From Dysidea avara (Eukaryota; Porifera; Demospongiae; Dictyoceratida; Dysideidae), in the NCBI RefSeq assembly GCF_963678975.1, contig NC_089273.1, positions 1,817,501 to 1,881,500 of the forward strand: DNA of 64,000 nucleotides, read 5' to 3'. A model generated the notes under the pieces. The model saw only the letters and a program-made list of their open reading frames with translations, was not told the DNA's origin and made no database searches. The position numbers were made by a program, and so were the translations under genes. Below are positions 1 through 64,000 of this stretch, one piece after another (position 1 is the stretch's first letter; each line of letters starts with the position of its first letter).

Positions 1-795
1 GCGACGCAGGCAAACTGCTCGCAACAAGTACTGGAGAAGCTCAACCGAAAGTCCTGCACATTTAAGAAGAAAGGCTGCGAGCACCAGTTCGTTTTCAACG
101 ATAAGGTGGATGATCGCCTACAAAATGCCCAGAAGCAGTTGGATAAGATCGCTACTGCCGACGACGCCTCGAAGCAAGCCCTGGAGCGGGCCAAGGTGGA
201 GCTAGACAGAGGTAAAGATGAGATCCGCGTCCAGCAGAAACATATCCGGATTGCTGGCCGGTCGGATTGGGCTGTGGTAGCGGAGTACGAGGCTGATGAG
301 CTTGCTGACAACTCCGATGACGAGAAGCGGCTATTCCGTGCCCGAAAGGAGAGATACAGCAAGCGCAAGTGGGCAGCTTCTAGCGGGCCGGCGAAGAAGA
401 AGCAAAGGACCGAAGGGTCGACCAGGTTGGATGATGGCGGAGTACGGAGGGCTCCATTTAAATCCAGGATGACCAGAGCCATTGGGCCATGCTACTCCTG
501 CTCACAGTGGGGCCACTTGGCAAGGTCATGCCCCAGGAACTATCAGCCGTATCCTTTTGATGAACCAGTTGTGAGTGCTGGTGATACAGTGTGGTCAAAT
601 TGTAGTATGGTGTCAAGCACAGAGGGCTCTGTGGGGGGTAACAGTGTCACAGAGGTAGACAACCACAGCCCACAGTTGGCTGCTGGTGTGAAAGGGCATG
701 TCCAGAAGCCATGTGCTGATAGCACAGCAAAGCAAATGTCTAATAACCAGGTCACAGGTGTTGACAATTCTGGCCTTGGAACTGGGGACCCTTAG
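1..795 (+). CDS. Gag-like protein with CCHC zinc knuckle (5' partial)
   Basis: The frame is open from base 1, so the true start is upstream; the GTG at 106 is only an internal codon. The visible 264 residues are charged and helical in their first half (long runs of K, E, D, Q suggesting coiled coil). A basic segment around 330-420 resembles a nuclear localisation signal, and a single zinc knuckle of the form C-x2-C-x4-H-x4-C lies at 490-531 (CYSCSQWGHLARSC). A low-complexity Ser/Thr/Gly tail ends at TAG 793-795. Such proteins coat the RNA of retroelements. The pol frame overlaps the last 52 bases in the -1 frame, as expected for frameshift expression, although I see no classic slippery heptamer. 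Base composition is richer in G+C than the flanks. Gag assignment follows from the knuckle and from the downstream pol and recombinase. Confidence 0.7.
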   Translation, partial: ATQANCSQQVLEKLNRKSCTFKKKGCEHQFVFNDKVDDRLQNAQKQLDKIATADDASKQALERAKVELDRGKDEIRVQQKHIRIAGRSDWAVVAEYEADELADNSDDEKRLFRARKERYSKRKWAASSGPAKKKQRTEGSTRLDDGGVRRAPFKSRMTRAIGPCYSCSQWGHLARSCPRNYQPYPFDEPVVSAGDTVWSNCSMVSSTEGSVGGNSVTEVDNHSPQLAAGVKGHVQKPCADSTAKQMSNNQVTGVDNSGLGTGDP

Positions 796-1310
796 GCAAA
801 GCTAGGGTTTCAGGGCAAACAGCACTGGGACACAGGTCTACCAGTGAGGAGCCTTCGGATTGTTTGGAATCAGTCACACCCAGTGAGTCCAATGAGTGGG
901 AACTTACTAGGTCATGGGAATGGGAAGAACCTGGGCCCTTAGTTGACCATCAGATAGTGGACGTGCAAGGGAGGCTTAAGCAACACCTCCCCTTCTGGAC
1001 AGAGGTACTTAAAGCTTCACCTACAGTGGTAGATTGGATCCAGTGTGGCTATAGATTACCTCTCCAGTTCACACCAACCCCCTATGAACAAAATAATCAC
1101 AAGTCCACCAAAGACCACTTTGAGTTTGTTACAGACAAACTCAAAGTGGTCTTTGGTGAACTCAAGAAGGCCTCAACCTGGAGTGCTATTGTGTACAATT
1201 ATTTGAGGTCACAGCCTGGAGTGCTGTTCTGTATCAACCAATGGGCCCATAGCCTGGAGTGCTGTTGTGCTAGAGCAGTTGAGGTCACAGCCTGGGATGC
1301 TGTTGTGTAA
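744..1310 (+). pseudogene. N-terminal fragment of DIRS-type pol, truncated by minisatellite
   Basis: The frame is open from 744 (after a stop at 741-743). It contains the stretch around 975-1110 that precedes the reverse transcriptase palm in DIRS-like pol proteins: a tryptophan-containing segment, then LKASPTVVDWIQCGYRLPL, then a proline-rich loop and a Lys/His-rich helix. From about 1178 the frame runs into the tandem repeat, so its last 45 or so residues are translated repeat. No reverse transcriptase catalytic Asp-Asp motif and no RNase H follow anywhere before the recombinase, so at least 1.5 kb of normal coding sequence is missing. The first methionine is unclear; the start may be by frameshift from gag. 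Confidence 0.6.
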
Positions 1311-1660
1311 GACCGGTGGAGGGCACAGCCTGGAGTGCTGTCTAAGACTGGTGGAGGTCACAGCCTGGAGTGCTGTTGTGTAAGACCAGTGGAGGTCACA
1401 GCCTGGAGTGCTGTTGTGTAAGACCGGTGGAGGTCACAGCCTGGAGTGCTGTGTATAAGACAAGGGAGGTCACAGCCTGGAGTGCTGTTGTACAAGACAA
1501 TGGAAGGCACAGCCTGGAGTGCTATTGTATAAGACCAATGGAGGTCACAGCTTGGAGTACTGTAGAGTAAGACCAATGGAGGTCGCAGCCTGGAGTTCTG
1601 CTGGTGGGACCAAGGGAGGTCACGGCCTGGAGTACTGTCGGGTACGGCAGTGGCAATTGC
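1178..1660 (+). repeat. 37-39 bp minisatellite inside the pol gene
   Basis: About twelve imperfect units of roughly 37-39 bases share the core GTCACAGCCTGGAGTGCTG and differ by small indels and substitutions. The first unit-like stretch (1178-1200) is still in the pol frame, where it encodes TWSAIV, so the array may have been seeded from pol coding sequence. Both strands carry short open frames through it; these are repeat translations, not genes. Confidence 0.85.
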
Positions 1661-2001
1661 AGATGGGAGTGGCAAGGCTCACGATCAATGGAGATCACAG
1701 CCAGGAGATGATGTTGCATTGGTCACATACCGGGAATGCCTGGAGTGATTCAGTCAGGAGCCCTGGTGCTACATATGACTAATACAGGGATAGATAATGT
1801 GGATGCTTGTAAGGAGGAAGCCTGTCACCTGGGCCAAAGGTCTGTTAAAGTGGCCCAAAGCCAAAGGCAAGCACACAAACAATGGTATCAGGTATCATGG
1901 AGGGTATAAATGGAAGTACACCTGTAGGTAGCTGAAAAATATAATATAAATAAATACAGATGAATAAAATAGAAAGAATAAATGAAATATTGTACTAGTG
2001 G
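1661..2001. other. Non-coding spacer between minisatellite and recombinase
   Basis: No frame of any length is open here. Degenerate echoes of the minisatellite core continue to about 1750. An A+T-rich stretch with TATA-like runs (1935-1990) lies just before the recombinase frame. It is probably what remains after loss of the RT-RNase H region. Confidence 0.4.
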
Positions 2002-3024
2002 GTGCCTGTTGTGTCTATTGCAGAAGTGTTTTCTCAAGGACTCTGGTTGGAGATAAGTGAGCTGCAGGATCCCATGCTGCGAGCACTGGCAGCAAAATTA
2101 CCAGGCACAGTACTCCACAGTCGGGCAGACTCTACAGTGAAGAAATATTGGTCAGCATTTAGGAGGTGGAAATCTTGGGCTCTGCAGCATAAGTTGCCAG
2201 TGCTTCCAGCCAAGGAAGCTCATGTGGCCTTATACCTCCAGTGGATAGGTGAAACAGTAAAATCCAAGTCAGCAGCGGAGGAGGCCTGCAATGCTCGGGC
2301 TTGGTTACACTCAACAGCAGGGTTGGTCTCTCCAGTGGCTTCACCTCTGTTTAAAGCCACACTTCAAGGGTTACAGAGGATGCTGGCTAAACCAGTGTGC
2401 AAGAAGGCTCCAGCCACAGTTGAGATGCTTGAGCGGATGGTGGTTGATGCGAGGCTGAGTGGTACTTTAGCAGATTTACGGTTGTCTACTGCATGCCTTA
2501 TTGCATTTGCTGGTTTCCTCAGGTTTAACGAGCTGATTCAGATCAAGGCGGAGGATATATCAATTAGAGATGACTCAATGGTGCTTAAGATCCCCAAAAG
2601 TAAAACTGATCGACTCAGAAAAGGAGACGAGGTAATCATTGCCAGAAGTGGTAAGGCAACTTGCCCGGTTGCCAGTTTGCAGGGATACCTCTGAAGAACT
2701 GGTACCTCTTTACAAAGTCAAAGTTCCCTGTTCCGGCCTATTTGTAAGACCAAGGCGGGTGAACGCCTGAGAGAGTTGGGTTGTATCAGCTATACTTGCT
2801 TGTGGGAACAATTCAAAAAGAAGCTCAGCAAGCTTGGATATAACCCAATGGAATTTGGACTACACAGCATGAGGGCAGGTGGAGGTACGAAGGCAGCTAA
2901 TGAAGGGATCCCAGACAAGTTGTTTAAACGCCACGGTCGCTGGAAGTCCGACAATGCTAAAGATGGCTATGTGGATGACTCAGTAGAGCGGAGATTACTG
3001 GTTACCAAACAGATGGGTTTATGA
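2002..3024 (+). pseudogene. Tyrosine recombinase of DIRS-like element, one in-frame stop
   Basis: One reading frame runs from 2002 to TGA at about 3022, broken only by TGA at 2692-2694. An N-terminal core-binding SAM-like domain (DSTVKKYWSAFRRWKSWA, about 2130-2185) is followed by the catalytic domain. Visible active-site residues are Arg in FLRFNEL (about 2518-2538), a Lys in the beta-hairpin region IPKSKTDR, the HxxR box in LHSMRAGG (about 2860-2885), His/Trp in HGRW (about 2932-2943) and the Tyr nucleophile in DGYVDD (about 2965). All five or six expected residues are present, so a single nonsense change is the only evident defect. The enzyme would integrate circular cDNA by site-specific recombination in the nucleus. 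The GTG at 2002 is not a convincing start; the first ATG in frame is near 2074. Confidence 0.85.
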
Positions 3025-3052
3025 TGTAATGTTGTATAACGCTCTCTTTGTA

Positions 3053-3801
3053 ACCCTAGAGCCTAATGTGTGGCCCACGTTTGGAGGCGGCACAACCCAT
3101 GTGGTCGTTGTTGTGGTATTAGGGGTGGTAGGGGTAATAGTATGGTGAGGGAGGTGTATTTTCTGTCGGTTGAATGTAATGAATTAGACAGAAAATAAGC
3201 TCCCGCATGAATACTATTGGTAGTCACGTGAGCCTCTCTCACATGACATAGGGTTTAAAAAGGTGTTTTAAGTGTGTAAATACATTCTACGCAACGTGTT
3301 CGTACAAGTGGGTTACCCCTCCCCTCCCTCCCCATTATAAAGTTGCTATGTTTAATGTGATTTTTTTTCTTGACGTTTTATTTTTATTTTTTATAGATAG
3401 CCAAAGACTGAAGGAGTAAAGCAGCATTGCAAACAGTTGACTTTTTTCTTATGCATACACGAGTGGAGTTGTTTTGGTTTTTCCTGGTAGGGAAATAAAA
3501 ATAAATAAATAATGATAAAGCCTACCAGGTTTTTTACAGTGTGCTGCCTTTGCCTGGGCAGCCACAAATTTATTATTTTGTTTTATTATGATTTTGAGCT
3601 AGCCCCCACTCTGATCTTGTGATTGTCAGTCATTTTGTGGTCATAACGTTGAATTTTAATGAACAGTAGCCCACGTTTGGTGGCGGCACAACCCCATTCT
3701 AGAGCCTAATATCTGGCCCACGTTTGGTGGCGGCACAACCCATGAGGTCGTTGTTGTGGTATTAGGGGTGGTAGGGGTAATAGTATGGTGAGGGAGTGAG
3801 C
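3053..3801 (+). repeat. Split direct repeats of the DIRS/PAT-like terminus
   Basis: A block of about 95 bases at 3053-3152, containing CCCACGTTTGGAGGCGGC and a GGTGGTAGGGGTAATAG tract, recurs at 3704-3801 with few changes. A short third piece lies at 3664-3700. PAT and Ngaro elements end in B1-A2-B2 after the recombinase, with A1 at the left end; this arrangement fits B1 (3053) and B2 (3704) with A2 between. The A2 interval carries a TATA-like GGGTTTAAAA (about 3250) and several C-rich tracts. Confidence 0.7.
3157..3197. other. Perfect 11-bp inverted repeat
   Basis: TATTTTCTGTC at 3157-3167 is the exact reverse complement of GACAGAAAATA at 3187-3197, with a 19-base loop. It sits just after the B1 repeat and could be a structural or recombination signal of the element; the function is unknown. 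Confidence 0.5.
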
Positions 3802-4354
3802 CAAGATTCAATTCCGTATGCTGTTGAATTAGTAAGTTATTGATGGTTTATGTAAGCACCCGTGGATAATTTTCTCAATAACTTCTGTACATATCAATTT
3901 ATCTGCTTGTTTTGGTTGTCTAGTGCCATATTTACAGCAATGCTCAACTTATGAAGCTGAAACTTAGCCAGTCCATTCCTCTGTCCCTATAGGTAACAAA
4001 GAACAAATAAAATGAATTTTGAAAAAGTGTAGATATTGACGGTTTTCTAAAATTAGCCCACTAATAAATATTTTACCAATGACCACTGCTTTAACCACTT
4101 TCTTTACTGTCACATATTTATTACCATATTTTGAAGTAGTACAAATGCTCATCAGATGTAGCTGTCACCAATGTGTACACATGTTATGTACATACAATAA
4201 CAATATTATGAGATTTGTACACCACATAGTGATAGCTTACCCACTATGGTTCCATTAGATTTGATGAAATCAACATGAAATAAAGAAATACAATTACAAG
4301 TCACACATTTTAAAGTGGCACAAAGAACAAATCACATTAAGCTATCATTAATGT
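3802..4354. other. A+T-rich DNA without a gene
   Basis: No coding frame is credible here. About 65 bases containing AATGTGTACACATG (around 4165) recur in diverged form around 4350, at the edge of the minisatellite; nothing else is recognisable. Confidence 0.4.
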
Positions 4355-4692
4355 GTACACATGTCATGTATGTACATAGTAACAATACATGTACATAGTA
4401 ACAATAGTAACAATACATGTACATAGTAACAATACGTGTACATGGTAACAATACATGTACATGATAACAATACATGTACATGGTAACAATACATGTACAT
4501 GGTAACAATACATGTACATGGTAACAATACATGTACATGGTAACAATACATGTACATGGTAACAATACATGTACATGGTAACAATACATGTACATGGTAT
4601 CAATACATGTACATAGTAACAATACATGTACATGGTATCAATACATGTACATAGTAACAATACATGTACATATTAACAATACATGTACATAA
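4355..4692. repeat. 19-bp minisatellite
   Basis: About 17 units of 19 bases (AACAATACATGTACATGGT) with little variation; TACATGTA in each unit is palindromic. Because 19 is not a multiple of three and the unit has no stop on the minus strand in any phase, all three minus frames are open and give the same 19-residue repeating peptide rich in Cys, Tyr, His and Val. These frames are a by-product of the array, not genes. Confidence 0.9.
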
Positions 4693-5478
4693 TTATATGT
4701 TATCACAATTACAAAACTAAGTACGTAGGTAAAAAATTGTGACTTTGCTAAATCCACACAAGTGCTTTATTCATGATCATTAATTTGTTATCACATGTTC
4801 ACTATTTATGCATATGATTTCTAGGACTGACTGATCACAATCGATACTAAACTAACTATTCACAATAGTGAATACTTCACAATAGTTGAATTACATACAT
4901 TGTATTGTCCAGTACTCCTATAGGAAGCAAATAAGGTGCTATATAATATGCATTACTGCCACTATCAACCTTGTTTACAGCAAGTGTTATTTTAACACTT
5001 GCTTTTGCTTTGAGGTTATGTAATGATGTTCACACCTCAGAAATTTATGGTTAGCCAGGTAGGTTAGCTTACTGTTACAAGGATTCCTAGCCAATTATTG
5101 ACTTAATCTATATAACAAATAATATTTTAATGCCACTAATGTACAGACATAATATCACAATACCTATTAACAAAATAATTATTGCAATTTCGATAATTTC
5201 AAAATTTTGCAATATATTACTAAAACAATAATATTAATTAGCCCAAATGATATCTGCTCAAATTAGTCATTGATGGACAAGCCAGGGAGTGAAAGTGAAG
5301 AACACATTAGTGATGTGTGTATATGTTGAGGAACTCAGTATACACAGCTATTATTAGAAGCAAATTTTAGGGAGGGGACTAAGCGGGCTGTAGCTTCCTC
5401 TTATAATTATTAACCAGTAAGTTTATCAAAACCAGACTCAATAATTTAAGATTTAATGCTACATCACACTCATGCATA
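4693..5478. other. A+T-rich DNA without a gene
   Basis: No frame, splice pair or repeat stands out. Short inverted A/T runs are frequent. Confidence 0.35.
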
Positions 5479-7045
5479 CAAGTTCTGAATGTGAAAGGCA
5501 CAGTTATGTTAGAGCCTTCAGATTCACTGGACACCTCATTGAAGATTGTAGAGTTTCTTACACAAGTAAAAGAGGAGGATGGCTCTTCTGCAGTAGTGGT
5601 AGCCAATACTGGGAAGTCAGTTACAGAAAGGTAAGTTGTTGGAGTGGAGTTTGTTATTGCCAAAGATGAACACATACCTGTTGTTAGTGAAGAGTCTCTA
5701 GGCAGTAATTCCCCTACTAGATCAAGTACACCTGTTTAGCATCAGCCTACCATCTGAGAAAACAGTTGAACGAATTAAGTGGAGACTGCAACAGATGAGC
5801 AAGATGCTGAAAGAGTCTAACAAACTACTGTAAGAAGAGCACCTACTTTTAGAAGATCTGTTAGTGGAATATCATGACATATTTAGTCTAGATGAGGATG
5901 AGAGAGGGGAGACTGACCTGATTGAATTTGAGATTGACACCAGTGATGAGGCCCCAAGGAAACAACGTGTGAGAAGAACACATTTTGCTTCCTGCCAAGA
6001 GATAGCAAATCAGCTAGAGAGGATGCAGAGAAGTTGAGTGATCACACCATCCAAGAGCTCATGGTCCATTCATGTTGTCTTGGTCAGAAAAAGGGATGGA
6101 ACACTACGATTGTGTGTAGATTACTGTATTCTTAATTCTGTTACCAAACCCTTTATCAAGAAGCAACGACTTTTTAGACCAGTTGGAAGTGTTTTATGAC
6201 ATTAGATCTTACATCAGGGTATTGGAAAATTAAAGTTCATGAGAACAGCCAAGAGAAGACAGCATTTATTACCCACCAGGGATTCTATGAATTTAGAGTG
6301 ATGCCATTTGGTGTAATGAATGCACCTGCTGTGTTCCAGCGTTTAATGCAGAGACTATTGCATGAAATACAGTCTGACGGTGGCAAAGAATTTGTATCAG
6401 TCAATTTGGATGATGTAATAGTCTTTTCAGAATATTTGCATGATCATGTTGTTCACCTGAGTGCTGTGTTTAATTATTTAAAGAGAGCAGACTTGAAACT
6501 CAACCCAAATAAATGCAAATTTGATTGCGATGAGGTAGATTACTTGGGTCATCTGGTGATACCACCTGGATTGAAGCCAAATAACCAGAATTTGGATGCT
6601 GTAAGGAATTTCCCCACTCCCATTAACTTGAGGTAGTTGAGACAGTTCCTTGGGCTATTATCTCATTATCGGTGTTTTGTTATGGGTTATGCCATGATTG
6701 CTCACCCATTATGTTTACTCACTAACAGTTTTCCAATGCACAGCTGATTGTGAAGTAGCGTTTGAAAGTTTAAGGAGCAGGTTATTAGCAGCATCCGTGC
6801 TTGCCTATCCGGATTTCGTTAAGGATCTCATACTAGAGAGTGATGCTAGCAAACAGGGCTTGGGAGCCATACTGTCACAGTATCAAGATGATAAGAAATT
6901 ACATCCGGTAGCATATGCTAGCCGTTCTGTGTCCACAACTGAGTCCAACTATGCTATCACCAACCTAGATATGTTAGTAGTTTGGGCTGTTACACATTTT
7001 AGATATTCACAATGTGAATATCATAGCAGATCATGCAGCTGGTAA
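5479..7045 (+). pseudogene. Ty3/gypsy-type pol remnant: protease-RT linker, reverse transcriptase, RNase H
   Basis: Read across frameshifts, the plus strand gives the post-protease linker of Ty3-type pol (about 5479-5690), the pre-RT segment ending in DIFSLDEDERGETDLIEF (about 5875-5930), then reverse transcriptase. RT motifs include the first catalytic Asp in LDLTSGYWKIKV (6199-6234), GVMNAPAVFQRLM, and the Asp-Asp box in VNLDDVIVFS (6400-6430). The RNase H part is at 6735-7010 with LILESDASKQGLGAIL and the following PVAYASRS. At least four stops or frame changes interrupt it, and no integrase or LTR is seen. The residue before LDD is Asn rather than the usual Tyr or Phe. Confidence 0.85.
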
Positions 7046-8192
7046 GGCCATTTTAGGGAGCCTCTGCTATGTCACAGTTGTACAGTAGTTGTAGTGATTT
7101 TGCTCTCTCTTGTGATGAAGACATTGACTGCTACTGTATTGCTTACTTGGGACCTCCTGCAATTATAAGGAGGGTCTTCCATGCTACACTTAGGTTATTA
7201 TAATTTTGAGCAATGCTAAAAAATTAACCTTATTACACTCAAAATAATGCTTTCAAAATCAAGATCATCCTTTAAGGTTCACAACAACACAATTTATATA
7301 AGTTAAACAATTGATAATAAAATAAGTCTTATGAGTGGTGTTTTAAGAATGAACTTGCTTACAGCATGAGGCTCATGTTTACACTAAAAATACAGTTTGA
7401 CACAAGGCATGTGCATATAGTTTATGCTGTAAAACAGAGGCAACACTTATACAGTCAGTAACATTGTGACCATTTTAAATTTATTATCGTCATGGGTATC
7501 TATGGATACAATTTAAATATTGTGATGTGTATAAAGAGCATTGAATACTTTTCATTGCACAATGTTTACTCAAGCTCAAATCAATATCTTGTCATTCTTA
7601 CAGTGTACATTCATTCTCACTACAAAGTATGATCATGTTTTTATGGCTTTCAGTAGTCTATCACATTTAATATTATAGTCTCTGTACCCTACATCACCAT
7701 TACACTGCAGAACATGCAGGAACCATTCCCCTTGATCCTCTAATACAGTATGTACAGCCTATATATTACCAACAAAATGTTTCTCATAAATTTTGTCTGT
7801 GTAGATTTTTTTAACAGCAGAGTTTGGGAAGATTTTATTCAGGGGATCCATACTATATGGAGATTAACCTCTGCAGGCATTATCACAATGAACGCAGGCA
7901 CAGGAAAAATATCACATGTATGGGTCATTCCAAATGTGTAACCGGCTGGAATAAAAAGGCCCCTCCCAAAACCCACCCCTAGGACTAGGAGACTATGTTG
8001 GAAATGAGTACATAAAAACCAATTACATTAGCGCTGTTATAAGAATGATAATACAATAAAAACTTTCATAAAAAGAGGGAATTAACATTATGGTTGGGAT
8101 TATTCTATCAGGGAAGGAAATGCACAGACATTGAAGGGAGTCTTGTGTGGTAGACTTGAATCCTTGCAGTGTTCCCAAGCCTCATGCAATTA
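7046..8192. other. Intergenic DNA without a gene
   Basis: The Ty3 remnant breaks off here before integrase. A+T-rich, no splice-flanked frame or repeat border recognised. Confidence 0.35.
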
Positions 8193-8573
8193 TAGTGGCA
8201 GATCTAGAAATTTTCAGAGGGGGATTCGGGTTCAGGAAGTTTTCAATAACTGTGATCCCATACTATCCAGCCAGGGTGAATTGATAGCTCAAAAGCCTAT
8301 ATGGCTACATAGTTCTATTCTGTATACTAGCTAGCAATGAATCATTAAAAAATCACTCCACAACATTGTTTCACAGCTGAATCTCCAATCCAGGCCTTCG
8401 CAGAAAATTTTGAAGCAAAAAGCACTTGCATTCATTAAAATGATAATTATTTTAGAGGCGCTTAACACGCTTAAATGCCGTAATGGTATTTTCAATGATT
8501 TCAAAGGCTGAAGTATGAAGTTTAGCTAGTAGAAAAAGTACCAATATAATAATACACTATGTAATACTCTAGG
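8193..8573 (+). mobile_element. hAT-like MITE, truncated copy
   Basis: The left end TAGTGGCAGATCTAG at 8193 and the following roughly 370 bases match, in reverse orientation, the element at 50904-51397. The match includes the segments around AGAGGCGCTTAACACG and AATACACTATGTA. The distal end is lost at about 8573, where a second element begins. The 67-residue frame inside it is a repeat translation. Confidence 0.65.
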
Positions 8574-8690
8574 TTAGTGCTGGGCGATATAGCTGACGTA
8601 CGACATATCACGACATAATTTTTTTATATCGTGATACAATAGCTAGAAATTATATCGTGATGTAGCGTACGTGATCTAAGCAGTACAACG
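8574..8690 (+). mobile_element. hAT-like terminus of the GGGCGATAT type
   Basis: TAGTGCTGGGCGATAT, followed by alternating copies of ATATCGTGA and its complement, resembles the ends of the element at 23464-24045. It abuts the broken MITE exactly, so it may have inserted there; its other end was not found. Confidence 0.4.
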
Positions 8691-9169
8691 TGAGCTCGTA
8701 AGGTGGCATCTCCAGTTTCTCCATTACACTTGCTGCACCCACGTCAGCGGTGTGGAATACTGTTGGGTATTTTGTAGGAGGCACTATCTACTTAGATCTG
8801 TGTGCAACGGTTGGGACATGTAGGAAGCAGTAGACCAGTGAGAAGAATAGTAGTTCAAAGAGCTACTGTGATTAACCAGCGCCAATTTTCAGCTACTTGA
8901 ATTTGTAGAAAGATCGAAATACTCTAATAGAGCAGTCAGTGCGATACTCTAATAGAACAGTCAGTAGAATATATAACCATTACTCTATTTATACTGCTTA
9001 GTCTAAGCTATTTTGGTATTAAAAAAGAAAGAGACTGTGTATGTAAAAAAGCCTCCAGATGCCATTCAAAGCATCTGTTTAAAAAAAAATCCCCTGGGAA
9101 GCATGCCCCTCCTAGTGCTTTGCACATGTAGTTATTGTAAACTGATAATCTCTAAATATCATAATAGAT
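8691..9169. other. Intergenic DNA without a gene
   Basis: Contains two copies of ACTCTAATAGAACAGTCAGT or near it (8920-8970), a palindromic motif that recurs in this window at about 11337, 11370, 13145 and 40560. Otherwise featureless. Confidence 0.35.
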
Positions 9170-10062
9170 CAAGATGATGAAGGTATTTGAGATTATGTTG
9201 TAGGTAATAAATCACAAATTACAATAGTGGGATGCGTTAATGCTATTGGCCAAGCAATGCCACCATTTATCATTTTTGATGTAAAAATCTTAATATGGAT
9301 TGGACTGAGAAGGAGGTCCGTGGTACCACCTATGGATTAAGTGAAAATGAATGGATTGATATGGAGCTTTTTAAACTATGGTTTTTCAATCACCTCCTGT
9401 GTCATGCTGGAGCAAATTGACCCTGAGAATCTGCTTGATGGCCATAGTTCCCACTACAATCTAGAAGCTATCACCCTGTCAAGAGAAAATAGTGTCATTA
9501 TATTCACTCTTGTGTCACATACCGCACATGAATTGTAACCCCTTGGCACAGCTGTTTTTGGACGGTTAAAAAACACTGGTATGAAGAGTGCCATATGTTT
9601 GTCCAATCACATCAAGGAAGAATCATAACAAAATACCACTTTAACGAGGTCTTTGCTAAAGCATGGCTGAAAAGTATGGTGCCAGCTAATATAATTAGTG
9701 GTTTTAAAACCTGTGGGATTTGTCCGTTCAATCCAAAGGCAGTTTTAGATCATGATCCTACCAAGGAGAAGTCTACGGAAGTTGATACTTTGTCAATCAC
9801 CAGTTCACAAGGCAAACACAGCACTAGTGAAGCAGCAACTTTTACTGCAGAAGAAGAGGCTCTTTTTGTTAGACGGTATAATAATGGATATAACATACCT
9901 GATCCTCGCTATGTAGAACTAAATCATCCTGAAGATAGATTGATTGACCACTTTGAAAACGTAACACCTTTAGAACTCTGCAATATGGATTCAGGTTTGC
10001 CTCCAGTCACAGAAGTGCTGTTACAATCCCTACTGCCCTGCCTTCAGAAAGTTCAAGCTTAA
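9170..10062 (+). pseudogene. pogo/Jerky-type DDE transposase remnant
   Basis: Across three frames the plus strand follows the C-terminal two thirds of a pogo/Jerky (CENP-B-like) transposase. About 9215-9330 gives an ITIVGCVNAIGQAMPPFI-like strand; 9355-9400 has WIDMELFKLWF. The second catalytic Asp is in LDGHSSHYN (about 9435-9460). The region of the third acidic residue (about 9535-9560) reads PLGTAVF, where family members have Asp in place of Gly. The open frame 9595-10062 continues with the helical tail (NEVFAKAWLKSM, GFKTCGICPFNPKAVLDHD) and ends after an acidic stretch. The first Asp and the HTH DNA-binding part are missing or too decayed to read. No terminal repeats identified. Confidence 0.75.
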
Positions 10063-11915
10063 TGTCAAAGACTGAACCTTTATCTCCTCATTCAAGTACA
10101 CCTGCTACTATACCAGACTCTAATCACACTTCAGGAACTTTGCCATTCATGTTGACTGCATCAGCAAAACTGCTCTAGATGAATCTGGAGAAGAAAAGAT
10201 ATCTTCTAACTGTGTAGTTTAGTGTTCATAGTGTCATTACGCTTTGATAATACGTTTGTTATTGAATTTTATCTCTGTTGTTACGTGTGTTATTAACTTT
10301 TCAATTATACACAAATGTACGTGGGTGATAAGACAGTATATCGATATCGTAGCTGTAGTGGTAAAAAATAGTGATGGGCTTCTGTGATGAAAATTCCAAG
10401 GAGGTGACGATAATAAAGCACAGAAGAATGTACAGGGTTACGATAATACGTACCGGGTGACAATAAATGGTTAATCGCACTTGCTAGCTCTGTCGATAGT
10501 AACTTCAAGTATGAAACGAATATCAAGCCGATTTTTCTTGTGCAAAGGATCGATAAAGTGCTTTACCAGCATGCAAAAAGTACTGGCTGTATTTTGTTGT
10601 GCTACGGAAGGACACCCAGGTGAACAAGTTCGTGCCAATAATTGGCAGATTACGCTATTTGTCTCTGTTTAAAATGATATTGATAACTTTTGCCCAGTAC
10701 TTTTATGGTTTGGTTACCTCAGCCAAATTGTGATCATTAATTGTTAGCTTTTTGAGTATGCCATGCAGTCAAAGTTGAAACTATCCACTTATGCATTGCA
10801 TCTACAGTAGGTAAATACATGGCTTCCAAAGAATATGCAATAAAGGAAATAGTGCATGAAAGTGCATTACAGTTCTTGTGAACATACGTATGATGAGTAG
10901 GCATTCTTGTACAGTAGTTACCGTTTAAAGAGTGCACACGATTTCACTTATGTTAAAGCTTGCATCAAATCTTCCAAATTCCACACAGGTATTTCCTGTT
11001 TTGCATAAAATGAGTGTGTATTATAATTCTGGACTGTTGTATGGAGTGTGCATTATACTTCTTTGATCAAGAGTGAATCAATGACACTGTGGTAATGATA
11101 CAACAGTATGGTGGCATTGTTATACAGAGGTGGATTTAGGATTTTAAAAAGGGGTTTTTTGAAAGTTGGTATAGCTGAAAAAGACATCTGATGACATTTC
11201 TTCAGACACTTTGAGATTTTAGAAGCTCTGAGATTGGATTTTTAGTTAGCAATTACAATAAATCCAATTCATTAAACTGTAAATACTATAGCTAACTATA
11301 GGGCAAAGATGGTGACTATAAGTGTAGCTTTGATTGCTCTATTAGAGTAGTTACTTAACTGCTCTATTAGAGTATCTTGATCATTTCTAATGCAGTGGGA
11401 GATGGAAAGTAAAGTGCTGCTGAGGGTGTAATAGCTATAAATGGTGTTAGTTAAGTGTAGCTGCAAAGGAGGCTTCTGTCGAAACTCCCAAAAAACCTGC
11501 AACTGTTGTATAAGGAAATTCACTGGGCTTTCTTATGTTGTATATAACATGCTAGAGAGAGTATGGTGACAATGCTTCTACTTTTGTGTATGTTGCATGT
11601 ACTGTACAAAATACATAATAGTTTGTATTGGACAAGGAATCTCAAGGAATAACAAGGCCAATTTGTTTGACCAAGGTGAGGATGTGAAAGGGAGAACTTT
11701 AATGTGTAATTCTGCAGAATTAATGCAGAATTTATGGTAAGCTCAGTATTCTGTGTAAAAATAGATTACCTGAATATGGTTTCATTTGATAAAATGTACA
11801 GACAAGTTTTGATATGTATGATAAAGGACCAAACTATTTGTATAATACATACATATTTACACTGTAGAGCTCTGATTTAATATTTATAAGTATATAAATG
11901 CTCTAGTAACTTTAA
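10063..11915. other. Intergenic DNA; one possible MITE end
   Basis: No credible gene. At 11125 the sequence AGAGGTGGATTTAGGATTTT resembles the ends of the hAT-like MITE at 50904, but no matching right end was found. The motif GCTCTATTAGAGTA occurs twice at 11337-11385. Confidence 0.35.
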
Positions 11916-12961
11916 CCACCCCAAAAACACCTTCGCTGTAAAAAAGGCGCACCCAAGAAACTACAAGTACCTGGAACCCAATGTAAAAAAACAAAAAGAA
12001 AACAGCTCAGCTGAAGTGAAAAGTAACTGGTAACTTAAAGAGCTGATATCTGAAGCGGCCAAGAATACAATTACTAAAGTTTAATCCATGCAAGAATACC
12101 TTGGCTATAAAACAGGTGTGTACATGAAAGTAACTGGCAACTGTAATAGCTGATATCTGAAGCGGCCAAGAATGAATGGTCATATGTGACCCGGTCTGCG
12201 AAAAGGGCTCTTATAGCCTTTCCAATTATCCATGTTTGGCTAATCATAACTCCTAATCTACTAAAGCTATCACCATGTAATTACACCCACAGCTACTGCC
12301 AGGTTAGGGTTGTTGAGTGACCAAATTGTAGGCTTGTACTATATTCACCAGTCAAGTTATGGGTTACCATATATATGCAATTGGAAAGGCTATAAGAGCC
12401 CTTTTCGCAGACCGGGTCACATATACAACTAATTCAAAAATTAAACACTGAACCTTTATAATTCAGCTGTGTTCTATATTCACTCTTGCTGCATCGTAAA
12501 GTAACTTCTTTTAACTCTAATTGGCTGGTAATTTGGCCGCCTTTTTTTGCTCTATTATACTGATGATTGAAAAAGGCGGCCAAATTACCAGCCAATTAGA
12601 GTTAAAAGAAGTTACTTTACGATGCAGCAAGAGTGAATATAGAACACAGCTGAATTATAAAGGTTCAGTGTTAAATTTTTGAATAAGTTGTATATGACCA
12701 TTCATTCTTGGCCACTTCAGATATCAGCCATTACAGTTGCCAGTTACTTTCATGTACACACCTGTTTTATAGCCAAGGTGTTCTTGCGTGGATTAAACTT
12801 TAGTAATTGTAGTCTTGGCCGCTTCAGATATCAGCTCTTTAAGTTACCAGTTACTTTTCACTTCAGCTGAGCTGTTTTCTTTTTGTTTTTTTACATTGGG
12901 TTCCAGGTACTTGTAGTTTCTTGGGCGTGCCTTTTTTACAGCGAAGGTGTTTTTGGGGTGG
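11916..12961. mobile_element. Fold-back element with arms of about 400 bp
   Basis: The termini CCACCCCAAAAACACC (11916) and its complement (ending 12961) open two inverted arms that stay closely similar to a short central spacer near 12550. Within each arm a segment containing TGATATCTGAAGCGGCCAAG occurs twice, so the arms are themselves internally repeated, as in classic fold-back elements. The left arm is interrupted by a complete MITE (12186-12420). No clear target duplication is seen. Open frames inside are repeat translations. Confidence 0.85.
12186..12420. mobile_element. 235-bp MITE with perfect 42-bp terminal inverted repeats
   Basis: Bases 12186-12227 are the exact reverse complement of 12379-12420 (termini GTGACCCGGTCTGCGAAAAG). 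ATAT flanks both ends (12182-12185, 12421-12424). The uninterrupted partner arm of the surrounding fold-back reads straight through with a single ATAT. This shows the empty site and supports a 4-bp duplication (or no duplication if AT belongs to the element). Perfect arms imply recent insertion. Superfamily not assigned. Confidence 0.9.
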
Positions 12962-13100
12962 ATATCACTCATTTTTGTCAGTGGTAGACTCTACATTTGG
13001 TTTAAAAGGTTATTTTTTTTGGAAATGAGCAATTAACATTAATGCAGAATATTATTTTGGAGAGTCAGTAAAATCCATACATAATAATGATTGTTTTATA

Positions 13101-13134
13101 ACACCGTAAATTCGGAAGTATGAATTTACGGTGT
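13101..13134. other. Perfect 13-bp hairpin
   Basis: ACACCGTAAATTC at 13101 and GAATTTACGGTGT at 13122 are perfect complements with an 8-base loop, flanked by A+T-rich DNA; possibly a solo MITE core or an insulator-like element. Confidence 0.5.
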
Positions 13135-13339
13135 AGTATGACTGTTCTATTAGAGTAAATCTATCTTTACTGCCTGCATGTGACGAATATATCTCATATC
13201 TGTGCATGTTAAATGCTTCAGACACCTAATTAAACTTGCAAGTGACTAATTAGTTTACAGTTGCTACACAGCTATAAATACATTTGTAATTGTTATCACC
13301 ATAATCATTTATCATGTTATAACCATTTTTTATTATTTT

Positions 13340-13703
13340 GGTCACAACTTCAGGATTAGAGCAGCAGAGAAAGGAATAGAGGACTCAACCATCAAGACTT
13401 GTTTATGGGAGATGGAACAGTATTGCGATGGACAATGCCGGTACTAACCCCTCAAGGGTGTTGCAGTACAGTATAGATGCAAGACCAGAGCCTCGATCGT
13501 CACCTTTTGACTGTGGTCACAACTTCAGGATTGGAGCAGCAGAGAAAGGAATGGAGGACTCAATCATCAAGACTCGGGGAGATGGAATAGTATTGCCAAG
13601 GATAATGCCAGTACTAACCCCTCAAGGTTGCCACATTGCAGTATCGATACAACCACTCCAACTAGTGCATAAGAACAGAGCCTCGATCATCACCTTTTGA
13701 CTG
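13340..13703. repeat. Tandem duplication of about 175-190 bp
   Basis: Two head-to-tail units begin with GGTCACAACTTCAGGATT (13340 and 13515) and share the whole series of landmarks GCAGCAGAGAAAGGAAT, ACTAACCCCTCAAGG and CCTCGATC. They differ by point changes and small indels. The frame at 13428-13700 spans both and is probably incidental. Confidence 0.8.
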
Positions 13704-15112
13704 AAATTTTTATACTTGATGAAGCAATTAAAACAAAAAAGTTGTAGTACTTATACTTTCCTGAGGGAGCATGCCCCTAGAGTCCCAGACTCCCTTGCCT
13801 GTTCAGCAGAATAATAGGATTGAGCCTTACTACCACTTTCACCTTTATTCTTGGCCCAGATGTACATATCAGCAACATAATACAGTAGCTGTAGATAATG
13901 CCCCTAGGCAGAGCTATAGGGGTGAGAATTTTTCCCTACTATCAAACTATCACAGTAGTTCTTCTCGCAGTTCTTTGCCTGGCCATCATCAACTGCTGTC
14001 AAAACATTAGTGTCGTCCCCCAGACCCTTCCTCAAGCATGCTTATCACACAAAAATAACTTAGTTTAGCAGTGCACAAACAATTATTGACAGCATATGTA
14101 CACTTACCGCATTGTTCAACCATGTATACCACCAGAATCCACCGGATTGACAACTAACACGTGATCTATTTAGGGGAAATCTCGTGGAAAGTCCCTAATT
14201 ACCTTAAGCGGACACTCGTGATACGTGATTTTAAATTGAATGGTTTAAGAATGTAACTAGATGGTGAGGCGTACTTTAATCGGCTCGCCTTTAATGAGAA
14301 ACTCGAGCCCCTCGTGAGAAACTACATCGCTTGAGCAACGCTTGAAGAAGTAAGAGTCAAGAATACTGATTGAGGTACTCTATGATATATGCCGGTCTTG
14401 AATAATAACGAAACGAGGAGTGAAGTTTGTGTAACGTGTCACATCACCACACACTGATTCACCGTGTTTGTGCGATAGGGTTTATGGACCTGTCCACCAG
14501 ATGCTGAAAGGAAATTTATTCCACCACATGTTGAAAGGAAATTCATTCCAACTTGTGAAGTTATTGATATACTCATTGTTGGGGTCCATGGGGACATCAA
14601 TGATCATTTACCAGTCAGCTGTAAGTAATGTCACAACAGAAGGAAAGGAACCATTTCCATACCCCGGCTATGGCATACTGATTTTCCTGGTCAGTTTATG
14701 TACACTCAACCACAGATCGAAATGTAGAACTTTGGTTGCAGGTGGAAAATAAACACCTTTTTACTCAGTTACAAGAGATTCACCCAGCTGGGATAAAATG
14801 TTGAAGTGAATGTCATTAGTACTAACTTGTTCATCAGGTATTGGACAATTCCAAGTGTCCAGATTATGTAGTTATCCTCATGTTCAAGTTTACACGTTTA
14901 GGCAAGTTCCACAACGTCCTATAATCTATTATTATATCAGTGTGGAATAATGCTTACATAATATTTTTCATATTCCAGGCTTTAGGTGTATTGTATTTAA
15001 CATCTGCTTGTTGGTTTTTGCAGGCCATCTGGTCATACTGATTTATCCACTAGCAGTTGAATGTGATCATGGTACATATGTAAGTTGAGACCATGCAAGA
15101 ACAAAGATACAG
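13704..15112. other. No recognised gene
   Basis: A G+C-richer patch (about 14150-14470) contains several CTCG-rich segments but no coding frame that I recognise. Short open frames at 13771-14010 and 14468-14752 lack similarity that I know and convincing splice borders. Confidence 0.3.
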
Positions 15113-16275
15113 GTGTCATGAATTTCAGGTCAGTTAACGTTCAGAGGAATTGTATTATTGCAATTGTTCTTTTTGTAGTTATCAATTATCAGTGACCAGT
15201 TTGTGATAGCGTACTTTTGTTTGACCAATGACCTAATGTTCTGGTTTACATGCTTACCCAACAGTTATGTTACTCACTTAACTTGCATATGGGATATATA
15301 TATTTTTTAGTTCATTTTGATTATCCATCCTTTATTGGTACAGCCTGGCATATTGATTTTTTGCACATTCTCTTTTTAATTCAGTGCCTGCTGGATTGTT
15401 TCGTCAGATATTGAAACAGGTGTCTTTGGTGTTGCGACCGATGCTCCAGGTCAGTTTGCATGTGTGTTTAATTTAAGGTTGACTTCAGTGCCTGCTTATT
15501 CTTTTACAGGTCTCGGTATCGAGTGTCATGAATTTCAGGTCAGTTGACGTACAGAAGAATTGTATTATTGCAATTGTTGTTTTTGTAGTTATCAATTATC
15601 ACTGTATACTAGTGATGTGATTTGCAGGTCAGTCTACTCAGATGTATCGGGTATAGTGTTGATGGGTTCAAACAAATATCCAGTGTAGACTGTAGTGGCA
15701 TCAAGGGTGCTAATTTCTAGGTCAGTTTACATGTTGTGATGTTAGTGATTTTTTCCTAGTACCCAGATGTTAAGTGTATTGTATTTAATGCCTACCTGTT
15801 ATGTTTTTAAATTATGGTATATCAGTGTAGACAGTACAACAGTAAGCCTTCTGTGTTGTAGTAACTATTTGTTTCATAATTATGCTGTTGTCCTGGAATG
15901 GCACAATTTTTGGGCAACCAGTGTGAAGTCCAGTGGTACAAACATTGTATTATGACCAAGTTGTGATAGCGTACTTTTGTTTGACTAATGTCCTAATGTT
16001 CAGGTTTGACATGCTTACCCAACAGTTATGTTATTCATTCACTTAGCCTGGGATATAATTTTTGTTCATTTTGATTATCCATGCTATTATTGATACAGCC
16101 CGGCATATTGATTTTTTGTACATTCTCTTTTAATTCAGTGCCTGCTGGATTGTGTCATCAGATATCAAAACAAGTGTTTTTGGTGTTGCGACCAATGTTC
16201 CAGGTCAGTTGCATGAGTGTTTAATTTAAGGTTAACTTCAGTGCCTGCTTATTCTTTTACAGGTCTCAGTATCGT
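15113..16275 (+). repeat. Imperfect direct duplications with exon-like edges
   Basis: About 85 bases at 15113-15200 recur at 15522-15604 (GTGTCATGAATTTCAGGTCA). About 325 bases at 15195-15525 recur at 15950-16275, with shared landmarks ACCCAACAGTTATGTTA, CAGTGCCTGCTGGATTGT and TTGGTGTTGCGACC. Several blocks begin after TTCTTTTACAG and end in CAG followed by GTCAGT, so they could be duplicated small exons. None gives a long common frame, so I list this as repeat rather than gene. Confidence 0.6.
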
Positions 16276-17829
16276 CATGCTGATGTACAAGAAATCATCA
16301 CTATTGTTGGAACTATTTTTAGTCAAGTCTTGATGTGATGTTGATTAATGTTGTTACACATTGTTGTATGTTTACCATATGGCAAGAAATTTTCATGGCC
16401 ATCATGAAATTTGAATATTGTGTAAGTTGTGTGGAACAACCCCAACTCATACATGGTCACTGGCAAACCACGAACCACATTCGAGCCACAACACCACCAA
16501 CCACATTCGAGCAATCCATTACAAAATTTTGTTGCACCATTTGTGTGTGCATAATACTTAATGAAAGCCACAACACAAGCTACATGGTAAACACTACATA
16601 GAGGTGGTAACCCCTAAAAGCTTGTTACCTTTTGTATTCACCTTATCGGCCTTTGTGGTTAATCTATTAAAAATTACATGTAAATAGAGAATTGAAGAGT
16701 ACGCTTAAAGCACCTTCGCTAGTGATTTTGTTCTTCACACCATAAGACAACTGGCGATTTATAAACGCTCGCATCGGGTGTGGCACTAAATGGAATTTAA
16801 AAGATTTCTGCTTAAAACGCCATCCCTAGGGAACTTACGGTTCAGCACGTTGTCACAACTTGTTTATCAGGCATTAGAGTTTGTGTCCACGTCGTGCCTT
16901 TAAAAGTTATTGTAGGGATTAGAGGTTTGATTGAAGAAAATACACGTATAGGCAAACCAGGATTGGATAATGTCAGTGCTAGATGAACTATACAAACACG
17001 ACTATGTTGACTGGTATAACGTGACAGTAGTTGTAACATAAGGTAGAGAAATAAAGTGAAATACGCCTATTTGTTATTTTGCGATGGTTACTTTTTTATT
17101 TTAGCGAGGTCACAAGAAAACTATGATGATGATGACGACTCCTAAAGATTTTTTTATCACGTAACGCAATACAAATCTATTGAGAGATGTTGCGTAATCT
17201 AGGGCTAATATTGTGAAACAGGCCCTACACGTAAATAACTCACAGTAGTGGCAGCGTGTCTTTTAATTGGGCGTGCGCTTTGTAGTTTCTTGGCCGCGCG
17301 ACTCACTACCGTGAGTCTTGATAATCTTGCCAGAATCAGTGCCAACAGACAAGACTTACTGTATAAGCTAGCTTGCCTCATGCTGACCAGAATTCCTTGG
17401 TTTCCATGCACTGATTTTTAGGGCAATCTAAGCAAATTCAAGCCGTGGTATTGTGAAAGATGCATGAGTAGATTAGGCCAGTTTAGGAGTTCAAACATTC
17501 GAAATTATTTATCCAGGATGATGAACGTATTTAGAATGATGCATGCATGCATGCAGTCAACTTAGAATTGACCAGAGTAGTATTTCAAGCCTCAAACATC
17601 TGAAACACTTAGTTTACTGAACATCTAAAGTGCTACATGTGACTAATAATTGATCAAACTGCTGGAGGGCAGTCATCCAAAGACATTGAGTATTCATTAG
17701 TCTATTACTGTTATGATTGCAACCATTGATTAATTTGTTGATAGTTTGGTGGTGACCACCGGCCAAACCCTAACATTCAATGGGGTATTATCATTAGTCA
17801 GAAAATTTACGCATAATTTCCTTTGATGT
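16276..17829. other. No recognised gene
   Basis: Short open frames on both strands at 16323-16601 overlap each other and look incidental. A GGGCGTGCGCTTTG segment at about 17268 also occurs in the MITE at 29450. No other structure is seen. Confidence 0.3.
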
Positions 17830-18181
17830 CTAGAGGTTGTCTCCGGTGTAATGATGGCCAATCCAACTGATCTAAGCAACAGTCAGATGATCTGGACCAT
17901 TGTTTGCAAGCAGAATTCCAACGGCTTCCGCAAACTCATCTGGCTACCCTGCGCTGAACATTTTTCAGCTATTTGATGTCACCAGATGAGTGCAGGTACC
18001 ATACTGGAGAAACATACTCCAGTGTAGGACGGACAATACATTTATAGACTGCAGCTTTAACAGAAGATGGACATGTATAAAGAGAATGCCGAAAAATATT
18101 TAAGGATCTAGTTGCCTTTGCAGTGGTATACTTGACATGGTCCGACCACTTAAGGTGGGAATTGATCAAGATATTGTACAA
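17830..18181 (-). pseudogene. LINE C-terminal domain
   Basis: The continuation after RT reads LINSHLKWSDHVKYTTAKATR and IVRPTLEYVSPVWYLHSSG. Past a stop at 17969 it gives a decayed QRRVAR-VCG, Trp-rich end to about 17830. This is the usual C-terminal region of CR1/L2 ORF2. The element stops here without a recognisable 3' repeat. Confidence 0.75.
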
Positions 18182-18827
18182 CAGATTTGGTGGATAAAAG
18201 ATGATTATTTAATCTGTAGCTTGCAGGAGGAAGTGAATGTTTATAAGAAATGCAGATTGTCTCACATTTAGAAGGATTTAAGCTCAGTTGCCATTTATGA
18301 GACCATTCAAAAACTTTTGACAAATCAACTTGAAGCATATCTTGGTCTGACGAAAATACAATTTCCTTGTAGAGGGTTATGTCATCTGCAAACATTAGAA
18401 CTGAACTATGAGAAATAGATTGGTAGATATCATCAATGTACAATAAAAACAATAGAGGCCCAAGAACAGATCCCTGGGGCACTCCAGATAATACAGGTAG
18501 CCAGTTTGAAAATGATCCATTAATAATCACCCTCTGAGACCTCTTGGTAAGGAAATACTTTAGCCATCGTAGGAGATCACCTTTGATTCCTAAACATTCA
18601 AGTTTTAATAATAAACGGGAGTGAGGCACAGAGTCAAAGGCTTTAGCTAGGTCAAGAAAAATACAGTGTACTGAGTGACGCCTTTCCAGACAAGCTGCCC
18701 AATCATGAATTGTTGTCAGTAACAGACTGACAGTGGAACAATGACCATGGAAACCATGCTGATAGTTACTGATAAGATTGTGAGACTCCAATGCTTTTAA
18801 AAGTTGACAATGAATTAATCTCTCCAT
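18150..18827 (-). pseudogene. LINE reverse transcriptase core
   Basis: The RT fingers begin upstream in a broken frame (about 19100-18828) with a stop inside the SLPRD-VTANIVP region and the NYCPISLTS box. The open frame then shows QHGFHGHCSTVSLL, the first catalytic Asp in FLDLAKAFDSVPH, GVPQGSVLGPLLFLLYIDD, the FADD active site (MFADDITLY, about 18385) and the thumb segment LSLNPSKCE. All catalytic aspartates are intact in this frame; it is lost at the C-terminal end by a frameshift near 18170. Confidence 0.9.
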
Positions 18828-19112
18828 TACTTTAATTACAATTGATGTTAAACTAATTGGGCAGTAGTTGGATGAAAGATGACTATCACCTTTTTTATAA
18901 ACTGGTACAATGTTAGCTGTAACTCAATCCCTGGGTAAAGACCCAGTGGAGAGGGAAAATTGAAATAATTTGCTGAGTGGTGCAGCAAGAAAATCAGCAC
19001 CTATTTGAAGTAAATAGGCATGCAGGAACACAGTCAGGATCATAGGCTTTGTCTTTCTGGAGATTTACTAGCTCCTGATGAACTTCATCCATAGAAAAAT
19101 CTATTGAATTGA

Positions 19113-20192
19113 TCAGTTCAGGGTGGACTTCCAAGATTGACGCAGTTCAGAGAGACTGTTGTTATCTTCAACAGTAAAGACAGAATGAAAGAATTGGTTG
19201 AAAATGTTGGCCTTGCTACTATCATTTGAGACTGATGAATCATTATGTTTGAGAGGTGGAATTGGATGACGACGGCCCTTTATGGAATTAAGAAAATTCC
19301 AAAATTTCTTAGAGTTAGCAAAATATGACTTTGACAAATTGGTTACATGATCTGATGTGTCTTTTCTGGTTTGAGAGTGAACCAAGTTACTAATGGCTTT
19401 ATACTTGGCTTTCAACAAATCAGATCCAAGACATTTCATTTGGTGATAAACACGGCGTTTAACTCTTATCAAATGCAAAGTAGCTGATGTAAACCATTGC
19501 TTCATTTTAGACTGTTTCCATTTGACAGTAGAAATGACTGAAGTAGCTGTAGAGAAAAATAAGTCTTTCCAGTATTGCCAAGCGTATTCTATACCATTAT
19601 CAGTGGGAATACAGTTACAAGGAATATGTGATAAGACTTCCTGAAATTCATGAAGATCAGCTTTAGAGTAGTTCAATAAAACTCGGCTGGATTGTACAAT
19701 ATCGTCTGAAGACACAGACAAGTCAAACTCTACAGCATCATGATCAGATCCCGGCAAGTTATCAACAACTCTTACATTAGACACACAACTGGGATTGTTA
19801 GTAAGGATCAAGTCAAGGATATGATCACCTCTAGTTGGTGAAGAAACTAGTTGAGTCAGAAAATTATCATGAACAAGAGAACAAATTGTAGAATTAACAG
19901 GTGATGAAACAGTGGGAGTAGCAAGAGACCAGTCAATATTTGGAACATTAAAATCTCCACATAGAACAATAGAGTACTTGCCAGGAATGGTTGAAATGGC
20001 AGCATTCATTTCTTCTAAAATTGTAGCATCAGAATTTGGTGGATGATAGAATACACCAAACAATACTGGACCATCTCTAGTTTGAATTTGAATCCAAAAC
20101 ATTTCACAATGTGTTTCAAGGTCAGTTCTTCTAATGGCAGGAATTGAGGATTTAATAAAAATGAGTACTCCCGGCACCACCATGTCGATCAC
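19113..20192 (-). pseudogene. LINE endonuclease domain and linker
   Basis: The frame takes over from the N-terminal piece by one frameshift near 20175. Endonuclease/exonuclease/phosphatase motifs are visible: GVFYHPPNSD, the metal-binding GDFNVPNIDW (about 19935-19965), ILDLILTNN and SDHDAVEF (about 19735-19760). A long basic linker (YHQMKCLGSDLLKAKYKAI) and a segment with KSYFANSKKFWNFL lead toward RT. The frame ends at 19113 by stop; the coding sense continues in another frame to 18990. The endonuclease would nick target DNA to prime reverse transcription. Confidence 0.85.
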
Positions 20193-20819
20193 GATCTCTA
20201 CGAAAAGGTGTATATTGAGGTGGGCAAAGTTGAGAGCTTAAAATGGTATCATCTAAGAAAGTTTCTGTCACAGCAACAATATCAACACTGCTTGATGATA
20301 AATAACCCAGTAGATCATATTGTTTAGGAAACAAACTTCTGGCATTGAGACAAACACACTGTAAATCATGTTTATGAGGCTGACAGGAAACATCCATATC
20401 ACTGTGAATGCAGACACCACAAAACCATGGGTCTGAAGAAGGATTGTGAACCATGTCATCATATGCCGTTTCTGTAGTATATTGATCACAACTCACATGG
20501 ATCCATTTATTACATCCATCACAGCAAATAGCCTTGTCATCATCAGAAACCTGCTTTCCACACAATCCACAAGGAAAAATATCTGGTCCTGGGTTTAGGT
20601 GAATATCCCTGCAGAGAGATAGTAGTAGCTGAACAAAACTAGGACGTGCCTTCCAATTAATGAGCACCACACGAGGTGAATGAAATTCACTATAAACGCA
20701 AAGTAAGACTGAATTATAGTGTCACCAAACACAACTGCTTCTCTAGTAGGGAAGATCTGGGTCCGCCACAACATAAGTATCACCAATAGAACCCAACACA
20801 AAAAATGTCCAACCGCCAT
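20152..20819 (-). pseudogene. LINE N-terminus: signal-like segment, 2A-like motif, PHD finger, start of endonuclease
   Basis: The ATG at 20819-20817 begins MAVGHFLCWVLLVILMLW, a strongly hydrophobic leader. One frame change near 20720 joins it to the open frame 20670-20152. There QLLLSLC is followed by DIHLNPGP at 20607-20584, close to the 2A ribosome-skipping consensus (D-V/I-E-x-N-P-G-P) but with His for Glu. Next comes a PHD-like zinc finger (CGLCGKQV, CCDGCNKWIHVSC, WFCGVC, about 20570-20405). The beginning of the endonuclease domain follows, with the catalytic Glu in VAVTETF. In known LINEs such N-termini form a signal-2A cassette; that this copy ever used it is inference. Confidence 0.7.
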
Positions 20820-20888
20820 TATGCCTTCTTTTTTTTTTGAGTAATATTGTTAACACTAATGGCCAAATCAATTAAGTGCTACGCCTAG

Positions 20889-23800
20889 TGTCTGGATATC
20901 GCCATGTGACTATACAATCAAAAGAACAATACCAACTAACCTGTGACCTTCTTCATTCAGTAAAACAACGAAGTATCTTCTTTCCCAAGTCCATGGCCTA
21001 TGCTTTGGCTCACTTTACAAAATTAAAACCCACTATCGATCCTGTAAAGTGTCGCTATATTAAAGCAGAGGAGATCACACAATTTGATCAAAGAAATCAG
21101 ATGATTTCTGAGAATGCTTGGAATACAGTAATGAAAATAGGAGGTAGCATATACAAGTTATATCACTCCTAGGAGGGATATAAGTAATAGTTGTAACACA
21201 CTCATGAGGTTTGTATCTGATTTGTAAACACGACACCCTCGGGTGTCATGTTTACAAATCAGATACAAACCAAATGGGTGTGTTCTAACTGATTTGTGGT
21301 ATGGGACATGTGCAAATCAAAGGCACCCATTTGTAACGTGGAAGGAGCATGAATGCAAGGCTAATATTGGCTACCGCTGAGCGCTGTGTACAAGGAACGA
21401 TTTGACTCATCAATTACTGTCTTGATGGTTAGTTAATTCATTGTTAGCTAGTTTATTCATTGGTAGCGCATTTGTTATGCAGCGCGAGGTGCCATCATCG
21501 ATGCCAATCACTACAGTCATTGTACAGCTTCCAAATAATTTAGACGGGTGTAACTGAAGTGTCTGATATTCATTGTTGAGTGGTGCAATGCTACAATAGT
21601 CTTGGTTAGCTTAATTTCTTGGCGAACGAGTGTGTGGTAGATTATCGGGCTCAGCCCAGTGGTTGTACTGCTTCCCATTCATTTAGACGAGTGCAGTGTT
21701 GTGTGTTCATTCGTTCCAGAGCGATTTACCTCCTTGTCAGTCCTGGACATTATTAGCCTTGCATTGTGACTTCTTGTGTTGGTCTGGTGTTTGGTTTCAT
21801 TTTAAGTCTTTGAACTAATTAGTGGCCAGACTGTGTGGCCAAAAGGAGGTACTTACATAGTCATGTTACAATTATTTGTAAACTGGTTTACAACTGATTT
21901 GTAACACTGGCGCCAGCCTTTGATCTGCCCACGCACCATACTACAACTTGTATATACTACCTCCATTTCTCATTAATGCATTCCTGAGCACCGATAACAG
22001 TGCTATTATACCATTTATACACCTTCTTTTCCCTTTGAAGTGAGGTGTGAAAGTGGTATATACTGTAATTGTACATGTAGTATGGTGCGTGGGCAGATCA
22101 AAGGCTGCCGACAGTGTTACAAATCAGTTGTAAACCTGTTTACAAATAATTGTAGCAGGGCTAAGTACCTCCTTTAGGCCACACAGTCTGGCCACTAATT
22201 AGTTCAAAGACTTTAAATGAAACCAAACACCAGACCAACACAGGAAGTCACAATGCAAGGCTAATAATGTCCAGGACTGACAAGGAGGTAAATCGCTCTG
22301 GAACGAATGAACACACAACACTGCACTTGTCTGAATGAATGGGAAGCAGTACAACCACTGAACTGAGCCCGATAATCTACCACACTCTCGTTCGCCAATA
22401 AATTAAGCTAACCAAGACTATTGTAGCATTGCACCACTCAACAATGAATATCAGACACTTCAGTTACACCCGTCTAAATTATTTGGAAGCTGTACAATGA
22501 CTGGAGTGATTGGCATCGATGATGGCACCTCGCGCTTGTGCATAGCAAACGAGCTACACAGCGCTCAGCGGTAGCCAGTATTAGCCTTGCGTTCATGCTC
22601 CTTCCGCGTTACAAATGGGCGCCTTTGATCTGCGCATGCCCCATACCACAAATAAGTTAGAGCACACCCATTCGGTTTGTATCTGATTTGTAAACACTCC
22701 ACCCTCAGGCCTGCGGCCCTCGGGTGTCGTATTTACAAATCAGATGCAAACCTCATGTGTGTGTTACAATCATTACTTATATATAAATGCATTTCATTAC
22801 AATCACAGAGAGCTCTTTTCAAAGTTTCGAGAAATCGATCCTAGCTGTTGCTCCTGCAGTAGACAGGTGCCAGAGTTTGGTAGATAGTGACGTAAAGTAT
22901 ATCTACATTGAAAAGACAGGGTAAGTACGTAGCTATACATATGTGCAGTATTTTTTTTTAATGGTTGCAAAATTACATTATATGTACGTAGCTACACTGC
23001 ACTTATGCAGTAATGAAATATGCCACTGCTAGTGAAGTAATCATACTGTGTTCTTTATGTATTGCCCATGGCTTTTACCACGTGTAGCTCTGGATACTAT
23101 TTTGCACTCATGTCCCCATGCATGGCCATAGAATTCCCCACTCGTGGCAGTGGCATTCCTCATGCAGAAAAATACATGGCATGACCTACAAAATGCTACA
23201 CGTGTGTGAATTGTAAGTGGCCTGTACTGTAATAACACACTATACATTAAATTGCAGGAGGCTGACAAGTTTTGGAAGATATCATGTGAATAAGAGTTCC
23301 ACTAGAAATATCAGAAAAATAACATTATCTTGGGTAAGCACTTGGAAACAATGCTGTAAGCAACTTTTGGTCAGCATTAGCATGCATGTTTACAAATTGT
23401 GGGTAGACAATATGGCACCGATACAGTAAATAGTTTTAATATTAAATTAACAAGACTAGTATCTAGTGTTGGGTGATATACTGGTATGAAGGTAACAAGG
23501 CAATATTACAGCTGGCAGTAACAGATTCCACCTTGTTTAAAAAAAAAACTGCTATATAGGTATTGTGATATTGAGGCCGAAATACAGCTGCTTCTTGTTG
23601 CACGTGTTAAAAATGCCATAATTATAGTACTTGTCAATCAGTATTTCAGCCTCTTTATATATACTAGCAAACAAGCCTAACTCAAGGGATCCTTAGAATC
23701 CATAGGAGACATTTACCAGCTGGATGTAGCATTACTATGTTGTGGGATAAAGAATCTGGCTCAACATTAGCAAGCCTAAGCTAGTAAACCAACTGCTAGC

Positions 23801-24213
23801 TATATTATAGTCATTCATGATTCATCTCCTTCAAGGTTTATATACACTCCATGGCATCTCCATAAGTTACAATGGTTTTACCAACCTCCTTGCAGTTGTC
23901 GTTAAAGTAGTAAACAGACTTCGAAGATAATGTGTGAACTGTTTTTAGTGTACTTGCTTTAGCTCATTTCAATACCGTGGTATGCATCATGATAATAAGC
24001 TCCACAGTTACCTTGGGAGGAGATTTTCAATATGGCCCAACCCTACTAGTATATACTCCTTTGTGTGGATAGGAAAATGAATCAAATCCATGACAACAAA
24101 TAAGTGGGCATGAGTGCTGCTAAGCAGAGGCAGCACAAATGATGAATGAACTTATATATGGCCTCTTGCAGCAAATCAGATATGCGAAGAGAATCTTATC
24201 AGCGACACTTTAA
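20889..24213 (+). CDS. C-terminal part of an unrecognised spliced gene (exons 20889-21143, 22809-22920, 23258-23333, 24172-24213)
   Basis: Four exons join in frame. Exon one, open from at least 20876, ends GGAG before gtagca (phase 1). Exon two follows aatcacag and ends before gtaagt (phase 2). Exon three follows aattgcag and ends TCTTGG before gtaagc (phase 0). Exon four follows cctcttgcag and reaches TAA at 24211-24213 after 13 codons. All three junctions are in phase and no internal stop occurs. The protein end is basic and helical (RNIRKITLSW then QIRYAKRILS). I do not recognise the family. Introns one and three contain a 1.6-kb palindrome and a hAT MITE; a LINE abuts the 5' side, so earlier exons must lie before 17.8 kb or were lost. 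The first acceptor (CCTAG at 20884-20888) is weak. Confidence is in the exon set, not in a function. Confidence 0.5.
21178..22782. mobile_element. 1.6-kb near-palindromic fold-back element
   Basis: The left end ATATAAGTAATAG (21178) mirrors the right end (to 22782). The two arms stay closely complementary for about 700-780 bases each, around a spacer near 21960-22075. Each arm opens with its own smaller palindrome (about 21200-21290; 22660-22760) built on GTTTGTATCTGATTTGTAAA, and a second inner hairpin based on TTACAACTGATTTGTAAC lies near the centre. No coding frame. It sits in the intron after exon one of the gene at 20889. Confidence 0.9.
23464..24045. mobile_element. 582-bp non-autonomous hAT-like element
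   Basis: TAGTGTTGGGTGATAT opens the element and the complement of TAGGGTTGGGCCATAT closes it. The flanks CTAGTATC (23456-23463) and CTAGTATA (24046-24053) match at 7 of 8 positions, fitting the 8-bp duplication of hAT elements. No transposase frame. It lies in the last intron of the spliced gene at 20889-24213. Confidence 0.7.
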
Positions 24214-24492
24214 TATGTGATTGTTTAAAGATGAAAAGTACTGCTACAGTTTTAAAGTAACTAAGTTAAGTAACACTTCAACATGGTTCACCAAACACCA
24301 GTACACACAATCATACAAAGAAAACTAGTATATTCTATTACTGTAAGACTTCTTTAGTTATATGGAACCACCGGAAATAACAGTGAAGAGAACTTAGAAC
24401 TATAGAGAATTTTCATCGCGTGAGCAATATTACATAATTTATTAAAGCTGCCATATTGGAGCACCACTGCTACTTTAGAACAATGACTTAGG

Positions 24493-26081
24493 ATGTCTGA
24501 AGCAGCAGATATTACTTTATCATCGTATGCAAGTAGTTTGTCAGATGAAGCGAAGTCTCATCACTTACATAAGATCGGAATAATTGGTGGAATCAGTCCC
24601 TTCTGTACCAGTACGCTTGGATATCTCGAAAGAAGTGACGATTGCCCTCCTGTGGACGCTTGTGACTTGCTGTCGTATTTGGTGCTCAGGACTAGTTTTA
24701 TAACAACAGAACAGTTTGTAGCAAGAAAGGGACTAGAGGCATACAATTAATTTGTGTGTGGCTGGGTAAAAGAATTTGTTACAACTGGAAGAGTAAGGAA
24801 TAATCCACAAATTGAGTGTAACTTGTCGGTTTGTTTGCAGGTATTTCACTCCCAACAATTGAGTGACACTCCTCTGAAGTGTTGGCTGATAACAGAGCAA
24901 GATGGTCAAGTCTGTTGTGCACACTGTAACTGCATGGCATGGCTTGGTGAAGTGTGCACTCATGTAGCTGCTGTGCTGTTCTACTTGGAAGCAGTTAATA
25001 GAATTGAAGGAGGGAGAACCTGTACTGATGGCCAGTGTGCTTGTATATTGCCATCCTCACTGAAATCAGCACAGTGTCTACCAGTTAAGGACATTGATTT
25101 TACTTCTGCACGAGGTAAAAAGCATAAACTAGATGACATAATCGATGGGTGTGATAGTCCTAAGGAGAAATCTAAAGAAGGCATAAGGTCAACAAATGAA
25201 GAATTAGCACAGCTTTTTAATACCTTGAGTATTACTGGGTCAAAGTTTGTGCTATCAGTTGTCTCAGAGCATTCTGATACATTTCTACAATGTCATTGTC
25301 AACTTTCCCACAGCCTATTACTTCACTTCAGAAGCCAGAGTATGCTACATTTGAATACCACCTTTTACTTGATGTATGTAAAAATGTTTCACTTACTGTT
25401 ACTCTTGAAAAGGCTGAGAAGGTTGAGGCTGAAACGAAGAAACAAGCAAATTCCAAGCTTTGGTTTAAGTACCGAGCTGGAAGAGTTACTGCTTCCAATA
25501 TGAAAGTAGTGTGCCACACAGATAGTATGAATCCATCAAAGAGCTTTGTTATAAGAATTTGTTACCCTGAGTTGTTTGTATTCAGCAAGCAAACAGATTG
25601 GGGGAGGAAACATGAGAAGCTTGCAGTAGAGGAGTATGTAAGGCTGCCAAGAAAGATCATCAGAACCTACAGGTTTCAGAAAATAGACTGTTTATTAATC
25701 CAAGATGGCCACACATTGGAGCTTCCCCTGATAGTATTGTGCAGTGTGACTGTTGTGTCAAGTGTGTACTGGAAGTGAAGTGTCCTTACAGTCACCGTGA
25801 GGATAGCATTGAAGATGCAGTAGACAATGATGGTCAGTTTTGTCTGGTCAAGCAAGGTGATTCATTTCATCTGAATCAGAGTCATGCTTACTATTACCAA
25901 GTATAAACGCAGATGTTTGTTTGTGGTGTACTGTACTGTAATTTTTGTTTGCTCACATTTGACTCTTCTAAGAAGGAACCTAGTCTGTATGTTGAGCACA
26001 TTAAAAGGAATGAATCGTTTTGGGATAGCTGTGTGCTGAAATCTGAGCAGTTCTTTGTCACTTGCTTGTTGCCAGAGATTT
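24493..26081 (+). pseudogene. SWIM zinc finger and YqaJ-like exonuclease protein of ISL2EU element
   Basis: From ATG 24493 the frame runs to TAA 24748-24750, which stands where a Gln codon (CAA) would keep the frame (AYN, stop, FVCGWVKEF), then continues to about 25285. The SWIM finger is HCNCMAWLGEVCTH (about 24918-24965). After a frameshift near 25290 the nuclease starts: WFKYRAGRVTASNM (about 25465-25505) and WGRKHEKLAVEEY. After a second shift near 25700 come the catalytic boxes GASPDSIV and LEVKCPYS (about 25720-25795), matching the D...E-x-K centre of the YqaJ/lambda-exonuclease fold. A further stop near 25905 precedes a helical tail. Its role in transposition is unknown; end-processing by the nuclease is plausible. 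Confidence 0.8.
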
Positions 26082-26189
26082 AGGCTACTGGTTTATGCGG
26101 CCAGCTGTAACATCATCCAATGATCTAGACGGGTCATCGACTAGTAGTCAGTCTGGAGTTGCAGAAGGACAGAGTGCTATCAACCAATG

Positions 26190-26393
26190 AAGATGATACG
26201 TTTTGTATCTGTAGTGGTCCAGATGAGGGGAGAAGATCTGCTGTAATAATAATGACTGTAAAATAAAGTGGTTCCATCTCAAATACTTGAATATGAGTAG
26301 TAGGTCTATACCAAAAGGAAAATGGTACTGTCCCAATTGCCGAAACAGTAATAAACATAAAGGAAAAGACAAGACAAGCAATAAATCGCAATA
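26190..26393 (+). pseudogene. PHD finger tail of the YqaJ protein
   Basis: Two frames joined by a shift near 26240 give TFCICSGPDEG, then DCKIKWFHLKYL, then KGKWYCPNC. This is the cysteine-histidine ladder of a PHD finger with one Cys position read as Tyr. It ends at TAA near 26393, about 40 bases from the stop end of the opposing transposase gene. PHD fingers bind histone tails; in such elements they may steer insertion, which is inference. Confidence 0.7.
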
Positions 26394-26429
26394 ATTATAA
26401 TTTACTGATTCATGTATGTAATTATAATG

Positions 26430-27140
26430 TATCATTTCTAAAGTTGTTATTCAAATGGTACAACTGACACACCAATACATTGTTTAAGGCACAGCATACT
26501 CATACTATCCAATCAATGGCTGGGATTTCTTCTCCCACTCTCTTTGTTACAATATTGATTGGAATAATACCACGCAATATAGAATATTTTTGGCGAACAC
26601 AACCAATAACATGCTCCACATGAATTCTAACATTGACTATCTTCCTAGTGCTTTCTACCTCTGCTGCTGACAACTCCTGCTTTCCCTTTGTGAAAGCAGT
26701 TGTGCCTGCATCATAGCCACTGACTCAGCAATGTCAAATCCTCTATCAGCCAAGACTATATCTCCTGGTAATAATTTTTTTAAATGCCACAGTGTTCAGT
26801 GAGATGTTTGTCACTCACTCGACCTTCCCAACATCCGAACCTTAAGCATCACAAACATGAATTCCTGAAAAGGAAACAACTTGGTGATCCCATCACTTGG
26901 TAAGGTTTTATGGACATGCTCAAAAATAGCCTTTAAGATTTTAAAATTCGGTAAAGCAGAGTATGAACTCATGGCATCATCAGTTGCATCAAACAGACTT
27001 TCTTCTGTAAAGGGACCTCGTAAATGCTTCTCATTCATCAGTTGCAGTTGTTCATTCAAAGAATTGATGGCTTCTTTACTATCAGCAAGTTCTTTCTCCA
27101 GCAAGGCTACTTTGCTGGAACACTCACAATCACTTGACAC
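26430..27140 (-). pseudogene. DDE_Tnp_4-type transposase, internally deleted
   Basis: The frame 27140-26811 shows a coiled-coil stretch (ALLEKELADSKEAINSLNEQ), an acidic linker and the helix LFPFQEFMFVML that precedes the catalytic core. It then jumps, near 26822, directly to the second half of the core: LLPGDIVLADRGFDI (about 26770-26728, second Asp), a further frame change, and the helix with the final acidic residue in [18 protein letters not shown] (about 26640-26590). The section with the first catalytic Asp is absent, a deletion of some hundred or more residues, so the enzyme cannot be active. The gene ends near 26430. Confidence 0.8.
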
Positions 27141-27640
27141 CTTTGCCTTAAATTATTGATGTGCAATTTCAATTTGCTCGCTTGCAATCAGCTTCTCTTC
27201 TTCAGAAATAATCAAATCAATTTCATTACCCATTACATTGGGTAGCACTTCTTCCATTTCCTGGTTCACATTGGTCTCTTTCCCATATTCATTTATACCT
27301 CTCAATTGCTGCCCTCGAAAAGTTTTCACTGTTACTACCTCTGTGTCCAAGGTGCAAAGTTGATAGCCAGTTTGGGCTTGTTTGGTAGTACAGTCTTTCC
27401 AGACCAAAAATGCTTCAAACAAATTCTGTACTTATCTAGAGCATGAATATTGAGGTCTTCTCTATGAATAACAGCAAGATACCCATCTTGTCGACGTTTT
27501 CTTAACTCGAAACTCTGTCATGAACTGCTGGTATTCTATGAAAGGAAATGATTTTGTCTTGGTTGCTGCCAGGACAAAGATCAGTTTGGTTATTACAATC
27601 ACATACGACAAACTGAACTATTGTTATGATTGAGGTCACC
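27141..27640 (-). pseudogene. THAP zinc-finger N-terminus of the ISL2EU transposase
   Basis: Starting about 20 bases inside the right inverted repeat, the minus strand reads VQFVVCDCNNQ, ISFHRIPAVHD, and after a frameshift near 27515 YRICLKHFWSGK. These are the zinc-binding cysteines, the FHRxP box and the C-x2-HF box of a THAP domain. Stops near 27522 and 27313 and a shift lead to the linker frame 27422-27153 (VLPNVMGNEIDLIISEEEKL). THAP fingers bind the element's own ends. Confidence 0.75.
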
Positions 27641-27717
27641 CTTAGTTGAGATTGCGGTGCTCCAATATGGCAGATTTAATAAATTACGTAATTCTGTTCA
27701 CGAGATGAAAAATCTCT

Positions 27718-28411
27718 GAACTACGTATATTAAGTGGATAACGAACAGGTCTATAAATGAATGGGTCATGGACATAGTTTTTCACATTAAATTTTGCTGT
27801 AAACCTGTGAAACAATAAGATGAATATATTTCGTATGAATAATGAAAAATAATATGAAGATGAACATTTTGATACACATTTTCAATATTTGAATGTCCCC
27901 AAATTTCACCTAGCTCTTTTCTTTTTCTTTTTCAAAACAATACCATTTCTCTAAGTTAATAAATCTTCTGAGTGTTCCAAGTCTGCTATTTAAAGTGGTT
28001 TTCAGGTTATAGTATTAGGAGTTTGCAAAAATTCCAAAGCAATCCCTATTACGAACTATTACCATGGTTCACAATAGAATAATTATGCAGCACTACTAAA
28101 TATGCTAAACCACAAGCAGTGTGAGAAATTATACTCAGATGATACCAGAAAATTTCATAAATATTCAAGCAATTATGGAAAATATTGTGAAATGTACTCT
28201 TATTACAGAACACCCATGAGCCTTTATCCACTTTCACTTCATCCCTTGGGGGTGTTCTTATAGGCTTTCTAGCCTCCTACTCTCCCCAGTGATTTTTTTC
28301 ACAAATTAATAAAAATTTAATCAATTGCTTCATCACGTAATGTATGAGATTAGCAGTATTATAATTTGATAAAATTACATCATTGTGGACATTAACTAGA
28401 ACTATACTTAC
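27718..28411. other. A+T-rich DNA without a recognised gene
   Basis: Lies between the ISL2EU element and the ankyrin exon. I looked for further ankyrin exons on the minus strand and found none with both splice sites and an open frame. Confidence 0.35.
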
Positions 28412-28519
28412 TTGATACTGTATCCAAGCATTTACATGGATTGAACCCTCCTCCATTATTCTCTTAATGGTCTCTACATCATCATTATCTATAGCTTTGT
28501 GAAGTCTTCTCTTCTCATC
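28412..28519 (-). CDS. Ankyrin-repeat exon of a minus-strand gene
   Basis: A 108-base exon is bounded on the minus strand by atattag (acceptor) and gtaagtat (donor). It encodes exactly 36 residues in phase 0: DEKRRLHKAIDNDDVETIKR continuing with an Ile-Met-Glu-Glu-Gly turn and VNA. This is the ankyrin pattern (Leu-His-x-Ala-Ile, Asp-Val-Glu, Gly...Val-Asn). One exon per repeat in phase 0 is common in ankyrin genes. The next 5' exon in phase is proposed at 39369-39409. Later repeats must lie beyond the ISL2EU insertion or outside the window. Protein partner and function unknown. Confidence 0.65.
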
Positions 28520-29016
28520 CTAATATATGACATGTTATTACATCATCCACACTACATCCCCATAACAACAATCACTAATACCACAACACAATATGGTCAT
28601 TACTAGTGGACTAACTCTCCAATGATGATTATCATCTTTACACATATGTATTGTACTTCAATATGTGCATTATGACATAACACATTTATCTGTATAGAAG
28701 CCCAAGTGTTTAGTTCCTATAAGTCAGGCCTCCATATTTTTAAAACAGTGTACAGATGAATTTTCCTCTTCCCTAACCTACTCTCTGGAATCTTGCAAAA
28801 ACATTGAAAATAATGGATAATCCCTATTTTTTTTCACTGCTAGAGTAAATGTAAGTGCTCACCACTCAAATCTTTTCTACATATTAAAACTACAATAATA
28901 TCCAATCATGCTGTAATACTATCTTGAATTGAAGAGAAATGACTTCATTCTAATGTTTCAACAAACTAAGTGTCAAAACGTACAGTGCTCAGTGTATATG
29001 CAATCATCTCAGCATA

Positions 29017-29549
29017 CCGTATGGAGGGAAACTTTGGCGCCATTAAAATTTGGCGAATTTGGCGAATGACCATGAATTCGCCAAATTTTCCCCATCCAAA
29101 TATTTTCGCTGGTGAAGAAAATAGCAAACCAAGCCTCGGATGAATCAATTTTCTACTCGACCAAGGGCTACTGGGCCAGGCATCACGCTAAAGCAAGGTT
29201 TGACTCAACTATACCTCACTAGGTAGCTAGCTATAGTCAACTAGTTACTGTACATGCAAGTGTACTCAAACCTCATCTCGAAACGGGCGTGACAAGTAGC
29301 AAGTCATACCATATTAAGTACGACATTCACTATTCCAGAGAGTGTAGATCTACTGTTAGTTGATAGCTGACTCTAGGCACCAAAGAGGCGTGGCACTCCC
29401 AGTTCTCGCTTCAGACACAGCAATTAGTAATCTAATTAATTAAATAGGGCGTGCGCTTTGCTAATAATTCAACAGATTTTATTTCGACAACAGCGATATT
29501 TTGCTTGATTCTCCAAATTTTACCTCCTCCAAAGTTTCCCTCCATACGG
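29017..29549. mobile_element. Tc1/mariner-type MITE flanked by TA
   Basis: CCGTATGGAGGGAAACTTTGG at the left (29017) is mirrored at the right end (to 29549), and TA lies on both outer sides. Copies of GGCGAATTTGGCGAA follow the left end. It has no coding capacity, lies in the large ankyrin-gene intron, and is G+C-richer than its surroundings. Confidence 0.8.
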
Positions 29550-29697
29550 TAACCCACATTGCTTGCACAAAATATTTTTAAAATAAAAAGTAATATTTGA
29601 AAAATAAGCATGCTATTGAAAAAAGGAATGATGTGCTACAATACATTATGTGTTACTCTAGGAAACAAGTCTAACATCAACTAAACCATCTTAAATC

Positions 29698-31108
29698 AAG
29701 TGTCACTAAAAGAAGGAATGGGAAATTAGGAAACCGAAATGAGAAATGAGAAGATGGGAAACGGAGTGTTTCTCTAAAGTACACTTTAATTTGTCGTATT
29801 CCAGGCAGTATTGCTAGCAAGTGATGGTGTCAGAAGCCATCAGTGAAGGTGCAAGCTGGACACAAAGCCAAGTGCATGGTCAAAACTTGGTATTTCAATC
29901 AATTATTCAGCATCCCACAGTCAGTGTGACTTTACTACAAGAGTAGGAGTAGTTAGAGTGACAATGAGAAAGACTGATTGAATGCAGCTCTTCAGTATTG
30001 TGCAAACTTGGCCTCATTCGTCTGGCAAGCGATCTCAATCATATTTGTGTACCTCCTACCATACTCAAATTCTCCTGTCACTACATCAAGTCTCCATCAA
30101 CACTGTCATGGAATTAGTGCAACTACTGTATCTTTTGGTTTGAAGTTCGGCACTAATCAAATTATGATTTATCAAGAATGATGAATGTAAGTAGCCACTA
30201 ATGACACATACACATGGTAATGTAATATGATTATATGTACATGTATATGACACATGTGTAATCAGCATATATGTAGAGGTGATTGTACATGATAGTAGCT
30301 TGGGTAGAGTGTCACTAGCCAGCTACTGGTACTCAGTTCCTTCAAAAAGAAAATATCAAATAACGTATTCCAAGAAAGCTGGTCCAGTTTTATTTAAGGA
30401 TATGGTAATGACAAAACACCAATCCACTACCAGTATATGCTCACCAGTACTATCATGACTGTATAGTGAACTAGGTGACTTATAGTATTGCACCTTGCAA
30501 TGTTTGTAGTAGCTATAGTACATGATATAAATTAACATTTTGTGATTATGATACAGTGTAAGAGATTCCCTTGGCAACTCAATTGTTCTACTACTACTAC
30601 TTCACCGACCACTACATCTGAGACTACATTAAGCACATGGTAAATATAAATGTCATGAGTAACTATCTGATAGCTACAACAACATACGTACAATAGACCA
30701 TGTGTTAGCAGCAGTGACAAGAGAACTTGTGACACTGAGTAGAGTAATCACACTATAGTATAATCACAGCATGAGATACACAAATATGTATTGACTGAGA
30801 TCACATGTCGGAAGAATGAGGTAGAGTTTGCACAATACTGAGAACACTTGAAAGTTGCTTTCATTCAGTCTTGTTCATTGTCACTCTAGCTACTCTTAGC
30901 AAAGTTGCACTTACAGTCGAACATCGAATAATGAATTCAAATACCAAGTTTCAACTATGCACTTAGCTTTATGTCCAGCTTGCACCCTCACTGATGACTT
31001 TTTACGCCCTCACTTGCTAGCAATATCACCAATATGTCGAAAACAAACTATAGAGAAATACTCAGTTTCCCATTTCCTCATTTCCCATTCCTCCTTTTAG
31101 TGATACCC
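29698..31108. mobile_element. 1.4-kb Mutator-like fold-back element with 9-bp target duplication
   Basis: TCTTAAATC stands immediately outside both ends (29689-29697 and 31109-31117), a perfect 9-bp duplication. The ends (AGTGTCACTAAAAG at left; the complement of GGTATCACTAAAAG at right) open arms of about 330 bases that pair imperfectly, e.g. 29780-30030 with 30815-31060. The centre (30030-30810) has no gene. Long inverted arms with 9-bp duplications fit the Mutator superfamily. Confidence 0.85.
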
Positions 31109-31813
31109 TCTTAAATCCCAGTGCGTGGGATTGTCAAAGTTCCTTGCTGGATGATAACTACCGTACAGCTATACAGGATGGCTCTGCCACTGTGTGAAAA
31201 GTTAGTTATCACCATATACTATCTTATTAACTTGTTGTCATGGAGAGTTTTGAATATCTGTGTATCATTCCTGTAGCTACACTGTATAACCAAGAGTACA
31301 GTATATGAATGACATGCGATTGTTTACAATGGAGTATGTACGTAAACAAGATCTTTGTCATTTTTATTTAAAACCAAGCTATGCCAATTTATGGTAAAAT
31401 CTTTAAGCCAAATTCAACTATGTACAAAGGTATATTGCTGAGAATGTAAGAACTTTAGCATATTGTTAGTATACAAGTTGTTCTTCACCACTGTTTACAG
31501 TATGATTCCAAAATAGCTTCTCAGGTGAAGACATTATCACTATTAAAATTGATAGATGCTTATTTTGATTAATTTTAGACAAATTATACCTTTTCTGTCT
31601 GTTTGCATAGTGTAGTGTTAAAGAGACTGAACTTTAGCTATAACTAGGAGCACTATTGGATTACAATAATAAAGTAAACTAACTAAGTTACATTAGTGTT
31701 AGTAGTGTGTAATGAATGATGACAAATAGGACTGGCCAATATACCAGTATCATATTAGTAAACTGTGATATTTAAGTCATACTGTTTTTGATATCATCTG
31801 CTTTTTATATTCA
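31109..31813. other. Intron DNA with one hAT-like end
   Basis: At 31726 TAGGACTGGCCAATATACC resembles the right end of the element at 45182-46563. The rest of that element seems cut off by the repeat starting at 31814. No gene. Confidence 0.35.
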
Positions 31814-33050
31814 ACTAGCATTGGTACCTGCCCTATGTGCAGGACCATCTCCACATTAAACATTTTAATGCCACGAAGAGGGACTAAGCATTAAACACCA
31901 GCACTGCTAATGTAACTATGTAGGGTACATGGTGATGTCACATTTTTTAAAGAGCATGAGGTTTTCTTATGTCATTAATGATGCAAAACACTAAAGTTTA
32001 TTGTTTGTGGTTTTGACAGGAATGTAGCTTAATTATTCAGTGCATCTTCCCAACCAGTGACTTCAACGTGCTGTATAGAACAAACGAAACCTTTGCTGCT
32101 TTACATGAGAACTAATGCAACAATAATTAATATATTGGGAACCAAGCATAAATATTAGTGTCCTATATTTGCTGTGTAGCATGTATGTCGATAGTGCTTT
32201 AAAGTACATGATCCTTATGCAGTACATAATAATTTATAGTGAAGCATGCATACAAGGCTAGCTAATTAGTTAAACTGCATGCGAGCTAAGGCAATTGTAT
32301 ATAGTATACCCTACATTACATACAGGTTGTGTACACAAGGTATAGTTTCAGTTTCTACATTTTGATGTTTACCTTACCGACTGTCACAAAGAGAAATGAA
32401 CTTGAGCATAATTTACAGTCAACACAATTTGCAGTTATAGTTACTGCATGGCAAGCAAAAGTTCAGAACTTGTCCTATGCACTTTCAGTTCTGATGTTGC
32501 AGTGACACATATACCTCTTGCCATACAAAAACCCAGTTTTGAAACACCTGCAGTGTAATTGACCAATAAGGTAATGTATGAATCTTTAGAGTGAAAGCAT
32601 GTAAGCAGGATAGTGAAACAGTTGTGCCAGGTCAGATGCAGTTCCTCGGTGTAAACTATGGATCTGCATGGTTCCAGTATTATCATTTTTCAGATGCACA
32701 GTAGTATTTGTTCAATCATGCAAGCTGCCTATTACTACAGCAGTATTGAGGTAAGTCTGAACAAACAGTTTTTCATGTCAGTGCACACCTATGTGCTTAA
32801 AACAAAGATGTAGATATTCTGGATACTGGTGAAAGAAGCTTTTACCTACTCTAATACAACACACTGGACCGACACACAGATGGACAAATATGTTGGCAAT
32901 TTGTCTGCCCTGTCCCAAAAGTGCTATAAGAGTCCCTATTATGTGAGGTAATTCAGTGCCAGTGCTGAAAAACTGATCATAAGAGTTTGTAGATGAAGAC
33001 TTGCATGGAACAGATAGAGCAAAAAGGTGCATCAAAAAGGTCCCAAAAGT

Positions 33051-33137
33051 GAAAAAAAAAGTTATGACCTAGGCGGGGATTGAACCCTGGCTGGTTATAA
33101 TAACTTGGGGTTAAGGGAGGTGCACAAATCGCCACAG
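33051..33137 (-). repeat. tRNA-like sequence with Pol III boxes
   Basis: On the minus strand GTGGCGATTTGTGC (33135-33122) resembles box A, GGGTTCAATCC (33087-33077) matches box B, and a run of nine T (33060-33052) would terminate Pol III. Acceptor-stem pairing is absent, so it is a tRNA-derived SINE head or pseudogene rather than a working tRNA. Confidence 0.55.
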
Positions 33138-33390
33138 TTGTTTATCAGTGGTTTTGACAGGAATGTAGCTCAACTTTTCAGTAATCCTTCCCTACACTAG
33201 TGCCTTCATCGCCCTATAAAGAGCGAACAAAAGCACGTATTGATTTGCTACAACAACACTCGAGTTGCCAGATGATGGGCGTTTAATTTCGCTAACGTCC
33301 CGCCTCGATACGTGCTTTGTATGCCAAGATATGATGAGCTAAAAGTCGTGTTTTAAAAAAAGGTGTTCACAAAAAGGTACTGAGTAGAAA

Positions 33391-33470
33391 GAAAAAAATC
33401 TGTCAACACGTGGATTTGAACCCACGACCTCTTACACGCTAGTCAGGCGTTCTACCACTTGAACAGTATG
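33391..33470 (-). repeat. tRNA-like sequence (SINE head or tRNA pseudogene)
   Basis: Minus strand: AAGTGGTAGAACGCC (box A region), CTGACTAGCG (anticodon-arm-like) and GTGGGTTCAAATCCACG (box B, one base lost from the T stem), then GATTTTTTT as a Pol III terminator. The 5' and 3' acceptor strands do not pair. Confidence 0.6.
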
Positions 33471-33660
33471 TGCTGTGGTTTTCAAAGGAATGTTGCTCAA
33501 GTTTTCTCTACACCTTGGCCTTCTACGCGCTGTAGAGACCGAACGGAAGCACGCGTGAACTCGTGATAACAATCTTAGAGTAGGCGGATGATGAGCACTT
33601 CATTATCAGCACAGACTATGTCGATTCGCGCCAAGTCTGGTGAGTAAGCAGCGTGACCGT

Positions 33661-33681
33661 CAGACAGACAGACAGACAGAC
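33661..33681. repeat. (CAGA)5 microsatellite
   Basis: Five tandem CAGA units, followed by ATTTTCAGCTTTATATATATAG and GATA repeats; marks the right border of the dispersed repeat copy. Confidence 0.9.
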
Positions 33682-33705
33682 ATTTTCAGCTTTATATATA
33701 TAGAA

Positions 33706-35229
33706 TAGATAGATACCACCATACCTTCTAGGACTCCTTTGGACATGTTTCATTCCACATTATTTCAGTAGAGAATTACCAGATGTTTGAAGTCAGGTGA
33801 CGATGTTGGCAATTGGTCAATTTATGTAAACAAGTTTATTTGTGGTATTGACACATGAGACTTGTTGAGCTACCACAGGTATTTGTTTTTATTGTGGTAA
33901 ATGATTGTTACATTAAGAACACTTCAACTTGATTAGTTGTTTCACAGACTAAAATATCGAGAGTATAGGGTTGATAGGTCAGTATGTAATATTAACAGAA
34001 ATCAGAACAATATGAGTACAAAAACAAGTTGATGTTGTGCTACTTCTAAAAACCAGGCGCCATGCAGCTACACTAGCTCTAACTCATCTGGAATTAACCA
34101 ACTATGTATTACTATCTTATAATTTTAACCAATAGTGTTCTTGGTTGTGCGATAATAAATAATATTATCAGTGCGTAACTCTCATATTTCATAATTCTTT
34201 CAATTACGTTGCTATGCACTGCTATGGAAGCGCTTGTTAAACAAACAATATATTATACAAATGCAGAAGTATCTTCTAAACTGTTTTACAGTTTGACTAT
34301 CATGTTTTCTGCCACAAATTCTCTTGATAAAGCCTGAAAGCTGCATGCTCTTCATTTTCGTTCATGTACGCAAAGAATACATCCCCTTTCGACTAGAAGG
34401 GATAGGCTATTCCTAGTAGTCTACGAGGCCTGCACCATTGTTTTTAGTTGTTAACCACCTGTAAACCCCAAAGGGAATGTAATTCGCAAAGTCTGAGGAG
34501 AGCTGCCACACCCACATTTCAGACTGCAAACTACCTCAGAGCAAAGTTTACCTGTGCAGAAGTTTAATACAGACTTTACTTCGCTTTTACTTCTTACATA
34601 AAGCTACTTTTGCCATTTTAATGATTTGCTCATGTGGGTGCATACGGACAAACATAGGTAGATAGTTAGGTAAATAGATAGGTACACACACATTTATGAA
34701 AACAATTTTAGTAAATCTGGAAGTTTAGTCTCAACAAAGCAGCAACTCATTTGCAACCATACTGTATTTCTGAGTTATGTTTTGAGAAGGTGAATGGCAG
34801 GTAAATACATAGTAGTTAATTGTATTGGAATAATACAAGGGTTGTATTCAGAGTTTCAGTTTTTAGTGGCATTTTAGTTTCCTTTTCCATGGGTGAGTTA
34901 TTTTTTAATCTTTGAACAATGGGCTGGTCAAGCCTGTGAAATAATTAAGTTGACATGGCCTAATACTGTGACATTAGTAATACATACCACTACTAGAAAT
35001 AGTGTAGTGGCATAGCATAACAAGTGTACATTTTGACCAAATTTGACACAGCAATGGTTATTACACGAAATTTGGATATCCGACCATCTCCAACTACACC
35101 CATTTTGATAGGCATCGCCCACTTATTCACACATGTTAATCTATCCATGTTATAAGCAATGTAACTTTTGTAATGGTTGTCTAAACTAGCCATACACCTC
35201 TTCAAGTAGTACAACTACATCAAATACAT
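33706..35229. other. Spacer between the two inverted repeat copies
   Basis: Short minus-strand frames around 34928-35214 overlap in two phases and look incidental. Nothing else recognised. Confidence 0.3.
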
Positions 35230-36068
35230 GTGCATCTGAAAAATGATATTACTGGCACCATGCAGATACCATAGTTTACGATGAGGAACTATGTGTGCAA
35301 TTGCTCAACCATTTCACTAATCCTGCTTACATCTTTTCACTCTAGATCTGCTTAAAGGATCATTAAATGTCATATATGACAATAAAATTAATGATGATGT
35401 TTAAACACCAGCATGGGGTTTTGTATGGCAAGAAGTGTCACTACAACGTTAATACTGAAAGTGCATAGCATAGAACAAGCTCTGATTCTTTGCTCGCCAT
35501 GCAGTAACTACAATTGCAAATGGACATGGTTAAAATGCAGAACGGACTCGTAAATGGACTGGTTCAAACAAGCCTAAATACCAGTATAGCTCATAGCATA
35601 ACATCCCATAAACAATACTACACACAACAAAGGTCTTACAAAAGCTTTTAACCATGATTTTAAAGCGCAGTCAAGCCAACAACAAGCCCAGCGCTTAAAA
35701 CTAGGTTTAATAAATTCAGGTAATAGCAGTCATGGGTGAAATTGTCACTATCAGTGCTGTAGACATGGTTGAATTATAATTATAGCACATTTTATTGTTG
35801 CAGTCAGCCTAACCAGCTGGTGAAGTAAAACTGTGGTGTGACTTTGAAAGCCAGCCCATCACCTCCTGTAACCTGTTACACTGAGAAGCAGCCACAAAGC
35901 TATGTAGCAATTAACCTGAACACAAATCTATTATTAATAACAGCATCTCTTCAACAAGTCACCTTTGGCTTGTTTACAGCATTATAAAGTCATGCCATGA
36001 AGAATGCACTTTTAATTCAGCACGGAAGAATGAAGTTCAACAGCAGTTTTAAGTGTGGTGCTTAATAT

Positions 36069-36741
36069 TAGAGCTGTACCGATATGGGTTTTTGGCATGT
36101 ACCGATATCCAATATGTATACCACCAAAAGAAGCCGATAACTGATAGCCAGTCCGATATTTGCATTACAAATAAAAGTCATAGTTAATCTATGCAAAAGT
36201 GTACATTTACCTACTATTCAACAACAAATGGTACATTCATTGCTCACTCTATGCCTGTGGTGATGGTGGCTTCGGTTTCTATTGTGTAATCCAGATAATT
36301 AGTCACCCACAAACATTTTATGCATACTCCAATGAAGCCTTAAACAGATATTTCTGCATTTTATTGGCTTGTGTGAAGGCTGGTACAGTAGGTTTCCTTG
36401 GTTGTCCTGTGACTCTTCTTTTTATTACAAAGGTACTATATATAAAACTGCTTTGTTTAAGACTGATAAGCTTTCCAGCAACAAACAATAGAATTGCATG
36501 TATTTGTAAGGCTTCTCGTAACGTAGCGCTTGCTGTAGGGTGAAAATAAGCCACTGCCACTGAACAACCACATGAATAATGTAGAAAATCAATATTATAA
36601 TCCATTTATATACGAACTATTGCTGTATAAATATCGGTAGCGATATCGGTCCTGATACTGTTCTATACAATGCCGATATTGGTAAAAAAATCCATATCGG
36701 TGGCCGATATTTTGGCTGATCCGATTATCGGTACAGCTCTA
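36069..36741. mobile_element. 673-bp hAT-type MITE with perfect 8-bp target duplication
   Basis: The element begins TAGAGCTGTACCGATA and ends with the exact complement; CTTAATAT flanks it on both sides (36061-36068 and 36742-36749). Subterminal regions are rich in CCGATAT motifs on both strands, probable transposase-binding repeats. The two overlapping frames inside (36199-36605) are on opposite strands and not convincing. The start at 63690 belongs to a related family. Confidence 0.95.
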
Positions 36742-37303
36742 CTTAATATCGGCTTATACAAGTTTCAAGACAATGTTCAGAGGTTTATTTACAGTCACTG
36801 CAGCATCTGATATTGTTCAGGAGTGGCAAATAGACGTTTGGAGTAAGTTTTCCCAGTTCATTTATGAGTCTGTTTTCCCAGTCTGCTCCGCATTTTAGTC
36901 ATGTCCTTTAAATTATGCACAAGTTCATTTCTTTCTTTTTGTTGACAATAAGGTAAATGTCATGCAGAGACAGAAACTGTGCTGTGTGTACACCACCTTT
37001 AATGGTCTTAGCTTGTATGTAGTTCAACTAAACCTGCATGTTCATTATGTCACTATATGGATGACATAAGGATTATGTTTAAAGCACTATCAACATGTAT
37101 GCTACACAGCAATATAGAATACTAATAATGTCACATTTGTTGTCCCTACATGTACAGCAGGTACCAATGCTTTTATTTGTTCTTTACAGCACGTTGAAGG
37201 CACTGGTAGGCAAGACTCACTCAATAAATGGGCTACATTCCTGTCAAAACCACAGACAAATAACTTTGTTGTTTCACATCATTAATTTCAGTATGCAGGA
37301 TGG

Positions 37304-38714
37304 GGTGGGTAAAAACAGTAGGACTAATACAATACAAGTATAGAATATTGTGAAGTGTATAAAATTCCAAGAAGAGTTGGATTCCTGCAGGTCCCCTGGT
37401 CCTATAGGTACCTGGCTCTGCAAGTGATCTTGCATTGTCAATCCACTTTTCCCCCCATCAGAGTGTCTCGCATGATGTTTGTACCAAAAATTATAAGCGC
37501 CTATGAAAGAGGTAGGTAAAAACAGTGGACCCAGGGACCGAGGATCCGGGACCAGGGGACCCAAGGACCTGACTCTGTTTGGAATTTATACCCTTCACAA
37601 TATTCTATACTTATACTAGGTACCTTTGCAAGTATAGACTTGCATGACTAATCCACTTTTTCCCTTGTCACGGTGTCTCACACTATTTTAAAACCAATTA
37701 GAAGTTATAAGTGCCTCTGAAAAAAGTGTTTGAAACTGTAGGCCACTCATCTGCTGCATAATGAGCACACTAATCTATTATTTCGACTCGTTACTAAAGT
37801 TTAGAAGCATTGTGCAAACAAATAATCACGGGAAATAGCGATTACTAGCTAAGCAAGTTTCAGTCCAACAGCTCGACATTCAACCACACTTCATACATCG
37901 TGGTGCATTTGCACAATGTTTCTAAATTTTAGTAGTGAGTCGACATAATAGACTAGTGTGCTCATTGTGCAGCAGGCAAGTGGCCTATAAATGTCACTAT
38001 ATTTTCAGAGGTGCTTATAATTTCTACTTGGTTTAAACATCGCGTCAGACATTGTGTGAGACACCATGATGGGGGGAAAAGTGGATTAGTCATGAAGTCT
38101 ACTTACAAAGGTACCTAGTGTAAATATAGAATTTTGTGAAGGGTATAAAATTCCAAGAAGAGTTGGGTCCCTGGGTCCCCTGGTCCTTGGGTCCACTGTT
38201 TTTACCTACCCCTATGAAATAGTGTCTGAAGCTGACTGCATTTACAAACCATTCACCTGCTGCACAATGAGCATGCTAGTATATTATGTCACCTAGCTAC
38301 TAAAGTTTAGAAATATTGTGCAAACAAATATTCTATGTAAATAGCGATTACTAGCTAAGCCAAACTAAGCAAGTTCCAGCAGCTCGAAAACCAGACTTCA
38401 TACATTTTGCACAATGCTTCTAAACTATTCTAGTAGCTAGGTGGCATAATAGACTAGTACGTATGCTCATGCAGGCAAGTGGCCTATATAAAGTGAAGTC
38501 AGCTTCAGACACTTTTCCAGAGGAGCTTGTAATTTCTAATTGGTATAAACGTCAAGGGAGACACCATGATGGGGAAAAAGTGGATTGTCCATGCAAGACT
38601 ACTTGTCCTAGTACAAGTATAGAATGTTGTGAAGTGTATAAAATTCCAAGAAGAGTTGGATTCCCGCAGGTTCCCTGGTCCTGGGTCCCTGGGTACACTG
38701 ATTTTACCTACCTT
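37304..38714. mobile_element. Outer fold-back element split by a copy of itself
   Basis: The left remainder (37304-37508) and right remainder (38211-38714) together form one fold-back copy with ends GGTGGGTAAAAACAG and the complement of GGTAGGTAAAATCAG. Flanking GCAGGATGG (37295-37303) and GAGGGATGG (38715-38723) agree at 7 of 9 bases, a worn target duplication. The inner copy entered at CCTATGAAA. Confidence 0.75.
37509..38210. mobile_element. Inner fold-back element, 9-bp target duplication
   Basis: GGTAGGTAAAAACAGTGGAC at 37511 is mirrored at 38191-38210; the arms pair over roughly 300 bases (about 37511-37820 with 37900-38210). CCTATGAAA occurs just outside both ends (37500-37508 and 38211-38219) and, in the other copy's sequence, only once, proving insertion. 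Arms carry GTCCC-rich tracts. Duplication length and long arms suggest a Mutator-like fold-back. Confidence 0.85.
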
Positions 38715-38868
38715 GAGGGATGGTATAAGTTCTTTAAAAGTAACATCACCATATATGGTACATACCTACATGAACAGTGCTAGTGTTTAATGCTTGGTCT
38801 CTGTGTCCAGCATTATTAACACATGTGGAGATGGTCCTGCATGTAAGGCAGGTACCAATGTTAGTGTA

Positions 38869-39368
38869 GCTATAAAACAAAGTGGCCTTATTATTGAGGT
38901 TTATCACTAAGGTCAAAATTGTAAGAGATACAGTGATGTCTTGTTCATTCTAGATGTACAGGTGAATACCACAAGTAAAAGGTAATAATGGCTAACAGGT
39001 TATAAGTACGTACATTTTACTACTACAATACAGGTACATAACTGAGACAAGTAGGCTGGTACAACCTAGTAAACTGTTAACCTCACAGTTTACCCTAGGA
39101 ATGGCTTTGTGGTCACCACAAGGAAACAACAAAAATTACATGCCAATACCTTTATGTTTGGTGTCCCTCCTTGGCCAATATCTCACACACACTCAACTTA
39201 CAAAGACATTATTTCCTGACAAAATATGGCCTGACAACTAGTGTAATTGGCCAGTAATTGTCCATTGTCCAAACATTATTTCATAAACTAATACATCAAC
39301 CACACATTGTAGGTTTGACATTTATACAACACAATACACAACACAGGTATAATAAGTGTATACTCACA
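38869..39368. other. Intron DNA, nothing recognised
   Basis: No frame or repeat border seen between the inverted repeat copy and the small exon at 39369. Confidence 0.35.
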
Positions 39369-39409
39369 TCAGTAGGTCTCCTCTTCTTTTCAGCCATATC
39401 ACTATCCTC
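39369..39409 (-). CDS. Candidate first coding exon of the ankyrin gene
   Basis: On the minus strand the exon follows cagaggat-type acceptor context (ttgttacag) and ends before gtgagtat. It contains an in-frame ATG giving MAEKKRRPTD, and the last full codon (GAT) leaves phase 0, exactly what the ankyrin exon at 28519 needs. The joined start would be a short basic leader followed at once by an ankyrin repeat. The acceptor in front implies an upstream untranslated exon. Support is splice signals and phase only. Confidence 0.45.
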
Positions 39410-39654
39410 TGTAACAACATAACACAACATGTTGTAATATTTACATAGTTATCTATTGTGGATCACATGATCACATGAATCAGGAAATTTATAACCTAAT
39501 AGGGATGAGTATATTCATAGATACAGTATCTTTCCAATGGAGTCAGTAACGGAACACACACATTTAAATTGCTGTGTTTTGATTTATGTCATCATGTGGT
39601 TGATAAAGTTAAAGCAGTGATTGGCTAAATCATTTAACAATCATGTTCTCACGT

Positions 39655-39880
39655 TCTACCAGACTGTCCTAGTAGAGCAGTTTAACTAGTGTGACTGTTT
39701 ACCAGTACTGTATATTAAGGATCACGGAGTCTCAAAAAAACAACGACCCATAAACCAGCCTCACAATACCTTCATGGCACCTTGGCAGTATACAGTAAGT
39801 ATAATCAAACACAAAAGTGCCCTTGAAATGCCTCCATTAGGTACAGTGTAGCTATATGAACTTCTTTCATTTAGAGGAAT
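39655..39880. repeat. Third, diverged copy of the LINE-flank repeat
   Basis: AGCAGTTTAACTAGTGTGAC and CCTCACAATACCTTCATGG in this order match 44580-45060 and 49530-49700. The LINE itself is absent here, so this flank is a dispersed repeat in its own right. Confidence 0.6.
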
Positions 39881-40332
39881 TTCTACTACATGACTGAAAA
39901 AATCAAGCCCATAGTCATATATAGGTGTTATTGAGTTATGCTTGTCTGAAGGTATCAGTAAGTATGTCTGTTAGACATCACTTCAGTCCAACTGTGATAC
40001 CACAGTACATACAATGCATCCATCATGGACTAACTTTCTCTCCTCCTTTGTGTCCCATTTATCTTTGTTGACAGCTCAAGGTGTTGATTCAGCAAATGAT
40101 AACTTCCCTAAGTTTGTAACAGGAATCATCTGTATTTTCTGTAGTGACTGGATTGATTATAGAGGTACCTGTCATATGGTTCTTCATTAGAAACGTTGTT
40201 TAAAGGATTGAACAAAGCTAAAAACAAATTGTACTAGCCACTTGTCACTTTTCAGTAAATGAAGTCGGTGTGCCCATTCAGATAAAACCAAGTCTAATGT
40301 CAAGTATTTTAATGTGTTATGTGCTGGTGTAC
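39881..40332. other. No gene recognised
   Basis: Non-coding A+T-rich DNA upstream of the small fold-back; nothing seen. Confidence 0.3.
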
Positions 40333-40553
40333 AAAAAAGTAAACAAACAAGTATAAGGAAAAATCAGAGATTTTAAGTTCAATTAGGAATTAAATGAAAC
40401 AAGTGGAGTCACCTACACCTGACGATATACTAGTGGACATTTAATCTCTACTTCAGTCACAACTGAATTGGGGATTAAATGTCCACTAGTATATCTTCAG
40501 GTGCACTCCTAGTGATCCCTAAATTAGTTTTTCCTTGCACTTGTTTACTTTTC
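40333..40553. mobile_element. Small palindromic MITE
   Basis: Outer arms (AAGTAAACAAACAAGTATAAGG at left; its near complement ending 40553) and a closely paired inner core (GATATACTAGTGGACATTTA, 40424, with its complement at 40471-40493) form one long hairpin of about 220 bases. No target duplication is clear. Confidence 0.75.
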
Positions 40554-41804
40554 TGGCTGCTCTATTAGAGAATCTCATATTTAACAAACTGTGCACATTT
40601 TCTTACATTATTCATAACCACATTTATTGTAAGATAAGGAAGGGTGATTTCGTAGATAATTTATTGTCAAGTTCATAACTTATGATCCTCACAATCAATT
40701 AATACCAAACTTGGTTACAAATACCACTGATGTGTTCATGCACTCTATGTATACCAAATTGTAAGTGATTCAGTATATCTGATAGGGAGATATGGCACAA
40801 AATATCTGCGTCAAAAAAAACACATGTAGAATAATTTTGTAGATTTCTGCTGCAAGCTATGAAGATCACCAATCCTAAGAAAATTATCTTACTTTGGTAC
40901 AAAACGTAGAGCAAGGTTAGTCCTTAAAACAACCACAGCTACTCTGCAACACTGCATTCCTTGTTCAGTTGATTTCAATACACAATCATTCAGTTGCATT
41001 GGTTGAACCACAAAGTAAGTGTGGTTTTGGAAATTGGTAGCTGCTAATTATTAAAAGTTAGCAGGTAGAAGTATTACAATGACACTAATGATTAAAAGAA
41101 ACAACTTGGAGTGAGCTTTGGCATGTAATAAATTTTTGGCAGCAAAATTGTGCTACAGTGCTTCAATCAAACTGTGTTTTCGAGAAAACTAGCACAGCCA
41201 GAGCATACTGCTTTAGTGTAAATTAATCTCCATAGCCTAACATATCTTCACCATAAATGTTGACTGATTTGATAAAAGTGTTGAAAAGTTACAGCCCAGC
41301 AAAATCGAAGTTACAAAATTGCCTCACGCACGAAATTTCCCCATCCTACCTTAGGCTACTCCAGTTGATAATTATGTTTCTGGTCTTTACAAAATAATTA
41401 ATTTCAGAAATACAACAGCACGCATGTGCATATATCACGTGATTATGTGGCATGGCTTCTTGCTTCAAGACATTTCAATCGTTTTAACGTTGTTTCTCTG
41501 TACTTGGTAAGTATTTATAGTACAGGTATTTGTACATGTTATATACTGTAGCTATAAAACACTGTTATTGCTTTTTCTAGTTCAATGAATTTGGTGAATT
41601 GTACAATTGTAAGCCGGGGTACCAGCAGAATCATTCTGCCTTGGACAGTAATGCCTTTAGAGCCCCCAGGGTATACTGTTTTTGGGGTTTTACAAAGATA
41701 AACTGCAATTAGAAGTGATAATGAAGTGTGAGGAAGGACCAAGTGGAAGTCAAGAATAAATACTTACACTTGTTGGTGTTTTCATTGGATAGTCCAAGGA
41801 GTTC
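40554..41804. other. No gene recognised
   Basis: A segment at 41350-41400 is roughly inverted relative to 42368-42430 (GACCAGAAACATAA, CCAATTGGAGTGG). This may be the worn ends of an element spanning 41.3-42.4 kb. Otherwise featureless. Confidence 0.3.
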
Positions 41805-42163
41805 ATGGATTTAACAGAGGTACCAGTAAACCTGGATAGGGCTGTACAAATGTTTGGTGTGTATCTGAAGTATTGTGTGATGTTAGCATTAACCACACCA
41901 GTGCCAGCTAAGAATACACTTGTAATAATGATGCACAGTCAAAGGCTATTGCAGCAAAAATCCAAGCTGTCTAATAAAAGTCCATGGTGTATTAATGAGT
42001 GATCTCGAGTCAGACACCAGAGGGACTTGATGTTTATACAAGAGATATAGCTTGTGGTGAACCAATTGAAAAATTAAATTACACTGTGAAATACCCACCT
42101 ATTCGTGTCTATTGTGCAAAAGATGCAAATGGAGTGCAAGGAATATTATCCCCAATGTATTGA
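41805..42163 (+). pseudogene. Coding-like remnant, family not recognised
   Basis: The frame from ATG 41805 to TGA 42000-42002 is continued, after a frame change at that stop, by a second open stretch to TGA 42161-42163. Together they look like about 118 residues of one protein (first part VPVNLDRAVQMFGVYLKYC; second part with TRDIACGEPIEKLNYTVKYP). Codon use resembles real coding sequence more than its flanks. It may be cargo of the worn element suggested at 41.3-42.4 kb or the end of a decayed gene. No function assigned. Confidence 0.35.
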
Positions 42164-42639
42164 CGGTAAACACCCCAAAATTCAAAAATCATGATGTACT
42201 CATATTGTACTGTCGTATCTTACCAGTTATTATTACGTTTTGTAACTATGATGTGACTTACTTATTTTATACTACATGATAATGGTGAAATGTTTATAAT
42301 AATGTACAATACTTCTGTTACTTTGTTGCTGAATTCCACCTGCCCATATCTAAAATTTAATTTTAAGGGACCAGAAACATAAATACCAATTGGAGTGGCC
42401 TTAGTAAAAGGTTCCAAAATTAAGCTGAAATATTCACTACATTAGACCATGCAAACTTAATTAATTGTTTCTCATCCCCGCCTGCATCCCTTTTACCCTA
42501 CCGCCTCTAGTTTCATTACTGCTGTCATCAATCATGTGACACTTATTTTGATGCTAAGAAGGCTGGCTATCATTTTACAGCACAGCAAATGTCACTTGTA
42601 CCTCACAAACATCAAACATCTCATGAACTGATCTTTTTA
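42164..42639. other. No gene recognised
   Basis: A+T-rich, contains the possible right end of the 41.3-42.4 kb element near 42370-42430. Confidence 0.3.
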
Positions 42640-42990
42640 CCAGCTTTAGACCCTCTATGCATAGATCGTCTGGATGGAACAGCAGTCCTAAAGTCCGGAC
42701 CGTTTATGCATTACTAAATCACTCCACCCTCTAACCGAGGACACAACACAAACAAGAAACAACACTTCATTGTAATATACTACACAGCACCTGTTATAGA
42801 GTGATTATCAGCCATTAACGAGGACAACGGCTAAGGCAAATCATGAGACTGGTGTAGGTAATATCCCGAGAGTATACGGTGACTGGTGGATACTCAGGTG
42901 GATAAGTCTGGAAGTGAAGTAGTATCACAAGATGGAAAGCAGTGTGTTGTCAGTAGTCTATGGTTAACCTCACTTCAGATGAGTCTCCCA
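42640..42990 (+). repeat. Duplicated block, copy 1 (second copy at 51650-51960)
   Basis: Shared landmarks with 51650-51960 include GAGGACACAACAC, AACACTTCAT, TAATATACTACACA, GTGATTATCAGC, GAGGACAACGGCTAAGGCAA and CTGGTGTAGGTAATAT. The last resembles a donor site on the plus strand, so the block could be a duplicated 5' untranslated exon or promoter; a transposon relic is equally possible. Confidence 0.55.
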
Positions 42991-43159
42991 GGACAGTCAA
43001 AAAAATTTAAAGAGTTAGTAAGAGCTATATTTCAGTAAATATTTAGTAGGGGCACATAGGATGCAAGTAATTTATCAATGTTGCTTTATATGATCCATGG
43101 ACATGTGTAGTCTAGAACTGGAACTTCAAGCAGACAAAAAACATAACAAACACAAACAA

Positions 43160-44540
43160 ATCGTTAGATATGCATGATACGTATTATCATGACAGGATCA
43201 CTGGTAATGGAGGTCTTTGATAGTAGAATAGAATAAAGATGATATTGCTTTCTACCAGTTAGAAGTAGTAAACATGAAACTTTTCTGGGAAAATACAAGG
43301 TGCAGTCTTTGTGAAATAGCAAAGAATGATTATGTCTGGTATGATATTGTGAATGGCAGCGACCAAACTGAATTATCAAAGGAATACATTTGACTTGTTG
43401 ATATTGGTGAAACATTAGACAAGAGGACTGGAATTAAATGAGTTTCTTAAATGGTCATGCAGTACTGAGATACACATAATAATATGTACATGGTCAAACT
43501 TAGATAGTTACTTGCACATCCACACTGTCCTGTTTGTATATGTTCCAGCAGATGCAATGACTGCTGACAAAGTGGAGGACCCCACACAGGAAGGACATAA
43601 TGCAAGTGAGATAAGACTAATACATCTAACAGTAACTATAGCAGGTCAGCATTCAGACAATGTTTGTGACAACTAATAAGTTAAAGATGGTACGACATTT
43701 TCTTACAAGCTTGAGATACATGGTAGGTTCATGGTAGGTGCATGATAGCTTACAGCCAAAAATGACACACTCAAGTACTTTTGGTTATGCACTGATTTCA
43801 GGTTAGAATTATCTACTACTGATATGATGAAAATGTGTTAGGACCAAATTCGAATCGCGTGACACGTTTTTGCAGTTTAATCTCATTTTACTGCTAGTGA
43901 TCCAGTTATGTATCAGATGTAATTGTGTGTTAAACTGCTGCGATGGGAGGAGTAGCTCCACTACAAATAAATGTTGTATCCAATATACTGGCCCATATCA
44001 GTAACCTGAAAATGTCAATCAATCATATATATCAAGAATAACAATGGTCCCAGTACATTGCCTTGAGGAATCCCACCTTTCATTTCTCTCCATTCTGAAA
44101 CTTATAACAACGCTTATGATCTCTATCACTTAAATAGTTTTGAAGGTAGTACAGAAATTGTAACACCAAGATTGTTGATTCTTTCCAATAGTATAAACAG
44201 TGGTCAAGGGAGTCAAACGCTTTACAAAGGTCAAGAAAAGCAGCACACACTACTTTCCCTTCATCTATATGATGTACAACATAAAGCAAGATGTCCTCTG
44301 CTGATTTCCTACAACAAAAAGCACCTTGGTGTGCATAAAGTAACTTGTTTTGCTCCAAGTATCAACTAAACTGAATTGACACAATCTTTTCTAATGCTTT
44401 GACAAGGACAGGAATCACAGATATGGGCCTATAATTGCTGAGGTCATCACAATCACCTCCCTTGTGAACTGCAGTTATAAGTTATTATTTCCACCCAGTT
44501 GGAACTATACTGTCTTTCAGTAATTGGTTAATTAATAATT
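43160..44540 (-). pseudogene. CR1-like LINE fragment, copy 1
   Basis: Minus strand, across several frames: finger segment with NYRPISVIPVLVKALEKIV (about 44450-44390), then HQGAFCCRKSAEDILLYVV and FLDLCKAFDSLDH (44300-44210), a palm remnant, the C-terminal LSHLHYVLPVWGPPL (about 43610-43570) and a decayed tail near 43400-43170. Compared with copy 2 the segment with the Asp-Asp box is shorter and more broken. It is part of a larger tandem duplication with 48183-49505. Confidence 0.8.
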
Positions 44541-44624
44541 TAGCAATCATGCTCCATCATTCTATATACCTGGACTATAGCAGTTTAACTAGTGTGACTG
44601 TTTATTGTAGTACTGTCCTCTGCT

Positions 44625-44960
44625 GATTTTCCACACCTTGGTGTGGATGAAGTAATTTGTTTTGCTCCAAGTATCAACTAAACTGAATTGACACAATCTT
44701 TTCTAATGCTTTCACAAGGACAGGAATCACAGATATGGGCCTATAAATGTTCAGGTCGTCACAATCATCACCCACAGTGAACTATAAGAGACTGTTTCCA
44801 ACCAGTTGGAACTACTGTACACTGTCTTTCAGTAATTGGTTAAATAATTTAGCAATCGTCCTCCATTATTCTACCTGACTAGAGCAGTTTAACTAGTGTG
44901 ACTGTTTATTGTACAATATGGTAGTACTGTATGAGTCACAAATAAAAAATAAAATAAAAC
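44625..44960. repeat. Partial tandem repeat of the LINE 5' part and its flank
   Basis: Bases from CTCTGCTGATTTTCC to the AGCAGTTTAACTAGTGTGAC block repeat about 330 bases lying immediately before (44290-44620). Copy 2 (49250-49560) has the segment only once, so this is a later event in copy 1. Confidence 0.7.
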
Positions 44961-45181
44961 AGAAACCAGCCTCACAATACCTTCATGGTGCCTTGGCTAT
45001 AATGGTTAAGTGTAGTCAAATCCAAAAGTGCCTTTAGTACAACCTAACTTTCTTCCTTTAGGGTAATATGTACTTTTTTTGGAATTTCTGTTGCATTTTC
45101 TTCCAGTTTTAACCAACATAACTATACCTCTAGTGTTAACAGGTAAACATGTCATTCCCAAAATTATACTGACACAATCAC

Positions 45182-46563
45182 TAGGGCTATACCTATATTG
45201 ATATTACATCGGTATCCGTACCAATATAATTATTACAAGTGTCAGTATTGGTCAATTGGAAGTCTACGTATTAGTTAGAATGGGTCAACAAGGTTTTTAT
45301 GCTATTTAGAGACCCAAGGACAATGTGGGTGGGGCTATGAACAAACTTAATTACCAAGGCCCGTAGCCAAGCCCACACTATCTGAGGGGCCCTAATAGAT
45401 TAGCAGACCCACTCCAAGCGACTTAGAAATTTTGGTTAGGAAAGAGTGAAAGAAAGTGGCAAACGGTGCGTGCTAGCATTGGAATTCTTAAGTAAAGCTT
45501 CCACTGTACCAGCATGACATCCAGGCACTACATGACAATAGTGCCAGTAACAAGTAGGTACAATTCTGGGCTAGAATGATGTTAACACCTAGACTAACTG
45601 AATGCTAATGATTCCTGAAAGTTAGTGGACATTTTTTTGGCTTTGCTGATTTTCATTTGATGAATGTAGTAAACAACCATAGGTGAGACCACAGGTTACT
45701 AACTAGTAACCACACCACAGGTTACTAACTAGTAACCACACCACAGGTTACTAACTAGTAACCACACCACAGGTTACTAACTAGTAACCACACCACAGGT
45801 TACTAACTAGTAACCACACCACAGGTTACTAACTAGTAACCACACCACAGGTTACTAACTAGTAACCACACCACAGGTTACTAACTAGTAACCACACCAC
45901 AGGTTACTAACTAGTAACCACACCACAGGTTACTAACTAGTAACCACACCACAGGTTACTAACTAGTAACCACACCACAGGTTACTAACTAGTAACCACA
46001 CCACAGGTTACTAACTAGTAACCACACCACAGATTTCTATTGAGATATCATAGAAATATTATGTAAAATTTTCTAAAACACAGATATTTCTCTTGAGTTA
46101 TATGCACCATTAAAAGTATAGTATACGTATGTAACATGAAAAGTGCCTTACTGGCCAAATCAACTTATAGTTGTCAAATGACTAAGTCCTTAACTAGCAC
46201 GAGTTGGCTTTGGTGTAAACTCATCAAGGTTTCTTTTCCTTTTCCTCGCTTTTTTTTTTTCCTTTTTGTATCACGTTTTGTTTTGGTGGTAGATATTTTT
46301 TGTGATTTGCACTTACAAAAAAAGACAAAACAACTTTTGTGAACACCAACAATTAAAAGGAGTACATTGTTGAAAAGCATAATAATTATGAATTGTAGTG
46401 ATTTAACACAGCCATAGTGGTCATCCTACATACTCTTATGCTGTAATGCATATCGGTTCAACATTAAGTATCGGCTGTGTTATATGACATAAAAAACCTG
46501 TACTGGAAATAGATAATAAATATTGGTATACCAGATGTAAAATGTGGTATTGGTACAGTCCTA
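45182..46563. mobile_element. hAT-like element enclosing a minisatellite
   Basis: TAGGGCTATACCTATA at the left is mirrored by the complement of TAGGACTGTACCAATA at the right (ending 46563). Subterminal CGGTATC and TACCAATA motifs resemble those of the other hAT-like ends in the window. No transposase remains. An 8-bp duplication is not evident. The right end also exists at 49797-49966, showing that the element was present before the surrounding segment was duplicated. Confidence 0.6.
45693..46030. repeat. 13-copy 26-bp array of hairpin units
   Basis: Thirteen units start at 45693 and every 26 bases to 46005 with no difference that I can see. Each consists of GGTTACTA, AC, TAGTAACC (perfect 8-bp inverted repeat with 2-base loop) plus the linker ACACCACA. 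There are no variable spacers. Confidence 0.95.
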
Positions 46564-47290
46564 TAACAGTAACAGGCACTGATTGGGGGGTAGGAGGGAG
46601 GGTGACAGGTTTACTAAAATGATTCTATAATCATAATGCTAATCATGAATAAATCTCTTTCATCACTATGTTAATGGATATTTTGCCAATATGAACTAAA
46701 TCTCTACATTGCATGCCAATCAGATTCCAACATGCAGTAATGAGACAATGGGCAGTATTAGCTACTACCAGGCAGAGGAGTTCTTGAAAGTAAAATATGG
46801 AATCTGCTTTAGGGATTATCAATAGTAAAACAGTTAGTACTGTTTCTCCATGTGTTTCATGGTCTTCTTTGCCTGGTTCAGTTAAAAATCTATCCTCAAT
46901 CGGCAAGAATCGCCATCAGTTCACTCGAATGTTTTACACTAATCTTGAGGGACTTGCTAAAAGCGACACTGGACCATATCAACTTATAGATTAATGGACA
47001 CATTTTACAAGACTAGAGCCCACAGTGTTTACAAACCTCAAAGATACTGTATCTTCTTCTCTAAAACATTATGCAAATTTACACCCCTGTGTTTCAACTG
47101 TCATAACTTGACGAAGTAGTATCTATTCTTTGTGATGTCAGCATTCCGAAAATCTTCATTACAAGGCTGTGTGACCTTCCATATATGAGTTATCAATTGA
47201 TCAAAATTAATAGCCACTATAGTGGCTTATGTGGATTTTGTGCATGCATTTTTTTGTAAAGTTTTTTGTGGCTTTAAGAGTTAATAGTGA
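46564..47290 (+). repeat. Segmental duplication right flank, copy 1
   Basis: Matches 49964-50720 almost base for base apart from small indels. A plus-strand frame from 46797 (SSLPGSVKNLSSIGKNRHQF, then SDTGPYQL) has a counterpart at 50240-50506 in copy 2. Here it meets a stop at 46992-46994 where copy 2 reads on. The shared frame might be an old exon; no family recognised. Confidence 0.65.
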
Positions 47291-48182
47291 AAAACATAAT
47301 ATTATAGGGAATTATAGCTATACAACACACACACAATTGAACTTGACTTTTCACCATGAATGGATGGCCATACCAATACACTACACATTCACACCACAGC
47401 CATACTACTGAGTTATTTGGACTGCTTTTCATGAGTGGATTTATAGAGATGTGTGCCAGTCACTGGGAATGCTCTGGCTCCTTTAACTGTCACTGGCAAG
47501 ATACTAGAGGCATAGACACTTTGGAGAGTTGCCTAGATGTAATTTTTTTCAAATAGAGTGTTACAGGTACTGTAATCTTTAGAGCTGGTATTTAGGCATA
47601 TAGGGAATTGCCCTCCTAACACACATAATGGTATGCTTGTGTTACAGATACTATCATGGAAAATCATGGTTATATCAATAACTAGTTTGCTGTGGGCTAA
47701 AGACAATGTTTGAGTGGTCTAAATTTCAAACTCATAGTTTTTGACTTCGCTAAAATTGAAATGTTTATAATTATTTACATATCTCACAATCTATTGATCT
47801 GCATACGTCGACAGTTTTATCACAATTAGGTCATATTATTTGTCAATAAAATGTCTATCAATTATTATTATTATTAGACCATTAACATTGATATTTCAGC
47901 TGTAAACATTCTTTCTTCTCTCAGCTGGTTGTTGTACTAAAGTATTTCATATCAATTTGACTTATTATAGTTTAAACTCCATGTAATCAGCTAGGGCCAA
48001 TCTTCCTTGCAGGAGTAACAACATACAACTACACTAAAAATATACAGTACAGATATTAGCTGAACAAAAATAAAGCTACAAGTGAGAACAACTGGACATA
48101 CTGTGTATATAAAATACAATTACAAAACAGACTACAAACACAAGCTAATTATTACAAGTCATTAAGTAGATTAGCATGATAT
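47291..48182. other. Spacer between the two segmental copies
   Basis: A+T-rich; a TTATTATTATTA run near 47864. No gene or repeat border. Confidence 0.35.
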
Positions 48183-49505
48183 TATCATGGCAGGATCACT
48201 GGTAATGGAGGTCTTTGATAGTAGGATGGAAGGAAGATGGTATCGTATGCCACCAGTGAGAAGCAGTAAACCTGAAGGTGTAGCCTCTGTGAATCAATGA
48301 AATGATCATTTGTCCTAATATTATACTGAGAATGGCAGTGATCAACTGAATCAAAGGTAACAAAGGAATACATTTGACTTGTTGATATTGGTGAAACATT
48401 AGACAAGAGGACTGTTATGGTCAGTACTGGGATACATATGTATGTACATTAGACAGTTACTTGCACATCCACACTGTCCTGTTTTGTATACGTTCCAGCC
48501 AATACAAGGACTGCTGACAAAGTGGAGGACCCCACACAGGAAGGACATAATACAAGTGAGATAAGACTAATATAACAAACAGTAACTATGTATAGCAAGT
48601 CAGCATTCAGACAATGTTTGTGACCACTAAAATGATAGTATGACATTTTCTTACAAACTTGAGATACATGGTAGGTTCATGATAACATACAGTCAAAAAC
48701 AACACACACAAGTACTTTTGTTTATGTACTGATTTCAGGTTAGAATTATCTACTACTGATATGATGAAAACTTTTTAGAACCAAATTTGAACTACGTGAC
48801 ACATTTTGCCAGTTTAATCTCATGTTACTGTTAGTGATCCAGTTATGTATCAGATCTAACTGTGTGTTCATGGAAGCTGCTGTAATGGAAGGAGTAGTTC
48901 CATGCACTACAAATAAATGTTGTATTATCAACATACTGGCCCATATCAGTAACCTGTAAAGGTAGATCATTCATGATGTATACCAACAATAACAATTGTC
49001 CCAGTACATTGCCTTGAGGAATCCCACCTTTCATTTCTCTCTGTTCTGAAGACTTATAACAGCACTTATGATCTCTATCACTTAAATAGTTTAGAAACCA
49101 AGATAGTACAGAAGTTGTAACACCAAGATTTGTAGATTCTTTCCAATAGTAAACAGTGGTCAAGGGAGTCAAACGCTTTACGAAGGTCAAGAAAAGCAGC
49201 ACACACTACTTTCCCTCCTCTATATGATGTACAGCATGAAGCAAGATGTTCTCTGCTGATTTTCCACAACAAAAAGCACCTTAGTGTGGATGAAGTAATT
49301 TGTTTTGCTCCAAGTATCAACTAAACTGAATTGACACAATCTTTTCTAATGTTTTGACGAGGACAGGAATCACAGATATGGGCCTATAATTGCTGAGGTC
49401 ATCACAATCATCACCCTTGCGAACTGCGGTTATAAGAGACTATTTCCAACCAGTTGGAACTACTGTACACTGTCTTTCAATAATTGGTTAAATAATTAGC
49501 AATCG
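48183..49505 (-). pseudogene. CR1-like LINE fragment, copy 2
   Basis: Minus strand: finger segment near 49430-49330, FLDLRKAFDSLDH (about 49195), SWFLNYLSDRDHKC, GIPQGNVLGQLLLLVYI (about 49025-48975) and an active-site box read as YVDN instead of the catalytic Tyr-Ala-Asp-Asp. The VWGPP C-terminal segment lies near 48530 and a tail with a WHTIPSS box at 48255-48210. Frameshifts separate the parts. The mutated Asp-Asp box alone would kill the enzyme. Confidence 0.85.
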
Positions 49506-49796
49506 TCCTCCATTATTCTACCTGACTAGAGCAGTTTAACTAGTGTGACTGTTTATCGTACAATATGGTAGTACTGTATGAGTCACAAATAAAAAATAAA
49601 ATATAACAGAAACCAGCTTCACAATACCTTCATGGTGCCTTGGCTATAATGGTTAAGTATAATCAAATCCAAAAGTGCCTTTAGTACAACCTGACATGCT
49701 TCCTTTAGGATGCTACGAATTTTATTATTATTATTTTTTTAATTTCTATTGCATTTCTTACAGTTTTCATCAAGATAACTATACTTATACTGTTAA
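49506..49796. repeat. LINE-flank repeat, copy 2
   Basis: Same block as 44870-45130 and 39655-39880. It runs directly into the right part of the hAT-like element through the shared TTAACA, where copy 1 has 1.27 kb more. Confidence 0.7.
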
Positions 49797-50720
49797 CACA
49801 GCCATAGTGATCATCCTACATACTCTTATGCTGTAATGTATATCGGTTCAACTTTAAGTATCGCCTGTGTTATATGACATAAAAAAAACTTGTACTGGAA
49901 ATAGACAATAAATATTGGATATCAGTACCGGATGTAAAATGTGGTATTGGTACAGTCTTATAACAGTAACAGGCACTGATTGGGGGGTAGGAGGGAGGGT
50001 GACGGGTTTACTAAAATGATTCTATAATCATAATGCTAATCATGAATAAATCTCTTTCATCACTATGTTAATGCAGATTTTGTCAATATGAACTAAATCC
50101 CTACATTGCATGCCGATCAGATTCCAACATGCAGTAATGAGACAATGGGCAGTATTAGCGCAGAGGAGTTCTTGAAAGCAAAATATGGGGTCTGCTTTAG
50201 GGATTATCAATAATAAAACAGTTAGTACTGTTTCTCCATGTGTTTCATGGTCTTCTTCATCTGGTTTCAGTTAAAAATCTATCCTCAATCAGCAAGAATC
50301 GCCATCAGCTCACTCGAACATTTCACACTAATCTTGAGGGACTTGCTGAAAGCGACACTGGACCATATCAACTTGTAAATCGACGGACACATTTTAGAAG
50401 ACTAGAGCCCACAATGTTTATAAACCTCAAAGATACTGTATCTTCTTCTCTAAAACATTATGCAAATTTACACTCGTGTTTCAACCAGCATAACTTGGCA
50501 AAGTAGTATTAGAATCGGTAAAACTTTGACACCATTTATTCTTTGTGAAGCCAGCATTTCAAACATCTTAATTACAAGTATGTGTGACCTTCCGTATATG
50601 AGTTATCAATCAATCAATATCAATGTCCACCATAGCGGCTTCTGTAGATGCAGTTCATGTATTTTTTTGTACAGTTTTATGTGGCTTTAAGGGTTAATAG
50701 TGAAAAACATATAATGGGAA
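49797..50720 (+). repeat. Segmental duplication right part, copy 2
   Basis: 49797-49966 is the right end of the hAT-like element; 49967-50720 equals 46564-47290. The frame 50240-50506 is open for 88 residues here (NLSSISKNRHQLTRTFH, LEPTMFINLKDTVSSSLKHY) and is the better preserved of the two copies. Origin unknown. Confidence 0.7.
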
Positions 50721-50903
50721 TTATAGCTATAATCTTTAAGGTAATGTTTCTTTTTGTGGAGCATGTGATCAATAGATGAGATAGTTCACATTCACTTAAT
50801 CATTACAGTAGACCTAACCTATAATACTCCTACATATCACATAACACAGAAAGGAATGTGTAGTATGTCCACTGTTATAACCACTGGTCATGATCAGCCT
50901 GTA

Positions 50904-51397
50904 GTGGCGGATACAGGGGGGTTGTAATGGTTTCAGCTGAAACCCCCTCTGAAAATGGTGCACACACCCCAAATTTATATACGATTCGTGTGGGTGATAA
51001 AATCACCAACAGTTATACATAGTGTATTACATTGGGACCTTTTATTACTGGCCAAACATTGTACTTTTGCCTTTGAAATCAGTGAAAAAGCTATTACAAC
51101 GTTTAAACGTGTTAAGCGCCTCTAAAAGTAATTGTCGTTTTAATGAGTACAAGCATAGACAAAACTTTCTGCGAAGGCCAGATTCAAGTATGAAACAATG
51201 TTGTAGAGTGATTTTTACTGATTCATTGCTAGCTAGTTTATAGATCTAAGTAGCCACCAGGCCACTGAGCTATCCAGACTGAGTTAACATTCACCCCAGC
51301 TGGACTAGCTATGCACTTCTCAGTCTGGGATCACAGTTATTGAAACTGAACTTCCTGAACCTGTAACCCACTCTGAAAATTCCTAGATCTGCCACTG
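50904..51397 (-). mobile_element. 494-bp hAT-like MITE
   Basis: Ends: TAGTGGCGGATACAGG at left and the complement of CAGTGGCAGATCTAGG at right; GCCTGTA occurs at both borders (50897-50903 and 51398-51404) as a candidate target duplication of seven or eight bases. The inner sequence matches the truncated copy at 8193-8573 in the opposite orientation. Confidence 0.7.
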
Positions 51398-51404
51398 GCC
51401 TGTA

Positions 51405-52251
51405 CTGGGATACAGCTACATATGTGCATAAGAGCTATCATGTTACTGTGTGCTTCACTGTACAAGCTAGACAACAACATTGTCAGCTCTTTCTCTGATT
51501 TAAATATTAAGACATTCAGGGCTCTCAACTTAAAATCTGGACCCAGTGCCTGCTATTAAATAGTCATTATACTCACTATAATTATCTGATTATTTCATAA
51601 GACAAGTGCAATGTGATTAAATTCCCGAGTTTTCTCCTGTATACTGATCTTTTACTAGCTGTTATACCTATCTGCATAGATAGCAGTTTTTAACACGTCA
51701 GGACCGGAAATTGTACGTACCTAAGTCGCCTCACCCGAGGACACAACACGAACGAATCAACACTTCATCATAATATACTACACAACACACACAAACACCT
51801 GGTGATTATCAGCTATCGATGAGGACAGCGACTACTCAGGCAGTCAGGCTAAGGCAAATCACGCTACTGGTGTAGGTAATATACGGAGGGTGTACGGCGA
51901 TTGATGGATACTCGTGTGGAATTGAAGCTGGCAGGCAAAATGGTTATTAACAGGAACGCAGCATAAGGAGCTAGAGTAGGAGCGATACCAAAAATGATCA
52001 TGTGTGGTAAGTGTTTGTGATGTGTTTGTACGGGATGTATAATCCTCCAGTTGGTCTGTTATGTTTTGTTAGCCCACCTGGAGTAGTCTCAAGTCTCAAA
52101 CCGCGGGCCACTTTTTTTTCACTTTGTCATTGTTTCTCCGTACCCAAATGATAAAGAGAAAAGGTGGTCTGGTCACGCGAAACTATTAAGTACTCTCGTT
52201 CATAAGGCAACTATTTGTGATGATTTTCAGTTAAGATTTACGAAGTGTATA
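51405..52251. other. Unassigned DNA; second copy of the 42640 block
   Basis: 51650-51960 is the second copy of the block at 42640-42990. Shortly after it, AAAAATGATCATGTGTG followed by GTAAGTG (51990) would suit a start exon with donor, but no partner exon was found. Confidence 0.35.
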
Positions 52252-52692
52252 TTTAGCCGGTACCGGTTTGCAAACACTAACGGCTATTGTTCCGGCACTA
52301 GTAGGTTGCCCCGAGCATTCAACTTTAGGGCACGCGTCTAGTAGGTTGCCCCGAGCATTCAACTTTAGGGATGCGAAAAGTAGTTCCTTAGCGTTAGGGG
52401 TAGGCTAGGGTTCAGCTTTGGTTTCTTCTTCACATAGAAGTCACTTCAGTCGGATGTTTATAACGTAGAAACTAAATAATATTACTAGCTGCAGCACCGG
52501 TGGTATAATCGTTACAAACATTGCTTATGAGTACGGATGCCCGGGTTCGAACCCCCGCTTATACAACTTTTTTTTTTCGTTTTCTTAGGTTTTTTGTACA
52601 AGTTTTTTTTAATGCACGTAACATTCTAAGTATTATACCCTCCACTGCCGGCAAAATAGCCGGCAAAACAGTGTAACCGGTACCGGCTCTAT
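52252..52692. mobile_element. MITE-like element with CCGGTACCGG ends
   Basis: AGCCGGTACCGGTTTGC near 52256 and its approximate complement near 52675-52690 (CCGGTACCGGCT) face each other, with further GCCGGCAAAA copies at the right. A tRNA-like sequence and a 36-38-base direct duplication (52298-52373, TAGGTTGCCCCGAGCATTCA) lie between. Target duplication unclear. Confidence 0.5.
52495..52577 (+). repeat. tRNA-like sequence with Pol III terminator
   Basis: TGGTATAATCG (52501-52511) fits box A, GGGTTCGAACC (52543-52553) is an exact box B, and ten T follow at 52568-52577. The T stem pairs with one mismatch, but no acceptor stem closes it. SINE head or tRNA pseudogene rather than an active tRNA. 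Confidence 0.6.
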
Positions 52693-52720
52693 ATAATCTG
52701 CCTAAGATTTAAAAAGTGTT

Positions 52721-53688
52721 AACTGGCTACGATTACGCATTACGACGACACCCACTACCTACCTAGGTTTGCCCCCCATGCTGGGTAAGGGATTGCTCGT
52801 TACTGCACGCCCACGGCCTCCCCAACGGCTCACGTGACCTCAGTAGGCTTGGGTGAGACACGTCGGCGTCAGTGCCCACTGTACCCAACACCAGTCACAG
52901 TGTATTGCCTAAGCACAATACACTGGAATTCAGACATACCCCTGGGAGAGGAGAGGTGGGAGAAAACTAGTTCGCACTTCTGCTCGTGTATGCTTATTGT
53001 TCCGTTCACGTGATGCCGGATAGCCTGCCGCCATTTCCGTCCTCTATCTCCGTGACACTTTAAAGAACTGGGCTACGATCGGCCAGTTAACCTGGGTTAA
53101 ACTGCGTCTAACCCTCATTTAACTGGCTACGATTACGCATTACGATGACACTCACTACCTACCTAGGTTTGCCCCCCATGCTGGGTAAGGGATTGCTCGT
53201 TACTGCACGCCCACGGCCTCCCCAACGGTTCACGTGACCTCAGTAGGCTTGGGTGAGACACGTGGGCGTCAGTGCCCACTGTACCCAACACCAGTCACAG
53301 TGTATTGCCTAAGCACAATACACTGGAATTCAGACATACCCCTGGGAGAGGAGAGGTGGGAGAAAACTAGTTCGCACTTCTGCTCGTGTATGCTTATTGT
53401 TCCGTTCACGTGATGCCGGACAGCCTGCCGCCATTTCCGTCCTCTATCTCCGTGACACTTTAAAGAACTGGGCTACGATCGGCCAGTTAACCTGCGTTAA
53501 ACTGCGTCTAACCCTCATTTAACTGGCTACGATTACGCATTACGATGACACTCACTACCTACCTAGGTTTGCCCCCCATGCTGGGTAAGGGATTGCTCGT
53601 TACTGCACGCCCACGGCCTCCCCAACGGCTCACGTGACCTCAGTAGGCTTGGGTGAGACACGTGGGCGTCAGTGCCCACTGTACCCAG
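52721..53688. repeat. 400-bp tandem repeat, 2.4 units
   Basis: Units start at 52721, 53121 and 53521, exactly 400 bases apart, with only a handful of substitutions. The third breaks off after 168 bases at GTGCCCACTGTACCCA. Read on the minus strand each full unit contains a start in good context (GGAAATGGCGGCAGG) and the first 24 codons of the small ORF at 58391-58146. Part of the unit (offsets 243-400) reappears alone at 58318-58476. Confidence 0.9.
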
Positions 53689-56600
53689 AGGCTGGGTTGC
53701 TATGCAATCCAGGCCTCACCCAAGCAACGGGGGTTTCTTTAATTTGTTTGTTTGCTTACCCTTTGCTTTGACCCCTCAATCATATGTGCTCTGGATTCGG
53801 ATCCTGTCAAACACTCAGCATATTTCCCTCACTTAACCATATGTATGCACCACTATTTTGTCCCACTGTGCTTAGCATACTATTAGCAACTTTTCAACAA
53901 CGCAGGAGCTTCCGAAACTAAACAATCAACTCTGCTGTCTATATACACCCCCTTTTTGTCATATCGTGTAATTAACAACATCCATATACCATTTACCCAT
54001 TAACCCTAACATACCCGTTAATATTTGGAAATAGCCTTCTGAGTAAAAGGCTTTTTGCGACACATGTACCGTACTGGTAAACTATTGTATAAATGAAGTG
54101 CCATCATTTAACATACTGTAATCCATCCCTGTCACTTTTATCTCAATGCTTATTTTTGCTGTGTAAAATGTCTGTAGGATGATTTTTAAAGGCGGAATTT
54201 GGACGGCACACGAAACATTCACCACAATCCCTACCTAAATGGTACGACTGTACTGTTTGATACAATTACTGTACTAATTGTATTGTCACCATACACCTGT
54301 ACCAATGTCAGAGTCCCTTGTAGAATCCATGGTGGTGTCCAATGATCATGTTACCACAACTGCCCAATGCTCTGAATGTCAAAGTGAAGAAATATGCACA
54401 GTGCTCTAAATGTCAAACCGAAGACATTCGATGGTACTCCCACTGGCACCAAGGTAATCTCATCTTGTTCAAACTCATTAGGTTCATCGCTGTAGATTCT
54501 CAGTAAACAGTCCTGGGTGCTTCTGCCCATGACATACTGGGGTCTAACCTGACCATTGTATGTATATACACTTTGTTGTGTCTCGTAATTCAGTGTAACC
54601 TGTATTGGTACTTCCCAACACTTTTGCTCCTTGCACATTCTTTTGTGGTACATTTCATTAACTTGTATGTGCTATATGGCTCAATACATCGCTTTATCTA
54701 GCCTAGTATGGCCTTAACTTGTTTCGCACCTCTCACCTAGATTGCTACCTCTCTCTAGCACTCCATTTATACTGTCCCGAATAACTTTCAGCTCATGTCA
54801 ACGACCCCAAACTAACCCTTGATTGCCCTGTCAAGAGCTGGGATTGCATGCGCCAGTAAATAGTGAGTGGGCTTGACCTAGCACATGATGGCTAAAAGGG
54901 GAGGGGTGTTTATCGATGTAATAACTGTGCTGAAATTGTAGTGATGATGTGATGTTACGCATTGAGCCTACCTCCATTTACACCACCTGCTTGACTAGAC
55001 AGATGCTATCAGCATCATGGGGTGAGCCTGTGTAGTTGTAATTGTGCTGTATATGATGTGGTGACTGTATGGCATTGTTTCTGTTATGTAGGTAGTGAGG
55101 CAGTGGCAGTCATTACATATATTGGAACATGTTCCTTCGGTAATGAATAACTACCTCAATATTACCATATAACTATTTGAATTTTGTTTATCTACCACCA
55201 CATTTTATGGTTGAGAGTGTCAGGGACTGTGCATTCAGTTAAAATGGTGAGTAATCTGGTGGCTCTTCATCACTGTTGTCACTAGGTGCTATCAATGTCA
55301 TCATCCAGTTGTAAATAGTCTGGATCATCATCGTGAAAGTGCGCATTATCTAGTAGTTGCGTGTTTGCGCTTCCACTGCTATCGAAGATCCAAAAACGTG
55401 TGGGCAGCCTCTTAGTTGGTATTCATTCGAAGGAAGTAATCTCTATCCATTGTAATACAAGTCTTGAAGAATCGCCATGACATTGATGATGAGTCAATGA
55501 CTGACAGCAAAACCGGAAGTTCAGTAATCCATGCCGTTTAACTTCCGTGTAATAAGCTTAGTAACCTACGCTGTTTAACTTTGCCGTGACCTCCACAATG
55601 ACCAGAACCAATAAGAAAGTCCAGTAATCTACACCGTTAATTACATCTGTGACATTGACGATGACTGACACTACTTTGTATATTATTGCGTCCTTGTGTA
55701 ACACTAAAGAACTTGTACGGTTTTTTTATTTTTTTATTTTTAATATTTAATCATGAAGTTGCCGTGTAATGAACGATGACTGGAAGTTTTCGTATTTGAT
55801 CGTAAATTGCCGTGTAATTGACGATGACTTATGGCTCTCTCGCTGGTGTGGGATTTGCCCCCAATAACTGACCTACGTGGTAGGTAAGTTGTCCTATAAG
55901 TGCAACATACATCGACCAATTTCTGTCCAGATGAGTGCTGACCCTAGCAACGAGGGCAGGTTTAAGTTACCTGCCAACCAGGCACTGTGCAGCTTTTGAG
56001 TGTTACTGACACAGTGAACAGCTACTGTATCCACTTTCAGTCTACCGGATGGCCAAAATTGGGATCACGAAACAACTACCCAGGGGGGAATGTGGCATTA
56101 CCATATCGTCCTGGGAGCTCATCTGCTCTAAGTGATTCACACATTTTGATGCACTGTAGGTGATTACTATATAGCTCGCTGTCACACACGTGGATGTAAA
56201 TTCTGAATTTACTCATGTTAGTATGCTTTTGGACTACTGGAACTTCCAATCCCTTTACCAGGTCTACTAATTGGAGACTTCCGGGCAGTTGATGCTAGGG
56301 TGCGGCACTATACACAATAGAAACACATGGCTGCATCGTGCGATGCCTTGTAACCTTCGTGACATTCATTACAAATCAGTGTGTGACCCCTTTTAGCATG
56401 ATGGGTCACTGCTTTAGTTGGTGAGCGATGTCACGTCACCAGTAAATAAGCCAGATGACGAATGGAAGGCGACTTTTTCTCGCATGAAATATACCGAATA
56501 CTTGTCGTCAGGTGTTTACAACTGATTGGTGACCGTATGCTGACTTTAAACTTTTGTACAAGGATCTCGGGTGAGACTACATTGGATTCTCATCACCCAC

Positions 56601-56989
56601 GCCATTTATCACTTCCCAGTTTAGCTGCAAGACATTCTTCGACTGCTGGCGCGTTAACTCAGCATGTACTTGATGATCTTCGTTGGCTTTCCTGGCATGT
56701 TAGCTCCCCATATAGTTCACTTACCGTCTACTATGCTATTGTAGAACTGAATACGCTAACAATAGTATCACACATTAACACCGTCCACCCAAAGTGGTAA
56801 GAAACGGGAAGTGTGGTAGGGATAGTTTCGTTAGTATTATTATTATTATTATTTTTGACACATCGATGCATTGATGTGATTAACTTGGCCACCGGTAGCT
56901 ACATGCAGGATACTGGTGGACCTTCAGCATCCTTAAAGTGTGCAGCCTTTATAATAATCAAATTCTAAATAAATGTAATCGACGACAAT
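53689..56989. other. G+C-richer region without a firm gene
   Basis: Diverged short repeats built on GTGACATTGACGATGACTGA occur at 55470-55830. A minus-strand frame at 54653-54351 (100 residues, YGQVRPQYVMGRSTQDC-like composition) has no known relative that I recognise. A (TTA)n run lies at 56838-56853. Confidence 0.35.
56290..56420 (-). pseudogene. Zinc-ribbon-like coding fragment
   Basis: Minus strand: HAKRGHTLICNECHEGYKA and then AAMCFYC, i.e. two Cys-x2-Cys pairs 17 residues apart, followed by a stop and an open Ser/Pro/Lys-rich stretch. It could be an exon or relic of a zinc-binding protein; too short to place. Confidence 0.25.
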
Positions 56990-57885
56990 CACAATTTACT
57001 AGTCTTCCTTGACTACTGGTATGTCAGCTCAGCATATAATAAACAATCTTTGCGGTTTGGCTGCCCTTCCTTGACTGGTGGCCCATGAGCTCAGCACATA
57101 ATCGACCATCTTCGTGGTTGAACTTGCCTTCCTCGACTGCTAGCATATTTCAGCACGTAATTGACCTTCGCGGTTGAGCTGGTTTTCCTTGACTGCTGGC
57201 CCGTTAGCTTAGCACGTAATGAACGGCCATCTTCGCAGTTGAACTTGCCTTCCTCGACTGCTAGTACATTAATTCAGCACGTAATGGATAATCTTCGCGA
57301 TTGAGCTGGCCTTCCTTGACTGCTGGCACGTTAGCTCAGCATGTAATCAACCATCTTCATGGTTGAGCTGGCCTTGCTTTGACTGCTGGCACGTTAGCTC
57401 AGCACGTAATCGACCACCTTTGCAGTTGAGCTGGCCTTGCTTTCGACTGCTGGCACGCTAGCTCAGCACGTAATTGACCATCTTCGCGGTTGAGCTGGTC
57501 TTCCTTGACTGCTGGCACGTTAGCTCAGTACGTAACACTGCGTAATCGACTATCTTCGTGGTTGAGCTGGCCTTCCTTATTATTAATGTTTTACAGTACA
57601 TAGGTACTGAAAGCCAATGGAAAGTACTGCCAAAGGCTAACTTTGACTGCTGGCACGTTAGCTCAGCACGTAATCGACCATCTTCATGGTTGAGCTGGCC
57701 TTGCTTTGACTGCTGGCACGTTAGCTCAGCACGTAATCGACCATCTACGTGGTTCAGCTGGTCTTCCTTGACTGCTGGCACGTTAGCTCAGTACGTAACA
57801 CTGCGTAATCGACTATCTTCGCGGTTGAGCTGGCGTTCGTTGACTGCTGGCACGTTAGCTCAGCACATCCTCGACGATTTTCGAT
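56990..57885. repeat. About 60-bp minisatellite
   Basis: About thirteen units spaced 52-70 bases share CTTGACTGCTGGCACGTTAG, then CTCAGCACGTAATCGACC and ATCTTCG-GGTTGAGCTGG. One unit is interrupted by about 70 foreign bases (57575-57645), and two carry an extra TACGTAACACTGCG. A stray unit lies at 56630-56700. Overlapping frames on both strands are repeat translations. Confidence 0.9.
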
Positions 57886-58145
57886 TAACGCTTACAGGCC
57901 CAGCACCCCTATTATTTCTAGTCTAATTGTGGTTTCGATACCATCCTGCGTCGTTCGACCCTTTCACAGCCCCCGCCTTTATCCCTCGCTCTTTCACCAC
58001 GTGAACACAACTGTGTTGTCATCCCTCAGCCATATGGCTACAGGGAGAACCTTTTGAGGCGGGGGCTTCTACTTACCTCGTGACGGTTGGTGGCAAAGCG
58101 AGTCAGTCTCGGTCAGTGTCCGACTCCGGTCTTGTGAGGCCTTCA

Positions 58146-58391
58146 CTAAGCTACTCTCGGCCTGACTCCTATTTTCTTGAGCAGCGTCTTTGCTGACAAT
58201 TTTCTGCCATCCTCAGTCTCTACTCCGTTCCTCGTTATCCGCTGTAGCCGACTGACTATCCCACACAAGTATCTTCCTCTTGTTGCTATCACTCTTCTAC
58301 TGTGCTGTCTCACTGAAAGAAAACTAGTTCGCACTTCTGCTTGTGTATGCTTATTGTTCCGTTCACGTGATGCCGGATAGCCTGCCGCCAT
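58146..58391 (-). CDS. Small basic ORF (81 aa), start shared with the 400-bp repeat
   Basis: ATG at 58391-58389 in strong context (GGAAATGGCGG) opens 81 codons to TAG. The first 24 residues (MAAGYPASRERNNKHTQ and following) are encoded by the module that also occurs in the 400-bp repeats. The remaining 57 are unique, Arg/Lys-rich and end LLKKIGVRPRVA. A promoter-like G+C-rich region with CACGTGA lies within and upstream. Whether it is translated is unknown; it may be the original first exon from which the 400-bp array grew, or part of an unknown mobile element. Confidence 0.35.
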   Translation of the reverse strand: MAAGYPASRERNNKHTQAEVRTSFLSVRQHSRRVIATRGRYLCGIVSRLQRITRNGVETEDGRKLSAKTLLKKIGVRPRVA

Positions 58392-58476
58392 TTCCGTCCT
58401 CTATCTCCGTGACACTTTAAAGAACCGGGCTACGATCGGCCAGTTAACCTGGGTTAAACTGCGTCTAACCCTCATT
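58318..58476. repeat. Isolated fragment of the 400-bp repeat
   Basis: Starts at AGAAAACTAGTTCGCACTTC and ends at CTAACCCTCATT, equal to offsets 243-400 of the unit with three differences. Together with the broken third unit at 53688 it brackets 4.6 kb. Confidence 0.85.
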
Positions 58477-58668
58477 AGTACAGGCAGGTGCGAGGCTGGT
58501 GTGCGGATGGGTGGGTCATTATCACACCACATGCCACAATTGCTAGGCTATGACAAGATACTAGACTATTTCTGGTGTACTGTCAGCTCCACTAACAAGC
58601 ACAGTGGCACTGTTTGACACTTTCTGCTTGCAAAATTCTGTAAACATTAAAATAATGAAGGGCTCACT

Positions 58669-59444
58669 CGAGGGGTCCGTCACGGGCTGGTATCCCGTAC
58701 AAGTCATTTGGAATCCCTCGGAATCTCGCACAAAATCTGGAATCTTGCCTTGGAATCTGGAATCTTTTGGTTGATTAAAGTCCATGAATTTCCGAATAAT
58801 TCCGGATATTCTAATAGCGTGCAACTCCCGGATATTCTAATAGCGTGCAACTCATGGTATGCAGCTCGAGATGCAGCTATAAGCTTGTTGGCCTGTTATA
58901 ACTTACCTTGAGCTGTTAATTTCACATCGCTTTAAACTTAATGTGTCTATATAGGTGTTTAAGAGCTTTTATGGATTCAACAGAGCAGAGTGTAGAGTCC
59001 AACTGCTGAATAGTCGAGTCTCGAGTTTTGCCGAGTCTGTAGTTGTGTCTCCGATTAACAGCGAACCACAAGGCGAATCCAGAGCCTATCCCAGGTACAG
59101 CGAAGTCTACAATGAGTAGCTAATGAAGTTTAGGTGCCGAGTTAGGTGCTCGTTTAGGTGCGAGTTGAACACGGAAGTTGAGCAGCATTGTCTGAGCTAG
59201 CCGGCATTCGAGGAGAGTGTCCGAGGCACTGATCGTGTATCCAAGAGAGTAGTTCGAGGTAGCTGTTACCTTTCCACGCATTTCTGTAGGGCTAGCGTGT
59301 CATTAATTTTGTTTGAGTACAGGATTTTAATTTTGTTAATTGGATTTCAGTAATTTAAATATTTCTTGGAATCCGGAATCTTGCCTGAAATTTCGTGGGA
59401 TTTGGAATCTCGCACAGGATTTTAAGGTCGTAGCGGACCCCTCG
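58669..59444. mobile_element. 776-bp hAT-like MITE with perfect 8-bp target duplication
   Basis: CGAGGGGTCCG at the left is mirrored at the right (CGGACCCCTCG), and GGCTCACT stands at both outer borders (58661-58668, 59445-59452). Inside, GGAATCTCGCACA and GGAATCTTGCC occur near both ends in the same orientation. No coding frame of note. Confidence 0.85.
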
Positions 59445-61301
59445 GGCTCACTTCACAAATCTGACACTCCAATAAACATTGCTTGTACAGTACACGAGGT
59501 ACAGTAGCTGCTGTACAAGTGTAGCAATCTTGAAAACTAACCTCAATATTTTGTTGTTCAGACAAATAATAATTAATCTGTAATAGGGGAAATACCTGTG
59601 GCAGTGAAAATACATGTGGATACTGATGAGAAACAGAAGATCACCACCCTAAATCACTTTCAGTAGCTGGTCAATTTAAAGTCTAACATACAGTAACATG
59701 TTACTCAGATGTGTAGCATTAGTTTTAATTTTCTTATAGTCCCGGCATGTAAACAGACCAATACATTTGTTGGGGAAGTACACTATATACAATACAAGGT
59801 AGTGATATGAGCTATAGGTTGCTTTACTACCACTGTCAAAGTCCTTGCAGTCTTGATTGGGCAACGTTTCACCTTGATCTGTTATTTGAAGTGTTGATCA
59901 GTGTTTGACCTGTGAATATAGAACTATTATGTTATATAGAATTAATTCTTTAGTTCTATATTGAGAACTACTTTTATTTTGTATTATATTGTAGGAATTG
60001 AGATGAACCATACAAACAGTTTTGTCAATAGTGGTAGTGCTTTACCCCATCAATCCTTTGTAACCATGGATGTCCTGCAAGATGTGCAACCTGTAACTAG
60101 GCCACTTCAACTAAATATTTTTGTTTCTTAGGCCAAATTCAGCCAAGTACAGGGTCAGTAGGTCGGTAAATAAATATATTTTTACCAGCTGAAGAGTGAT
60201 TTTGCGAGTCAAATGGTGACTAAACTACATTGATCATGATTGCTGTATCACTTGTGAGTAGGTAGCGATATGGCTAGATATTGCGCATTGCTTACTTAAC
60301 AAAGCCATATATGGGCACTATATACTGTCCATGAAGTATACATGTTGAATCATAGATATACGACTCTTAAAAGGGATTGGAAATGGCGTCACATGCCTAA
60401 AATAGCCGTGTTTTGAATGGGAATGTGTCTCCTGTAATTTGTACCGCATGCTAAATTATTGGCCATTGATGGGAGTTTTGCAGGTTTTGTGAGAGGGGTT
60501 AGGACCCGTTAACAAAGTGTGTCACAGTATTACTAGCTTTGTTCAACGGCTTGGGCATTAGATCAATGCTTGATAGACAAATAGTTGTGCTACACAACAA
60601 CCGTGCAGAGTTTAAGAACAGAAACATTAGGGTATTACAACATCAAGCAATGTTGTAAGTAAGGAATATGCAGTATTTAAACCAGGGGTATGACTTACAA
60701 ACCGTTGTGTTTAATTCTAATGACCAAAAGTGTTCTAAAAAGCCACGTATCATTGATACCAGGAAGTGTGTGCAGAGGCTACAGGTATCTTGGTGTAGAA
60801 ATGATAACAAAATAGCACGATATAACAATTTGTATCTACCTGGTGACATCAAATGTACAAGTAGTATACTGGGTGTGTGTTGCCATTTCCAATCACTATG
60901 AAGAGTGCTATATATCTATGGTTGAATGTAGTCATGTGAAGGTGTTGTATTGTGGTACCTGACCAAAGTGGTGGTCCTGAGTGATTGTATAACTGACACT
61001 ATTGTTTGTTGTTGTATCTTGTTAACAGCTTGTGGGCCTGTAACAACAAAGTGTTTTAGTGTATTCTATAATATTAGTACAGTGAAACCTTATATTACCA
61101 CCTCTTTAATAAGACAAGCTCAGGGGGGTAGGACAGGACCACGTACACTACGGAGCACTAACAAAAATATTTGTTTTAAACGTAGTCATACTACCTGTTG
61201 AAATTAATATATCTTACAAAAAACGATTGTATTGTAATCATTGATGACCACTGTTACTGTTGATGTGAAAGTCATCACCGCCACACATCGTCATCATTGT
61301 A
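59445..61301. other. No gene recognised
   Basis: A+T-rich. Short frames at 60643-60901 on both strands overlap and are not convincing. No repeat borders found. Confidence 0.3.
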
Positions 61302-61467
61302 AGTCTAAATAATAGTTAGACGTCAAGAACCAGGGTTCTACGGGATTTAGAAAACTCGAAGGCCCTGGGCTGTAGCGCCTGAGCGCAGCGAGGGCGCTAC
61401 TAAGGGCCTGAGGGTTTTCTAAATCCCGTAGAACCCAGTGGTTCTTGACGTCTAACTTATTTAGACT
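61302..61467. other. 166-bp near-perfect hairpin, copy 1
   Basis: AGTCTAAATAA at the left pairs with TTATTTAGACT at the right; pairing continues through GGGATTTAGAAAAC and AGGCCC to an inner stem-loop GTAGCGCC...GGCGCTAC. Mismatches are few. The palindrome is G+C-rich at its tip. Confidence 0.9.
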
Positions 61468-61936
61468 ACAACTTGTTATTGTACCTTGAGTTGACAGCTG
61501 CTTGTAAATGGGAAATGTATGGCTAATTACTAGAAACAAGCCCTCTACACCTCCCTACATGGCGGGACCTCAGCGTGGCTGTTGCTACCCGTTTAAACGC
61601 CCATGCGTTGCCAATGTTACAGGCGCATGCTATGTATCGAAGTACTGGACTCAGCGAGTGGACTACAACTCATTGTTGCTGTTGTTGTGCCCCGACAGCT
61701 GCTTGTAAGCAAGTAATGTAGTGTTGATTAGTACAAACAAGCCCATTACACCTCCCTCTAATTCAGTACGGCTGTTACTAGCCATTTAAATGCCCATGCG
61801 TTGCCAATGTTACAGGCGCGTAATTATCGTGTTTCGTATCGCCTCAGAGCGTGGTCTCTATTGAACATGACCGTGGCTCTACGAGATTTAGAGACCACGT
61901 TTTCAGCCAATCAAATTTCAGTATCAAACTTGTTGT

Positions 61937-62102
61937 AGTCTAAATAATAGTTTGACATCAAGAACCAGGGTTCTAAGGGATTTAGAAAACTCGAAGGCCC
62001 TGGGCTGTAGCGCCTGAGCGCAGCAAGGGCGCTACTAAGGGCCTGAGGGTTTTCTAAATCCTGTAGAACCCAGTGGTTCTTGACGTCTAACTTATTTAGA
62101 CT
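61937..62102. other. 166-bp near-perfect hairpin, copy 2
   Basis: Same structure as at 61302-61467. Its differences are partly in one arm only (TTTGACATCAAG against CTTGACGTCTAA), so pairing was slightly weakened after duplication. Confidence 0.9.
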
Positions 62103-62824
62103 ACAACTCGTTATTGTACCTTGAGTTGACAGCTGCTTGTAAATGGGAAATGTATGGCTAATTACTAGAAACAAGCCCTCTACACCTCCCTACATGGCGG
62201 GACCTCAGCGTGGCTGTTGCTACCCGTTTAAACGCCCATGCGTTGCCAATGTTACAGGCGCGTGCTATGTATCGAAGTACTGGACTCAGCGAGTGGACTA
62301 CAACTCATTGTTGCTGTTGTTGTGCCCCGACAGTTGCTTGTAAGCAAGTAATGTAGTGTTGATTAGTACAAACAAGCCCATTACACCTCCCTCTAATTCA
62401 GTATGGCTGTTACTAGCCATTTAAACGCCCATGCGTTGCCAATGTTACAGGCGCGTAATTATCGTGTTTCGTATCGCCTCAGAGCGTGGTCTCTATTGGA
62501 CATGACCGTGGCTCTACGAGATTTAGAGACCACGTTTTCAGCCAATCAAATTTCAGTATCAAACTTGTTGTAGTCTAATTATTCCATAACGGCAGCGTTT
62601 TTCTAATCGTGAATCACATCATTGCAAACAACAGAACTAAAATATGTATTAATCCCCGTCAATCCCCTCCCTCTACTTTTTGTACAGAGTCTATTCAGTT
62701 CACGTGAAATACTTTCAGTATTTGTGCAATGTTATTATGTATTTACGTGAGCTTGTCCTACCCTCCCTGAGACAAGCTCATTATAGTGACCACCTTAAAG
62801 TTAGTGCAATAAAATTTATTGTAA

Positions 62825-63029
62825 ATAAAAATTATATAATTTAAAAATGAGGCACGTGTGGTTCCAGCGATAAGAAGTAGTGAAACAAGAGATGATGGAT
62901 TCAAAAGTAGGGGTTTCCCCACTTTGCTACAATTCCAAGTACGTAACTAGGGATTTTCCCTCACAGCTACCATCATCTCTTGTTTTATCGCTGGAACCAT
63001 ACCTCATTTTTAAATTATATAATTTTTAT
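62825..63029. mobile_element. 205-bp palindromic MITE
   Basis: ATAAAAATTATATAATTT at the left is mirrored at the right; pairing extends about 48 bases (through AATGAGG and GGTTCCAGCGATAA) and resumes at ACAAGAGATGATGG. A/T-rich borders hide any target duplication. Confidence 0.8.
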
Positions 63030-63689
63030 TATACTAGTTTGGTTCTTTTTTACTAGAGCTAGCTATGAAATATGTTAGTGTGGTATCTCGATCTTGCCAC
63101 TAAGCTACACATTAGATCAAGCTAGTGGACATGACACAACACCTTGTTTTCCTATGAAGCTAGATTGTCTTGTCACATTTTGATCTTTAAGGAGTATGGC
63201 AATTGTTTTAAAAGCAGCACAGCTTAGCGGCTACCAGTCTGTTAAGCACCTCAAATAGTTTTGTGGCATCTAGATATGCTCTTTCAAGGAAAGTGTCGAT
63301 ATGGAAGATTAACGTCTTGGTATGGTTTCCTGGATAGAAGAGGATCATTTAATTGAAGATAAAAGAAATGACAAAGCACAGAAAACAGACATTCATCAGA
63401 ACTACAAAAGGCACATCCCACCAGTGAGTTTGTTGTTGTGGCTTAAAATGGTGGCCGTATGCTACTTCATTTGGTCTCTAACCTTGTGACTGTGGTCAGG
63501 CAGACTGGCAAACAAAAATTCAAGTTATGGTGATTTTTTAAAAACTAAATATCCGGGTGCCTGTATGTGTTTTCTTGTTTTCAATGCTGTAATTGATGCT
63601 GAATGGAGTAAGGCTATTCTGTACAGGTGATTTTCGCTGAGTATGATATTTTCATGATGATTTTTAAATGCAACATTCTTAGTGGCTCA
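63030..63689. other. No gene recognised
   Basis: No long frame; contains a stretch with GGTCAGGCAGACTGGCAAAC that looks like unique intergenic DNA. Confidence 0.3.
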
Positions 63690-64000
63690 TAGTGTTGCAC
63701 CGATATGACATTTTGCCGATATTCCGATAACTGATATGGGATAATATTTCCAAGCCGATAAACTTAGCCGATCCGATATAATACTAAATGTCTATCCTTC
63801 ATTGAATTTTACCACAAAGCTGTTTATAAAGGACTAATTTAGCTTGTTTGTAGTGGTGGTAGTGCCACAACAATAGCTGACAGCACTTTTAAGCAGTAAT
63901 AATAACAACATTACAAAGCAGTAAAATGCTACTCTATACACAGTTTGGTGCACATGAGCATGTGTTTTTAAATAATACATAATATCTACTGCTTTTTTCT
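63690..64000 (+). mobile_element. hAT-like element, left end, continues beyond window
   Basis: TAGTGTTGCACCGATATG followed by repeated GCCGATA and CCGATAT motifs is a sister of the element at 36069 (TAGAGCTGTACCGATATG). The right end is outside the window. Confidence 0.6.

Follow-up and report, generated by a model that had tools for sequence, protein, structure and literature searches.

Within the PHIS transposons, the ISL2EU group is described as carrying two open reading frames (ORFs), one for a transposase with THAP, HTH and DDE domains and one for a protein with a YqaJ exonuclease, with an AT target duplication at A/AT/T sites and terminal inverted repeats (TIRs) of 6–259 bp that usually start with GG (PMC4482050; PMC9179366). 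What the second ORFs of PHIS transposons do is stated to be unknown, and four other PHIS groups have a Myb/SANT DNA-binding protein encoded there (PMC4482050); the second protein of Harbinger is needed for TIR binding and for nuclear entry of the transposase (PMC9179366). The pairing of YqaJ with THAP/DDE is already known, and what is new here, within the literature searched, is that a SWIM-like motif is added together with either an OTU domain or a PHD finger of ING type; these modules, like the SAP domain present in two of 20 members, are unmentioned in the passages of the two accounts that describe the group, and they were not found described on an ISL2EU YqaJ protein in that literature, with Repbase outside the comparison.

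The window, that is, the whole 64,000-nucleotide stretch of Dysidea avara DNA that was analysed, contains an element with the following features.

24404..27717, no strand: whole ISL2EU-type element, decayed (paired ends; 97% sister copy at C2:3917128-3920452)
24404..24465, plus: left TIR (blastn; same ends in C9, C4, C14 and C15 copies)
24493..24792, plus: YqaJ-gene exon 1, conserved N-terminal domain (~100 aa) with one in-frame TAA (73% identity to L013 over 109 aa)
24793..24840, plus: putative 48-nt GT..AG intron (sequence comparison with relatives)
24925..24963, plus: SWIM-like motif C-x-C-x7-C-x-H (sequence; Pfam SWIM E 2.4)
25461..25927, plus: YqaJ nuclease domain in two frames (Pfam PF09588, E 5.8e-7 and 1.9e-9, the latter piece translated with TAA as X)
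26204..26340, plus: ING-type PHD finger, frameshifted (Pfam PF00628 E 3.3e-4 on 26227-26391; type from relative L014)
26476..26833, minus: C-terminal transposase (Pfam DDE_Tnp_4 E 1.2e-11)
26832..27332, minus: transposase middle, reaching the beginning of the HTH region (tblastn, L015 residues 110-276, E 2e-77)
27271..27630, minus: THAP end of transposase, with stops (tblastn, L015 residues 1-127, E 8e-28; Pfam THAP E 0.072)
27656..27717, minus: right TIR (blastn)

As the initial annotation had proposed from the sequence of this copy, a plus-strand YqaJ gene and a convergent THAP/DDE_Tnp_4 transposase gene lie inside one pair of ends, and the ISL2EU-type identity is supported by those ends, the convergent gene pair, its domains and the AT duplications of relatives. 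The inverted ends are 62 nt long, not 65 bp as first given, and are 89% complementary (E 7.7e-17 by blastn run on a 12-kb stretch); the insertion is flanked by a GAACTAT repeat without an AT duplication. Scans of the window for tRNA and Rfam families gave no matches.

The two-gene structure stood, and the heavy decay of the copy had gone unmentioned. The window element is a dead copy with both reading frames broken, lacking the two intact ORFs of an autonomous element. Its YqaJ gene is spread over three frames with stops, and the D..ExK and QxQ motifs of the nuclease domain are still legible; in the PHD finger, one Cys zinc ligand is replaced by Tyr. The transposase lacks about 116 codons between 26832 and 26833, corresponding to L015 residues ~277-392 (the first-D region), and of the DDE triad its C-terminal piece contains what we take to be the second D and the E. 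Of the domains that had all been called recognisable, YqaJ and DDE_Tnp_4 held in Pfam searches of the window, PHD fell below the cut-off (21.1 bits against 24), and SWIM and THAP were weak at the E-values listed. Four related copies lie on the single chromosome C2 and their flanks match at 92–97%, which indicates segmental duplication of one insertion; the three nearest relatives of the window copy are segmental duplicates of that same insertion.

A search of the 550.8-Mb genome placed this copy within a dispersed family, with the convergent gene pair present in 19 of 20 fetched loci (chosen by YqaJ search). Insertions with different flanks (C9:34.9, C4:40.85, L013 and L015) matched both window ends and both genes, and neither of the outcomes named beforehand as counting against the reading, a plus-strand gene missing from other copies or no multi-copy family sharing both ends and both genes, occurred. 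L009 and its four sister copies (L003-L006), which together occupy four chromosomes, showed 98.4–99.8% identity over the YqaJ side, with alignments that stop at the left TIR. Long open frames for both genes were seen in L010, L012, L017, L019, L020 and L022 among others; exon 1 is broken in L009 and L015, and an AG/GT acceptor precedes the SWIM exon in the eight relatives inspected. In the better-preserved relatives YqaJ, DDE_Tnp_4 and HTH were clear and THAP and PHD mostly so: the ten transposases scanned with Pfam all carried DDE_Tnp_4 and HTH_Tnp_4, and eight carried THAP at E<=1 (seven above the cut-off).

An AT target duplication was found at 16 of 19 insertions examined, from a table that omits L016, L018, L022, L023 and L028 (ends unclear); the proposed border check for a 2-bp duplication succeeded in relatives and failed in the window copy. 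The tandem array around L027 contains a near-empty site, CA/AT/TG. The THAP/HTH/DDE and YqaJ gene pair, this duplication and the 62-nt TIR of the window element agree with published ISL2EU elements, whereas the site is mostly T/AT/A (10 of the 16 AT insertions; A/AT/T in one, L027) and the TIRs, ~22 to 264 nt in relatives, mostly begin with AG (GG at one end each of L013 and L021). Since a GG start is only usual in the published description, AG ends were not taken as excluding ISL2EU. We put at roughly 95% the probability that the window holds a dead ISL2EU-group (PHIS) copy, in whose better-preserved relatives a THAP-HTH-DDE transposase gene is paired with a convergent gene for a protein with the N-terminal domain, SWIM-like motif and YqaJ nuclease, followed by PHD or OTU according to clade, this assignment being by published description with reference ISL2EU sequences outside the comparison.

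The YqaJ Pfam domain was matched in all 20 aligned ORFs, as befits loci selected by YqaJ search, and invariant columns of the protein alignment include R..TAS, E278, D317, E331-x-K333 and Q373-x-Q375-x-Q377, which we take to be the active-site pattern of the lambda-exonuclease-type fold; the accessory protein is most invariant at its nuclease residues. The suggestion of a phage-like nuclease was borne out by matches to a RecE-like phage exonuclease (phrog_434, E 1e-17), mimivirus R354 (PDB 5yet/5yeu, E 2e-5) and exonuclease 3syy (2e-4), with lambda exonuclease 1avq at 0.07, and the YqaJ core shares its motifs with lambda/RecE/LHK-type exonucleases and R354. Matches to the 80 viral loci retained were mostly to the nuclease core, at 24–35% identity, and no reported range reaches the SWIM position. 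A SWIM-like motif stands in open frame at 18 of the 20 loci; Pfam SWIM (PF04434) scored below the cut-off throughout (best E 0.0091; E<=0.1 in two of 20 members), and the putative SWIM-like assignment draws on the conserved C-x-C-x7-C-x-H motif.

The combination of SWIM-like motif, YqaJ and PHD on a single gene, opposed by a THAP and DDE gene, recurs in related copies. It had been called rare, which does not hold in the D. avara genome: of 150 scored YqaJ matches, at least 96 have a PHD just downstream on the same strand, a lower bound because the tally used all 150 matches of one listing and only 16 of 150 of another. That the PHD is a chance neighbour was rejected, no PHD lying in any other geometry within 2.5 kb of the 150 YqaJ matches in the first tally; of 70 PHD matches lacking a listed YqaJ, 14 were sampled by hand, and all 14 had YqaJ upstream. 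The reading of the PHD matches as mainly host ING genes was also rejected: L147, the best match to ING5, was checked individually and is a host ING gene, and at least 96 others sit behind YqaJ.

At E<=0.1, Pfam PHD was matched in eight of 20 members and PHD-1st_NSD in eight of 20. The ING-type call comes from a search with the L014 finger, which has the C4HC3 arrangement and matched ING5 most closely (E 5.9e-19), with 20 ING or yeast ING-like sequences outranking any other PHD. This finger resembles ING-family PHDs (PDB 3c6w and others), whereas, of the Tyr/Trp cage through which ING-type PHDs bind H3K4me3, the Tyr position (ING2 Y215) is mostly non-aromatic in the transposon PHDs: read by eye, and counting sequences of which several are near-duplicates, it is aromatic in 4/29 and Glu/Asp in 15/29, and the cage Trp is present in 29/29. 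The pattern used to retrieve PHDs from further loci requires W-F/Y-H and most ligands, so the pattern-retrieved PHDs give no test of those residues; L140 and L146, which did not fit the pattern, were read directly from sequence. All eight zinc ligands are retained in 14 of 15 PHDs from L009-L028 (L026 loses one), and one or two are lost in 5 of 12 PHDs of more decayed loci (L134, L136, L141, L142 and L144). In a sister clade OTU replaces PHD, for six of the 150 scored YqaJ matches (chosen by eye, then confirmed against all 148 OTU matches). The OTU loci and L024/L027 yielded no PHD, so the finger is not required for every such element.

On the transposase tree (without L024, L025 and L028) all 13 PHD entries fall on one side of a 100/100 branch, indicating that the gene pair and the PHD travel together; on the YqaJ tree alone (without L028) they do not fall on one side of a branch (two changes; long branch L018). 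In both trees L021 was labelled as having no module, before an OTU match was found downstream of it. Between L012 and L014, where synonymous sites are near or beyond saturation, dN was 0.23 for SWIM, 0.24 for YqaJ and 0.13 for PHD against 0.72 for the YqaJ-PHD linker. Close pairs, with few changes, gave mixed omega values (0.30, 0.62, 0.66 and, with seven changes, 1.63), and the PHD of L025/L026 gave 1.3 in a table without L028.

How such an element might work can be sketched from its domains. The THAP domain of the transposase would attach to the inverted ends, and the transposase would shift the element by cut-and-paste to AT-centred sites, with the accessory protein working alongside. The YqaJ nuclease may resect DNA ends, most likely at the donor-site break, so that repair re-copies the element from the sister chromatid and copy number rises; SWIM could aid grip on DNA or repair partners, and PHD could anchor the complex to histone H3 tails. 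An end-resection role with PHD docking on histones is thus a tentative proposal, somewhat short of an even chance. It is somewhat unlikely that the protein mainly binds ends and aids nuclear import in the manner of Harbinger's Myb-like protein, with zinc modules binding ends or chromatin and the nuclease secondary or trimming ends; the Harbinger and Myb/SANT precedents described above speak for it, but the nuclease residues are the most conserved part of the protein, and the transposase already has its own HTH (10/10) and THAP (8/10).

Counter-defence, in which the nuclease attacks other DNA, OTU strips ubiquitin and PHD steers to marked chromatin, would fit the interchangeable C-terminal PHD/OTU, which resembles a variable host interface; no target is known, however, and a free exonuclease would be expected to damage the element's own host, making this improbable. 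Slightly more improbable still, SWIM and PHD might be functionless passengers acquired once, as the ligand losses in the window copy, L026 and the decayed loci would allow, but ligands are kept in 14 of 15 PHDs of diverged families and the adjoining linker sequence is not. Domestication of the window locus as a host gene, which four related copies on one chromosome might suggest, is rejected as having almost no probability, since their matching flanks mark one duplicated insertion and both frames are broken.

One ISL2EU clade may have taken up an ING-type PHD once, after which the histone pocket diversified, the methyl-lysine cage Tyr being replaced in most families, often by Glu/Asp, with the Trp and the fold retained; families might then read different H3K4 states and so direct the lambda-type exonuclease and its transposase towards certain chromatin or keep them off it, a speculative and rather doubtful scenario as a whole. 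If true, transposon ING-type PHDs in the D. avara genome would far exceed host ING genes. A conserved ING-type reader or OTU on the second ORF of ISL2EU makes the question of its function concretely testable. It also offers a parallel to RAG2, a transposon-derived PHD protein working with a DDE recombinase: RAG1-RAG2/TransibVDJ likewise joins a DDE-type transposase to a PHD-bearing accessory protein, but the transposase belongs to another superfamily and RAG2, as described there, is Kelch-PHD with no nuclease, so this is a working analogy only (PMC4411706).

The element at 24404-27717 is real, though decayed, and belongs to a known group of transposons; the architecture of its accessory protein, the product of the YqaJ gene, goes beyond the published description of ISL2EU. 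In the literature, ISL2EU is characterised by AT duplications, a YqaJ ORF and a THAP/HTH/DDE ORF, with the function of the second ORF stated as unknown (PMC4482050), and the same ORFs are given elsewhere (PMC9179366). The features mapped at the window locus are as follows.

24397-24403 and 27718-27724: 7-bp direct repeat of the insertion, with one mismatch in the window's own copy, in place of an AT duplication
24404-24465: left inverted arm, 62 nt, 89% complementary to the right arm (E 7.7e-17)
24493-24792, plus strand: conserved first exon of the YqaJ gene, upstream of the SWIM exon
27656-27717: right inverted arm, 62 nt, 89% complementary to the left arm (E 7.7e-17)

Between the arms lie YqaJ gene fragments on the plus strand and DDE_Tnp_4 transposase fragments on the minus strand; the inverted ends and both opposing genes of the initial annotation are present, the latter as remnants, but the ends measure 62 nt rather than 65. 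Mapping of a better-preserved relative (L015) onto the window located the breaks: the YqaJ protein is scattered over three plus-strand frames, stops included, and the transposase over three minus-strand frames, without L015 residues about 277-392, a stretch within which the DDE domain begins (341 on) and which therefore takes in the first catalytic Asp. The same gap is seen from the other side in the C9 relative, which has 333 extra bases at query position 2430/2431. A phase-0 intron ending CAG/GT sits before the SWIM exon; all 10 relatives examined for exon 1 gave a match (a weak one in L011, E 0.001), all eight relatives in which the V.HSQ anchor was found have an AG/GT acceptor, and we infer that this intron is spliced.

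The window occupies C2:1817501-1881500 of a genome (550.8 Mb, 108 contigs) whose transposons and ING gene mark it as eukaryotic. A DNA search of this genome returned 109 matching pieces of the window element, including a full-length copy (97%) at 3.92 Mb on chromosome C2; at 2.46 and 2.67 Mb the copies are split. Both flanks of the window element are common to these three copies at 92-97% identity, so the four C2 copies represent one insertion duplicated together with its surroundings. The segment carrying element and flanks thus occurs four times on C2 (1.84, 2.46, 2.67 and 3.92 Mb), with about 5 kb of other sequence lying within the element at 2.46 and 2.67 Mb. Insertions that have these ends but different flanks include C9:34.9, C4:40.85 (duplicated at 41.23), L013, L015, C14:0.898 (internally shortened) and a C15 pair (3.11/2.93). 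Other element families in the genome are recent; L003-L006 are 98.4-100% identical per segment to L009 (the same place as L002), which with its near-identical sister copies is spread over four chromosomes in all, and these alignments end at the left TIR, the loci stopping short of the right end.

The expected 2-bp target duplication was found, as AT, in 15 of 19 rows of the border table, or 16 of 19 with C4:40.85 (T/AT/A being the insertion site in 10 of the 16), but not at the window insertion, which has a GAACTAT repeat instead. AT on both sides may belong to the repeat, but L027 lies in a tandem array, and the units next to it have CAATTG where the element locus has CAAT/element/ATTG, a near-empty site in agreement with the A/AT/T published for ISL2EU. 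L015 likewise lies inside a short repeat, leaving its border ambiguous by 2 bases. The exceptions were L011 (without repeat), L024, flanked by TACCTAT on both sides, and the window insertion. At the borders of the latter (window, L029-L030, L033-L036), two of the four duplicated copies are flanked by GAACTAT on either side, and the remaining two, including the window's own, show it with one mismatch. Both 7-bp repeats end in CTAT.

Twenty relatives (L009-L028) were hand-picked from 150 scored of 622 YqaJ candidates. The convergent gene pair was found in 19, L028 having no ORF of at least 150 aa with a THAP or DDE motif. YqaJ matched in 20 of 20 ORFs, the loci having been picked from YqaJ candidates, a SWIM-type motif (Pfam score below cut-off) lay within an open frame in 18, and PHD was found in 15. 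L022 encodes SAP and OTU on a single protein of 1104 aa, and a second member also has both (2/20 for each); in L021 an OTU match lies downstream of YqaJ in a different frame. A sister clade thus has OTU in place of PHD on its YqaJ protein (L022:3594-6905, L023:3582-6878, L021 near 5900-6200).

With the L014 PHD query alone, 80 of 150 YqaJ matches were followed on their own strand by a PHD match at a distance of 118-658 bp, and none of the 150 listed had one within 2.5 kb in any other geometry; addition of a second query raised the total with PHD behind YqaJ to at least 96. OTU followed YqaJ at 685-760 bp in six more of the 150 and stood in no other geometry among the matches listed. Neither was matched for 48, which are misses among the matches listed rather than proven absences and include the decayed C2:3.92 sister. 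Conversely, YqaJ was upstream in 14 of 14 PHD matches sampled by hand (HMM from A1) from 70 without a listed YqaJ. Genome-wide, OTU gave 230 candidates and 148 scored matches, many within long open frames, which suggests other OTU-bearing mobile elements. Literature searches for YqaJ with SWIM, with a PHD finger and with OTU plus transposition, their scope excluding Repbase Reports and most subscription papers, returned nothing relevant, and the fusion of YqaJ with such modules is provisionally regarded as new.

Mimivirus R354, exonuclease 3syy and RecE-like phage exonucleases match the YqaJ core, and lambda exonuclease does so weakly. In viral contigs, relatives are encoded by 351 stretches; for the best 80, the matches cover for the most part residues about 200-490, with identities of 24-35%. 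Lambda-type exonucleases digest 5'-3', and SWIM proteins occur in homologous repair.

The best PDB matches of the L014 PHD finger all belong to the ING family, with ING5 (5.9e-19), ING3, ING4 and ING2 among them; outside that family the first match has E 1.2e-5. The ING gene of the same genome (L147; Pfam ING E 7.3e-10) shows 71% identity to the ING5 PHD and retains the cage Tyr; the transposon PHD was likely captured from an ING gene of the sponge host. ING2 requires Y215 to bind histone H3 carrying di- or trimethylated K4 (PMC3395697), and the cage includes W238 and M226 (PMC4225485). Among 29 transposon PHDs compared by eye (15 from L009-L028, 14 from PHD-match loci L133-L146), Trp was retained in all, and the Tyr position was occupied by Glu (12), Tyr (3), Asp (3), Phe (1) or some other residue (10). 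Because this position is mostly substituted, the H3K4 preference may have changed.

A 100/100 branch sets the 13 PHD rows apart in the tree of transposases; on the tree of YqaJ proteins, two changes are required to account for the PHD label, and the branch of L018 is very long. The main groups are consistent between the trees, so the gene pair seems to move as a unit. In diverged pairs such as L012/L014, whose synonymous sites are near or past saturation, dN in SWIM, YqaJ and PHD lies below that of the linker. Close pairs differ too little, and their ratios are mixed, among them 1.63 overall for L022/L023 and 1.3 for the PHD of L025/L026.

Elsewhere in the window, a plus-strand ORF (1999-2694) with no Pfam match at E<=0.01 has by eye the look of a tyrosine recombinase of the DIRS/Crypton type. 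Near the window element, a minus-strand non-LTR retrotransposon (18153-20721) encodes endonuclease and reverse transcriptase as well as a PHD finger of its own (Pfam E 8.3e-7).
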